A stretch of 46,191 nucleotides of DNA from Bacteriovorax sp. BSW11_IV (lineage in GTDB: Bacteria > Bdellovibrionota > Bacteriovoracia > Bacteriovoracales > Bacteriovoracaceae), in contig NZ_AUNE01000059.1 in assembly GCF_000447755.1 (NCBI RefSeq), positions 1 through 46,191 on the forward strand. Direction: 5' to 3'. The notes under the pieces were generated by a model, which was not told where the DNA came from, made no database searches, and was given only the letters and a program-made list of their open reading frames with translations. Every line of letters begins with the position of its first letter. Position 1 is the stretch's first letter. Positions 1 through 46,191 of the stretch are shown here, piece by piece. Both the position numbers and the translations under genes were made by a program.

Positions 1-212
1 GGAGAAATTGGTCCTGTATGTAAGTTTCCTGACCCCATAGAAGTTGGAAGCGGTGAAGATACAATTTCTGTTCTTTGCGCCTGAATATTAGAGACGATTG
101 GAGCTGAAGAATTTTTTTTCACTTGCGTGATTTTTTCTTTTTCAGCGTGATGAAATCCAAGGCCTTTATTAATTGGTCTAAAATCTATATCATCGATGTT
201 AAATTCATCCAT
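1..212 (-). CDS. Unknown protein, N-terminal part only
   Basis: Only the first 70 or so codons are in the window; the gene continues past position 1. It starts at an ATG at 212 with a TGGAG Shine-Dalgarno sequence about 7 nt upstream. The N-terminus is hydrophilic and acidic (MDEFNIDDIDFRPINKGLGF), followed by a Lys-rich then Ser/Pro-rich low-complexity stretch. No signal peptide or membrane segment is visible in this part. The phrase FRPINKGLGFH looks like a short conserved peptide, but I cannot assign a family from it. It lies 46 nt downstream of rsmE on the same strand and may be co-transcribed. Confidence 0.7.
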   Translation of the reverse strand, partial: MDEFNIDDIDFRPINKGLGFHHAEKEKITQVKKNSSAPIVSNIQAQRTEIVSSPLPTSMGSGNLHTGPIS

Positions 213-258
213 TTCTAACTCCAGGTTAAGGTTAGAATCTCATAAAATGCACAAAGCA

Positions 259-963
259 TCAATTCTTTTGCATAAGCCCAAACACATAACCAGCGCTAAC
301 GCATACAGCAGTTTGAGAACGGAGAATCCAAGTTGGGAATTGTTTTGTCTTAATATTTTTTGAAGTTATTAACAAAGACTCTTCTTCTGGAGAAAATCCA
401 CCTTCGGGTCCAATAATTAACAGGATCTTATCAGATTCTAAAATTGCCTTTCCTTCATTTTTATCTGAAACAGATGAAAAATAGAAAACGTGGTCATATT
501 GGGAAAACAAATGCTCTAAGTTCTCAAAAGTCACTTCCTTCTCAACCGATAGCGCAAATGGATTATTAGACTGAATTAGCCCCGACTCAATTAGTCTTTC
601 TAATCTATCACCTGATTCCAAACCATTTTGTGAATATGCAGACTTTAGTGGAATGATTTTTCCAACACCAATTTCACATGCGTACTTTACGATATCTGAA
701 GAAGCGTCTTTTTTTGGTGGTGCTAACAAAAGGTCTATATGGGCCTTTCTTTTGGCATCATTCACTTGTTCAACAATAAGTGAAACTGTTTTCTTATCGC
801 AATCTACAACTTTGCATGTCGCACGCTGTCCGAGACCATTTAATACTAAAATTTGCTCACCAATTTTAATGCGAACAACTTTTATCAAATGAAACGCTTT
901 ATCCTCAGTTACAACAAGGGATGGTTCAGAAAAACTAATATCTTTAAGGTATACTGCTCTCAT
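259..963 (-). CDS. rsmE: 16S rRNA (uracil-1498-N3)-methyltransferase RsmE
   Basis: RsmE methylates N3 of U1498 in 16S rRNA of the small subunit, using SAM. It is a SPOUT (trefoil-knot) enzyme. The 234-residue length fits the family (E. coli about 243). Visible signatures are the N-terminal PUA-like part (FHLIKVVRIKIGEQI), the LAPPKKD segment, and the C-terminal knot motifs IIGPEGGFSPEE and ILRSQTA (usually ILRxETA). I chose the ATG at 963, which gives the typical MRAVYL start 2 nt after the prmA stop. The longer reading from a TTG at 993 would overlap prmA and add ten residues unlike the family. prmA-rsmE is a common gene pair, and the spacing suggests translational coupling. Confidence 0.93.
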   Translation of the reverse strand: MRAVYLKDISFSEPSLVVTEDKAFHLIKVVRIKIGEQILVLNGLGQRATCKVVDCDKKTVSLIVEQVNDAKRKAHIDLLLAPPKKDASSDIVKYACEIGVGKIIPLKSAYSQNGLESGDRLERLIESGLIQSNNPFALSVEKEVTFENLEHLFSQYDHVFYFSSVSDKNEGKAILESDKILLIIGPEGGFSPEEESLLITSKNIKTKQFPTWILRSQTAVCVSAGYVFGLMQKN

Positions 964-965
964 AA

Positions 966-1934
966 TTAGTTTTTGAGTAGAATAGCACTCCAATCACCAC
1001 GAGAGACTACATCAACAACACTTAGTTCACTATAAGCATCAATTATTGTTTCAACTTGTTCATTTAGAATTCCAGAAAGAACTAAGTAAGAACCATCTTT
1101 TAGTGAATCCATTAATGTTGGTTTCTCGCTAATTAGAACGTGCTGAAGAATATTTGCGAATACTAATTCATATTTTTTTGGCTCAAAACGATCTCTTATC
1201 ACAAGCCTTTGCCCATTTAGCTCATGCTCGTGAAAGTTCAACTCTAAATTTTGAACACAATTATCTAGGGCAGCTTTGTCGATATCAACATATTCAACAT
1301 ACATTTTTTTCATCTTCATCGCGCCAATTCCAAGAATACCTGAGCCACATCCAAAGTCCAAACAGTCAGCACCTTCAGTTAAAACGTCTGCAATACTATC
1401 TAACAACTTTAGACATAAATATGTTGTATCATGCTCTCCTGTACCAAATCCCATTCCAGGATAGATATAAATGGCCTTCTTATTGTCTTTGTAATTTTCT
1501 TCTTTAAACCATTCTGGAATTACTGTCATTCGTTCAGAAACTTCAATTGGTTTATAGTGTTTTTTCCATTCATCATTCCAATCTTGGTAATCAAGACTTT
1601 GAACACTATGAGCTAGCTCTTCAAAACTAGATAAATAGAGAGAAAAGTTTTTGGCCGATTCGGCGTGATTGTCATTGAAGAAGTAAAATTTAAATTTGAA
1701 GTTATTTGTTTCTTCATTTGCTCTTTCTTCAACTTCAGAAATAACAGACTCAGGAACATCTCCACCAGAGTAAGCTCTTTCACCTAGCAGCTCATCAACT
1801 TGTGGCTCATCTAGTGAAAACTCCTCAATCCCATCACAAGAATATTCTTCAACAGCTTCATATTTAACTTCTTCTTGTAAATTTGGTGCTTTTTCAAAAT
1901 CAACTTCAACAATAGTAAATTTTTTAATTTCCAC
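966..1934 (-). CDS. prmA: Ribosomal protein L11 methyltransferase PrmA
   Basis: PrmA trimethylates amino groups of ribosomal protein L11 with SAM. The protein is 322 residues, slightly longer than the usual ~295. The extra length is a very acidic Glu-rich N-terminal segment (about residues 15-75) replacing the usual compact substrate-recognition domain. The catalytic Rossmann domain is clear: the pre-motif GMGFGTGEHDTTYLCL, SAM-binding motif I LDFGCGSGILGIGAM, and the post-motif FANILQHVL (family NIL). It starts at a GTG inside the upstream solute-binding gene (11-nt overlap), with GAGAG about 5 nt upstream. It is followed 2 nt later by rsmE. The function is confident; the divergent N-terminus may affect which substrate lysines are used (inference). 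Confidence 0.93.
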   Translation of the reverse strand: MEIKKFTIVEVDFEKAPNLQEEVKYEAVEEYSCDGIEEFSLDEPQVDELLGERAYSGGDVPESVISEVEERANEETNNFKFKFYFFNDNHAESAKNFSLYLSSFEELAHSVQSLDYQDWNDEWKKHYKPIEVSERMTVIPEWFKEENYKDNKKAIYIYPGMGFGTGEHDTTYLCLKLLDSIADVLTEGADCLDFGCGSGILGIGAMKMKKMYVEYVDIDKAALDNCVQNLELNFHEHELNGQRLVIRDRFEPKKYELVFANILQHVLISEKPTLMDSLKDGSYLVLSGILNEQVETIIDAYSELSVVDVVSRGDWSAILLKN

Positions 1935-3444
1935 AACGACTCTCGATATGTTCGAGACCTAAAAAACTTCCATTAGGATATACGCGAATTCCGCCTAGAC
2001 AATTTTTATAGATCCATAGATTATTTGGGTGCCATAGGTTTATATACGAATAGTCATCATTTGCAACCTTCAGGGCCTCTCTATAATAAAAGTTTCTTAT
2101 GAGTTCATCCTTCTCACTTTGGGCCTTGGCCAAAAATGCATCCATTTTCGGGTTCTTATATAGCCCTCTGTTTCCACCCTTAGGGGGGAAGGACTCCGAT
2201 GAGAATACAAAATTAAGCATTTCTGGGCCTGTAAATCCAACCCATTGCCCTATCATTAGATCAAATTGGGACTTTTTAACACCTTTCATAAAGGTTCCCC
2301 ATTCTTGAACTGTTAAATGAACATTAATGCCAAACTTCTCAAAATCCTGAATGATTGTTTGAGCAATTTCAACTGTGCTTTTTGTATTTGCCGATTTCCA
2401 GTCTAATACAAATAGTTTTCCATCTTTTTGCCATTTTCCATCAACCTTTTTGTATCCGGCCTTTTCAAACAACTTTTTTGCTAATTCAGGATTATAACTA
2501 TCAATTTGAAAATCCGGATGCATCGATTTAAATGACTTTGAAAAAAGTGAATTAGATAACGTAACATTGTTTTTAAATTTATATTTTTTAATCGCTTCTC
2601 TTGATATTAGATGTGATAGAGCTTTTCTAATATTCACATCCATCATTTGTTCTTTTGAGTGGTTGATATTCATATAAACAACATTCGAACTTGGAACAGA
2701 TAAAAACTTCAAATTCTTTGCATTTTCTTGCAGCCAATTAAATTTACGTGCCGACATATCTGTAACACTAGCATCTATTTCGTTATTTAATAACTTAAGC
2801 GCAAGGGTTGTTTCATCTTTAACGACTTTGAATTCAAGATTAGGGTATTCTCCTCTTAGAGATTTAAGTGTAACCGCAAGTTCCTCACTCTTTATTAATT
2901 CATAGTCTCCGGCACCTATTATATTTGAGATATCTCCATTGAATGGGGCATCCGGATTCTTAAGCTTTATGATCTTAAAGAGTACTAGATTAGATAAATT
3001 ATCTAATTTAAATTCATCATAATGAAGTTCAAATTCGTAATCATTAATAATTTTCACTTGCTTAATTCGACCAAAAGCAAATCTGAAGATAGATTTGATG
3101 GATGTTTCATCAGTGATATATTTCCAAGAGTTCTCAACATCTTTTGCGGTAATTGTTGAGCCATCCCAAAATTTCTGATTTCGTTTTAATTTAAATGTGA
3201 TGATTTGCTTATCTCTTTTATGTGATTCTCTAAAAGATTCACACAAGCGACAAGTCGCAGACATATTTTCATCAAAGTCGATTAATGATTTATGAACGAG
3301 CCTATTTATATTTTGAGAATTTGAATCCGTTGAAAAGAAGGGATTTAAATTACTAGGTGTAGATGAGATTCCAACTTTAATTGCACCGAAGCTTCCGTGT
3401 GAAAACAAAGTAAAAACGGCTAAAAGAATAAAACGGTACAACAA
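1924..3444 (-). CDS. ABC transporter solute-binding protein, family 5 (OppA/DppA-like)
   Basis: This is a periplasmic peptide/nickel-type substrate-binding protein (SBP_bac_5). The 506-residue length fits. It has a signal peptide (hydrophobic MLYRFILLAVFTLFSHGSFG, cleavage near residue 20), and the N-terminal pattern GISSTPSNLNPFFSTDSNSQ followed by LVHKSLIDFDENM is characteristic. The later segment ITFKLKRNQKFWDGSTITA is the family's K-x-G-x-x-(F/W)-x-D-G-x-x-(L/I)-T-A signature. The start is a TTG at 3444 with AGAGG 6 nt upstream; no ATG lies nearby. No permease or ATPase gene is adjacent, so it is an orphan component here and the ligand cannot be inferred. It shares 11 nt with prmA, so the two are probably co-transcribed. 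Confidence 0.85.
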   Translation of the reverse strand: MLYRFILLAVFTLFSHGSFGAIKVGISSTPSNLNPFFSTDSNSQNINRLVHKSLIDFDENMSATCRLCESFRESHKRDKQIITFKLKRNQKFWDGSTITAKDVENSWKYITDETSIKSIFRFAFGRIKQVKIINDYEFELHYDEFKLDNLSNLVLFKIIKLKNPDAPFNGDISNIIGAGDYELIKSEELAVTLKSLRGEYPNLEFKVVKDETTLALKLLNNEIDASVTDMSARKFNWLQENAKNLKFLSVPSSNVVYMNINHSKEQMMDVNIRKALSHLISREAIKKYKFKNNVTLSNSLFSKSFKSMHPDFQIDSYNPELAKKLFEKAGYKKVDGKWQKDGKLFVLDWKSANTKSTVEIAQTIIQDFEKFGINVHLTVQEWGTFMKGVKKSQFDLMIGQWVGFTGPEMLNFVFSSESFPPKGGNRGLYKNPKMDAFLAKAQSEKDELIRNFYYREALKVANDDYSYINLWHPNNLWIYKNCLGGIRVYPNGSFLGLEHIESRCGN

Positions 3445-3462
3445 TTCTAACCTCTTAATATC

Positions 3463-3493
3463 TTGAGTTAATTTTTCTGCTTGATGTTATAAT
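3463..3493 (+). promoter_or_regulatory. Candidate promoter for udk-rnj
   Basis: In the divergent gap between the solute-binding protein and udk there is a perfect -10 box TATAAT at 3488-3493. A TTGAGT -35-like hexamer lies at 3463-3468 with a long 19-nt spacer. It would give a leader of about 70 nt. The -10 box is convincing; the -35 is weak. Confidence 0.4.
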
Positions 3494-3568
3494 TATTACC
3501 TTGATCCTTTAATCCGTAAACAGTACATGTTACTAAGACTCTAAAATTATTCATGAGCGGAGATAATT

Positions 3569-4246
3569 ATGTACTTAATTGGCATAGCAGGTGGTTCTGG
3601 TTCGGGAAAAACAACATTTGCAAGTAAATTACAAAATTTTGCTTCATTTGATCTCCCTATTCTGCACATGGATTCTTACTATTTACCTAACCAACCGACT
3701 GAACATTACACTAAAAACGGCAAGCCCAACTACGATCATCCTGCAGCATTTGATTGGGAACTTTTAAGACAGCATTTACGTGATCTTAAGGCCGGTAAAG
3801 ATATTGAATGCCCTATTTATGACTTCAAAACATCGTCTAGAAAAGAAGAAACTAATCTCGTTAAGGCCAATAAGATTGTTATCTTCGAAGGTATTTTTAC
3901 TCTATTTGACATTGATATTCGTGAGCTTCTAGATATTAGAGCATTTCTTCATGTTGATTCAGATATTCGATTCGCAAGAAGATTAAATCGAGATGTTAAA
4001 GAGCGTGGCAGAACTATTGAATCTGTAATCGAACAATACTACGAAACAGTTAGACCGATGTATCAAAAATACCTTGATCCACAAAGACAACATGCTGATT
4101 TCATTGTTGGCGAAGAAACAGATATTGCAGCTTCAATTTTGGCCGCTAAAATTAGAGAGCTGGCCTTTAATGATGATATGGATCATGGACTTCATAGAGG
4201 CAATATTAATTACAAAGATCCAGGACTAAATATTAAAAATGTCTAA
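3569..4246 (+). CDS. udk: Uridine kinase
   Basis: Uridine/cytidine kinase phosphorylates uridine and cytidine to UMP and CMP in pyrimidine salvage. The 225-residue length is typical. The P-loop GGSGSGKTT is at residues 8-16. Other family signatures are HMDSYYLP (residues 34-41), NYDHPAAFDW, CPIYDFKTSSR and the RLNRDVKERGR arginine lid. The C-terminus carries about 25 extra polar residues past the kinase fold. The start ATG has GGAG 6 nt upstream. The last 8 nt overlap the RNase J start, so nucleoside salvage and RNA turnover are likely co-translated here; the functional link is only suggestive. Confidence 0.92.
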   Translation: MYLIGIAGGSGSGKTTFASKLQNFASFDLPILHMDSYYLPNQPTEHYTKNGKPNYDHPAAFDWELLRQHLRDLKAGKDIECPIYDFKTSSRKEETNLVKANKIVIFEGIFTLFDIDIRELLDIRAFLHVDSDIRFARRLNRDVKERGRTIESVIEQYYETVRPMYQKYLDPQRQHADFIVGEETDIAASILAAKIRELAFNDDMDHGLHRGNINYKDPGLNIKNV

Positions 4247-5855
4247 GAAAATTACTCTCACGCCAATAGGGGGAGTTGGTCAAATTGGTTCCAACTCTAC
4301 ACTCATCAAATATAAAAACGAAGTTATACTTATTGACTGTGGAATTTTATTTCCTTACGAAGACTTTTTCGACATCAACTATCTTATTCCAGATTTATCC
4401 AAAGTCGAAGAAACACCAAATAAACTAATTATAACTCATGGTCACGAAGATCATATTGGTGCAATTGTACATTTCATTCTCCAATATCCAGAAGTCGAAG
4501 TGCATGCACCACTTTTTGCGAAGAAATTAATCGAAAGAAAACTTGGGCACAAAAAAATGTCTAAGAAAATTCATCTATATAATCGAGATGGTTATATTGA
4601 ATGTGATGGCCTTAATGTTCTTCCAATTCAAGTTAATCATTCAATTCCTGATACCTATGGAATGCTACTTAATATCGATGAAACAAGTATTTTCTTTGTC
4701 TCTGATTTTAAAATCGATCAAAAGGCTAAATTTGAACCAAATTTTGATTTTGAAAAATTAAAGAAAAATTCAGAAGGGAAGTTCAAAATACTTTTGGCCG
4801 ATAGTACAAATATTAAAAGTAAAAATCTCCATACACCTTCTGAAGAGGATATTTTTCCTGAGCTTGAAGAAATTATTAAGAATGCAAATGGTCGCATTTT
4901 TATAACGTCATTTGCATCCAATGTTTTCAGAATCCGCAATTTCATTTTACTTGCAGAAAAGTACGGAAAAAGACTTGTTCCACATGGTCGCTCAATGATT
5001 AATTACATTGCTACAGCAACAGAGTGTGAGCATATTCACGAGACAAAAGTATTAAGAGAGTTAGATCAAATTGATCCTAATGATCCTAAGCTAATCGTTC
5101 TTCTTTCCGGCTGCCAAGGTGACTTTAAAGGTGCCTTTAGAAGGGTCGCAAAAGGCGAGGATAGCAACTTCAAAGTTAAAGAAACTGATACTTTTGTGAT
5201 TAGTTCAAAGGCCATTCCTGGTAGTGAAAAGAAAATCTCACTTCTTATTAACTCGCTCTATGAACTTGGGGCAAAAGTCATAAACAATGACGAGGCCCAT
5301 ATTCACGTCTCAGGTCACCCAGGAAAAGAAGATCTAAGAATTCTCTATGACCAATTCTCACCAGATGTGGCAATTCCAATTCATGGTGAAACTGAATTTT
5401 TGTATCAACATGCCAAATGGATAGATGACAATTATCCAAAAACAACATCTCATGTTATTAAAAACTTTGATTCAGTTCAAATCGAAGGAACAAAAGTAAC
5501 CTTAGTTCCAACCGACTCATCTCCAGAACCAATATTGATTCATGGTCAGGATCTTCCAATCGAAAAGTCGGCCATTTCAGAAAGAAGAAAAATGGCCTGC
5601 AATGGCGTGATCTTTATCTCAATTAACAAAGAGAGCTTATCAAAAAGGAAAATTTCTATTGAATGTAATTTTATGGGCCTTCCTTTATTATGTTTAGACC
5701 ACAAAGAAGTTCTTCTAGATTATCTGCACAACTTTCTTGCAACCAGAAAGGTAAAACTCCTAGAACAAACTAGCGAAGATTTAAGGGTAGAAACAAGACG
5801 ATTTATGAACAATATCTTAGGGTATAAGCCGATCACTATTGTTCAGTTTGTTTAA
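4239..5855 (+). CDS. rnj: Ribonuclease J (metallo-beta-lactamase fold)
   Basis: RNase J combines endonuclease and 5'-to-3' exonuclease activity in mRNA decay and rRNA maturation. The beta-lactamase-type metal motif HGHEDHIG is intact (H67, H69, D71, H72), and the N-terminus PIGGVGQIGSNST is the family opening. Later signatures are SDFKID, the beta-CASP region ADSTN and TSFASNVFRIRN, LLSGCQGD, and the C-terminal metal ligands in HVSGHPGKEDL and PIHGE. At 538 residues it is close to the 550-560 of Bacillus RNase J; the C-terminal domain is present. It overlaps udk by 8 nt (ATGTCTAA). RNase J in a Gram-negative is consistent with the Bdellovibrionota/delta-type lineages. Confidence 0.93.
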   Translation: MSKKITLTPIGGVGQIGSNSTLIKYKNEVILIDCGILFPYEDFFDINYLIPDLSKVEETPNKLIITHGHEDHIGAIVHFILQYPEVEVHAPLFAKKLIERKLGHKKMSKKIHLYNRDGYIECDGLNVLPIQVNHSIPDTYGMLLNIDETSIFFVSDFKIDQKAKFEPNFDFEKLKKNSEGKFKILLADSTNIKSKNLHTPSEEDIFPELEEIIKNANGRIFITSFASNVFRIRNFILLAEKYGKRLVPHGRSMINYIATATECEHIHETKVLRELDQIDPNDPKLIVLLSGCQGDFKGAFRRVAKGEDSNFKVKETDTFVISSKAIPGSEKKISLLINSLYELGAKVINNDEAHIHVSGHPGKEDLRILYDQFSPDVAIPIHGETEFLYQHAKWIDDNYPKTTSHVIKNFDSVQIEGTKVTLVPTDSSPEPILIHGQDLPIEKSAISERRKMACNGVIFISINKESLSKRKISIECNFMGLPLLCLDHKEVLLDYLHNFLATRKVKLLEQTSEDLRVETRRFMNNILGYKPITIVQFV

Positions 5856-5867
5856 TTCTCTTATAAT
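5839..5867 (+). promoter_or_regulatory. Candidate promoter giving a leaderless transcript
   Basis: A perfect TATAAT lies at 5862-5867 and a TTGTTC hexamer at 5839-5844, with an ideal 17-nt spacer. Transcription starting 7 nt after the -10 box would begin at the A of the downstream ATG at 5874, which has no Shine-Dalgarno sequence. Confidence 0.4.
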
Positions 5868-5873
5868 ATTGAA

Positions 5874-6455
5874 ATGAACTTCTCAGAACAGAAAATTTTA
5901 ATTTTCCTGGCAATTGCCCTTGTCATTCTAATGATTGGGCTCTTTGTTCTCGCTCTTTTTGCAGTTTATCTGCTTTATAAGAAAACCAAAAACAATCACC
6001 ACCCAATTGTTTTACCGCCAAAAAATAGAGAACGAGTTAAAATTCACCCTGTTATAGATGCGACTAGTTCAACTGGCCTGTGCTTAAATCACAAAGAACG
6101 AAATTCTGTAGGAATCTGCTCTATTTGCGAGCAAGAATTTTGTGCTCAATGCCTCAAAGAAATGGATAAAGTTTATTTGTGCCCAGAACACTTCAAGCTT
6201 TATACTCAGAATAAATGGATACCTATTACTAACGAAAAAACGACTCCAGATACGCCACAAAACGGTGTATACATCTATAACTACAAGAAAAACATTTGGG
6301 ATAAAGATAAAATTCCGTCTTATATCTTAAATGAATATAAAATTAATATGGAAGGTGATTTTGTTGAAACTTATGTTCAATTACATGTAATTGAAGATGA
6401 TGCTCCAAAGTTAAAATCTGAACTCGTTCTGTTAAAGGATATTAAAAGTGAATAA
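5874..6455 (+). CDS. Membrane-anchored B-box-like zinc-finger protein
   Basis: The function is unknown. The 193-residue protein begins with a single strong transmembrane helix (about residues 8-34, IFLAIALVILMIGLFVLALF), then a basic linker. A Cys/His-rich segment at about residues 66-107 has the pattern C-x2-H-x7-C-x2-C-x7-C-x2-C-x9-C-x2-H (CLNH, CSIC, CAQC, CPEH). This is a B-box/treble-clef zinc-binding layout. The C-terminal ~80 residues look like a small alpha/beta domain with no recognised family. The orientation suggests a cytoplasmic zinc domain. It lacks a Shine-Dalgarno sequence and overlaps the next gene by 8 nt, so the two probably act together. Confidence 0.75.
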   Translation: MNFSEQKILIFLAIALVILMIGLFVLALFAVYLLYKKTKNNHHPIVLPPKNRERVKIHPVIDATSSTGLCLNHKERNSVGICSICEQEFCAQCLKEMDKVYLCPEHFKLYTQNKWIPITNEKTTPDTPQNGVYIYNYKKNIWDKDKIPSYILNEYKINMEGDFVETYVQLHVIEDDAPKLKSELVLLKDIKSE

Positions 6456-6855
6456 CCCTCAAAACAAAGCTGATTTGCAAAACATGATCAATATGATTAT
6501 GGAAAAAGAGGCACCAAAAAAGACAATATCTTCTAAGCTCGATAGAGACATTCTCCATATTGAAAGAGAGTTGAGAGATAACTCAATCGCATACGAATAT
6601 TCAATTCTTATTTCAGAGCTTATTCCAGAAAAGGCCAATGATAAATTTGGGACAGGAACATTTGGACGTGACAAGTACTCACTTGCTTGGAAAATTCATC
6701 ACGATGGTCCATTTAGAATCGTGCTGACGAATATTGAATATAATAATGAAAAGCTACTGTTAGAATGTCCCGAATCTTTCAAATCTGATTTATGTCCATA
6801 TCTCCAACGTTTTGTTGAAAATATGGCCCGCGAAGTGAACAACCTACAAAAATAA
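6448..6855 (+). CDS. Conserved-looking hypothetical protein, 135 residues
   Basis: I do not recognise this small soluble protein. It starts at a GTG at 6448 (GTGAATAA overlaps the previous stop) with AAAGGAT upstream. The sequence is predicted to be mostly helical at the N-terminus (MINMIMEKEAPKK, ISSKLDRDILHIERELRDN). This is followed by a beta-rich middle with the Gly-rich stretch KFGTGTFGRDKYSLAWKIHH and a C-terminal helix. There is no signal peptide or membrane helix. Its only contextual clue is tight coupling to the zinc-finger membrane protein. It ends just before the terminator shared with ftsZ. Confidence 0.7.
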   Translation: MNNPQNKADLQNMINMIMEKEAPKKTISSKLDRDILHIERELRDNSIAYEYSILISELIPEKANDKFGTGTFGRDKYSLAWKIHHDGPFRIVLTNIEYNNEKLLLECPESFKSDLCPYLQRFVENMAREVNNLQK

Positions 6856-6857
6856 AA

Positions 6858-6889
6858 AAGCGCCCCTTTTCTTGCGATCCGGGGCGCTT
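6858..6889 (-). terminator. Rho-independent terminator of the ftsZ end of the dcw cluster
   Basis: A 9-bp GC-rich stem (AAGCGCCCC at 6858-6866 pairing with 6881-6889) with a 14-nt loop. On the minus strand it is followed by TTTTTATTTTTG, so it terminates transcription leaving ftsZ, about 30 nt after its stop. On the plus strand the downstream U-tract is poor, but the hairpin may still act on the convergent 5874-6855 unit. Confidence 0.85.
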
Positions 6890-6920
6890 GTATATTGAGT
6901 TGGGGGAACCCAATAAAGAC

Positions 6921-8441
6921 TTAGTTTTCTAGATTTCCTTGAAAATCTCTCTTAACTGAAGTTTCTTCTTTTCTCAAATATGAAGGAGTATCTAGTTCTT
7001 CTTCATCAAAGTTGATGAATCCTAGTTTCTCAGCGATCGACTTAGCTCTAGTTGTAGATGAAGTCGATTCAGTCACTCTATGAGTAGGAGCGCTGGCCGC
7101 GTGAATATTACCTTCACTTTGGAAATCATTTTGCTTTTGGCTCTCATATTTGTGAGCAGCACTTTGAATTGATTGAACTAGAGGAGAAACTCTTGGAGCT
7201 TCAGCTCTTTGCATAGCAACTTCTTGGTGAGCTTCTTCATTCCAAGCATGTTCAAATCTTTGTTCAGTTGCTTCTGGAGCAGCATATACTTCTTCTTCAT
7301 ATACTGGTGCTTCTTCTACGAATTGTTGAAAGCTTTGAACAGGTTGTTGTTGAACGTGAACCTGTGATTGTGGTCTATGCATTTGCTGTTGAACAGGAGC
7401 TTGCATTTGTACAGGTGCAACATGTTGTTGAACTTGTTGTTGCATCTGAGCAGCTTGCATTCTTGATTTATCTTTTCCACCAAGACCTGTCGCAACTACA
7501 GTAACTTTAATTGCATCTTCTAGGCTGTCATCAATTGCTTGACCGAAGATAACTTCAGCATCTTCATCTGCAGCTTCCATAATAAGCATAACAGCTTCGT
7601 TAACTTCGTGCATAGTAAGTGACTCACTACCAGTGATGTTAACGATGATACCTGTTGCACCATCAATTGAAATATCTTCAAGAAGTGGTGAGCTGATTGC
7701 TTCTGTAGCAGCTTTAATTGCTCTATCAGGACCAGAACAAACACCTGTACCCATAAGGGCAAGACCTTTATTGGCCATAACTGTACAAACGTCTGCAAAG
7801 TCAGCGTTGATATTACCAGTTGTATTAATTAAATCAGAAATACCTCTAACAGCATTTAAAAGAACTTCATCAGCTTTTTTGAAAGTATCTACAAGAGATA
7901 GGCTCTCACCAGCAAGGTAAAGTAGTCTTTGGTTAGGGATAGTGATTAGTGAATCTACGTTTTCTTCTAGTGTCTTAATCCCTTGGTCTGCTTGTCTCAT
8001 TCTTTTCTTACCTTCGAAGAAGAATGGCTTAGTTACAACACCAACAGTTAGAGCACCAAGTTCTTTTGCAAGTTTTGCAATTACAGGAGCTGCACCAGTA
8101 CCTGTACCACCACCCATACCAGCGGTGATGAATACCATGTCAGAACCTTCAAGAACTTCACTTAGTTGTTCATATTCGTCTAGTGCAGATTTTCTTCCCA
8201 CTTCAGGGTTTGCTCCAGCACCAAGACCTTTTGTGATCTCAGCCCCAAGTTGAATTTTAACTGGTGCTAAGTTTGCGTTTAACGCTTGTGAATCCGTGTT
8301 AGCTACAATGTATTCAACTCCAGAAAGTCCAGATTTGATCATTGTGTTGACAGCGTTACATCCACCGCCTCCTACACCGATAACTCTAATTTTTGCGCCT
8401 TCATGTAATCCAGCACTTCCATTGTCAGAAATTTCGAACAT
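6921..8441 (-). CDS. ftsZ: Cell division GTPase FtsZ
   Basis: FtsZ is a tubulin-like GTPase that forms the Z-ring. Motifs are GGGGCNAV (residues 24-31), VANTDSQAL, the tubulin signature GGGTGTG (110-116) and the T7-loop region around NADFADV. At 506 residues it is longer than the usual ~380-400. The excess is a disordered linker (about 325-475) rich in Gln/Val/Pro (many QQ, VQQ and APVQ repeats). The conserved FtsA/membrane-partner peptide DTPSYLRK is at 484-491, with an unusual 15-residue tail after it (ETSVKRDFQGNLEN). Its start has an AAAGGGGG ribosome binding site, 16 nt after ftsA. It is the last gene of the dcw cluster and is followed by a strong terminator. Confidence 0.98.
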   Translation of the reverse strand: MFEISDNGSAGLHEGAKIRVIGVGGGGCNAVNTMIKSGLSGVEYIVANTDSQALNANLAPVKIQLGAEITKGLGAGANPEVGRKSALDEYEQLSEVLEGSDMVFITAGMGGGTGTGAAPVIAKLAKELGALTVGVVTKPFFFEGKKRMRQADQGIKTLEENVDSLITIPNQRLLYLAGESLSLVDTFKKADEVLLNAVRGISDLINTTGNINADFADVCTVMANKGLALMGTGVCSGPDRAIKAATEAISSPLLEDISIDGATGIIVNITGSESLTMHEVNEAVMLIMEAADEDAEVIFGQAIDDSLEDAIKVTVVATGLGGKDKSRMQAAQMQQQVQQHVAPVQMQAPVQQQMHRPQSQVHVQQQPVQSFQQFVEEAPVYEEEVYAAPEATEQRFEHAWNEEAHQEVAMQRAEAPRVSPLVQSIQSAAHKYESQKQNDFQSEGNIHAASAPTHRVTESTSSTTRAKSIAEKLGFINFDEEELDTPSYLRKEETSVKRDFQGNLEN

Positions 8442-8457
8442 GGCGTTCCCCCTTTAA

Positions 8458-9693
8458 TTAAAAAATTTCCTTGAACACTGATCGTAGCGATTCGCTTAAT
8501 CGACCTATCAGATCCGTCTGATTACCAATATCTTCTTCAACAATAGTGTGACTGCCACCGCGCTTGTTGGCCTCGATGAGTAGTCCTAATACTGTAGAAA
8601 ATTTAGGATTTTGCATAATATTTGTCATGCCACCAAATGGGTGAGGATAACCAACCTTAGTTGATCTTTGTAGTAAATACTCCCCAAGCTCTGGCATTCC
8701 TTTGATAAGAGCTCCACCACCAGTTAATACGATTCCACCAGTGATTTCGCTATCAAGTCTCTTATCAATAATAATGCTGTTAATGATTTCAAATAACTCT
8801 TCAGCTCTCGCACCAAGCACTGTAGCAACAATACTTAACTGAACTTCGCGAGGTTTTGTTCCAGGAAGACCTTGAACAGTAATATGAGCAGATTGATTTA
8901 ATTGTTCAGCTAAAACAGATCCATGATTGATCTTAATTCTCTCTGCCTCTGCGTGAGGGATTTTAAGGGCAACAGCTAGATCGTTTGTGAAATGATTTCC
9001 ACCGACAGGAATAATCTGTGAGTGAATTAAGCTACCTTCTTTCCAAACTGCGATATCAGTCGTTCCACCGCCAATATCGACGAGGATAACACCCATGTCT
9101 TTTTCTTCAGTAGAAAGAACTGCTTCTGAAGAAGCAATCGGTTGAAGTGTTACATGTTCAGCTTTAATACCTGTTTGTTCAACACACTTAACTAGGTTTT
9201 GAATAAGTGAAATTGAACCCGTAACTATATGTACGTGAGCTTCAAGACGAACACCACACATTCCTACAGGATTCTTAATTCCTGGAGTATTATCTACTCT
9301 AAACTCTTGTGGGATAACGTGAAGAATTTCTCTATCCGATGGGATCACTACAGCTTTAGCTGCTTCAAGAACTCTATCCACATCTTGCTCAGTAATTTCT
9401 TTACCTTTAACTGCTACGACACCAGAGCTATTGAAACTATAGATATGACTTCCGGCCACACCGATAGTTGCGCTATGGATATTCACCCCGGCCATTAAAC
9501 GTGCTTCTTCTAGTGAATTTTGAATCGACTTAACTGTCTTATCAATATTCACTACTGAGCCTTTTTTAAGACCGTAGCTTGGATGCGTTCCAATACCAAT
9601 AATCTCTAATTCTTGATTAGCGTGTTTGATTCCAACAATTGTGCAGACTTTAGTTGTTCCAACATCAAGTCCTACGATGACGTTTCTTTCCAT
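8458..9693 (-). CDS. ftsA: Cell division protein FtsA
   Basis: FtsA is an actin-like ATPase that tethers FtsZ to the inner membrane and recruits late divisome proteins. The 411-residue length is standard. Signatures are phosphate-1 VGLDVGTTKVCTIVG near the N-terminus, phosphate-2 LVDIGGGTTDIAVW at about 205-218, and the adenosine motif GGIVLTGGGALIKGM. The SHS2/1C domain lies between them (SATIGVAGSHIYSFNSSG). The C-terminal SLRSVFKEIF is the amphipathic membrane-targeting helix. AAGGA 5 nt upstream marks the ATG at 9693. A 90-nt gap separates it from the ftsQ-like gene, so ftsA-ftsZ may also have its own promoter, though I found no strong one. Confidence 0.97.
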   Translation of the reverse strand: MERNVIVGLDVGTTKVCTIVGIKHANQELEIIGIGTHPSYGLKKGSVVNIDKTVKSIQNSLEEARLMAGVNIHSATIGVAGSHIYSFNSSGVVAVKGKEITEQDVDRVLEAAKAVVIPSDREILHVIPQEFRVDNTPGIKNPVGMCGVRLEAHVHIVTGSISLIQNLVKCVEQTGIKAEHVTLQPIASSEAVLSTEEKDMGVILVDIGGGTTDIAVWKEGSLIHSQIIPVGGNHFTNDLAVALKIPHAEAERIKINHGSVLAEQLNQSAHITVQGLPGTKPREVQLSIVATVLGARAEELFEIINSIIIDKRLDSEITGGIVLTGGGALIKGMPELGEYLLQRSTKVGYPHPFGGMTNIMQNPKFSTVLGLLIEANKRGGSHTIVEEDIGNQTDLIGRLSESLRSVFKEIF

Positions 9694-9783
9694 GAGATTC
9701 CTTTCTCACTGTTAAGATTTATTCATTAAATCTACCTATCTATGTAGGAAAAATTTTCCTCATAAATAGGTTACAAAAAAATT

Positions 9784-10557
9784 TTAGAATTTGTCTTTGA
9801 ACTTGACAACAACTTTTTTTGGATTTGTAAGGTTTATAATGGCGGGGATTTTTTGCTTCGTCTCCATATAAGAGACTATTTTTCTCAACTTTTGAACTTT
9901 TTCTTCCCATTTATCTGGTCCCACAAAGACACTAGAAGGGTGACCCTTAATAGAAAGAATGATTGTTAATTCCTTGGATTCATTGATGATCACTTCAGAT
10001 AATTTCTTTCTGAAAATCAAATCCATATCTTTAACAAGACTTGTGACTTTTGTTTGAATTTCATCTTCCATCTCACCTACAGGCAGTGCCAAGAAAGGAA
10101 GATCGTAATTTAATTTTTGTTCACTTCTTAATAGAACTTCATAAGTAGGATCAAAAAGTTGGCCGTTATCTACAAGGATGGCCTCATAAGATTCAAGTCC
10201 ATTGCTCTTATAGATTTGAACTTTCATCAGTGGTTCTGGACACTCGTAAGTAAATTTCAAAAATTTTCTTAGAGGATCGTAGCTAATTTTATAATCAGAG
10301 ATGAAGTGCTTCTCTGCTAATTTTTCATGAAGAATTTTATACTTTAGATCTTTTAATGAGTGATTTGCTTCAAAGTTCTTCATCAATTGAAGAGTAAGCG
10401 TACCTGCGGCCCTGGCCGGACAGCTTCCGAAAGAAGTTCTGTAATTAACATCGCCACTTTGCTCATCTACAGCAGCAAATGAAGTTGAACTTAATATGAG
10501 TGTGAATAGCGATATCGTTTTAATCAATTTTGACTTCCGTTTCAAAATCAACTCCAT
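9784..10557 (-). CDS. ftsQ: FtsQ-like divisome protein (divergent)
   Basis: Placed between murB and ftsA, exactly where ftsQ sits. The 257-residue protein has FtsQ-like features: a POTRA-like middle region (HFISDYKISYDPLRKFLKFTY) and a C-terminal VQKLRKIVSYMETKQKIPA then INLTNPKKVVVKFK, matching the FtsQ strand that ends in a basic residue. It has a short hydrophobic stretch TISLFTLILSSTSFA that reads as a cleavable signal peptide rather than the usual long anchor helix. There are two cysteines (GSCPAR and YECPEP) that could form a disulfide. The ATG at 10557 overlaps murB by 38 nt and lacks a ribosome site. A TTG at 10527 with GGAAG 6 nt upstream and an 8-nt overlap is a good alternative start. 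Identity rests largely on context. Confidence 0.7.
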   Translation of the reverse strand: MELILKRKSKLIKTISLFTLILSSTSFAAVDEQSGDVNYRTSFGSCPARAAGTLTLQLMKNFEANHSLKDLKYKILHEKLAEKHFISDYKISYDPLRKFLKFTYECPEPLMKVQIYKSNGLESYEAILVDNGQLFDPTYEVLLRSEQKLNYDLPFLALPVGEMEDEIQTKVTSLVKDMDLIFRKKLSEVIINESKELTIILSIKGHPSSVFVGPDKWEEKVQKLRKIVSYMETKQKIPAIINLTNPKKVVVKFKDKF

Positions 10558-11419
10558 ACTGGAGTTTTAGTTCAGACTTAACAATTTCAATGAGTTTAAC
10601 AACGTCATCGTAATTACTGCCACCAAAATTTTCCATAAAATTGGCATGCTTATTACTGACTCGAACACCTTTATACGTTAAACCCTTCAAACCCATTATA
10701 TCAATAAACATTCCGGCCCTGCAAGTAACAAGGCCTTTACTATTTTTAAAAATACAACCACATGTCTTTTCACTCATTGGCTGAGTTCTATTTCTAAGGT
10801 CGAGATAGTTTTTAATTTTTTCTCGAAGCTGTGCATCAACACCGAAATGTTTCATTGTAACTTGAATGATGATGTCACCTTTTTTCAAAAAATTGCAATG
10901 TCTATAACTGAAACTTTCACTAGTTGGAGTATGTTCACAAATTTCACCGTCACTATTTACATACTTCACAGACGTTACAAGAGGACCAATCTCACCAAGG
11001 TTAGTCCCAGCATTCATCACGATCGCCCCACCTAACGACGCAGGAACACCAGTGAAAGACTCCCAACCAAGTAATCCAAACTTCGAGGCCATACTTGTTA
11101 AGGTACTCAACCTAACACTTGCTGGAAAAACATATTCGTCACGAAGTTCATCACAACTTTCTTTTTCAAAGGGAAACTTTAGAATGAGGTAGGGGGCATC
11201 ACTTTGGACTGGTAATAACTGATTCGCACCCATTCCGATAATTCTTGGAGAAATTTTATTTTCTTTAAAAATTTTTTGAATTTCAATTAATGAATCGACA
11301 CTTGTAACCGTGACCAAGTCTCCCTTGGCCACAAGTTTCATAGTCGAATATTTTGTAAGATCTGCATCTTTTTCAAACGTAACATCTGAAAGATTTGCGA
11401 TTTGATTTAAGTAGCTCAT
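10520..11419 (-). CDS. murB: UDP-N-acetylenolpyruvoylglucosamine reductase MurB
   Basis: MurB reduces enolpyruvyl-UDP-GlcNAc to UDP-MurNAc with NADPH and bound FAD. FAD-binding motifs are IIGMGANQLLP and GVPASLGGAIVMNAG; SYRHCNF replaces the usual SYR-x-S-x-F. The proton-donor loop reads CGCIFKNSKG, so a Cys stands where many MurBs have Ser (G-S-F/I-F-K-N-P). The C-terminal KHANFM is the N-K-H-A-x-F-x family end. I chose the ATG at 11419, one base after the murC stop, giving 299 residues. A longer reading inside murC is unlikely. It is soluble and cytoplasmic, and translationally coupled to murC. Confidence 0.93.
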   Translation of the reverse strand: MSYLNQIANLSDVTFEKDADLTKYSTMKLVAKGDLVTVTSVDSLIEIQKIFKENKISPRIIGMGANQLLPVQSDAPYLILKFPFEKESCDELRDEYVFPASVRLSTLTSMASKFGLLGWESFTGVPASLGGAIVMNAGTNLGEIGPLVTSVKYVNSDGEICEHTPTSESFSYRHCNFLKKGDIIIQVTMKHFGVDAQLREKIKNYLDLRNRTQPMSEKTCGCIFKNSKGLVTCRAGMFIDIMGLKGLTYKGVRVSNKHANFMENFGGSNYDDVVKLIEIVKSELKLQYGVDFETEVKID

Positions 11420-11420
11420 T

Positions 11421-12797
11421 TTATTTTTCGGCCCACTCTCTAGCGATTTTTCCGATAGAACCAGCACCTAAAGTTACAACCGTAATCTGTTCACCATTTT
11501 TTTCTAATTCTGCAGATAATGATTCAAGATCTTTTGTCTGAGATAACTTACGAGCAAACTGGGGATGAAGTTTATTCAAATCTTCAATGAGGCGATCTGA
11601 TGTGATGCCATCGATTGGTTGCTCACTTGCTGGATAGATTGGAGCAATATAGAGCTCATCTGCATAATTAAAACAGTGTAAGAAAAGATTCCAACAGTCT
11701 CTTGTTCTCGTGTATCTATGAGGTTCAAAAATACAAACAACTTTTTTTTCTTTTCTTGTTTCTTTAAGAGTCTTAAGTGTTGTCGCAATCTCTGTTGGGT
11801 GGTGAGCATAGTCGTCAATCATTTCAAAATTATCTTTTGTCTTTAACAACTGGAAACGTCTTCCAACACCATCAAATTTGCAAATTGACTTAGCAATTAA
11901 CTCAAAACTTACGCCCATATTATAAGCAATACAAATGGCCCCAAGAGCATTTAAAGTATTGTGCTTACCTGGAAGATTAATATTAATCTTTGCTACAAAT
12001 TTACCATCATGGTGTAGATCAAATGTTGAGCCAAAAGTTTTGTACTCTACATTTTGAGCAGAAAAGTCTGCTTCAATTTCTACACCAAAAGTTACAGATG
12101 GTTTTTTCATATTGGCCTTAATCTGCATTAGCCTTTCATCATGTGCATTAAGTGCACATACTCCGTAAAAAGGAACTTTATTCGCAAAGCTTTCGAAAGC
12201 GTCGAAAAGTTTTTCCTCACTTCCATAAAAGTCCATGTGATCATTATCAATATTTGTGATTACAGACATGATTGGATTTAATAGAAGAAATGATCCATCG
12301 GATTCATCGGCCTCGGCAACAAGACATTGACCTTGACCAACTTTAGCATGACCATTTAAGTTCTTAACGATTCCACCAATGATATAAGTTGGATCGTAAT
12401 CACTCTCTTGCATAATTGTCGCAAGAAAACTTGTCGTCGTTGTCTTTCCATGTGTTCCCGCGATAGCAAGACCATACTTAAGTCTCATAAGCTCGGCCAA
12501 CATCTCGGCCCTTCTCATAATAGGAATATTTAATTCTCTCGCCTTTTTGACTTCAGGATTTTTATCATCAATAGCTGAGCTGTAAACGATGACTGTTACG
12601 TCTTGAATATTTTCTTCTTTGTGACCAATATAAATTTCGGCACCAAGATTCTTTAACTTTAAAACGTTTGCTGATTCAGAAATATCTGAACCTGAAACTT
12701 TATAACCAAGCGATAGTAGAACTTCAGCAATACCGCTCATTCCAATACCACCAATACCAATAAAATGTATTTTCACATTCTTACGAATTGTAAGCAT
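11421..12797 (-). CDS. murC: UDP-N-acetylmuramate-L-alanine ligase MurC
   Basis: MurC adds L-Ala to UDP-MurNAc with ATP. Motifs in order: N-terminal Rossmann HFIGIGGIGMSGIAEV, P-loop AGTHGKTTTTSF, EADESDGSFL, NIDNDHMDFYG (the Mg-binding D-H), and DDYAHHPTEI in the C-terminal domain. The ATG at 12797 has GGAG 6 nt upstream and gives 458 residues. A TTG 12 nt further upstream is less likely. It follows ftsW directly with no murG between them, the place where murG is found in many dcw clusters. Confidence 0.96.
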   Translation of the reverse strand: MLTIRKNVKIHFIGIGGIGMSGIAEVLLSLGYKVSGSDISESANVLKLKNLGAEIYIGHKEENIQDVTVIVYSSAIDDKNPEVKKARELNIPIMRRAEMLAELMRLKYGLAIAGTHGKTTTTSFLATIMQESDYDPTYIIGGIVKNLNGHAKVGQGQCLVAEADESDGSFLLLNPIMSVITNIDNDHMDFYGSEEKLFDAFESFANKVPFYGVCALNAHDERLMQIKANMKKPSVTFGVEIEADFSAQNVEYKTFGSTFDLHHDGKFVAKININLPGKHNTLNALGAICIAYNMGVSFELIAKSICKFDGVGRRFQLLKTKDNFEMIDDYAHHPTEIATTLKTLKETRKEKKVVCIFEPHRYTRTRDCWNLFLHCFNYADELYIAPIYPASEQPIDGITSDRLIEDLNKLHPQFARKLSQTKDLESLSAELEKNGEQITVVTLGAGSIGKIAREWAEK

Positions 12798-12815
12798 GAT
12801 GTACTCCAATTAAAA

Positions 12816-14006
12816 TTATGCTTCTTTTCTTACACCTTGGAGGCGCATTCTGTCACGAAATTCGCTGTGAACATCGATAGACTCATGCGTGCTTTGTTCT
12901 TCCTCTTGTCTCATATCTCTATTGCGACTTGCTGATAAAATCAGTCCAATGGCAAAAAAGTTTGCAAGTAATGAAGATCCCCCATAACTAATAAACGGTA
13001 AGTTTAGGCCTTTCGTAGGTAGAAGTCCAAGAACGACTCCCATGTTTAATAGAGTTTGTAGTCCTAAGATAAAGACTAAAGAAGTAATAATTAAATATGA
13101 AATTTTTGACTGGGCCTTTACGGCCAATCTAAATCCAAAATATATAAGAGAGACATAAAGTGAAATGATAAAGAAGACACCAACAAACCCCAACTCCTCA
13201 CCGATCACAGAAAAAATGAAATCGTTATGGGCCTCTGGCAAATAAAATAGTTTTTCAATTGAATTTCCTGGGCCTTTCCCAAAAAATCCACCATTCGCAA
13301 AACCTATCCAAGATTGAATAACCTGAAAACCACTTCCTTGTGCATTTTTCCAAGGATCCATGAAGGCCAACAGTCTTCTTACACGATATGGTTGAGATAC
13401 AAGGAGAATAAGTCCAAGTACAAATCCAGATGTTACAAAGCTATAAAACCATTTGCGAGGAAACGAACTAAGAAAACAAGCGAAGGCCACAACCGCGAAA
13501 CAAATTGAAAATGTCCCAAAGTCAGGTTGTAACAATAGAAGCATCAAAGGATAAACGAGACTGATCGCATATTTAATTTTTTTATTTTTATCGAGTAATG
13601 AAAAATTCTCAAAGAAGTAAATTGCAGATAATAAGATGGTGTACTTCACCATCTCACCTGGCTGGAATGATAACGGCCCCAAACGGATCCAACGATTAGC
13701 ACCTTTTGCGAGGTTACCTAGGCCCGGAACAAAAGTTAGTGTCAAAATAAACGAGGCCGCAATATTTAACTGATAACTAAATTTATACCAAAACTTATAT
13801 TTTGATTTTGCGACAAAGATACATAGACCAACTGAAACAATAAGATAGATACACTGACGCAACAGGTAATACACTGAAGAGCCGTAAACTTCTTTCGCAT
13901 ACATATAGCTGGAAGAATAAACCATTATCACGCCAATAATCACTATGGCGGCAAGTGTCATTGTGAAATATTTTAATGTGTTTCTATAAGATAAAGTTTC
14001 TTCCAT
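12816..14006 (-). CDS. ftsW: SEDS glycosyltransferase FtsW
   Basis: FtsW polymerises lipid II at the septum together with FtsI. It is a 396-residue multi-pass protein with about ten hydrophobic segments. SEDS signatures are VYSSSYMYA, ANRWIRLGPLSFQPGEMVK (including the catalytic region after RLG), the periplasmic loop with the conserved Asp in PEAHNDFIFSVIGEELG, and the C-terminal PTKGLNLPFISYGGSS. The C-terminal tail is polar (QEEEQSTHESID). The ATG at 14006 has no evident Shine-Dalgarno sequence. It follows a hairpin terminator, so ftsW may begin a second transcription unit or depend on read-through. FtsW rather than RodA is chosen because of the cluster. Confidence 0.95.
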   Translation of the reverse strand: MEETLSYRNTLKYFTMTLAAIVIIGVIMVYSSSYMYAKEVYGSSVYYLLRQCIYLIVSVGLCIFVAKSKYKFWYKFSYQLNIAASFILTLTFVPGLGNLAKGANRWIRLGPLSFQPGEMVKYTILLSAIYFFENFSLLDKNKKIKYAISLVYPLMLLLLQPDFGTFSICFAVVAFACFLSSFPRKWFYSFVTSGFVLGLILLVSQPYRVRRLLAFMDPWKNAQGSGFQVIQSWIGFANGGFFGKGPGNSIEKLFYLPEAHNDFIFSVIGEELGFVGVFFIISLYVSLIYFGFRLAVKAQSKISYLIITSLVFILGLQTLLNMGVVLGLLPTKGLNLPFISYGGSSLLANFFAIGLILSASRNRDMRQEEEQSTHESIDVHSEFRDRMRLQGVRKEA

Positions 14007-14040
14007 ATTATCAGTGTAATCACATACGGAAGAAAAAGCA

Positions 14041-14062
14041 AAGGCCGCTTTTAGGCGGCCTT
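14041..14062 (-). terminator. Hairpin terminator/attenuator between murD and ftsW
   Basis: A perfect 8-bp stem (14041-14048 with 14055-14062, AAGGCCGC) with a 6-nt loop, followed on the minus strand by TTGCTTTTTC. It lies 7 nt after the murD stop and 35 nt before the ftsW start, inside the dcw cluster. It could lower expression of the distal ftsW-to-ftsZ genes or separate the cluster into two units. Confidence 0.7.
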
Positions 14063-14069
14063 AACTTTA

Positions 14070-15452
14070 TTAGAGTTGGTATACAAGTTTTTTGAAGTAG
14101 TTTCCTCTCTCTTCATAATCACGGAAGAAGTCAGTAGCTTCATTCCCTGGCGAAAGAAGAATAACGTCACCTGTACGTGACTTTTGGTAAGCAAAAAGAA
14201 CAGACTCTTCAAATGAACCAACGATAAACGTTTGATTGTGAATAGCAAGTGCTCTGTTCATTCTTTCTTTAGACTCACCTACAAGAACAATAACTCTAGA
14301 GTTACTTGCTACATCCTCAGCGAAATCTTCAAACTCTAACTCTTCATTGTCTTTACCACCAGCAATTAGGATTACTGGAGTTTTGAAAGAGTGAATTGAT
14401 TGAATCATATCTTTCATTGTTTCAGCTTTAGAGTCGTTATAGAAACTTACACCATTTTTTTCCATTAAGAATTCAAGACGGTGAGGAATTCCAGGGAATT
14501 TCTCAATACATGCTTGGATTGCCTTGTCAGAAATATCTAGGGCCTTACAAGCTGTAATAGCAGCAAGTAGGTTCTCTCTATTGTTTTGACCAACGATTCT
14601 CATATTCTTTACTTTGAATTCTGAGTGGCAGTAAATATTTGAGTGGATTCTTCTATCGTGGAAGTGTGTTCCTTGAATCTCATTCATTACGCCCATTTGT
14701 ACAAAAGATTTTCTTGAGTACCAGTATGTTTGGCAATTTGCATTTTTGAAGAATGCATTGTTAGCAAGTCTATCAAAGTTACAAACAAGAATATCATCTG
14801 GTGAAAGAGACTTAATGATTGAAAGTTTTGTTTCAATATAGTCACCAACAGACTTAAAGTGTTTAGTTGGGTAGCTTTCTGAGATGTTTGTGAAAACAAC
14901 TAATTTAGGGTGAAAGTTTTGTAGCTTTCTCATTTGAGCTGCAGAAACCTCTACAACAACGTAATCAACTTCATCTCTATTAGGTAGCATTGCATATTCA
15001 ATAAATGGACTCTCTGAAGTTCCACCAATAAATACTTCCTTACCGTCTTGCTTAAGAGTAAAGCCAATCATGTGAGCAACGGTAGTTCTACCGTAACTTC
15101 CACAAACAGCAATTACTGGCTTCTTACATAATAAGTTAGCTAGAGCAAATTCAGAATAAACTTCTTTACCGTGCTGTCTTGCAAGCTCTAGTTGAGGAAG
15201 TTCCGGGTCTACAGAAGAAGAATAAACAACAACATCAGCTTCTAAGAAATCCTCATCCTTATGCTCACCAAATGACATAGCAGGATTAGGAGTGATCTTT
15301 TTAAGTTTTTTTACGGCCTTATTTAAGTCGAAAATTGGCTTAATATCTGTAACTCTGATTTCACAATCAAGTCTATTGAAGAAGTTGATTAGTTTAAAAC
15401 CTGTTCTTCCAACTCCAACGATTAAAACTTTTTTTCCTGTAAATCTATCCAT
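14070..15452 (-). CDS. murD: UDP-N-acetylmuramoyl-L-alanine-D-glutamate ligase MurD, unusual active site
   Basis: By position (mraY-murD-ftsW) and overall layout this is the D-Glu-adding Mur ligase, 460 residues. The N-terminal Rossmann VLIVGVGRTGFKLI, the central ATPase and the C-terminal YNDSKAE, VILIAGGKDNE and LLSPGNEATDFFRDYEERG are all recognisable. The ATP loop, however, reads CGSYGRTTVAH, with Arg122 where Mur ligases have the P-loop Lys. The segment NISESYPTKHFKSVGDYIETK aligns without gaps to E. coli MurD NVTEDH..., putting Tyr194 in place of the metal-binding His. Glu168 (VVEVSAAQ) and Lys209 (the carbamylated Lys) are kept. Expression context is normal: 5 nt after mraY, with no frameshift. 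Either a divergent but active enzyme or one needing reassignment. Confidence 0.85.
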   Translation of the reverse strand: MDRFTGKKVLIVGVGRTGFKLINFFNRLDCEIRVTDIKPIFDLNKAVKKLKKITPNPAMSFGEHKDEDFLEADVVVYSSSVDPELPQLELARQHGKEVYSEFALANLLCKKPVIAVCGSYGRTTVAHMIGFTLKQDGKEVFIGGTSESPFIEYAMLPNRDEVDYVVVEVSAAQMRKLQNFHPKLVVFTNISESYPTKHFKSVGDYIETKLSIIKSLSPDDILVCNFDRLANNAFFKNANCQTYWYSRKSFVQMGVMNEIQGTHFHDRRIHSNIYCHSEFKVKNMRIVGQNNRENLLAAITACKALDISDKAIQACIEKFPGIPHRLEFLMEKNGVSFYNDSKAETMKDMIQSIHSFKTPVILIAGGKDNEELEFEDFAEDVASNSRVIVLVGESKERMNRALAIHNQTFIVGSFEESVLFAYQKSRTGDVILLSPGNEATDFFRDYEERGNYFKKLVYQL

Positions 15453-15457
15453 TATAT

Positions 15458-16534
15458 TTACCTCATTTTTAGAGTTGCTATTGATAAAATTGCTAAGAAA
15501 ATACTAATGATCCAAAAACGTACGATTACTTTTGGCTCCGGCCAACCCTTTAATTCAAAGTGATGGTGAATAGGCGCCATTTTAAAAATTCTTTTCTTTC
15601 TAAGTTTGTAAGAGCCTACTTGAAGAATTACCGACAAGGCCTCAATTACAAAAATTCCACCGATCACAACAAAGAGAAGTTCATTCTTCGTCATCACAGC
15701 AAATGTTCCTAGTGCACCACCAAGAGATAGTGAACCAACATCACCCATAAAGATCTGAGCAGGGAATGAATTATACCACAAAAAGCCAACCCCCGCGCCC
15801 ACAATAGCGGCGGCAAGAACTGTTAACTCACCCGCATTTTCAATGTAGGGGATAAATAAATAAGATGAAATCTCTTTATGCCCAGCTGCATATGCAATAA
15901 TTCCAAGAGTTGCTGCACTCGTTACAATTGGACCAATGGCAAGCCCATCAAGTCCGTCAGTTAAATTTACTGCATTACTCGAACCCACAATAACAAAGGC
16001 CACAAAGAAGATATATATTGTACTCAAATTAATCACTGAACCTTTAACAAAAGGTGTATAAAGTTCAGTATCAATTGAACCTGTTTTCACAGCGAAATAG
16101 CCTGCTATAAAGGCCGTTGCAAATTGCCAAAGCAACTTACCCTTGGCCGAAACGCCCTTCGTGTTTTTCTTTAAAACTTTTAAATAATCATCCAAAAATC
16201 CAAGAGCGAAATATGAAACCATAACCCCTAATGTAATCACTAGAGGTATTGAGTTAAAGTTTCCTGTAAACAATAAAGTCAAAACAATTGTTCCAACAAT
16301 AAAGACGCCACCCATAGTAGGTGTTCCTGCTTTTTTAAAATGGCTTTCTGGTCCATCATCTCTAACAACTTGGCCAAATTGTTTTCTCTTCATGTAATTA
16401 ATAAACAATTGACCCCAAACAATAGATACAATTGTTGCAATAAGAAATGCCGCGAATGAACGAAATGTAATGTAACGGAAAATATTAAAAGCTGAGAACT
16501 CTTGACTCAGTGGGTAGAGAAAATGATATAACAT
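15458..16534 (-). CDS. mraY: Phospho-N-acetylmuramoyl-pentapeptide transferase MraY
   Basis: MraY makes lipid I by moving phospho-MurNAc-pentapeptide to undecaprenyl phosphate at the inner membrane. The 358-residue protein has about ten membrane helices. Signatures are DDGPESHFKKAGTPTMGG, the catalytic-region motif FLDDYLKVLKKNTKG, NAVNLTDGLDGLAIGP, FMGDVGSLSLGG and the loop MAPIHHHFELKGWPE. It lies 5 nt before murD and 34 nt after murF, clearly in the same unit. Confidence 0.97.
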   Translation of the reverse strand: MLYHFLYPLSQEFSAFNIFRYITFRSFAAFLIATIVSIVWGQLFINYMKRKQFGQVVRDDGPESHFKKAGTPTMGGVFIVGTIVLTLLFTGNFNSIPLVITLGVMVSYFALGFLDDYLKVLKKNTKGVSAKGKLLWQFATAFIAGYFAVKTGSIDTELYTPFVKGSVINLSTIYIFFVAFVIVGSSNAVNLTDGLDGLAIGPIVTSAATLGIIAYAAGHKEISSYLFIPYIENAGELTVLAAAIVGAGVGFLWYNSFPAQIFMGDVGSLSLGGALGTFAVMTKNELLFVVIGGIFVIEALSVILQVGSYKLRKKRIFKMAPIHHHFELKGWPEPKVIVRFWIISIFLAILSIATLKMR

Positions 16535-16568
16535 AGCGTCTTCCAGACAAGATTAAATATATACAACC

Positions 16569-17963
16569 CTATCTTATATCTATTATTGACTCTAGTTGTA
16601 AAGAGCGGCTTGCTTTTAAGAAGAAATATTCATTATTTGCGTAGTGTAGAGGCCACTCTTTTTTTAACTCATCTGTCGTTTGGAAAACTTTTGAAAACGT
16701 ACCTCTAAATTCATCAGCGTAGTAATGCGCATAGCGTCCGACAAAGAATGCTTTATTAAGACCAAGTTCATTTAAAAGATTGGCCACCGCATGGTGATGT
16801 TGCTCGGCCTGATCACCAAGCTCATTCATATCGCCAATGACAATTAAACTTTTTTCAATATCTAACTTATTTCGCACCAAGTAATTTTTAAAAGATCTCA
16901 ATGCGGCCATCATTGAAGTTGGGTTAGCATTATAGGCATCCAAGAAGATATGCTTGTTTTTATCAAAGATCCATTCAGAACGATTCAACTTAGGAAGCTT
17001 AAAATTCTTTAGGACTTCGATCAAATCAAATGTGTGCCCAGGAATACATGCATTGATTAGCAAAAAGGCAGCAATCAAGTTTTGAATATTGTAATCTTCT
17101 TGGATATTTGAATTTTTGAATGAGATTTCGCTATCATTCCAAAACAAATCAACGGACTGATCATCCTTGATTGTAAAAGTAACTTCTTCTCCCAATCTTA
17201 TAACTCCAGGAAAACTTGGCAGAGTTTTAAGATTCTTATCAAGTGCATTCAGAAGAAATATAGATTCTTTATCGGCATGATCACGAACGTATCTATAAAG
17301 AGCACCTTTCTCTTCCAGAATTTTTTCTACTGTTCCAAAAAATTCGATATGTGCGACACCAACACTTGAAATCATTCCAGATTGTGGACCAGCAAGCTCA
17401 CATAAAAACTGAATTTCTCCAGGGTGATTCGTTCCCATTTCTACAATGGCAATTTTTTGTGAGTCCTCTAAATCTAGTAACGTGAATGGAACTCCTAAAT
17501 GATTATTGAGGTTCCCTTTCGTTTTAAGTACACAACCGGGATAAATCTTATCTGCAAACGCAAATAACATTTCTTTTGTTGTCGTCTTACCATTTGATCC
17601 CGTAATGCCGATTATTCTACCGCCATTACTAACCCATTCGTCACGACGCTTCTTTGATATCTCTTGTAAAAATTTGATCGTATCTGAAACTAGAACGATT
17701 TTACTTTCAGGATATTTTTTTGCGATTTCTTCAACACTATTTAATTGAAATGTCTCATTGCTTATTACGGCCAAAGGACATCCCTTTTCTAAAATTTGCT
17801 CTAAAAATTTTCCACCATCAAACTTCTCACCCTTTATACCTAAAAAGGCCATTCCTTGTACGAACGCTCTGGAATCAGTACAAAGCTTCAGATCCTTTTT
17901 AAAAGAAGGGTTAAATGTATTAGTAATATACTTAGAGTCTTCTAGAATTTTTGAATCAAACAT
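16569..17963 (-). CDS. murF: UDP-MurNAc-tripeptide-D-alanyl-D-alanine ligase MurF
   Basis: MurF adds D-Ala-D-Ala to the UDP-MurNAc tripeptide. The 464-residue length fits. Motifs: LCTDSRAFVQGMAFLGIKG (N-terminal uridine domain), P-loop GITGSNGKTTTKEM, GNLNNHLGVPFTLL, VEMGTNHPGEI, ISSVGVAHIEFFG, and FLDAYNANPTSMMAAL in the C-terminal domain. The start ATG overlaps the murE stop by one base. Confidence 0.96.
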   Translation of the reverse strand: MFDSKILEDSKYITNTFNPSFKKDLKLCTDSRAFVQGMAFLGIKGEKFDGGKFLEQILEKGCPLAVISNETFQLNSVEEIAKKYPESKIVLVSDTIKFLQEISKKRRDEWVSNGGRIIGITGSNGKTTTKEMLFAFADKIYPGCVLKTKGNLNNHLGVPFTLLDLEDSQKIAIVEMGTNHPGEIQFLCELAGPQSGMISSVGVAHIEFFGTVEKILEEKGALYRYVRDHADKESIFLLNALDKNLKTLPSFPGVIRLGEEVTFTIKDDQSVDLFWNDSEISFKNSNIQEDYNIQNLIAAFLLINACIPGHTFDLIEVLKNFKLPKLNRSEWIFDKNKHIFLDAYNANPTSMMAALRSFKNYLVRNKLDIEKSLIVIGDMNELGDQAEQHHHAVANLLNELGLNKAFFVGRYAHYYADEFRGTFSKVFQTTDELKKEWPLHYANNEYFFLKASRSLQLESIIDIR

Positions 17964-19339
17964 TATTGTTCCGAAATAATTTGTTCCACTATAGAAAAGT
18001 CACTAAAAGGAAGTTTCTCACCTTTTACTTCTTGATACTCTTCATGCCCTTTGCCTGCAATTAAGATTATAGATGGACCCTTCTTCGCATCAAAAGCTTT
18101 TCGAATAGCATCCGCTCTATTTTCTTCAATAATATAATTGGCATTTTCAACGCCCGGAAGAACATCATTAATAATCGCAAGAGGTTCTTCACTTCTTGGG
18201 TTGTCACTTGTAACAACTACAAGGTTTGAATATTTTGCAGCGGCCTGTCCCATTAAAGGACGCTTCGTTCTATCTCGATCTCCACCACAGCCAAAAACTG
18301 TAATCAAATACATATTTGGGAATGCACTGGCGATGGCATGACAAATATTTTTAATAGCATCTGGAGAATGGGCATAATCAATTACAAATAAATGATCGCC
18401 ACATTCATATGCAGAAAATCTTCCCTTTGGAAGCTTTAGACCATAAAGATTATGATTCTTAATTCCTGTCAGATTTTCAAAAAGTTTAGTCGCTAGGAGT
18501 AGATTGTTAAAATTATACTTTGCTCTAAAAGCATAAGGGATATCATCTTCTTCAATATAAAAATCAGAGACAATCTCATAAGGAATATTTATCTTCTCAA
18601 GCCCTTGATAAACGCTTTCTTCATGCTCTGGAACAAAAAGATAGTTTTTATTTTTCAACTTGTCGCTGATTTTACTCTTTGCTTGAAAATACTCTTCTAA
18701 TGTCCCGTGATAATCTAGGTGATCTTGTGAAAAGCTAGTCCATGCCCCTGCATCCAACATGACATCATAAAGTCTGTCTTGCATAAGAGCGTGACTACTC
18801 ACTTCCATAAAAACTAAATCAAATTCATCTTGAAATTTATGAAGAATTTTTCTTAACTCTAAATATGATGGAGTCGTAGCACTGATCTCTGGATAAATCT
18901 CTTCATCAGCATCAAAAACGCCAAGAGTTCCAATGGAAAATGCTTTAACATTGTTGAGCTTTGCAATTTGAACAGCTAAGTTAACAGTTGTCGTCTTTCC
19001 ATTTGTTCCTGTCACGCCTGCGATCTTCAACTTGTTCGTTAGCGGGTAGAGCTTATTACATATTGCTCTTTGACCTTCAAGAAAATCATTCACAACTATA
19101 TAGTTCGCCTTAAGATCAGGAACTTCTCTATTTAATACGAGTAAACCGGCATTGGCCTTACTACTTCGTTCTAAGAAAACTGCAAGTGCTTTTTCATTTT
19201 CATGAATGAAGTAGAATACTAAATCATTCATCGAAGAATTTTGAATATTAGTTGTCGCATTACTAATATTAAAATCCCCATTAATAAATGAGGATTTTAA
19301 ATTAGGACCTAAAAGTTCGATTAAGTTTTGTTTATTCAT
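17963..19339 (-). CDS. murE: UDP-MurNAc-L-Ala-D-Glu-meso-diaminopimelate ligase MurE
   Basis: MurE adds the third stem-peptide residue. P-loop GVTGTNGKTTTVNL and the region ATTPSYLELRKIL...MEVSSHAL are diagnostic. The specificity motif reads TSDNPRSEEP, the DNPR form found in diaminopimelate-adding enzymes, so the murein is predicted to be of the Gram-negative DAP type. At 458 residues it is somewhat shorter than E. coli MurE (495), mainly in the N-terminal domain. The ATG overlaps the ftsI stop by 8 nt (ATGAATAA), and it leads directly into murF. Confidence 0.95.
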   Translation of the reverse strand: MNKQNLIELLGPNLKSSFINGDFNISNATTNIQNSSMNDLVFYFIHENEKALAVFLERSSKANAGLLVLNREVPDLKANYIVVNDFLEGQRAICNKLYPLTNKLKIAGVTGTNGKTTTVNLAVQIAKLNNVKAFSIGTLGVFDADEEIYPEISATTPSYLELRKILHKFQDEFDLVFMEVSSHALMQDRLYDVMLDAGAWTSFSQDHLDYHGTLEEYFQAKSKISDKLKNKNYLFVPEHEESVYQGLEKINIPYEIVSDFYIEEDDIPYAFRAKYNFNNLLLATKLFENLTGIKNHNLYGLKLPKGRFSAYECGDHLFVIDYAHSPDAIKNICHAIASAFPNMYLITVFGCGGDRDRTKRPLMGQAAAKYSNLVVVTSDNPRSEEPLAIINDVLPGVENANYIIEENRADAIRKAFDAKKGPSIILIAGKGHEEYQEVKGEKLPFSDFSIVEQIISEQ

Positions 19340-21257
19340 AAGTAGGTGGAGTGTAAATTAGCTTAACAACTGTGCTCTCGTCAATCTTTGTTCCGGCCTC
19401 AGGAATTTGCTTAGAAACAACCCCAATTCCTCTATGCGATAGCGACAATTGGAGCTTATCTCCTAATGCATTTGCAGATCTCTTATCAAGGCCAATGAAA
19501 TTTGGAGCTTCACCTCTTCCGAGAATTCTCGTAGATGAGTGTTGGACTTGAACAGTATCGAAGGCCTTAGCATTTTCAAAATTTTCATTATTTGCCAAGT
19601 TAGAGAACTCTTTATTTTTATAGAGAATATACTGTGTAACCTTCTTGAATACCGGCGCAGTAACTGTCCCACCATAATATGATTTTCCAGCGCCCGGTTT
19701 ATCAACATAGACATAAACCACAAATGGATTATTAACTCCAACAGGATATCCTAAAAAACCTGGAATATATCCATTATAGCGGCCTGTTTCATCAGTTCTT
19801 TGTGCAGTTGATGTTTTTCCAGCAATTGTATAATAAGGAATTTTCGCTCTCGTCCCTGTTCCATTTTCTACCGCATTAACAAGCATTCTTGTCAGTTCGT
19901 TTGCAACGTTCTCAGGAATCACTCTTTTTGTTTCAGGTTTTTCACCCTCTTTGCGCTTAACAATCGTAGGCTTCACAAAAACCCCGCCATTAGCGACTGT
20001 GGCATATGCTGAAAGCATTTGAATACCCGTTGTGGCAACACCTTGACCAAAACTAATATTAGACAAACTAAGAGGCCTTACATTCTCATCTTCAGTAAAA
20101 ATCCCACGAGATTCACCAGGCAATTCAATATTAGTCTTCTCTCCAATACCAAAATTAACTAGCGTTTTTCTAAGTTTTGGAAAAGTTAAATCGAAAGCAA
20201 TTTTAGTCGTACCGACGTTAGAACTGTATTTGATAATCTCATCAACACTTAACCACTCAAATTGTTTGCGCGATTCGGCCTCAGAAATAATGTGACCTTC
20301 AACTTTAATCTGTCCTCTTTCGCAATAATAATTAGTATCACTCTTAGCAATATTATTTTCTAAAGCAGATGCTACAGTTAAAATTTTAAACGTTGACCCT
20401 GGCTCAAAAGGATCACTAATAAAAGGAAGTTTTCTCAATTCTGATTTGTAATCTTGTGGTTCATTTGGATCAAAATTTGGATAATTTGCCATCGCCAAAA
20501 TTTCACCCGTTCTAATATCAATAACGCCAATTCCACCGCGTTTGGCCTCAAATTCATCAACTGCTTCTTTCAAGGCCTTCTCGGCGACCGCTTGTATATC
20601 TTTATCAATTGTCAGATAGATATCTTTTGCACGATCACCAATTTCAGTACTTTCATAGCGTACAGGTCTTCCCTTTCTATCTATAATATACTTCATAATC
20701 TTAGGCTCTCCCCTAAGATCAGAGTCATAAGCATATTCAATTCCTGAAAGACCGGCATTATCAATACCAACAAAGCCTAAGGACTGAGATAGAAGTTCGT
20801 GATTTGGATAAAATCTTTTTGGAACAGCTTCAATATAGATTCCTGGAAGATCTTTGATCTTCTCCACCTGCTCATCAGTTAGTCTCATTTTACGACCCAA
20901 CCAAGTGAATCGTTCTCTGTTTGATACTTTTTTAACTATTGTATCGTATGAAAGTTCAGGAATAATTTTTGCTAACTTTTTATACTCATCTTTCGGATTT
21001 TCCATATTTTTAGGAATTGTAAACAATGAGTATGTTTGAATGTTGATAGCCAATGGGTTTCCATTTCTATCATAAATATTACCGCGTTTGGGATATACTT
21101 TTCTTTCACGAAAGAACTGCTTCTTTGCTTTAGTAATCAGTTTCTCTTTATCGAGGACTTGAACTTTAAAGGCCTTCCCTGCCACAATTAAAAAGGCAAA
21201 CATAAAGCCTAAGAAGATTCTAAATACTAATTTCGCGTTTCTTTCTTTATCGTTCAT
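19332..21257 (-). CDS. ftsI: Septal transpeptidase FtsI (class B PBP) with PASTA domain
   Basis: FtsI cross-links septal murein with FtsW. The 641-residue protein has one N-terminal membrane helix (about 11-29), a dimerisation region (RGNIYDRNGNPLA at 59-71) and a transpeptidase domain. The catalytic Ser is S288 in SxxK (STFK), SSN is at 345-347, and the third motif reads KTS at 481-483 instead of the usual KTG. A single C-terminal PASTA domain (about 584-637, APNFIGLDKRSANALGDKLQ then IPEAGTKIDESTVVKLIY) follows, a feature more familiar in Gram-positive and delta-type FtsI. It overlaps ftsL by 4 nt (ATGA) and murE by 8 nt. Confidence 0.95.
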   Translation of the reverse strand: MNDKERNAKLVFRIFLGFMFAFLIVAGKAFKVQVLDKEKLITKAKKQFFRERKVYPKRGNIYDRNGNPLAINIQTYSLFTIPKNMENPKDEYKKLAKIIPELSYDTIVKKVSNRERFTWLGRKMRLTDEQVEKIKDLPGIYIEAVPKRFYPNHELLSQSLGFVGIDNAGLSGIEYAYDSDLRGEPKIMKYIIDRKGRPVRYESTEIGDRAKDIYLTIDKDIQAVAEKALKEAVDEFEAKRGGIGVIDIRTGEILAMANYPNFDPNEPQDYKSELRKLPFISDPFEPGSTFKILTVASALENNIAKSDTNYYCERGQIKVEGHIISEAESRKQFEWLSVDEIIKYSSNVGTTKIAFDLTFPKLRKTLVNFGIGEKTNIELPGESRGIFTEDENVRPLSLSNISFGQGVATTGIQMLSAYATVANGGVFVKPTIVKRKEGEKPETKRVIPENVANELTRMLVNAVENGTGTRAKIPYYTIAGKTSTAQRTDETGRYNGYIPGFLGYPVGVNNPFVVYVYVDKPGAGKSYYGGTVTAPVFKKVTQYILYKNKEFSNLANNENFENAKAFDTVQVQHSSTRILGRGEAPNFIGLDKRSANALGDKLQLSLSHRGIGVVSKQIPEAGTKIDESTVVKLIYTPPTYE

Positions 21258-21595
21258 GGAATTACAATAATCTGATGCTGTTTCGGCTCACTAAGATCAA
21301 ACTTCTTCGCCATTTTTCTTAAGTTATTAACAGAGAGCATTCTCGCCTTGCGGGCCTTAAGCTCTTTTCCTTCAACTACAACTTGCTCTATATCTCTATT
21401 GATACTTGTAATGTTGTAATTAAGTTCAACACCTTTCATTCTAAAAAGAACAAAAAGAATACCTATAATTGAAATTGTAAGAAATATTGGTAGACCTTGG
21501 GAACTTAAAAATATTTTTTTTAATTGTTCCTTAGCTTTGGTTTTAAATGCCGAAGAAGTCGGCACTGCCTTCTTCTTTTTCTTGATAACGGCCAT
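21254..21595 (-). CDS. ftsL: FtsL-like divisome protein
   Basis: A small bitopic protein in the position of ftsL between rsmH and ftsI. With the ATG at 21595 (AGGAG 5 nt upstream) it has 113 residues; an earlier GTG is too close to the ribosome site. A strongly basic cytoplasmic N-terminus (VIKKKKKAVP) is followed by one membrane helix (GLPIFLTISIIGILFVLF). Then come a predicted coiled coil and the typical FtsL ending with VNNLRKMAKKFDLSEP. FtsL forms the FtsQLB complex that activates FtsWI. The sequence is divergent, as usual for this family, so identity is from topology and context. Confidence 0.85.
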   Translation of the reverse strand: MAVIKKKKKAVPTSSAFKTKAKEQLKKIFLSSQGLPIFLTISIIGILFVLFRMKGVELNYNITSINRDIEQVVVEGKELKARKARMLSVNNLRKMAKKFDLSEPKQHQIIVIP

Positions 21596-21619
21596 ATTCA
21601 CTCCTTGAATAAAAAGCTG

Positions 21620-22600
21620 TTAATTACCTTTTAGGTGCTCGTACTTATTTTTGGATTTTTTCCTTTCAATCCTTTCTAATATTCTTAGTTTAGCACTTCT
21701 TGATCTAGAATTCTCTAAAATTTCTTCTTTTGTTGGTACAATTGGTTTTTTAGTTAATTGCTCACAAGGAATGCTGCCATCTGTCATATTTTTAAATGCG
21801 ACTTTTGTAATACGATCTTCTAGTGAATGAAAGCTAATTATTGCTAATCGGCCACCAACTCTTAGTAAAGGTAATACTTGATCGAGGAGCTCTTCTAATA
21901 CTTGAAGCTCTTGATTTACTTCAATCCTTAATGCCTGAAAGCTCTTCGTGGCCGGATTGATTCCATCGTAACGCATTTTCTTTGGGTAACAATGAAAGAT
22001 GAGATCTTCTAATTGTTTCGTTGTCTTAATTGGCTCAACGGCCCTTTGTTCAACAATCCTCTCTGCAATTCTTCTTGCAAACTTTTCTTCTCCGTATTCG
22101 CGAAGAATTTTTTCCAATTGAATTTCAGAGTAATTATTAACGATATATTCAGCCGTCATGATGTCGTCATTATCGACATCCATTCTCATGTCGAGAACAG
22201 CATCACTTCTAAAAGAGAATCCCCTCTCACCTTTATCAAAGTGATGAGAAGAAACACCAAGATCAAGAAGGATTCCATCAAAGCCACCTTGTTCGATGAT
22301 GTCTTGTCTCTTCTCTTTTATATATGTTGGAAAATTGCGAAAATTAGAATCAACAAGATCAATTCTTGAGCTTGCATTTTCTTTTTCGATTCTATTTCTT
22401 CCGTTATTCAATGCATCTGGGTCTTGGTCAAAACACACAAGTTGATTTTTAACATTCTGATGAAAAAGCGCAAAGCTATGTCCACCACCACCAAATGTTA
22501 AATCGGCATAAAAAAACTTATCGCGAGACTCTTCCTGAACTTCAGTTAGAGTCTCGATACATTCTTTTTTTAATACTGAGTAATGTTGTGTGTATGTCAT
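21620..22600 (-). CDS. rsmH: 16S rRNA (cytosine-1402-N4)-methyltransferase RsmH
   Basis: RsmH (MraW) N4-methylates C1402 of 16S rRNA. The 326-residue length is right. Motifs: HYSVLKKECIETL at the start, SAM-binding YADLTFGGGGHSFAL, FDQDPDALNNGR, DGILLDLGVSSHHFDKGERG, and RLAIISFHSLEDRITK near the C-terminus. The ATG shares one base with the mtnP stop (TAATG). mraZ, the usual first gene before rsmH, is absent; a nucleoside phosphorylase takes its place. Confidence 0.96.
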   Translation of the reverse strand: MTYTQHYSVLKKECIETLTEVQEESRDKFFYADLTFGGGGHSFALFHQNVKNQLVCFDQDPDALNNGRNRIEKENASSRIDLVDSNFRNFPTYIKEKRQDIIEQGGFDGILLDLGVSSHHFDKGERGFSFRSDAVLDMRMDVDNDDIMTAEYIVNNYSEIQLEKILREYGEEKFARRIAERIVEQRAVEPIKTTKQLEDLIFHCYPKKMRYDGINPATKSFQALRIEVNQELQVLEELLDQVLPLLRVGGRLAIISFHSLEDRITKVAFKNMTDGSIPCEQLTKKPIVPTKEEILENSRSRSAKLRILERIERKKSKNKYEHLKGN

Positions 22601-23439
22601 TATTTAACTAAAACCTCAATCCATTGCTTTTGCTCTTCAGTCATTCTTTCCTTCGGAGTCATGATTCCACCAGCGTTCTCTTTAATCACATTGATTGGAT
22701 TTGTATAAAGATCTGGAAGAACTTTCAAAAGAAGTTGTTGAGCAGCAGCGTTGTTTTGGTGCATTACTTTCATAATTTCTTCAACTGTACAGTGTTCTTC
22801 TTTCCAACAATCGTAATCAGTAACCATGGCCACTGTTGCGTAAGACATTCCCGCTTCTTTTGCGAGATATGATTCAGGAACATTAGTCATACCAATAACA
22901 TCTGCACCAAACGATCTATAGATTGCCGACTCTGCTTTACTAGAAAACTGTGGACCTTCAATACAAATATAGCTCCCACCTCTGTGATACTTAAGTTCAA
23001 GCTCATCACAAAACTTTGCAAGTCGAGATTGTAGCTCTTTGCAAATCGGCTCGGCAGTAGATACGTGAGCAACAATTCCATTTCCAAAGAATGTTCTCTC
23101 TCTCTTACCTTTTGTCCAATCGATGAATTGATCAGGTAGTACAAATGTTGTTGGATTGTGTTCTTCTTTCAAAGAACCTACTGCTGATACACTTACGATC
23201 ACTTCAACACCTAATTTCTTAAGTGCGAAAATATTCGCTCTATAATTTACTTCATGTGGCAAATAGCTATGGTTTCTTCCATGTCTTGGAAGAAAATAAA
23301 ACTTATTACCATTATATTCAGCTTCAAAAATTTTATCACTAGGGGTACCAAAAGGTGTTGAAACTTCATGTTCAGCTACAATATTAAACCCTTCAAGTTT
23401 ATATACACCGCTTCCACCGATTACGCCTACCGCCTTCAT
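22600..23439 (-). CDS. mtnP: S-methyl-5'-thioadenosine phosphorylase (MTAP family)
   Basis: Cleaves methylthioadenosine with phosphate to adenine and methylthioribose-1-phosphate, recycling the by-product of polyamine and quorum-signal synthesis. The start ATG at 23439 (AAGGGG 5 nt upstream) gives a 279-residue PNP/UDP-phosphorylase type 2 protein. Motifs: VGVIGGSGVYKLEGF, GTPSDKI, PRHGRNHSYLPHEVNYRANI, CIEGPQFSSKAES, IGMTNVPESYLAKEAGMSYA and VTDYDCW. MTA rather than inosine/guanosine specificity is supported by the MTAP-like MTNVPE...TDYDCW block but is not certain. It is the promoter-proximal gene of the dcw unit, with a one-base overlap to rsmH. Confidence 0.88.
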   Translation of the reverse strand: MKAVGVIGGSGVYKLEGFNIVAEHEVSTPFGTPSDKIFEAEYNGNKFYFLPRHGRNHSYLPHEVNYRANIFALKKLGVEVIVSVSAVGSLKEEHNPTTFVLPDQFIDWTKGKRERTFFGNGIVAHVSTAEPICKELQSRLAKFCDELELKYHRGGSYICIEGPQFSSKAESAIYRSFGADVIGMTNVPESYLAKEAGMSYATVAMVTDYDCWKEEHCTVEEIMKVMHQNNAAAQQLLLKVLPDLYTNPINVIKENAGGIMTPKERMTEEQKQWIEVLVK

Positions 23440-23481
23440 AGAATCCCCTTGTTTGACGAGATAATTGTTAGATGCCACAAT

Positions 23482-23489
23482 TTTATACT
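23482..23489. promoter_or_regulatory. Overlapping divergent -10 boxes between mtnP/dcw and the hydrolase gene
   Basis: TATACT reads on the plus strand (23484-23489) and TATAAA on the minus strand (23487-23482). No good -35 hexamer is seen for either. If used, the minus-strand start would lie about 35 nt before mtnP and drive the first dcw unit. Confidence 0.3.
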
Positions 23490-23501
23490 CATCATGTTAG
23501 A

Positions 23502-24773
23502 ATGGAAACTCTATTTAGTAGTGTAGGGGCCAATAGAAAAGATTACATTATGATGAAAGATCAAATTCACGACATAAATCTTCATTATAAATCTCTTCTT
23601 AAGAAGATTGGGCACCATAATGCGCGAAAACTGCGTTATAAAAAAATTCTAACCAGTGCTTCGAAAACATCATCTCGTGAAATTTTTGAGAAGATTTGTG
23701 ATTTTAAAAATGGCATTTCACCAAATGACTTAACAGATCTTATAAAAAAAATGACCAATGCAAGTACTTGGATTGGTCATACATATTTGCGCTATCTAAT
23801 TTCTCACGTCAATTTCACAAGCTATGGCAATAGCATTTCTAATTCAGATAAAGTTGAAGATATTTTAGAACACGTTAGGCGAGGAATACCATTAAATGGA
23901 AGATACTCCCACGATGATATATTCAAAGCAATCTATGATGAATGTGAATTACGTCATTATTTTCCAGATCATAAACCTGCGCTAAGAATTCCAAAAACAA
24001 ATGTTACCGTTGTCCTCATTTCTGGTGTTCTTAATGAAATTTTTTCTACTGCTGCTTTTGAAAGAGGAGCCGATCATCTTTGTCAAATCAGTCACGCTAA
24101 ATACATTACTACAAATGTAAAAGGGACAAAGAGTAGTGAACACAATAGTGAACTCATTGCAAAACAGCTAACAAAATATATTGATGAAAATCCTGAAGAG
24201 AAACTTTGGTTAATTGGCTTTTCAAAAGGGGGAGTAGATGCTCTTCACTTTATGAGAAATCATAGAATATTCTGCGAAAGAAATGTCATCGGACTCTCGA
24301 CTGTTGCGAGCCCAATCCTAGGTTCAGATCATGTGAATAATAAATTCATTGGTGTTCTTAATCAGCTTCATAAGTTAAGTGACAATCCTATCTACAAATA
24401 TATAGAAGAGACTAGGGGAACACTTGGTCCAGAATTTCAAAAATCACTTTCATCTTCTCACCAACGAGTGTGGTTTCGTCATAATCATCAAGAACTTCCC
24501 AAGTCACCGTTTTATACTTCTGTAGCTTTTGAATCAAGCTGGTATGAAAGTCATCTTTGGATGATTCTTACAAAACTCATTTTTAGAAGTCGTAAAAGTA
24601 ATGATGGGGTAGTGGATGTTGAGAATGCAACCTTCCCAAGCTATTTCAACGGGATCAATTTAGGAATTTTACGAGGGCATCATTTAGTTGGGACTCGTTC
24701 AAGCCACTTTTGCCAAGAGGCCCTAATGGAATCCCATCTTATTTTTTTAAAATATTTAGGCCTTATTGATTAA
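23502..24773 (+). CDS. Alpha/beta-hydrolase-like protein (putative lipase/esterase)
   Basis: The family is not recognised by name, but a serine-hydrolase triad can be traced. The nucleophile elbow is [10 protein letters not shown] (G-x-S-x-G), the acid is in [15 protein letters not shown], and the His is in [14 protein letters not shown]. They are in the right order and spacing for a lipase-type fold in the C-terminal half. The N-terminal ~170 residues are helical with no signal peptide. No membrane helix is evident, so it is likely cytoplasmic. The start is uncertain: ATGs at 23472, 23502 and 23550 are all in frame with no clear ribosome site. The one at 23472 would lie upstream of the candidate promoter. 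The gene converges on mglA, overlapping its end by 4 nt. Confidence 0.75.
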
Positions 24774-25360
24774 TTAAGGCCACCTTTCAAATTCATAAGA
24801 ACTAACTTTGAGATACTTTTTAAAGTTTCAAATACTCCATTTCCACTGACAGCAATACCATCAAATTCTGGGGCATCCCACTTGTTAAGCTTCTCTTTCA
24901 AATCTTCCACAGAGACTGCGTTTGGAAGATCACGCTTGTTCCATTGAAAAACAAGAGGAATCGTTGAAATATCATAACCTTGCTCTTCTAAATTTTTCTC
25001 AAGGCCACGCAAACTTTCAATATTAGCTTCCATCCTCTCAACTTGTGAATCTGCAACAAATACAATCCCATCTACTCCGCGAAGAATCAGTTTTCTTGAA
25101 GCTTCATAGAATACTTGTCCAGGTACTGTATACAGGTGAAAGCGAGTTTTAAAACCTCTTACTTCACCAAGTTCTAGTGGTAAAAAATCAAAGAATAGAG
25201 TTCTTTCATTTTCAGTGTTTAGAGTAATCATTTTACCCTTATTATCGCCACTTGTTTTTTGATACACATATTGAATATTAGTCGTCTTTCCACCTAGGCC
25301 CGGACCATAGTAGACGATCTTACAATTAACTTCTTTAGTGTTGTAATTGACAAAAGACAT
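24770..25360 (-). CDS. mglA: Small Ras-like GTPase MglA
   Basis: MglA is a polarity switch; in myxobacteria it sets cell polarity and motility, and in Bdellovibrio it is needed for prey invasion (established knowledge). The 196-residue protein has P-loop GPGLGGKTT (19-27) and the MglA-specific switch [20 protein letters not shown] in place of Ras DxxGQ. The guanine motif is WNKRDL (N/TKxD). Length and motifs match MglA closely. It lies 12 nt after a Roadblock-type gene, the usual mglBA arrangement. Confidence 0.95.
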
Positions 25361-25372
25361 CCCAATCCCGCC

Positions 25373-25885
25373 CTAGTTTCCAAATGCAAATAATGAATCA
25401 ACTTCATCATCTGTAATATCGTTAAATAAAAAATCACTTTCACTTTTCAATACCGGAGTTTCATTATTATCTACAAAAACTTCCTGTAAAAAATATTCAA
25501 GCTGATCTCTTGTTGTTCTTATTTTATTTTTAAGTTGTGCTGGATTTGTCATGTCTTTGAATACTAATCCAAGTTGATACTCAGCACCTGCATGTTCAAC
25601 TGGAAGTAGATATAAACCACCTGAACTTGTATCAAAACTTAAACGAAAATCATCTTCATCTTTAGTATTTGGAATCATGTCAATTAAGGCCTTCGCCGCT
25701 TGCCACAAACCACTTGTTAGAGCACCAATGGCCTCTTTTTCAATTTCATTTTGAAAATAAGATTTCGAATAAAGAAGTACACCGTCCCTACGTGCAAAGA
25801 TAACTGCAAAATTATCTACGACTGAGAAGTTTGCTACATTTTCGAAAAAGTCATTCACAGAATTTATAAACTTTTCTTGATTCAC
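25373..25885 (-). CDS. Roadblock/LC7-like protein, probable MglA regulator (MglB-like)
   Basis: MglB proteins are Roadblock-fold GTPase activators of MglA. This 170-residue protein has a Roadblock-like pattern: a strand-loop-strand DNFAVIFARRDGVLLYSKSY, a central helix EKEAIGALTSGLWQAAKALI, and beta strands SGGLYLLPVEHAGAEYQLGL. An acidic C-terminal tail (NDITDDEVDSLFAF) is added that typical MglB lacks. The sequence is divergent, so the MglB role is inferred from the fold pattern plus adjacency (12 nt before mglA). The GTG at 25885 has a full AAGGAG 7 nt upstream. Confidence 0.65.
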   Translation of the reverse strand: MNQEKFINSVNDFFENVANFSVVDNFAVIFARRDGVLLYSKSYFQNEIEKEAIGALTSGLWQAAKALIDMIPNTKDEDDFRLSFDTSSGGLYLLPVEHAGAEYQLGLVFKDMTNPAQLKNKIRTTRDQLEYFLQEVFVDNNETPVLKSESDFLFNDITDDEVDSLFAFGN

Positions 25886-25903
25886 AATGTGACTCCTTTC
25901 ACA

Positions 25904-26497
25904 TTACATTTTTCTTCTATTCTCTAGCGCCTTTGAAATTGTGAGAGAGTCCAAGTGTTCTAAGCTACCACCCATTGGAATCCCAAACCCAATTCTATCA
26001 ACGACAACATTGTCCGGTAACAATCCCTTGATATACGAACAAGTTGCATCTCCTTCAACTGAAGGATTTACAGCTAAGATAACAGTTCCGACACCTTCGT
26101 TTTTAATTCTCTCTACGAGAAAATCCAAATTCAATTCATCTGGACCCACACCAAGAAGAGGATTTAAAACGCCACCTAAGATATGAAACTTCCCATCATA
26201 TTGACCACTGCGCTCGATCGCAAGCAAGTCACTGGCCGTTTCAACAATACACAGATTAGGGGAGTTAAAGCGCCCCTCGTTGCTACATATTTTACAAATA
26301 TTATTATCTGAAAACATACCGCATTTTTCACAGTGCTTAAGATCACATAGTCCATCCATTGCTTTAGCAAAGGCATGGAGTTCAGTCTTCTTCCACTTTG
26401 TCAGAAAAAGTACTTGTCTTAAGGCCGTTTTTTGACCAACTCCCGGAATTTTCGAGAATTGGTCAACTAAATCCATGAGTGTCTTAGGTAGTTCCAA
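25904..26497 (-). CDS. recR: Recombination mediator RecR
   Basis: RecR acts with RecF/RecO to load RecA at gaps. The 197-residue length is standard. An N-terminal helix-hairpin-helix (FSKIPGVGQKTALR), a zinc-binding C4 cluster (CEKCGMFSDNNICKIC), the Toprim signature LCIVETASDLLAIE and GGVLNPLLGVGPDEL are all present. The start is a TTG at 26497 with AGGA 7 nt upstream; starting at the next Met would cut the conserved N-terminal helix. It lies 9 nt after ybaB, the widely conserved dnaX-ybaB-recR order. Confidence 0.95.
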   Translation of the reverse strand: MELPKTLMDLVDQFSKIPGVGQKTALRQVLFLTKWKKTELHAFAKAMDGLCDLKHCEKCGMFSDNNICKICSNEGRFNSPNLCIVETASDLLAIERSGQYDGKFHILGGVLNPLLGVGPDELNLDFLVERIKNEGVGTVILAVNPSVEGDATCSYIKGLLPDNVVVDRIGFGIPMGGSLEHLDSLTISKALENRRKM

Positions 26498-26506
26498 CGT
26501 CTATTC

Positions 26507-26821
26507 CTAAAATAGTCCAGGGATATTTAATCCACCAGTTACTTTAGACATCGCCTTTGAAACCATATCTTGTGATTCTTTAACAGCTTGATTAACAGCA
26601 GTAAGAACTAGTTCTTCTAATGACTCAACATCATTTGGATCTACACATTCTTTATTAAGTTTAATTTCAAGAATTTCTTGCTTTCCATTAACTTTGATTT
26701 TTACCATTCCACCACCAGCAGAGATATCTAGTTCACGAGTTTCAAGCTCTCTTTGTAGAGTTGAAATCTTCTGTTGCATCATCTGTGCTTGCTTCATAAG
26801 GTGATTCATATTTTTAGACAT
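26507..26821 (-). CDS. ybaB: Nucleoid-associated protein YbaB/EbfC
   Basis: A small dimeric DNA-binding protein of 104 residues. The family pattern is clear: Met/Gln-rich N-terminal helix (MNHLMKQAQMMQQKISTLQ), beta strands AGGGMVKIKVNGKQEILEIKL, and a C-terminal helix with LVLTAVNQAVKESQDMVSKAM ending in Gly-rich GGLNIPGLF. It is transcribed with dnaX (11 nt upstream) and recR. Confidence 0.93.
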   Translation of the reverse strand: MSKNMNHLMKQAQMMQQKISTLQRELETRELDISAGGGMVKIKVNGKQEILEIKLNKECVDPNDVESLEELVLTAVNQAVKESQDMVSKAMSKVTGGLNIPGLF

Positions 26822-26832
26822 CTTGCCTCCAA

Positions 26833-28608
26833 TTATTTTTTATCAATTACGACTTTATCTACTTTTGAATTAAAAATATCCTGAGCTGAAACGATTAGAG
26901 GATCATTTAAAATTTTCTCTCTTTTTTCATTCAGCTTTTTTTCTTCATCCATTTCCTTGATATCTGCCCTAGAAATAAAATTTTCTTCCTCAGACTCAAC
27001 CATCATAATATTTAGTGAAACATCTTCGCAGTTGAAATATTTTTTCAAGTTATCAACAAGTTTTGCACGAGATTCACTTTCATTAATGTAATCGAAGAAT
27101 ACTTTTCCAGACTTTGAAAAACCTAATTCGACCATAACGCGTCTACCGTCATAATGAAGAGGCGACACAAGGTTGCCTTGTTCAAGATTTGAAGCGGCAG
27201 CAGGTGATATACCACCAAGAGCGCCAAGAAATCCTTCCCAAGTTTTCTCTCCATCAGATGTCAAAACAGGAGCACTCACCGATAGCTGGAATCTAGCAAC
27301 AGCTTCTTCATCCATTTGCGGCCCTTCTTCGGCCTGACTCATAGATTTTTCTTCTTCTATTTCTTCTAGGATCTTATCAAATTTGATTTCTTTTCTTTCT
27401 TCTTGAATAGGCTCAGGAGCTTCTTCTTTTTGAACCTCTGCTTGAACTTCTGTAGTCTCTTTCAAAACTTCAACTTCAGTTTTGATCGATTCAATTGGTT
27501 CTATTTTTTCAGTTTTTTTTTCTGTTTGTATTGATGGAATCACTGCAGATGAAGTTGCACCATCAAAGAAAGATCTTCTAAGGGCCAGCTTTTTTAGAAT
27601 TATTTCTAATGATTTAACAGGCAACAACGAATCCATCACCCAGTTTGCATCTTTTGAAATTGTCTCGTAAATCCACATTGACTCAGCTGGTGAAACATCA
27701 GCAGGCATTTTCCCAGAATCAATAAGTTCAAAAATATAATCAAGAACAGATGTTAATAGATTTTTAACACTGATATTTTCAGCAATAATCTCACGAACTT
27801 TCAATGAAACCGTTCTTTCATCTCCTACAAGTATTCCTTGCACTAGATCCTTAACGGCAGATATTTTTGCAATCCCTAATGCAAGAGAAACACGATCCTC
27901 TGTTACATTATTGTCTTCACAAAAACTAAGAACTTGATCAAATAATGAGAGCGTATCTCTAAATGATCCATTTCCTTGCTTACAAATAATTTCAATAAGC
28001 TCATCATTTTGAAATGAAATCCCCTCAACATTTGCAATATGCTTAACATGTTTTACAAGATCGGGGAGTGCTGCATTTCTGAAATCAAATCTTTGACAAC
28101 GCGAAAGTACCGTTCCCAATAATTTTTCAGGTTCAGTTGTCGCTAAAATAAAGACCGCATGCGCTGGTGGTTCTTCGAGTGTTTTCAACAATGCATTGAA
28201 TGCATTAGTTGAAAGCATATGAACCTCGTCAATAATATAAACTTTATATTTACCAACAGTTGGAAGATATTGAACGTTACTAATTAAATCACGAACATCA
28301 TCAACAGAATTATTAGATGCCCCATCAATTTCGATTACGTTCATCGACGATTGAGAATCAAAATCTTCACATGAATTACAGTGGCCACACGGATTGCCAT
28401 CATCCTGTCTGTTTTCACATCTAAGCGACTTGGCAAACATTCTTGCGATGGTTGTTTTTCCAATTCCGCGAGTTCCAGTCAAAATATAAGCGTGCCCAAT
28501 TTGATCGCGAGAAAGCGCATTTTGCAAAGAGCGCGTGATGTGCTCTTGACCGATGACTTCTTCGAATCTCTTTGGTCGCCATTTTCTGGCTAAAACCTGA
28601 TAAGACAT
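26833..28608 (-). CDS. dnaX: DNA polymerase III subunit gamma/tau DnaX
   Basis: DnaX forms the clamp-loader core; full-length tau also links polymerase and helicase. The 591-residue product has the AAA+ domains I-III at about 1-360: SYQVLARKWRPKRFEEVIGQ, Walker A GTRGIGKTT, zinc-binding C-x8-C-x2-C-x2-C (CENRQDDGNPCGHCNSC), Walker B VYIIDEVHML and sensor 1 FILATTEPEKLL. A long acidic, low-complexity Glu-rich linker follows (about 365-450), then a small C-terminal domain with GGISPAAASNLEQG. At codons 363-366 an A9 run sits exactly at the end of domain III and would give a gamma-like product on slippage (see site entry). The AGGG ribosome site precedes the ATG at 28608. Confidence 0.95.
   Translation of the reverse strand: MSYQVLARKWRPKRFEEVIGQEHITRSLQNALSRDQIGHAYILTGTRGIGKTTIARMFAKSLRCENRQDDGNPCGHCNSCEDFDSQSSMNVIEIDGASNNSVDDVRDLISNVQYLPTVGKYKVYIIDEVHMLSTNAFNALLKTLEEPPAHAVFILATTEPEKLLGTVLSRCQRFDFRNAALPDLVKHVKHIANVEGISFQNDELIEIICKQGNGSFRDTLSLFDQVLSFCEDNNVTEDRVSLALGIAKISAVKDLVQGILVGDERTVSLKVREIIAENISVKNLLTSVLDYIFELIDSGKMPADVSPAESMWIYETISKDANWVMDSLLPVKSLEIILKKLALRRSFFDGATSSAVIPSIQTEKKTEKIEPIESIKTEVEVLKETTEVQAEVQKEEAPEPIQEERKEIKFDKILEEIEEEKSMSQAEEGPQMDEEAVARFQLSVSAPVLTSDGEKTWEGFLGALGGISPAAASNLEQGNLVSPLHYDGRRVMVELGFSKSGKVFFDYINESESRAKLVDNLKKYFNCEDVSLNIMMVESEEENFISRADIKEMDEEKKLNEKREKILNDPLIVSAQDIFNSKVDKVVIDKK
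27513..27521 (-). promoter_or_regulatory. A9 slippery run in dnaX; candidate gamma-producing slippage site
   Basis: On the minus strand the codons GAA AAA AAA ACT (363-366) contain nine consecutive A. Reading one base back (or one extra A) gives AAC TGA, an immediate stop, for a product of about 366 residues. One base forward (or one A lost) gives CTG AAA AAA TAG, also an early stop. A weak 8-bp inverted repeat follows at 27462-27485, about 27 nt downstream. Thermus thermophilus dnaX makes gamma by slippage at an A9 run, and E. coli by -1 frameshifting. Confidence 0.55.
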
Positions 28609-28694
28609 AGCGTTACCCTAATTGGAATTTACAATTTAAATCTTGATAATGTTAGCTTATTGGAAACGAGTTTGACAGGATTTAATGAGGTTTT

Positions 28695-28797
28695 GGGGCA
28701 GCCGATCCATACAACACAATACCTCTACGGCTACCGTTGCTTCGTTCCCGACCTGGCGGAGTTCACCAAGAAAATACTCGCTGTAGGATCGACTACC
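28695..28797 (-). ncRNA. ffs: Signal recognition particle RNA (4.5S/small SRP RNA)
   Basis: This RNA, with Ffh, targets nascent membrane proteins. The minus strand carries the conserved apical core: GGTGAACTCCGCCAGGTCGG, then GAACGAAGCAACGGTAGC, with the GGAA-type tetraloop region as GGGAACGAAGCAACGG. The two ends form a continuous 12-bp helix (28786-28797 with 28697-28708), giving a ~103-nt small bacterial SRP RNA hairpin without an Alu domain. A near-consensus promoter ends 7 nt before the 5' end. There is no U-tract at the 3' side, so the end is probably formed by processing, or transcription reads on into dnaX. An adjacent ffs-dnaX pair is known in other bacteria. Confidence 0.93.
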
Positions 28798-28803
28798 GTG
28801 TGC

Positions 28804-28832
28804 ATCTTATTGATTGGAGGTCTTTGTGTCAA
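28804..28832 (-). promoter_or_regulatory. Near-consensus sigma-70 promoter of ffs
   Basis: TTGACA (28832-28827) and TAAGAT (28809-28804) are separated by exactly 17 nt on the minus strand. Seven bases further lies 28797, the predicted 5' end of the SRP RNA helix. It may also serve dnaX-ybaB-recR-mglBA. Confidence 0.85.
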
Positions 28833-28862
28833 CCCTATTAAAGTACGATTATGGTACATTAA

Positions 28863-29558
28863 CTATTTTCTAATAGTGGCCCTTGATTTCTCTGGCTGAC
28901 TATCAAAAGTTGGAATTTCTTTTACTGTGTCTCTACTTTTATCATTTATATCAAATCGTGTTGGCTCAGAATAATGATCTTTAGAGTCTTCAATATTCAT
29001 GGGAACAACAACAACTATTTTCTTATCAATATATACATAGTTTTCAGGAAGGTTAGGAATACCTGGATACTGAGCAATGAAGCCAAGATATTTTTTCTTA
29101 TCAACAAAAACAACTTCCTGCCCGTCGATCATGACATGATTTGCTGGTTGGTTCGCAATACCTGGATAGAAACTTGGATTCGTATTTATCTCGCTGGCCT
29201 TGAGTACAACAACATCCTTTCCTTCTATAAAAAGATGATTCTCTTTTTTGCCAGCAATTCCGGCGCTCTTTTTTAAATAGCTATCATATTCTGAGTCCGG
29301 AACAATCAAATAAGGATAGGCGATGACCTCATCTTTTTCATTCATAAAAATGTGGTTCGCTGGCCTAGTTGCAATTCCAATTTGTGTTGATAAAAATTTA
29401 TCGTATTTATGAAAGGGGACAATCACTGATGTTTTATTATCGATGTACAGATACTCGGCAGGTTTATCATTTAATCCACCATACTTCTTCTGCAACAACT
29501 GCGCATTTGCATTCATTGATAAAATCAAAGCTACTAATACAAATTTGGATACTTTCAT
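28863..29558 (-). CDS. Secreted protein made of five ~35-residue repeats
   Basis: The family is unknown. The start ATG at 29558 has GGGAG upstream and gives 231 residues with a clean signal peptide (MKVSKFVLVALILSMNANA). The mature part is almost entirely five repeats with the core pattern G-[IL]-x2-x-P-A-[NE]-[HY]-x-[FYM]-[IM]-[DNE]-x-K-x-x-V-[IV]-V. The first three cores are GLNDKPAEYLYIDNK, GIATRPANHIFMNEK and GIAGKKENHLFIEGK; the others are GIANQPANHVMIDGQ and GIPNLPENYVYIDKK. Each unit is probably a beta-hairpin, ending in Tyr-Pro or similar. The C-terminal ~30 residues are charged. The product is likely periplasmic or surface-exposed. It sits alone between the tRNA-Ser array and the SRP RNA. 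Confidence 0.8.
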   Translation of the reverse strand: MKVSKFVLVALILSMNANAQLLQKKYGGLNDKPAEYLYIDNKTSVIVPFHKYDKFLSTQIGIATRPANHIFMNEKDEVIAYPYLIVPDSEYDSYLKKSAGIAGKKENHLFIEGKDVVVLKASEINTNPSFYPGIANQPANHVMIDGQEVVFVDKKKYLGFIAQYPGIPNLPENYVYIDKKIVVVVPMNIEDSKDHYSEPTRFDINDKSRDTVKEIPTFDSQPEKSRATIRK

Positions 29559-29633
29559 GGTCTCTCCCTCTTTCACGTATCGGAGTAGACTTCTTTTTTT
29601 AAAATATTTTTATTTAAAAGTGCTTTAGCTTTA

Positions 29634-29911
29634 CTGAAAACAGGCAATTGGCCAAGCGTCAGCACTGGCGTATCATATTGAAGAAGAAAAGTGCAGATAG
29701 AGCAATGGCGGAGAACACTGAAAGCGAGAGCTTTCAGCAAGATTAGCCAAACGTCAGTGCTGGCGTATCAATTTGAAGTGGATGATATGAACAATTATAA
29801 AATGGCGGAGAACACTGAAAGCGCGAGCTTTCAGCTAGATTAGCCAAACGTCAGTGCCGGCGTATCATATTGAAGAAGAAAAGTGCAAATAAAGGAATGG
29901 CGGAGAACAAG
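29634..29911 (-). repeat. Tandem ~96-bp repeats copying the 3' end of tRNA-Ser
   Basis: Downstream of tRNA-Ser on the minus strand, the tRNA 3' end TGTTCTCCGCCATT recurs twice more, with CCA ends at 29803-29805 and 29706-29708 (periods of 95 and 97 bp). Each unit then has a variable ~30-bp part and a conserved ~30-bp part (around GATACGCC and CTGACG, and the imperfect palindrome CGTCAG..CTGGCG). It ends in a perfect 8-bp hairpin CTGAAAGC-NCNC-GCTTTCAG just before the next tRNA tail. The last unit is degenerate at its end. The first and third variable parts resemble each other more than the second. This fills the ~320-nt stretch lacking protein genes. Confidence 0.85.
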
Positions 29912-29986
29912 GGATTCGAACCCTCGATACGTTGCCGTATACACGCTTTCCAAGCGTGCGCCTTCGACCACTCGGCCAATTCTCCG
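29898..29986 (-). tRNA. tRNA-Ser (GGA anticodon)
   Basis: An 89-nt tRNA with encoded CCA. The acceptor stem is CGGAGAA/TTCTCCG, the D-arm contains GGCCGAGTGGTCGAAGGC, the anticodon loop TTGGAAA (anticodon GGA) is on a CACGC/GCGTG stem, a long class-II variable arm is present, and the T-loop is TTCGAAT. It decodes UCC/UCU. Its 3' end is copied in the tandem array that follows. Confidence 0.97.
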
Positions 29987-30020
29987 TAGAGAAATTTATA
30001 ACATTTATCGTAATTTCTGT

Positions 30021-30503
30021 CTAACCTTGTTTGTAGCTGTACTTTCCTCTTTTCTCACGAAAGAAAGTGGATAAAAGCTTAGAGCATTCAAAGTGTAAGA
30101 TGCCACCAGTTACTTTGAAAGCATGATTGAGACGATTGTCTTTATATAGATTGTAATTGAGACTTAGGGCGCCGCCTTTTGAATCATAAGCACCAAAAAC
30201 AACGCGCTTAACTCTTGCTTGAACCATGGCCGCAAGACACATTGGGCACGGCTCAAGAGTAACGTAGAGAGTACTATTAATTAGACGCCAATCTCCAATC
30301 TTTTGGGCAGCGGCCTTTATTGCTAAGATTTCGGCGTGGCCGCAAGGATCATTATTTTTTTCTTTGAAATTACATTCTTTGGCCAGCACTTCACCCTGAG
30401 GCCCTACGATAACTGCCCCTATAGGGACTTCATCTAATTTATAGGCCCTATTGGCCTCTTCAAGGGCCATTTGCATATACCAAAGATCATCTGAAACTTT
30501 CAA
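30021..30503 (-). CDS. tadA: tRNA-specific adenosine deaminase TadA
   Basis: TadA deaminates A34 to inosine in tRNA-Arg(ACG). The 160-residue length is standard. The zinc/catalytic motifs are HAEILAIKAA (His ligand and Glu proton shuttle) and PCPMC (two Cys ligands); FGAYDSKGGAL is also typical. The start is a TTG at 30503 that overlaps the upstream stop (TTGA). It preserves the usual N-terminal helix (DLWYMQMALEEANRAY), which the next Met would cut. Its known substrate, tRNA-Arg(ACG), is encoded in this window at 38941-39017. Confidence 0.95.
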   Translation of the reverse strand: MKVSDDLWYMQMALEEANRAYKLDEVPIGAVIVGPQGEVLAKECNFKEKNNDPCGHAEILAIKAAAQKIGDWRLINSTLYVTLEPCPMCLAAMVQARVKRVVFGAYDSKGGALSLNYNLYKDNRLNHAFKVTGGILHFECSKLLSTFFREKRGKYSYKQG

Positions 30504-31237
30504 ACAAGATTATCCTTTGAAAATTTTTGTTCGCGTACAAGTCTTTTCTTACTGCGCCAAAGTGTATTTAACTTTTTGTAATCTTCTTCAATTCTTTCTA
30601 ATGAGTCAAATAGTCTGAGCCCATATATATTAGGTCTTCCAATTGAATAGTTTCTTTTACTCACAATTTCACATTTTAGTGAAACCTCTGTTCCACCTTC
30701 ATGAAAAAAGACTTTAACGATTTCACCTGGCTTGTAATTTTCAAATGACTGGAGCCCAAGCGCCATTCTTCTCACATCAACAATTCGTCCTTCAACTTTT
30801 TTACCATCACTTTCAATATCAATCTTCAGGTCTGTTCTAAAGCGAAAGTCATATTCCCACCAACTCACGACTGGGTAGTACAGTGGAGAAGATAGGGCAT
30901 ACATCTGAATACTTTGAAATATAAGCGCCAGTACAAAAACGTAAATGATATTAAAGTGACCATAGACAAATATGCCATCATAAAGATGAAATAAGATATC
31001 GAGCATTATAAATAATGAAAGTGTCCAGTATGTGTAATAAAATCTCTTCAGTGATCTATAGTAGAAGCTATAAAAAATGGTGAGACCAATTACTTTTGCA
31101 AGAGGATAAAGAATATCACCTGTATAAACAGCAACACTGACCTCTCCAAGAACTAACAAAAAGAACACGCCCCAAAAAAGAATCTGAATTTTATTGTGGT
31201 CTTGACTAAGATTTAATTTTTCTAGAATTTCTATCAT
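30500..31237 (-). CDS. Membrane protein with C-terminal PilZ-like domain
   Basis: The 245-residue protein has about four membrane helices in the first half (about 18-38, 47-65, 70-92 and 95-116). The cytoplasmic C-terminal half matches the outline of a PilZ domain, which binds cyclic-di-GMP in many signalling proteins: FRFRTDLKIDIE, then VEGRIVDVRRMALGL and GEIVKVFF. The classic R-x3-R and D/N-x-S-x2-G motifs are degenerate here (RFRTD; DVRRMALG), so ligand binding is doubtful. It is 4 nt overlapped with tadA and follows the hybrid kinase gene by 20 nt, so the three may be co-transcribed. A c-di-GMP role is an inference only. Confidence 0.7.
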   Translation of the reverse strand: MIEILEKLNLSQDHNKIQILFWGVFFLLVLGEVSVAVYTGDILYPLAKVIGLTIFYSFYYRSLKRFYYTYWTLSLFIMLDILFHLYDGIFVYGHFNIIYVFVLALIFQSIQMYALSSPLYYPVVSWWEYDFRFRTDLKIDIESDGKKVEGRIVDVRRMALGLQSFENYKPGEIVKVFFHEGGTEVSLKCEIVSKRNYSIGRPNIYGLRLFDSLERIEEDYKKLNTLWRSKKRLVREQKFSKDNLV

Positions 31238-31256
31238 AAAACTATAATAGCTTTAA

Positions 31257-33287
31257 TCAATGCATTTTCATAGATGGGCCCTGAGCTTCTCTGGCTATTC
31301 CTTCATATATTTTTTCAAATAACATATTCTTCTTAATCGGTTTGGCCAAATACTCATTACATCCGGCGGCAAAGCACTTCTCACGCTCTGCTGAAATAGC
31401 ATGAGCGGTAAGCGAAATAATGTACGAATAAGGTATTCTATTTTCTCGTTCAAATTGACGGATATGAATAATGGCATCATTTCCATTCATAATTGGCATC
31501 TGAACATCCATGATCACTATATCATAGGGATTCTTTGAATACGCATCAACGGCTTCTTTACCATTCAAGCAAAAATCAACTTCAATATTTAATTTCGCGA
31601 AATAGAGTTTCAATAAATTAATATTATCTTCTGCATCGTCTACTACAAGAATTCTTAAACCTTTGTTCTGATTTATCTGTTCAACATAATCAATTTTGTC
31701 CTTGTACGTCTGCTTGATTTGAACAATATTTCTTAAATGTATAATAAATTTAAACGTTGTTCCTTCATCTACCTTAGAATCGACTTCCATTTGTGAGTCC
31801 ATTAGTTTCAAAACTTTTTGGCAAAAGCTAAGACCCAATCCTGTCCCACCAAAATTTGCAAAAATAGATGAGTCCTGTTGAGAAAAAGGTGTGAATAATT
31901 TAGATAAGTAGTTTTTTGCAATACCAATACCTGTATCTTTGACAGAGAAAATATATCTCTCGCCAGATTCTCTCTCCATAGAAATTTTCACATAACCTTT
32001 TTCTGTAAACTTCAATGAATTACTCAATAAATTAATGAGAATTTGTCTTATATGTACAGCGCTACCTTCCAAGTATCTTGGTACATTTTCATCAATAGAC
32101 AACAATAGCGAAATCTCTTTTTTATCCGCCCTATATTTAAACATTCCGATAACATCTTCTATAAGAACCCTCGGTTCAAAAATCTCTTCGTGAAGTTCAA
32201 ATTGACCTGCCTCAATTTTACTAATATCCAAAACTTTATTGATAATATCTAGAAGGTTATTACTTGCGTTGGAAATACTCCCTATCAATTTTCTATGATG
32301 ATCTGGTAAATCACTTTCTTCTAAAATTTCCGTTGTTCCAATTATGGTGTTTAATGGCGTTCTGATCTCATGACTCATTGAAGATAAGAATTGACTCTTC
32401 AACTTTTCGGATTCAAGTGCTCTTTCTTTTTCATTTTTTAACTTTTGTTCAAAATCATTAACTGAATCAAGCATAGTTCTAAGTTTCACGATCAAGTGGC
32501 CGAGACCAGTTCTATTCCATGATTTTTTAAACATGAAGCTTCTATCTCCTCTGGAAATTGCTTCAATGCCTTCTATGGCCTCATCAAGTGGATACAGAAG
32601 AAATCTATATACATATGCAAAGAAAGTTAGGCCGGTTAGAATAAAAAAGATCACTATGAAGTAGTTATATCCTAGTATGCGACCAATATCATTTTCTAAA
32701 GAAGCTGAAGAAGTTGTTATAATCGAATCAATTTCATCTGAGAAATAAATAAGATTATCATTCAAGTTATTGTTCAGGTTGAATAAATCTTCAATCAACT
32801 CATCAGTATTACTCTTATCACCTTTTTCAATTCTTCTTAATAACTGCGAAGTTGTTATATTAATATCGCGTACTGAATCTTCTAATGTAATTAAAGATAA
32901 ATAAGCATATCGTCTTTGTTCATCATTAAAACTTTGAGAATTAATGATCTGCTTACCTTTGGCCAGTTCAATTTTAATTTTTTCAATATTTGCTTCAATA
33001 TCTTTTTTTATTTTAGATAAAGCGAAACTACGGCCAGATTCCAATTCTCCATTTTGACTCATCTCACGGCTCAATAAGCTTACATTTCGACTGTTCTTTA
33101 ACAGAAGATCAATAATATTATCAAAAACTTTTGTGAGAGGGATTTCATGCTTAGTGATTAGACCAATATCGCTATTGACCCGACTAATAGAAGAAAGTGT
33201 GAAGACTGACATAGCGACAAAAATTAGAAATACGAATGTACCAATAATTAAAAATCTGTATCGCGTTTTGTATTTTCTTTTCACCAT
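31257..33287 (-). CDS. Hybrid sensor histidine kinase with receiver domain
   Basis: A 676-residue inner-membrane kinase. TM1 is at about 12-34, a ~175-residue helical periplasmic sensor region (four-helix-bundle-like) follows, TM2 is at about 210-232, and a HAMP-like linker is at about 233-285. The HisKA domain has catalytic His306 (SSMSHEIRTPLN). The ATPase has an N box LINLLSNSLKF, G1 DTGIGI and G2 GGTGLGLS. A receiver domain at 543-665 has the acidic pair D550/D551, phospho-acceptor D594 (VIMDVQMP) and Lys649 (AKP). No output domain is fused and no separate response regulator is adjacent. The signal is unknown. It is probably a phosphorelay component, with tadA and the PilZ-like gene downstream. 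Confidence 0.92.
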   Translation of the reverse strand: MVKRKYKTRYRFLIIGTFVFLIFVAMSVFTLSSISRVNSDIGLITKHEIPLTKVFDNIIDLLLKNSRNVSLLSREMSQNGELESGRSFALSKIKKDIEANIEKIKIELAKGKQIINSQSFNDEQRRYAYLSLITLEDSVRDINITTSQLLRRIEKGDKSNTDELIEDLFNLNNNLNDNLIYFSDEIDSIITTSSASLENDIGRILGYNYFIVIFFILTGLTFFAYVYRFLLYPLDEAIEGIEAISRGDRSFMFKKSWNRTGLGHLIVKLRTMLDSVNDFEQKLKNEKERALESEKLKSQFLSSMSHEIRTPLNTIIGTTEILEESDLPDHHRKLIGSISNASNNLLDIINKVLDISKIEAGQFELHEEIFEPRVLIEDVIGMFKYRADKKEISLLLSIDENVPRYLEGSAVHIRQILINLLSNSLKFTEKGYVKISMERESGERYIFSVKDTGIGIAKNYLSKLFTPFSQQDSSIFANFGGTGLGLSFCQKVLKLMDSQMEVDSKVDEGTTFKFIIHLRNIVQIKQTYKDKIDYVEQINQNKGLRILVVDDAEDNINLLKLYFAKLNIEVDFCLNGKEAVDAYSKNPYDIVIMDVQMPIMNGNDAIIHIRQFERENRIPYSYIISLTAHAISAEREKCFAAGCNEYLAKPIKKNMLFEKIYEGIAREAQGPSMKMH

Positions 33288-33371
33288 AATAGAACCCAGT
33301 TTCTAGGGAAATTCTATCATGGTGAAAACTATAACCAGCTTAAGAAAACTTCATTTTTATAGATTGAAATC

Positions 33372-34940
33372 CTATGATTTCCTATGAGTCAAAAGAGTTC
33401 CTTCTTTATTTATAAGGACTTCCCCATAATCTTTAACTAAAATGGGTTTTTCTGCCTTTTGGAACAACCTTATCTTATATTTGCCTTTTGGAATAAAAGC
33501 ACTCGTGAACTTAATCGTACTAGGCAGGGTAGACCATGATCGTAAATCCGCTCTTTCCGAGTACTCAATCCCCTTATTTGCAGCAACATATGATGCGGCC
33601 CCAGCAAAATAGCCTAATTCATTTCCAAGACTTTTGGCCGATGATTTATAAGTTAGATATGCTGCAACTAGTGCTGCCATATGTTTTCCAGCGACTCTGG
33701 CACCTGTTCTCGCAGTAGTCGCCACAATCTGATTATCAAGTGCTAGCTCGGCCATTTCCGAAAGAGGATCTACGGCCACGAGGTCAATCTTTTCTTTTTT
33801 TCCATTTTCAATTTCAAGATAGTATTCAGCAGAATCAACCTTTCCTTTAATCGCAGGTAATTCGAAAGATATTTTTGGATTCGCCCCCACACTAATATGA
33901 AGAATTTTTGCTACAAATGAAAAGAAATCATTTTTATCATTAACAGTTGTAGGTATCGCTACGAGATTAAGCGGGAAGTCTATTTTTTTTGCATATTTAT
34001 CAGAAATAAAGTTTTCTTCTAAAACAAATGCAAAATTCGCAAACTTATTAGCTTTAACCTCTTTTTCTCTGGAAGCTAGCAATGTAGATAATTTTTTATA
34101 TTCATTTGTTTTTTGAACATAAGTTCTTTCAACTTCGGCCAATTCTTTGTTAGGTAATTTGTCGAAATCTTTTTTGAAGAGTTCATTTTTTTCATTAAAG
34201 GTTTTGAAAAAATTATAATTTTTAAATAATAAATCTACTGCACTTCGATAAAGTCCCATCGCGATTTGTCTATCATCGCGTGTTCCAATTCTCTCATGAA
34301 TAAAGGCACCTAAAAGTTTCGCAATCAAATCATCTTTAAATACAACGTGGCCTAACCCTTTTTGAGTCATTTGACTTAAAAGCGAGTTCCACTCGATTAA
34401 TACCGACCTTGCGGCAAAAAGGTGGAATCTTTTTTCTTTTGCATCTAATGTCTTTGCCGCAATGATTTTTTTTGATTTTTCTTCTTTTCCATCTTCTGAC
34501 ATATGAACGACTTCATAACTTTCATACTCACCCTTTTCACTTAATTTAAAATGAATTAGGGCCTGATAATAACGTATATAAGACCTTTCAAAGAGATCTC
34601 CATAATAGTTATCTTCACTATCATTCAAAAAGGCAGATTTTAGTTTTTTACTAATACTAACGGTGAATAGCTTATCAGATAATTCTTTTGCTTCATCAAA
34701 TGCTTGAAGGGCCTGATAGAGGTTCCCATTTAGATATTCAACTGTTCCAATCTCGACGAGTTTAAGGAGCTTCGAATTGTCGTCAGCATAAAAATCTTTT
34801 GCAAGAACTACTTTTCTGGCCCCTTCATAATTTGCAGTTTTGATTTCGGTCTTCAACTTTTCCAGTGATTTACGTGCATTATTAGTCGCACAACCAAAAA
34901 ATAAAAAGACGATTACTAAAAAGTGAAGACCTTTAATCAT
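33372..34940 (-). CDS. COG3014-like outer-membrane lipoprotein
   Basis: A 522-residue lipoprotein: the signal peptide ends in the lipobox FFGC, followed by ATNN. The N-terminal half is helical and TPR-like (KLVEIGTVEYLNGNLYQALQAFDEA; RSYIRYYQALIHFKL). The middle carries a Lys-rich coiled segment and the C-terminal part is beta-rich. It has a hydrophobic stretch (GARVAGKHMAALVAAYLTY). The pattern fits the uncharacterised COG3014 family, which in other bacteria occurs next to lpoB and LPP20-type genes (family knowledge, moderate certainty). It is the last gene of the four-gene operon, 3 nt after the LpoB-like gene. Confidence 0.75.
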   Translation of the reverse strand: MIKGLHFLVIVFLFFGCATNNARKSLEKLKTEIKTANYEGARKVVLAKDFYADDNSKLLKLVEIGTVEYLNGNLYQALQAFDEAKELSDKLFTVSISKKLKSAFLNDSEDNYYGDLFERSYIRYYQALIHFKLSEKGEYESYEVVHMSEDGKEEKSKKIIAAKTLDAKEKRFHLFAARSVLIEWNSLLSQMTQKGLGHVVFKDDLIAKLLGAFIHERIGTRDDRQIAMGLYRSAVDLLFKNYNFFKTFNEKNELFKKDFDKLPNKELAEVERTYVQKTNEYKKLSTLLASREKEVKANKFANFAFVLEENFISDKYAKKIDFPLNLVAIPTTVNDKNDFFSFVAKILHISVGANPKISFELPAIKGKVDSAEYYLEIENGKKEKIDLVAVDPLSEMAELALDNQIVATTARTGARVAGKHMAALVAAYLTYKSSAKSLGNELGYFAGAASYVAANKGIEYSERADLRSWSTLPSTIKFTSAFIPKGKYKIRLFQKAEKPILVKDYGEVLINKEGTLLTHRKS

Positions 34941-34943
34941 TTA

Positions 34944-35558
34944 TTACCAGCCTGTAGAATTTTTTTCAGAAAATTTATTAACTTTCGCTCTTGTTCTTAA
35001 AACTTCGATTCCTTTTTCAAGGTCTGTCATTCTAATATTTACAGAGTATTCTTTAATAGTTTTCCCATCCCTTGTTTGTGGTTGCATTCTGACGGCACCA
35101 AAAATTAACAGATCAGCACCTGCTTGTTTACCAATATTTTTGATTTGAGCGGGATCAACCATTCCATCGTTTTGATATTGAATTTCTTTCAAAAGTTTTT
35201 CTCTGGCATCAGCATCAATTAGTACAAAATCCCCTGAACTTGAAAATTCAGTTAATAGTTCATCGTTAAAATCCCCAATAGGAAAGTATGGATTTGATGT
35301 TACGTTTTGAATTTCAGAAATGAATACCTTTGGTTGACGCCCAAGTTTAGCAAGGTAGCGTTGAAAACCTTTATGCTTTGAAATTTGTTCTAGTGTTTTC
35401 TTTACTGTAATTTCAGTATCTTTCGCCACCCACTTGTCTGTAATTTCCATTGCCAATTCATCTGATTCGTCAGCTGAAACTCTTTGCGCTTTAAAACCAC
35501 CACAAGACGTTACAACAAATGATAGTGCTAACAATAATAAAAGACTTTTCACTTTCAT
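34944..35558 (-). CDS. lpoB: LpoB-like penicillin-binding protein activator lipoprotein
   Basis: In E. coli, LpoB is an outer-membrane lipoprotein that reaches through the murein to activate PBP1b. This 204-residue protein has a lipobox (VVTSCGGF) and the LpoB-family pattern PKVFISEIQNVTSNPYFPIG, EFSSSGDFVLIDADAREKLL, EIQYQNDGMVDPAQIKNIGK and QAGADLLIFGAVRMQ. It ends with a Leu/Arg strand and a short tail. LpoB was first described in enterobacteria, but COG3417 relatives are wider. The neighbouring LPP20 and COG3014 genes match a recurrent gene set. The direct target PBP in this organism is not visible here. Confidence 0.82.
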   Translation of the reverse strand: MKVKSLLLLLALSFVVTSCGGFKAQRVSADESDELAMEITDKWVAKDTEITVKKTLEQISKHKGFQRYLAKLGRQPKVFISEIQNVTSNPYFPIGDFNDELLTEFSSSGDFVLIDADAREKLLKEIQYQNDGMVDPAQIKNIGKQAGADLLIFGAVRMQPQTRDGKTIKEYSVNIRMTDLEKGIEVLRTRAKVNKFSEKNSTGW

Positions 35559-35566
35559 AAATACTC

Positions 35567-36490
35567 CTAATTAAAATTTATCTTTTTCAAGTTTTTGTTT
35601 AAATAATCACTTACTGATTCAATCGCTTTTGAATAGGCTTGATCATAATCTCTTCCAACTGTTTGAAAGGATTCTTTTATTGTATTTTTCTCGCCTTTTT
35701 TATTCTGAGCTGTAATTTCTAGAATAAAATTATATTTTTCAAAACCATCAACATTCATGTACATTTTTTCGGGATAAAACTTCCCTAAAAGATCATGAGA
35801 TTGATTATTGGCTACACTCTTATAGCCTAGGGCAGAAAGCTCTTTCTTTACGAGGCCTGAAACAAGCTTCTTTCCCTCTTCTTCAATAGTAACTTTCACC
35901 AGTACATTTTTCGTTATTTGTTTCTTTTTAGCAAACATCTCTTTAAATGAAATCGGCGCCGGTAGCTTTGTCTTACTTACTAAAAGATACCTTTCATAAA
36001 TACTTTCTCTTTCGATATATCTTTCTTCCATCTCGAAAATATCTTTGCCATCCTTCGAAGAAGAAAGTGTTTTAATCATTTCATCAAGTTTTGTTATTTC
36101 ATTTCGCAATATTTTGGCGGCATTTTTTTTATTTAAAACTGCCAGTGCATAATAATTCGTTTCATCTTCATCTGTTTTTCTGATGTCGATTCCACTTATG
36201 GCACCTTCTGTTATTTCTTCTATTCTCTCGCTTGAACTTTCACTAACTTCTTTTCCAACCAATGAAAGTTCACTTGTAAATTTCGATGAAATCTGAGTTT
36301 TGAAGTATTTTAAAATCTCAGCTCTTGCATTGGACTTCGCAAGTGATTCACTTTCTCCAATTCCAACAGCACAGATTTCATTATCTTTCTTACACAATTT
36401 TTTATCTGTATCGAGTTTATTAACCCACTCAGGAGAAGCCGCGTATATACTCAATGAAAGCATCATTAATGAAAGGACTGAAATTTTCAT
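35567..36490 (-). CDS. Secreted LPP20-like envelope protein
   Basis: A 307-residue exported protein with an ordinary signal peptide (MKISVLSLMMLSLSIYAASP, cleavage after AYA/AAS); no lipobox Cys is present. The segment SPEWVNKL...CAVGIGESESLAKSNARAEILKYF is the LPP20-type opening: a P-x-W near the N-terminus, then G-x-G/E and a run of Ala helices. A second domain with KVTIEEEGKKLVSGLVKKEL and LGYKSVAN resembles a LpoB/CsgG-like alpha/beta unit. It is second in the envelope operon, with a weak hairpin terminator between it and the first gene. Confidence 0.75.
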   Translation of the reverse strand: MKISVLSLMMLSLSIYAASPEWVNKLDTDKKLCKKDNEICAVGIGESESLAKSNARAEILKYFKTQISSKFTSELSLVGKEVSESSSERIEEITEGAISGIDIRKTDEDETNYYALAVLNKKNAAKILRNEITKLDEMIKTLSSSKDGKDIFEMEERYIERESIYERYLLVSKTKLPAPISFKEMFAKKKQITKNVLVKVTIEEEGKKLVSGLVKKELSALGYKSVANNQSHDLLGKFYPEKMYMNVDGFEKYNFILEITAQNKKGEKNTIKESFQTVGRDYDQAYSKAIESVSDYLNKNLKKINFN

Positions 36491-36505
36491 ATTAACTCTT
36501 TAGAA

Positions 36506-36525
36506 AAGGGGCCGAATGACCCCTT
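36506..36525 (-). terminator. Intra-operon hairpin (partial terminator)
   Basis: A 6-bp stem AAGGGG/CCCCTT with an 8-nt loop, followed by TTCT on the minus strand, between the first and second genes of the LPP20-LpoB operon. The short U-tract predicts partial termination, which would make the first lipoprotein more abundant than the rest. Confidence 0.5.
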
Positions 36526-36537
36526 ATAGTTTTGAAC

Positions 36538-37212
36538 TTATTCGTCGTCTTCTACTTCGACTTCAACTTTCTTTTCCAGATTTACAAAAGCTTGTTCAGC
36601 ACCTTCTAGTGCTTTTTGAGCTCTTTTCTTAACTTCTGGTTTTTCAATTTCACCAAAAAGTTTTTGCATTGATCTGTTAACGGCCTTGCTTAGATTTTTC
36701 TTACTCATTTTAACAAGAGCGTAGCAGTTGAACTTTGTCTCATCTTCATCTGCACCTAGAGCTTTTTTATATCTTCTCTTTTCCCAGTAAGTTTTATGAG
36801 TTGAAGCTCCTACGATGAATGATTGAGCTTCTTGTGCAAGGGCCTCTTCCATATACTCAGACGCTTCATCTCCTTCATCATTTTGAGTTGCCTCAGTGTA
36901 TGAGTTTTTAATGAACTGAGCGATTTCTGCAGCAATGCGAGCATTTGCTCTAGCTTCTGCTGATTTCAAACAAAGTCGCTTATTTGCACTAGATGACTCA
37001 TTTACAAAGTATCTATGATCTGCTGCTTCTGATTTTTTATCACCTTTAACTGGCTCATCAATCCAAGTCGGAACTGATTTTTCAGAAGCATCAACTAATA
37101 CGTAATCTTTTTGAAACGTAACTTCTTCTTTCTTGTCTTCTGACTTCTCTTGCTTAGAAGAACAAGAAACTGCAACTACTCCGACCATTAACATGATTAG
37201 AATATTCCTCAT
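36538..37212 (-). CDS. LPP20-like lipoprotein
   Basis: A 224-residue lipoprotein with lipobox VAVSCSS. After a charged linker comes the LPP20-like block SVPTWIDEPVKGD, then FVNESSSANKRLCLKSAEARANARIAAE, an Ala-rich helix typical of the family. Next is a strongly acidic region and a long helical C-terminus rich in Lys/Glu (EKPEVKKRAQKALEGAEQAF). LPP20 proteins are outer-membrane lipoproteins of unclear function. The ATG has GGAGG upstream. It is the first gene of the operon and is preceded by a candidate promoter. Confidence 0.78.
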   Translation of the reverse strand: MRNILIMLMVGVVAVSCSSKQEKSEDKKEEVTFQKDYVLVDASEKSVPTWIDEPVKGDKKSEAADHRYFVNESSSANKRLCLKSAEARANARIAAEIAQFIKNSYTEATQNDEGDEASEYMEEALAQEAQSFIVGASTHKTYWEKRRYKKALGADEDETKFNCYALVKMSKKNLSKAVNRSMQKLFGEIEKPEVKKRAQKALEGAEQAFVNLEKKVEVEVEDDE

Positions 37213-37260
37213 ACGACCTCCAATATCTTATTAAGGATTTTAAATATAATTAATTCATAT

Positions 37261-37288
37261 ATTGTAGAAGAATTCTCGATATGCTCAA
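37261..37288 (-). promoter_or_regulatory. Candidate promoter of the LPP20-LpoB operon
   Basis: On the minus strand, TTGAGC (37288-37283) and TACAAT (37266-37261) are separated by 16 nt. It would give a ~45-nt leader before the GGAGG ribosome site of the first lipoprotein. The -35 matches 4 of 6 consensus bases. Confidence 0.45.
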
Positions 37289-37359
37289 GGACAAGTTTGT
37301 TCGTTTTTTGTTTTTTTATGCAAATTTATAGTTTATTTGATCTAAGCGCCATGCGACAT

Positions 37360-38862
37360 CTACATATCTTTGACTAAATTGCTAAGGAACTGTGATTTTT
37401 TGATTTGAGTTTCTTGCTCTAAAACAATTGTTGGCTCTTCCGCTCTTTCATTACAATCCATAATATTGCAACGTTCACAGGTTTGACCTACTAATTTTTT
37501 AGTAACACTCTCATCATTCCAAAAACTAACTTGTCTCTTAAAGTAATCATCCATCAAAATACCGATAGTGATACATGAGTTTGTTTCTGGCATTATTTTA
37601 GAAGGGCGTGCGATTGATACACAAAAGTATTCAACATTTTGACCGTTAATTAATGATCGTTGTATTCCAAGCAGTGGAACATCATTTTTGTTCTCAGTCA
37701 TTTTTTTGGCGAGATCTTTTAATAGAGTGATTGTCACCCAACGACGACAATAATGTTCTTTAAGTCTTTGACCGTGAGGAGCGTGCATCTGGGCCAAATG
37801 TAATTCTCTTGTGATTTTGAAAGCATTTGGTCTTTGCTCAAAGTCATTTGTACATCTTAAGAAATACAACTGATTCAATCCGAAGTACTCTGGGAGTATT
37901 TGTGTCATTCTGTGCATGAGCACTTCCGAACTTACGCCGTATTTAATCAGAAGACTTAAGAAGCTCTCTTCTTTAAAACTTTTATTTTGAAAGACCTCTT
38001 TAAGATCTTTTACAAAACTATGGGCCGGAAGACTCAAAGCTCCAGAAAAATATGAGGCCCTAAAATCGCCAAGGATTTGTGCAAAATCTATGGCCCCTTC
38101 TTGTTTTCTTCTTACTCCCAGGTAACAAATACCAAGCTCTTTTCCGAGCGTAAATTTTTTCTGAGCTTCCGTAAGATCTTTATTAAGAAGGAAAATATTC
38201 TTTCCTTTTTTTGCCTTAAAATAACTTCTCGTTGATTTAGTTTCTTCATGATGACTTAAAGACTCTTCATCAATGACATAATCAAACTTCTGAATAAGAA
38301 CATCTTTCAATTGTGATGAAGTAAAATTATTCTCATTCAATCCAAACTCTTCACGTGCTTGGAGAGAAAGGTTCTCTAAATCTACAAAGTAATTATTATA
38401 ACTTTCCTGATAACTTCTAAGAACAGATTGCAGAATATTATCAACTGTAATGTCATAACTTCTAGCAAGCTCTAAAACAGCGACAAGAAATGATGAAAAT
38501 TTTTCTGGCGAATTGGACATTAGATCATAAATATCTTGATCGTTAATTCCAAACATTTCGGCCGGAAATTTGTTGAACAATTCACTTTCCACAAACTCAG
38601 TAAGTGGGTGAAGAGATTTTCCCAATTTCGTTGATGATAAATGATCGGCACTTACTTTTAATACATCTGCAATAGCATTGATTTTTTCTAGCTTAGGATA
38701 TTTCTTACCTTTTTCAATTTCGTTTAGATAAGAAGCTGATAGACCCGATTTTTCAGCAAGTTCTTTCAAGCTTAAATTAGACTTCTTTCTAAGCTGCTTG
38801 AGCTTAATTCCAAGAATAAACTTGATAACATTTTTCTTTGCTGTTTTTACGTGATGATCCAT
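37360..38862 (-). CDS. XRE-family regulator with IrrE-like and DUF2083-type domains (ScfR/RamB-like)
   Basis: A 500-residue cytoplasmic regulator. The N-terminal HTH at about 20-75 reads LKQLRKKSNLSLKELAEKSG then LSASYLNEIEKGKKYPKLEK. A middle IrrE/ImmA-like region follows, with the segment KKFTLGKELGICYLGVR where metallopeptidases have HExxH, so the zinc His residues are lost. The C-terminal part carries the cysteine cluster CERCNIMDCNER that closes the DUF2083/COG3800 family (short-chain fatty-acid or glyoxylate regulators such as RamB and ScfR). It may sense redox or acyl-CoA (inference). I chose the ATG at 38862; a GTG at 38868 is an alternative. Its target is unknown; it lies beside tRNA-Arg and the RND operon. 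Confidence 0.82.
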   Translation of the reverse strand: MDHHVKTAKKNVIKFILGIKLKQLRKKSNLSLKELAEKSGLSASYLNEIEKGKKYPKLEKINAIADVLKVSADHLSSTKLGKSLHPLTEFVESELFNKFPAEMFGINDQDIYDLMSNSPEKFSSFLVAVLELARSYDITVDNILQSVLRSYQESYNNYFVDLENLSLQAREEFGLNENNFTSSQLKDVLIQKFDYVIDEESLSHHEETKSTRSYFKAKKGKNIFLLNKDLTEAQKKFTLGKELGICYLGVRRKQEGAIDFAQILGDFRASYFSGALSLPAHSFVKDLKEVFQNKSFKEESFLSLLIKYGVSSEVLMHRMTQILPEYFGLNQLYFLRCTNDFEQRPNAFKITRELHLAQMHAPHGQRLKEHYCRRWVTITLLKDLAKKMTENKNDVPLLGIQRSLINGQNVEYFCVSIARPSKIMPETNSCITIGILMDDYFKRQVSFWNDESVTKKLVGQTCERCNIMDCNERAEEPTIVLEQETQIKKSQFLSNLVKDM

Positions 38863-38940
38863 GCTCACTATTTATCCATTTTTTTGCGTTTTGAAAACAG
38901 CCACTTAGATTTGTTTATAAAAAGAGGGGATTTAAAAAGA

Positions 38941-39017
38941 TGGCGCACCCTGAGAGAGTCGAACTCCCGACCTTTTGATCCGTAGTCAAACGCTCTATCC
39001 AACTGAGCTAAGGGTGC
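38941..39017 (-). tRNA. tRNA-Arg (ACG anticodon)
   Basis: A 77-nt tRNA with encoded CCA. The acceptor stem is GCACCCT/AGGGTGC, the D-arm GCTCAGTTGGATAGAGC, the anticodon arm TTTGA-CTACGGA-TCAAA (ACG) and the T-loop TTCGACT. A34 must be edited to inosine to read CGU/CGC/CGA, which is the job of TadA encoded at 30021-30503. Confidence 0.97.
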
Positions 39018-39078
39018 GCAAAAGATCTATGAACTCTTATTTCTAATGAAATATGCACAAAAAAGCAAGCAAAGAAAT

Positions 39079-39111
39079 TGTGCTAAGGCGCTATTTTTAC
39101 GACTTAGCACA
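39079..39111 (-). terminator. Terminator of the RND operon
   Basis: A 9-bp stem TGTGCTAAG/CTTAGCACA with a 15-nt loop, starting 7 nt after the RND gene stop. The minus-strand tract after it (ATTTCTTTGCTTGCTTTT) is interrupted, so termination may be moderate. Confidence 0.6.
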
Positions 39112-39117
39112 TGAGAT

Positions 39118-42100
39118 TTAAAGTAGTGCTCTCTCTTCACTCACTCGGCCTGGCATAATCATGTAAATACATGGAACTATGACAAGTGTAAGTAATGTCG
39201 AGAATAGCAGCCCCCCAATTACCGCTAGGGCCATTGGAATTCTTGTTTCAGCTCCTGGTCCTAAGGCAAAGGCCGCAGGCAATGTTCCCGCAATCGTTGA
39301 TACCGATGTCATAATAATTGGTCGCAATCTAATAGGGCACGCCTTAATCAGTGAATCCCTCACACTCATTCCCGTTGCTCGCATTTGATTTGTAAAATCA
39401 ACGAGAATAATTGAGTTCTTTTTAACAATACCCATTAAAAGAATTAATCCAATCATTGAGTACATATTTAATGTTTGATCTCCCAATTTTAAGGCCAAAA
39501 AAGCACCTGTGAAACTAAATGGTAGTGCCGATAAAATCGTAATTGGACTTACGAAACTGTTAAACTGTGAGGCCAAAATCATATAGGCAATTAGCAGCCC
39601 TAAAACAATAACAAAGATTAAACTATAGAATGAGTCGTTATAAGTTTTAGAGGCCCCACTTTCAATGAGAGTGTAACCTTCTGGTAGTTCTTTACTCAAT
39701 TCATTTCTAACGTAATCGAGTGCATCACTTTGTGTTATTCCTGGTGCAAGGTTAGCCGTTAAAAGAATAGCACGAGCGCGGTCTTCACGAGTAATGGCAA
39801 GAGGACCTGTTCGTTCAACAACTTTTGTAACATCTCCTAAAGAAACTAGCTGACCTCTGTTATTTCGAACCATAATCTTTGAGATATCACTTTGCTCTTT
39901 GAGTTCACTGTCAACCATCTTAACTTTAATATCGTAGCGTCTCCCACCTTTTGAGAACTTTCCTGCAACGACACCAGAAACCATTGATTGAATCGTTTTT
40001 CCGATATCAGCAACTGATACACCACGTTTAAGTGCTTTTTCTCTATCAGGAACAATGTGAAGTTCTGGAATTTCACCTTTGTAATTTGAGTCAACTTCAA
40101 CCATAAGTTTAGAATCAGACATTTGCTTTTTAAGGCCTTCAGAAATTTCAATCAATTTCGGCCAGCTTGCGCCGCTAAGACTAAATTCAATAGGGTAACT
40201 TGCCCCTGTACCAAACCCTCCTAAAGATGGGTCACGCACGAAGGCCATTATCCCTTTAACTTCGCGTAGCTTTGTTTTCAGTTGATCAGCAAATTGCTGC
40301 TGTGTGAGCTTCTTATTCAATTCTTTATTTGCAGGTCTCTCATCAATTGGATGAAGAGTTACGTATCCAAAAGCAGTATTTGATTCTGTTCCAGTAAATC
40401 CACCAATAGCAACGAAATAGCGCTTTATTTCCGCTTGTGCCATAAGGATAGTCTCAATTTCACTTACTTTCTTTTCAGTATATTCTAAAGAAGATCCTGC
40501 CTTCGTTTTCATGAAAAGAATCAAACGGCTTTGATCTTGAGGGGGAACGAATTCACGTTTCAAACTTTTAAAGATAAAAATCGTACTTGAAAAAACAACA
40601 AGACAACTAATTAGAACAAGCCATTTATAATCAAGGGCCTTAATCAGTACGCGCTCATAAAGCGCCTCACACCAATTCATAGCTCTATCAATCCATCTTT
40701 TCCCTTCGTTTTTATCTTCACCAAGCATAAAAGATGTTCTCATCGGAGTTAGAGTTACAGCATCAATAAATGAAAATCCAATTGCTATACAAATAGTAAC
40801 GGCAAATTGATAAAAGTACTTACCGACAATTCCACTCATAAAGCCCAAAGGAAGAAAAATTGCGATAATGGCCGTTGAAGCAGCAAGGGCAGCAAAAGCA
40901 ATTTCTTTTGTCCCTGAAAGCGAAGCCTTAATTTTTGATTCACCTTCCTTATATTTTCTGGTGATATTTTCTAAGATCATAATATTGTCATCTACAACAA
41001 GACCTACTGCGAGTGTCAAACCTAACATTGTGAAGGTATTGAGTGTAAATCCAAAAAATTTGATCCCCATGAACGTTGCAATGATTGCTGTAGGAATTGA
41101 GAGAACAATATTAAATGCAGCCCCTAGTGAACCTAGGAAAATCCAAACAACTAATGCTGTTAAAACCCCTGAAAGTATTAAAGTAAATTTCAATTCTTGA
41201 ATTGAGTCTTCAATAAATGTTGTCCCGTCGAAATTAATACCAATAGAAGTACCTTCTGGAAGGGAGTTAGAAATTTCAACCATTTTCTCTTTAACTAGTT
41301 TTGCAACATCGACAGCATTAGAACCACGCTTCTTTCTAAAGCCTAATCCTATTGACGGTTCACCCATAACACGACTTATTCTTCTTACATCATCAAGGCC
41401 ATCTTCAACTGATGCCACTTCCTTTAGTGCAATTGGAGAATAAACAGGAGAGCCACCGCGCTGATTTATTGTGATCTGCCCAAAGTCTTCTACTGTATTA
41501 GATTCACCTAAAACACGTACGTTGAACTCCATATTTGTGTTCTCAAAAATACCTGCAGGATACTCTTGGTGCTCTTTTCCAATTGCATTAACAATATCTA
41601 GTACTGATAAATCATATTGTTTTAATTTTTTTTCTGAGGCCCAAACTCTCAGATTTGGCTCGACATATCCACCAAGAATAACTTCTGATACACCATCAAT
41701 TGTTTGAAAACGATCTTTAATTTGATCACGTACAAATGTCATTAAATCTTTTTTCGACATTTGCTTCGTTGTGATACTTAACCACAAAATAGGACTGTCT
41801 TCAGGGTTTGATTTTCTGACAACTGGAGGTTCAACATCTGACGGTAATCTTCTTTGTGCGGCCCCTAAAATAGATTGTACTTCTTGAACAGCAACATCAA
41901 TATCCTTATTAATATCAAATTCTAAAGTTACTTGAGCACGCCCTCTTTTGGCCTCAGATGAAATTTTTTGAATCCCTTCAACTGACAAAAGAGAACTTTC
42001 CAAGATATCAATTACATCAAGCTCAACAACTTCTGGTGCCGCCCCCGGCCACTCAATTGATATACTGACTACAGGAAAATCAACGTCTGGTTTTTCACTT

Positions 42101-42201
42101 ACCCCCAAATCTTTGAATGATAATAATCCAAAGACAATAAAGGCCGCCATGATCATCCATGCGAATACGGGTTTTTTTATAGATATTTCTGTTAACTTCA
42201 A
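39118..42201 (-). CDS. RND multidrug/metabolite efflux permease (HAE-1/AcrB-like)
   Basis: A 1027-residue inner-membrane proton antiporter. It has the full RND layout: N-terminal helix, two large periplasmic loops, and twelve helices in two repeats. The N-terminus (ISIKKPVFAWMIM) and GVSEKPDVDFPVVSISIEWPG fit the AcrB group. The proton-relay segment is GLTLAVGLVVDDNIMILENI, with two Asp. The C-terminal block AYMILASQFNSFVSPI and GIVKKNSIILVDFTNQMRA is also typical. It lies 1 nt after the TolC-family gene. No membrane-fusion adaptor gene is in this operon or window, so the complex must borrow an adaptor or work without one. Substrate unknown. Confidence 0.92.
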   Translation of the reverse strand: MKLTEISIKKPVFAWMIMAAFIVFGLLSFKDLGVSEKPDVDFPVVSISIEWPGAAPEVVELDVIDILESSLLSVEGIQKISSEAKRGRAQVTLEFDINKDIDVAVQEVQSILGAAQRRLPSDVEPPVVRKSNPEDSPILWLSITTKQMSKKDLMTFVRDQIKDRFQTIDGVSEVILGGYVEPNLRVWASEKKLKQYDLSVLDIVNAIGKEHQEYPAGIFENTNMEFNVRVLGESNTVEDFGQITINQRGGSPVYSPIALKEVASVEDGLDDVRRISRVMGEPSIGLGFRKKRGSNAVDVAKLVKEKMVEISNSLPEGTSIGINFDGTTFIEDSIQELKFTLILSGVLTALVVWIFLGSLGAAFNIVLSIPTAIIATFMGIKFFGFTLNTFTMLGLTLAVGLVVDDNIMILENITRKYKEGESKIKASLSGTKEIAFAALAASTAIIAIFLPLGFMSGIVGKYFYQFAVTICIAIGFSFIDAVTLTPMRTSFMLGEDKNEGKRWIDRAMNWCEALYERVLIKALDYKWLVLISCLVVFSSTIFIFKSLKREFVPPQDQSRLILFMKTKAGSSLEYTEKKVSEIETILMAQAEIKRYFVAIGGFTGTESNTAFGYVTLHPIDERPANKELNKKLTQQQFADQLKTKLREVKGIMAFVRDPSLGGFGTGASYPIEFSLSGASWPKLIEISEGLKKQMSDSKLMVEVDSNYKGEIPELHIVPDREKALKRGVSVADIGKTIQSMVSGVVAGKFSKGGRRYDIKVKMVDSELKEQSDISKIMVRNNRGQLVSLGDVTKVVERTGPLAITREDRARAILLTANLAPGITQSDALDYVRNELSKELPEGYTLIESGASKTYNDSFYSLIFVIVLGLLIAYMILASQFNSFVSPITILSALPFSFTGAFLALKLGDQTLNMYSMIGLILLMGIVKKNSIILVDFTNQMRATGMSVRDSLIKACPIRLRPIIMTSVSTIAGTLPAAFALGPGAETRIPMALAVIGGLLFSTLLTLVIVPCIYMIMPGRVSEERALL

Positions 42202-42202
42202 T

Positions 42203-43399
42203 TTATTTCTCCGTTAAAACTTTAAGTTGATACTTAGAACTCAGAACGCTGTAGTAAGTTCTCGCATAAACTTTTTGGCTATCAATATATTGATTCATCG
42301 CTGATATAACATCTAAGTTTGTAATCAAACCTAGCGAGTATTCTTTGACTGCTTCTTCATAGTTAAGTTTATTTGCCTTCATTGCCTTTTCATTAAGTTC
42401 AAGTCTTTCTTTTCCTGACTCTATATCTACATTCAATGAGTCAAAAATTTGAGCAACAGCTTTCTTTGCTCTGACAATCTCGATTTCACTTCTCTTTAAA
42501 TTAATATATTGATCAGTGACTGCCGCACTTGTTTTACCACCCTGATAAATCGGAAAAGTGAGTGTAATTCCAGCATCCCAATCTCTATCTGAATTTACAT
42601 TAGAGTTTTCAAGGTAATAATTTGCTTTCAAATTAATAGTGGGAGCGTGATCACCTCTGGTAATTTTAATTTGTTTTTCAACAACCTGCTTAGATAAATC
42701 AAGAGCGATGAGGGTAGGGTAGTCATCAACACTAAAAGACTTATCGATTTTGATATTATCATTTTTTGTGTTTTCTATAGTTTCTTCATCTGTGAGCCTA
42801 ATTAATCGTGCGATTTCAAGTCTATTGATCATCAATGTGTTTTCAATATCCTTAATACCGCTTTGTACACTAAAGGCCTGTGCTTTTGCCGAATAAATAT
42901 CACTCTTTTTTGATTTACCAATTCTTGCTCTACGTTCAATTTCTAGAACTCTTTCGTTAGAGATTTTTAAAAGTTCTTTATGTATAGAAAGTTCTTTTTG
43001 AGTCTGTAGATATGAAAAAATCGAACGGACTAGTTTTTGCTTTGTCTCACGACTTACTGATTCACGAAGATTTTGTTCTGCTTTTGATAACAACTTTGCA
43101 GCTGATAAAGCATTAAATTCCTTTAATCCTTTAAATAATGGCTGAACAAGTTGCAAATAGACATTATGGGCATCATAACCGTTAGCATTTTCACCATCAC
43201 TATATTTTGTATAGGCCCCATTTAAACTAATATCTGGTAGGATATTACCCAAGAGAGAATCTTCATTATTTCTAACTTGTTTTACTTTCTCATTTGCAAT
43301 GAGAACATCTTCATTCATCTCTACACGCTTTAATGCTTCTTCAACAGTAACAGCATTTGCGTTTGTAGCGATTAATAATAACAAAAATATTTTAAACAC
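42203..43399 (-). CDS. TolC-family outer-membrane channel protein
   Basis: A 398-residue outer-membrane efflux protein with a signal peptide (MFKIFLLLLIATNANA). The OEP pattern is visible twice: helix-rich VEEALKRVEMNEDVLIANEKV with LPDISLNGAYTK, and the later QLVQPLFKGLKEFNALSAAK. The second half has NLKANYYLENSN and LTFPIYQGGKT, where the Gly-Gly turn resembles the TolC repeat motif. It ends after the helices EAVKEYSLGLITNLDV. The length is a little under TolC (~470), as in many simple efflux OEPs. It overlaps the MscS gene by 1 nt. Confidence 0.9.
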   Translation of the reverse strand: MFKIFLLLLIATNANAVTVEEALKRVEMNEDVLIANEKVKQVRNNEDSLLGNILPDISLNGAYTKYSDGENANGYDAHNVYLQLVQPLFKGLKEFNALSAAKLLSKAEQNLRESVSRETKQKLVRSIFSYLQTQKELSIHKELLKISNERVLEIERRARIGKSKKSDIYSAKAQAFSVQSGIKDIENTLMINRLEIARLIRLTDEETIENTKNDNIKIDKSFSVDDYPTLIALDLSKQVVEKQIKITRGDHAPTINLKANYYLENSNVNSDRDWDAGITLTFPIYQGGKTSAAVTDQYINLKRSEIEIVRAKKAVAQIFDSLNVDIESGKERLELNEKAMKANKLNYEEAVKEYSLGLITNLDVISAMNQYIDSQKVYARTYYSVLSSKYQLKVLTEK

Positions 43400-44184
43400 T
43401 ATGCCCTACCTTCTTCTGTTTGAATGATGCGCTTAGGATACGGATGATTTATTCCTTCTTCCCTAAACTTATTTAGAATATCTATTTGAATTTTATTTTT
43501 CGTTTTTAGGTAATTTTCTTTTCTCACCCAAAATGAAAATTGGATATTAATTGAAAAATCAAAGAAGCCCTGAACTATAAAGAGTGGCTTGGGTTCATCA
43601 AGACATAAAAGATTCTTGTCTACGACATCATTAAGAAGCTTTTCTACTCTTTTAAGATCTTCTGAAAATGAAAGGGGTATTTTCAGATCTACACGACGAA
43701 TATCAAAATATGAAATATTTGTGATTTGAGACTTCATTAAAGTTTCGTTTGGAATTCGAATCATAAGATTATCAAACGTTCTAAGCTTCGTGCTTAGCAG
43801 ATCTACAGAAAGAACATCTCCGGTTGTATCACCAACAATAATTGAATCTCCGACTTTAAATGGTCTCTCTGACCAAATAAAGAGTCCACTAATCAGATTT
43901 GATGCTGATGTTTGTGACGCAAAACCGATAGCGACAGACAGGATACCCGCAGCACCCAATAATACTTTTAAATTTACCCCCATTATATTGAGCGCAACAA
44001 AAATAACAAAAAGGTTCAGGGTATATTTAATTATCTTCGTAATAATCAGTTTACGTGTATCTGAGAACTTTTTTGGAAGTATTCGAGAAACAATTTTTAC
44101 GATCGCGGATACTGCTGTAAATCCCATTATTAAAAAGACAATACCTTCAATATATAATTTATAGTTTTCAACAAAGTTATTCAT
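43399..44184 (-). CDS. MscS-family mechanosensitive channel
   Basis: A 261-residue small-conductance channel. Three hydrophobic segments are seen, the last being the pore helix with Gly/Ala packing LLGAAGILSVAIGFASQTSASN. A beta domain follows (RPFKVGDSIIVGDTTGDVLSV) and then the family signature LLSTKLRTFDNLMIRIPN. The C-terminal alpha/beta domain contains RRVDLKIPLSFSEDLKRVEKLL and FREEGINHPYPKRIIQT. It opens on membrane tension to release solutes, or may act in a specialised way here because it is in a transport operon with DUF432, TolC and RND genes (inference). Confidence 0.93.
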   Translation of the reverse strand: MNNFVENYKLYIEGIVFLIMGFTAVSAIVKIVSRILPKKFSDTRKLIITKIIKYTLNLFVIFVALNIMGVNLKVLLGAAGILSVAIGFASQTSASNLISGLFIWSERPFKVGDSIIVGDTTGDVLSVDLLSTKLRTFDNLMIRIPNETLMKSQITNISYFDIRRVDLKIPLSFSEDLKRVEKLLNDVVDKNLLCLDEPKPLFIVQGFFDFSINIQFSFWVRKENYLKTKNKIQIDILNKFREEGINHPYPKRIIQTEEGRA

Positions 44185-44191
44185 AGCAACC

Positions 44192-44989
44192 TTAAGATTG
44201 AATCATCAGCGACAATGCTCTAGATATTAAATTTCTACCACTCTCTCTTGATGGAGATATTTTTTTCAAAATTCCGAAATCTTCTTTTACTGGTTTATTC
44301 GTATGAATCTTCACGTCTCCATCAGAGTCAATTCGCATAGAAATACAATCTGAAAAGAAATAACCTTCTTCATTTGTATAAAGATTCAAAATTCCGTTCA
44401 TAAGTTTGATTCTTTCTATTGGGACATGCCCATGTGTTTCGTTCTTAATAGTAAACTTACTGATATATCTATAAGGATAAAATTTTAAATCTTCGTAATT
44501 GAGAACGCCTTTTGTCTTCGCAGCAAAACAAATTTCACCATGAGTAGAATCAGGGCCAAGCCACGTCTCTGACAGTGTTACTATAGGAACACTTTTAAGA
44601 ATTTCATTGCCGTTTACTTTTACATGAATCCACAAACTCGTATTTACATAAAGACTCATTTGCCTCTTACTCGGCAATTGAATTGGTTTGTCTGGTCTAA
44701 AAATAATATCTTTTTCAGGAAGATGAGGAGAGAAAGATACTTTCTCAATTTCACAACTAAAAGAATATCTTGTTAATTCAGCGGATGGATCGATCTCTCC
44801 ACTATAATGATCTACATACTCAATTTCAGTATCATTTAGTGAATTTGTATGAACAGTATGTACTCTGAGTTCGCCATCTTGCGCCTCAATCCATAAATAC
44901 AGAGGTCCAATTCTCCAATATGATGTTTGACCAATTTTTAACGAAAAATCATGCCACAAAAAATCAAATTTTTTTTCTACTACAACCAT
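44192..44989 (-). CDS. DUF432-like protein, MscS-associated
   Basis: The function is unknown. From the ATG at 44989 (AGAGG upstream) it is a 265-residue soluble protein with no signal peptide or membrane helix. It is beta-rich; the N-terminal pattern WRIGPLYLWIEAQDGELRVH and the later KRQMSLYVNTSLWIHVKVN, LSETWLGPDSTHGEICFAAK resemble DUF432 (COG2430) proteins, which are often encoded beside MscS channels (family knowledge, moderate certainty). It is 7 nt before the mscS gene. A GTG at 45022 would add 11 residues but lacks a ribosome site. It may regulate the channel (inference). Confidence 0.72.
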   Translation of the reverse strand: MVVVEKKFDFLWHDFSLKIGQTSYWRIGPLYLWIEAQDGELRVHTVHTNSLNDTEIEYVDHYSGEIDPSAELTRYSFSCEIEKVSFSPHLPEKDIIFRPDKPIQLPSKRQMSLYVNTSLWIHVKVNGNEILKSVPIVTLSETWLGPDSTHGEICFAAKTKGVLNYEDLKFYPYRYISKFTIKNETHGHVPIERIKLMNGILNLYTNEEGYFFSDCISMRIDSDGDVKIHTNKPVKEDFGILKKISPSRESGRNLISRALSLMIQS

Positions 44990-45077
44990 AGGCCCTCTTG
45001 AATTAACCTTAAAATTGTACACTGATCAAATTTGACATGCGACAAATATATTTAGAATTTACAGAGAATTAACACAA

Positions 45078-46191
45078 CTAAATGATTCCTCCATCCTTCA
45101 TATAACGCAATAGGTTTAAGCTCGACATACTCAAGCTGTAAATACTTTGTCCTGGAATTGTTGTGTCACTAAGTAGAAAGAAAAGTTCATCTTTAGCAAG
45201 AGGTCTTTGATGTAAAAATAGCGGATCATGAACATCAAATGGAATTCCTCCTAATGCACCTTTTTTGCGTGAAGTGTATCTTTCAAAAGTTAAGGGTGTC
45301 CCAATGCTATAATTTTGCAGCTCTATGACTTTTTCTTGATCGAATACTTTTTTAATTAATGAACAGAGCAATTGATCTATTTCACTCTTTAACTCCCTGT
45401 ATTCTTTACCACGCTTAATCTCCTCCCAATTTTTAATGGGTGTGTGATAAGAGATTGTCAGTGTCCTTTTGTTAGAATTTGTTCTCGCTTTATCCTCACA
45501 GTGACTTAGAGAGATAAAAATTGAAGAGCTACCAGAGAGTTTTAATCCTGATATGTGTTTTTGAAAAAAGGAACCTATAATTTCTTTTTCTGTTTCAATT
45601 GTATAATAACCTGTAATGGCCGACCATTTCTCTAGGCTGTTTCGAGGTTTTAATTTCAAGTCTTTTTTTAATTTCTCATCGACAAGATCCAAAAAATTAA
45701 AAATGGGTATCGCACTGATTAGATAATCATATTCTTCACATCTACGATTAGTAGTAACTAAAACTTTATTCTTTTTTCTTTTTTCAATTTTTATAATCTC
45801 TTCACCTAGATACACATTCCCGGAATTGTCATAAATATTGTTTCCAAGACTTGTCATCAACGAACTCATACCACCTTCGATACTCCACACATCTATTGGG
45901 TACATTACCCCTAAGACTCCAAAAAGGGCCGGTACATTTTTTGTTGTTCCTTGTGTAGAGATCATTAAAATTTCATCGAATACAGTTTCTAATTTTTTCG
46001 AACATTTATGTTTTTTTAAAAACTGGTCATAAAAACTTGTCGTGAGATAGGGAAGAAGAGCAAGTTTCACACTTAAATTTGTTAATACCAACTTTGCCAA
46101 GTTTTGATAATTTAAAAACTGTAGATAAAAAATCTCCGGCATCAATTTTTCAATTTTAGTATTCAATTCTAAAATTTCATTCCAAAATTCA
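45078..46191 (-). CDS. Flavin-dependent amine oxidase/desaturase-like protein, partial (C-terminal part)
   Basis: The reading frame is open to the right window edge, so the N-terminal FAD-binding GxGxxG part is outside. About 370 residues are visible. The FGVLGVMYPIDVWSIEGGMSSLMTSL region and a beta-rich KNKVLVTTNRRCEEYDYLISAIP segment fit the CrtI/protoporphyrinogen-oxidase-like NAD(P)/FAD family. The C-terminal LLSDTTIPGQSIYSLSMSSLN is the second FAD motif (G-D-x-x-x-P-G, with D replaced by S-D-T). Its substrate is unclear; a phytoene-desaturase-like carotenoid role is possible but unproven. It is 55 nt downstream... in gene order it precedes the DUF432 gene by ~90 nt on the same strand and may have a separate terminator or be linked. 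Confidence 0.75.
   Translation of the reverse strand, partial: EFWNEILELNTKIEKLMPEIFYLQFLNYQNLAKLVLTNLSVKLALLPYLTTSFYDQFLKKHKCSKKLETVFDEILMISTQGTTKNVPALFGVLGVMYPIDVWSIEGGMSSLMTSLGNNIYDNSGNVYLGEEIIKIEKRKKNKVLVTTNRRCEEYDYLISAIPIFNFLDLVDEKLKKDLKLKPRNSLEKWSAITGYYTIETEKEIIGSFFQKHISGLKLSGSSSIFISLSHCEDKARTNSNKRTLTISYHTPIKNWEEIKRGKEYRELKSEIDQLLCSLIKKVFDQEKVIELQNYSIGTPLTFERYTSRKKGALGGIPFDVHDPLFLHQRPLAKDELFFLLSDTTIPGQSIYSLSMSSLNLLRYMKDGGII

Follow-up and report, generated by a model that had tools for sequence, protein, structure and literature searches.

How does a tRNA gene come to be followed by short tandem repeats that each end in a copy of that gene's own 3' end? This question is raised by a locus of Bacteriovorax sp. 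BSW11_IV, located in the 46,191-nucleotide stretch of contig NZ_AUNE01000059.1 that we analysed as a whole (hereafter the window). To our knowledge, the question of the origin of tRNA-tailed repeats had rested on the single tyrT locus of E. coli, and the part of the literature on tRNA-associated repeats in Bacteriovorax, Bdellovibrio and bacteria in general that our search covered held nothing relevant.

On its minus strand, the window carries in this order a tadA-like deaminase gene, a tRNA-Ser(GGA) gene, the repeat units (29632-29895), an ORF of 237 amino acids, the SRP RNA gene (28698-28793), dnaX, an ORF labelled YbaB-like from a reading of its sequence with no search behind the label, and recR. 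The tRNA is followed by 2.6 tandem units, the first two measuring 95 and 97 bp. The order within a unit is a variable part (V) of 29-31 nt directly after a tail, a conserved block (C1) that opens with GATACGCCRGCACTGACGTTTGGCTAATC, a hairpin with an 8-bp stem (H), and then a 14-bp tail, TGTTCTCCGCCATT, which corresponds to the 3' end of tRNA-Ser plus two bases. This 14-bp sequence is found three times with spacings of 95 and 97 bp, and units 1 and 2 each close with CTGAAAGC-NNNN-GCTTTCAG, an 8-bp stem with a 4-nt loop, immediately before the next tail. The V parts of units 1 and 3 share 90% identity, as against 59% for units 1 and 2 and 56% for units 2 and 3. The preliminary description of this DNA had reported the tail-bearing repeats and their periods, the hairpin just before the next tail and the likeness of the first and third V parts, unit 2 being different, and our mapping bears out all three statements. 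In unit 3, V and C1 are followed by a broken hairpin reduced to its right arm (TTTTCAGTA, 29632-29640), and there is no tail. The array is therefore made of two complete units and one decayed unit, with the following features:

29898-29985, minus strand: tRNA-Ser, anticodon GGA, host gene with the copied 3' end (ARAGORN; Rfam RF00005, 53.8 bits)
29896-29909, minus strand: original tRNA tail TGTTCTCCGCCATT, comprising the acceptor 3' strand, the discriminator, CCA and TT
29867-29895, minus strand: unit 1 V (tRNA trailer)
29835-29866, minus strand: unit 1 C1, GATACGCCGGCACTGACGTTTGGCTAATCTAG, an imperfect hairpin whose apex is the counterpart of the relatives' GGCGCTAACGCTT
29815-29834, minus strand: unit 1 hairpin H, 8-bp stem, loop TCGC
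29801-29814, minus strand: tail copy 1, an exact copy of the tRNA 3' end plus 2 bases
29770-29800, minus strand: unit 2 V, differing from the V parts of units 1 and 3
29738-29769, minus strand: unit 2 C1, 0 mismatches to the family pattern
29718-29737, minus strand: unit 2 hairpin H, loop TCTC
29704-29717, minus strand: tail copy 2
29675-29703, minus strand: unit 3 V, 90% identical to unit 1 V
29647-29674, minus strand: unit 3 C1, diverged, 1 mismatch to the family pattern
29632-29646, minus strand: unit 3 decayed hairpin remnant, ending in TTTTCAGTA, with no tail after it

The ORF beside the array (28863-29576, minus strand) contains repeated motifs of the kind PGIxNxPxNHVxID and gave no Pfam match.

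The layout had been likened to the E. coli tyrT locus, and the likeness held when the tyrV/tyrT region of MG1655 was re-examined: it holds three 178-bp units, and every one of them terminates in 19 bp that repeat the tRNA-Tyr 3' end exactly (AATCCTTCCCCCACCACCA). At both loci, tandem units stand directly 3' of a tRNA and are closed by copies of its 3' end that include CCA, with hairpins before the tail. Each E. coli unit contains an inverted piece of the T-arm region (GGGGAAGGAT), a direct piece (AAGGTTCGA), the hairpins and the tail, and this order is also that of the units with a second core (C2) found behind tRNA-Arg and tRNA-Met of relatives, namely GCAGGATTCG (inverted), GGTTCG (direct), H and tail. 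The E. coli unit measures 178 bp against 95-180 bp in the family, and its tail 19 bp against 10-26 bp. The E. coli region read differs in that it has tRNA-Tyr only, with no counterpart of a common core with a swapped tail. A covariance search with the model of RtT RNA (RF00391; rttR, tpr) gave three matches of 134-138 bits on the E. coli control, one per repeat, and no match at the window locus or the other arrays tested. Membership of the RtT family was thus rejected, and the sequence comparison points to a common layout without supporting homology.

The preliminary description had treated the repeats as a feature of one tRNA, and had proposed looking for them beside others. We observed the same core beside different tRNAs, with the tail swapped each time. 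In relatives (numbered G001 onwards, the window genome being G000), H was detected behind tRNA-Ser (G001, G080, G083, G084 and G096), tRNA-Gly (G012) and tRNA-Val (G098), and also behind tRNA-Arg(TCT) (G016, G081 and G082) and tRNA-Met (G086). It sits 60-90 bp 3' of these various tRNAs, and the tail of that same tRNA follows every time. C1 and H occur together behind tRNA-Ser in four genera and behind the tRNA-Gly of G012 and the tRNA-Val of G098; C2 is associated with the same H behind tRNA-Arg(TCT) and initiator tRNA-Met, where the units also carry their own tails. C1 of window unit 1 is 81% identical to that of the Gly and Val units, whereas similarity between the tails, which agree with their respective tRNAs, is no more than 57%. 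A common core combined with tails that belong to the host tRNAs gives the strongest argument for different histories of the two parts. Between different loci or species, V identity is 36-71%.

In the window genome itself, two of 29 tRNAs have a downstream copy of their own tail, tRNA-Ser and the initiator tRNA-Met, whose 3' flank closes with CAGAAAGCTCTCGCTTTCAGTA, then CTCCCGCAACCA. Dispersed copies of the Ser unit sought in this genome amounted to short chance matches, except for H with the own tail at tRNA-Met. A scan of 84,980 genomes with the H pattern gave 11 matches. Seven were in Bacteriovoracaceae or close MAGs, six of them adjoining tRNA 3' sequence; the four outside the family have no tRNA and do not exceed chance expectation. 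Apart from these four chance-level matches in the scan, H is restricted to Bacteriovoracaceae.

Own-tail copies were also counted irrespective of the core. Within 500 bp, copies of at least 10 bp were found downstream of 21 of the 160 tRNAs of five family genomes and upstream of 1, with about 1.5 expected from foreign tails, which excludes chance. By genome, these are 2/29 (G000), 8/35 (G001, where two matches are one T-loop-like match and are to be discounted), 4/31 (G012), 5/32 (G096) and 2/33 (G086). Over 270 tRNA flanks, an exact copy of at least 10 bp of the last 30 nt occurred within 700 bp downstream in 31 and upstream in 2, and foreign tails gave 1.2%. A sample of other families of the phylum had an own-tail copy downstream at 2 of 45 tRNAs and upstream at 1. 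Since the species are related, these counts are not independent events; the genomes are mostly draft or metagenome assemblies, and the pattern nonetheless recurs in many independent assemblies. Inverted copies of at least 10 bp were present at 12 of the 270 tRNAs, and inverted tRNA 3'-end copies of 12-18 bp lie 50-100 bp downstream at loci L143 (tRNA-Arg of G084), L150 and L235.

Further arrays were found in G001 (tRNA-Pro(TGG) with three 150-bp units, Arg(TCG) and Glu), G012 (Leu(CAA) and Met, two units each) and G096 (Pro with two units, and Leu(TAA)). In the tRNA-Met array of G034 the tails start in the T-loop, and an array also occurs on a Phe tRNA. Several arrays have in common a first hairpin with apex GGCGCTAACGCTT, whose window counterpart is GGCACTGACGTTTGG. 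The 12-mer GCGCTAACGCTT occurs 21 times in 14 genomes, against 0 for the reversed control, and all but one of its occurrences in G001, G012, G096 and G097 are 3' of a tRNA. The tRNA-tailed units are thus a family-wide phenomenon on many tRNAs and not a feature of one tRNA. Longer inserts of about 90-300 bp behind tRNAs (L026, L014, L187, L217, L218 and L258) likewise terminate in sequence copied from the 3' end of the host tRNA, and several of them carry CCCGAAGGGC or TCACGTAC..GTACGCTCC palindromes.

What is conserved within the units was examined on 31 tail copies. The copies hardly ever depart from the host at tRNA positions 67-76 and the two bases that follow, positions 65-66 differ in 15 of 62 cases, and identity drops off from the third flanking base on. 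Mismatches at acceptor-strand positions 67-72 (8/186) were compared with those in CCA (5/93; p=0.77). We therefore rejected selection for pairing of the tail with the 5' acceptor strand of the tRNA, the pairing positions being no better conserved than CCA; in the absence of such a bias, the tails look like by-products of copying, and judged by its sequence the tail behaves as a duplicated piece of DNA rather than as a pairing sequence. The H stem is of another kind: 97% of its cells are paired, as against 17-44% when the stem is slid, a value also far above shuffles, and three of the eight pairs have changed on both sides. The stem is kept by compensatory changes. Covariation in the hairpins and a conserved copy number had both been named as signs of function; the former is present, and the latter failed, the presence of units and their copy number differing between congeners and most tRNA-Ser(GGA) loci of the family being without a unit.

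We consider that the locus has about an even chance of being a small array of rtT-like, tRNA-anchored palindromic repeat units, in which a core was placed or duplicated together with a copy of the host tail, then grew in tandem and decayed. The trailer 3' of a tRNA gene would come to hold a clade-specific core (C1 and H), and the placing or duplication of this core would leave, beyond the hairpin, a copy of the host tRNA 3' end that runs from about position 67 to two bases past CCA. The tRNA would remain intact and a host-matched tail would close every unit. Recombination or slippage between tails would then multiply the units in tandem, and some, such as unit 3, would decay. The data establish the layout of the units, the match of tails to their hosts, the common cores beside different tRNAs, the compensatory upkeep of the stem, and tandem growth with decay. 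We infer that the core is mobile, that an insertion or duplication event creates the tail as a duplicate, and that the array plays no part in tRNA function. Since the same C1-H pair stands behind Ser, Gly and Val tRNAs, no account can do without movement of the core from one tRNA to another. For the same reason, the unequal crossing-over at the tRNA evoked in the preliminary description is insufficient as an origin when confined to a single tRNA, a core common to many tRNAs being found with swapped tails, although array growth is consistent with it.

Where the final tail gives way to an unrelated native trailer (G012 Leu, G001 Pro and G086 Met), the array is well explained by insertion in which the target 3' end is duplicated. 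At tRNA-Leu(CAA) of G012 a terminator comes directly after the last tail, as if two units had been set between the tRNA and its native trailer. The window array and the Gly array of G012 end without a tail, and such ends are as compatible with the tandem copying of an existing trailer as with insertion. No clean empty site was found in the congener pairs G000/G001, G012/G096 and G003/G092, whose flanks are too diverged. The units lack terminal inverted repeats, and where a normal transposon end would be conserved, V is not. Casposons, which use a Cas1 casposase, integrate at the extreme 3' terminus of tRNA genes and duplicate 14 bp of the target site (PMC6977970), so that such chemistry exists; they resemble the units in this respect and differ by their terminal inverted repeats and genes, of which the units have none.

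Genes other than tRNA genes may also have their tails copied. G008 contains a related two-hairpin element behind the gene of a methyltransferase-like protein, and after the element comes a 53-bp direct copy of the 3' end of that gene (L323). Such a gene-end copy was present at one of eight dispersed elements and lacking at the seven others, and tail duplication of protein genes as a general rule was rejected accordingly. Dispersed two-hairpin intergenic repeats with apex GGCGCTAACGCTT are found in G008 and G003 (L313, L314, L319, L323, L328 and L331), several of them abutting stop codons. These related elements recall REP/BIME sequences, as do the short clade-specific palindromes, their compensatory changes and their position near gene 3' ends; REPs, however, have no copied tail of the neighbouring gene. 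RAYT-like Y1 transposases were detected in all ten genomes tested (L333-L350). Mobilisation by a REP/RAYT system was rejected since the transposase flanks read in these ten genomes carry other repeats and not the unit palindrome. Several Y1 transposases have repeats of their own on their flanks (such as GGTGCCATGCACC..), which bear no relation to the tRNA units.

Hairpin-driven slippage, which we judge unlikely, would mean that the tRNA locus has long included the trailer that carries C1 and H: a replicating strand that has passed H would re-anneal behind the similarly placed T-arm hairpin and duplicate the tail-V-core-H segment in tandem. In C1-H and C2-H units the copied segment indeed begins just after a hairpin at both sites (T-arm and H), and a TG at the joint is common to the Arg, Met and several Ser units. 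V often reappears after the distal tail (G082 Arg, G012 Gly and Met, G096 Leu), the last unit of the window lacks a tail, and V at tRNA-Ser of G003 starts like the trailer of G092, which has no unit. Slippage nevertheless gives no account of the same core and H behind Ser, Gly and Val, or behind Arg and Met, and it needs extra steps at the three arrays, G012 Leu, G001 Pro and G086 Met, where the tail precedes an unrelated native trailer or a terminator.

The units could also be attachment-site scars of tyrosine recombinases or non-autonomous mini-islands, in which tRNA 3' ends would serve as attL and attR and the integrases would act in trans, a reading we hold to be quite improbable. tRNA-targeted islands restore the tRNA 3' end on one side and carry a displaced copy on the other (Islander, PMC4383910), and the units share with them a direct repeat of the tRNA 3' end at both ends. 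The preliminary description had seen no integrase; this holds for the six genes scanned around the window locus, where none was found, and the units carry no genes, but it does not extend to relatives, at least seven of which have a tyrosine integrase directly downstream of tRNA-Ser(GGA) (PF00589; G017, G018, G023, G025, G029, G032 and G083). This tRNA is thus an integration hot spot in the family, which makes a recombinase acting in trans possible. In G083, an island of about 5 kb has the displaced tRNA fragment TCAAATCTCTTGTCCTCCGCC directly before an old V-C1-H-tail unit, although the island end is unlike H; the island region (G083:C111:56500-65500, L186) encodes the PF00589 integrase, an HTH_17 protein and a Rep_trans-like protein (sub-threshold match). 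In G096, 2.9 kb of cargo lies between two unit copies; there (G096:C21:236500-243500, L185), an identical 92-bp V-C1-H unit is present twice, with LD-carboxypeptidase and GNAT acetyltransferase genes in between. Besides the want of an integrase near the window array, the units differ from islands in being gene-free and about 85-180 bp long, and in that tails differ among units with a common core, an outcome that recombination between matching att sites at different tRNAs would not yield.

Finally, a functional RNA, whereby read-through of the tRNA gives CCA-ended units of about 96 nt or processing is regulated by competition between the tail and the acceptor strand of the tRNA, appears very improbable: the compensatory changes in H, the annotated small RNA RttR at E. 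coli tyrT and the folding of the 441-nt minus-strand stretch of tRNA and repeats, which is better than that of shuffles (z -3.0, partly owing to the tRNA itself), speak for it, whereas the variation between congeners and the many unit-less tRNA-Ser(GGA) loci, the part able to pair with the acceptor strand not being conserved in excess, and the Rfam search, which matched the tRNA only at the window locus and the other arrays tested, speak against it.

Returning to tRNA-anchored units whose core is placed or duplicated with a host tail, a wider form of this reading, which we advance tentatively and regard as rather doubtful, is that they represent an unrecognised bacterial class of tiny tRNA-3'-end elements, which would move between tRNAs and rebuild the tail at each landing, E. 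coli rtT being a relic of the same process. By analogy, the E. coli tyrT oddity looks like one case of a wider process. With about twenty loci on about fifteen tRNA genes, some of which have a common core but their own host tail, the origin of such repeats becomes answerable by comparative strain sequencing and simple genetics. The arrays also suggest a process, small in scale and different from ordinary genomic islands, by which tRNA 3' ends become duplicated.
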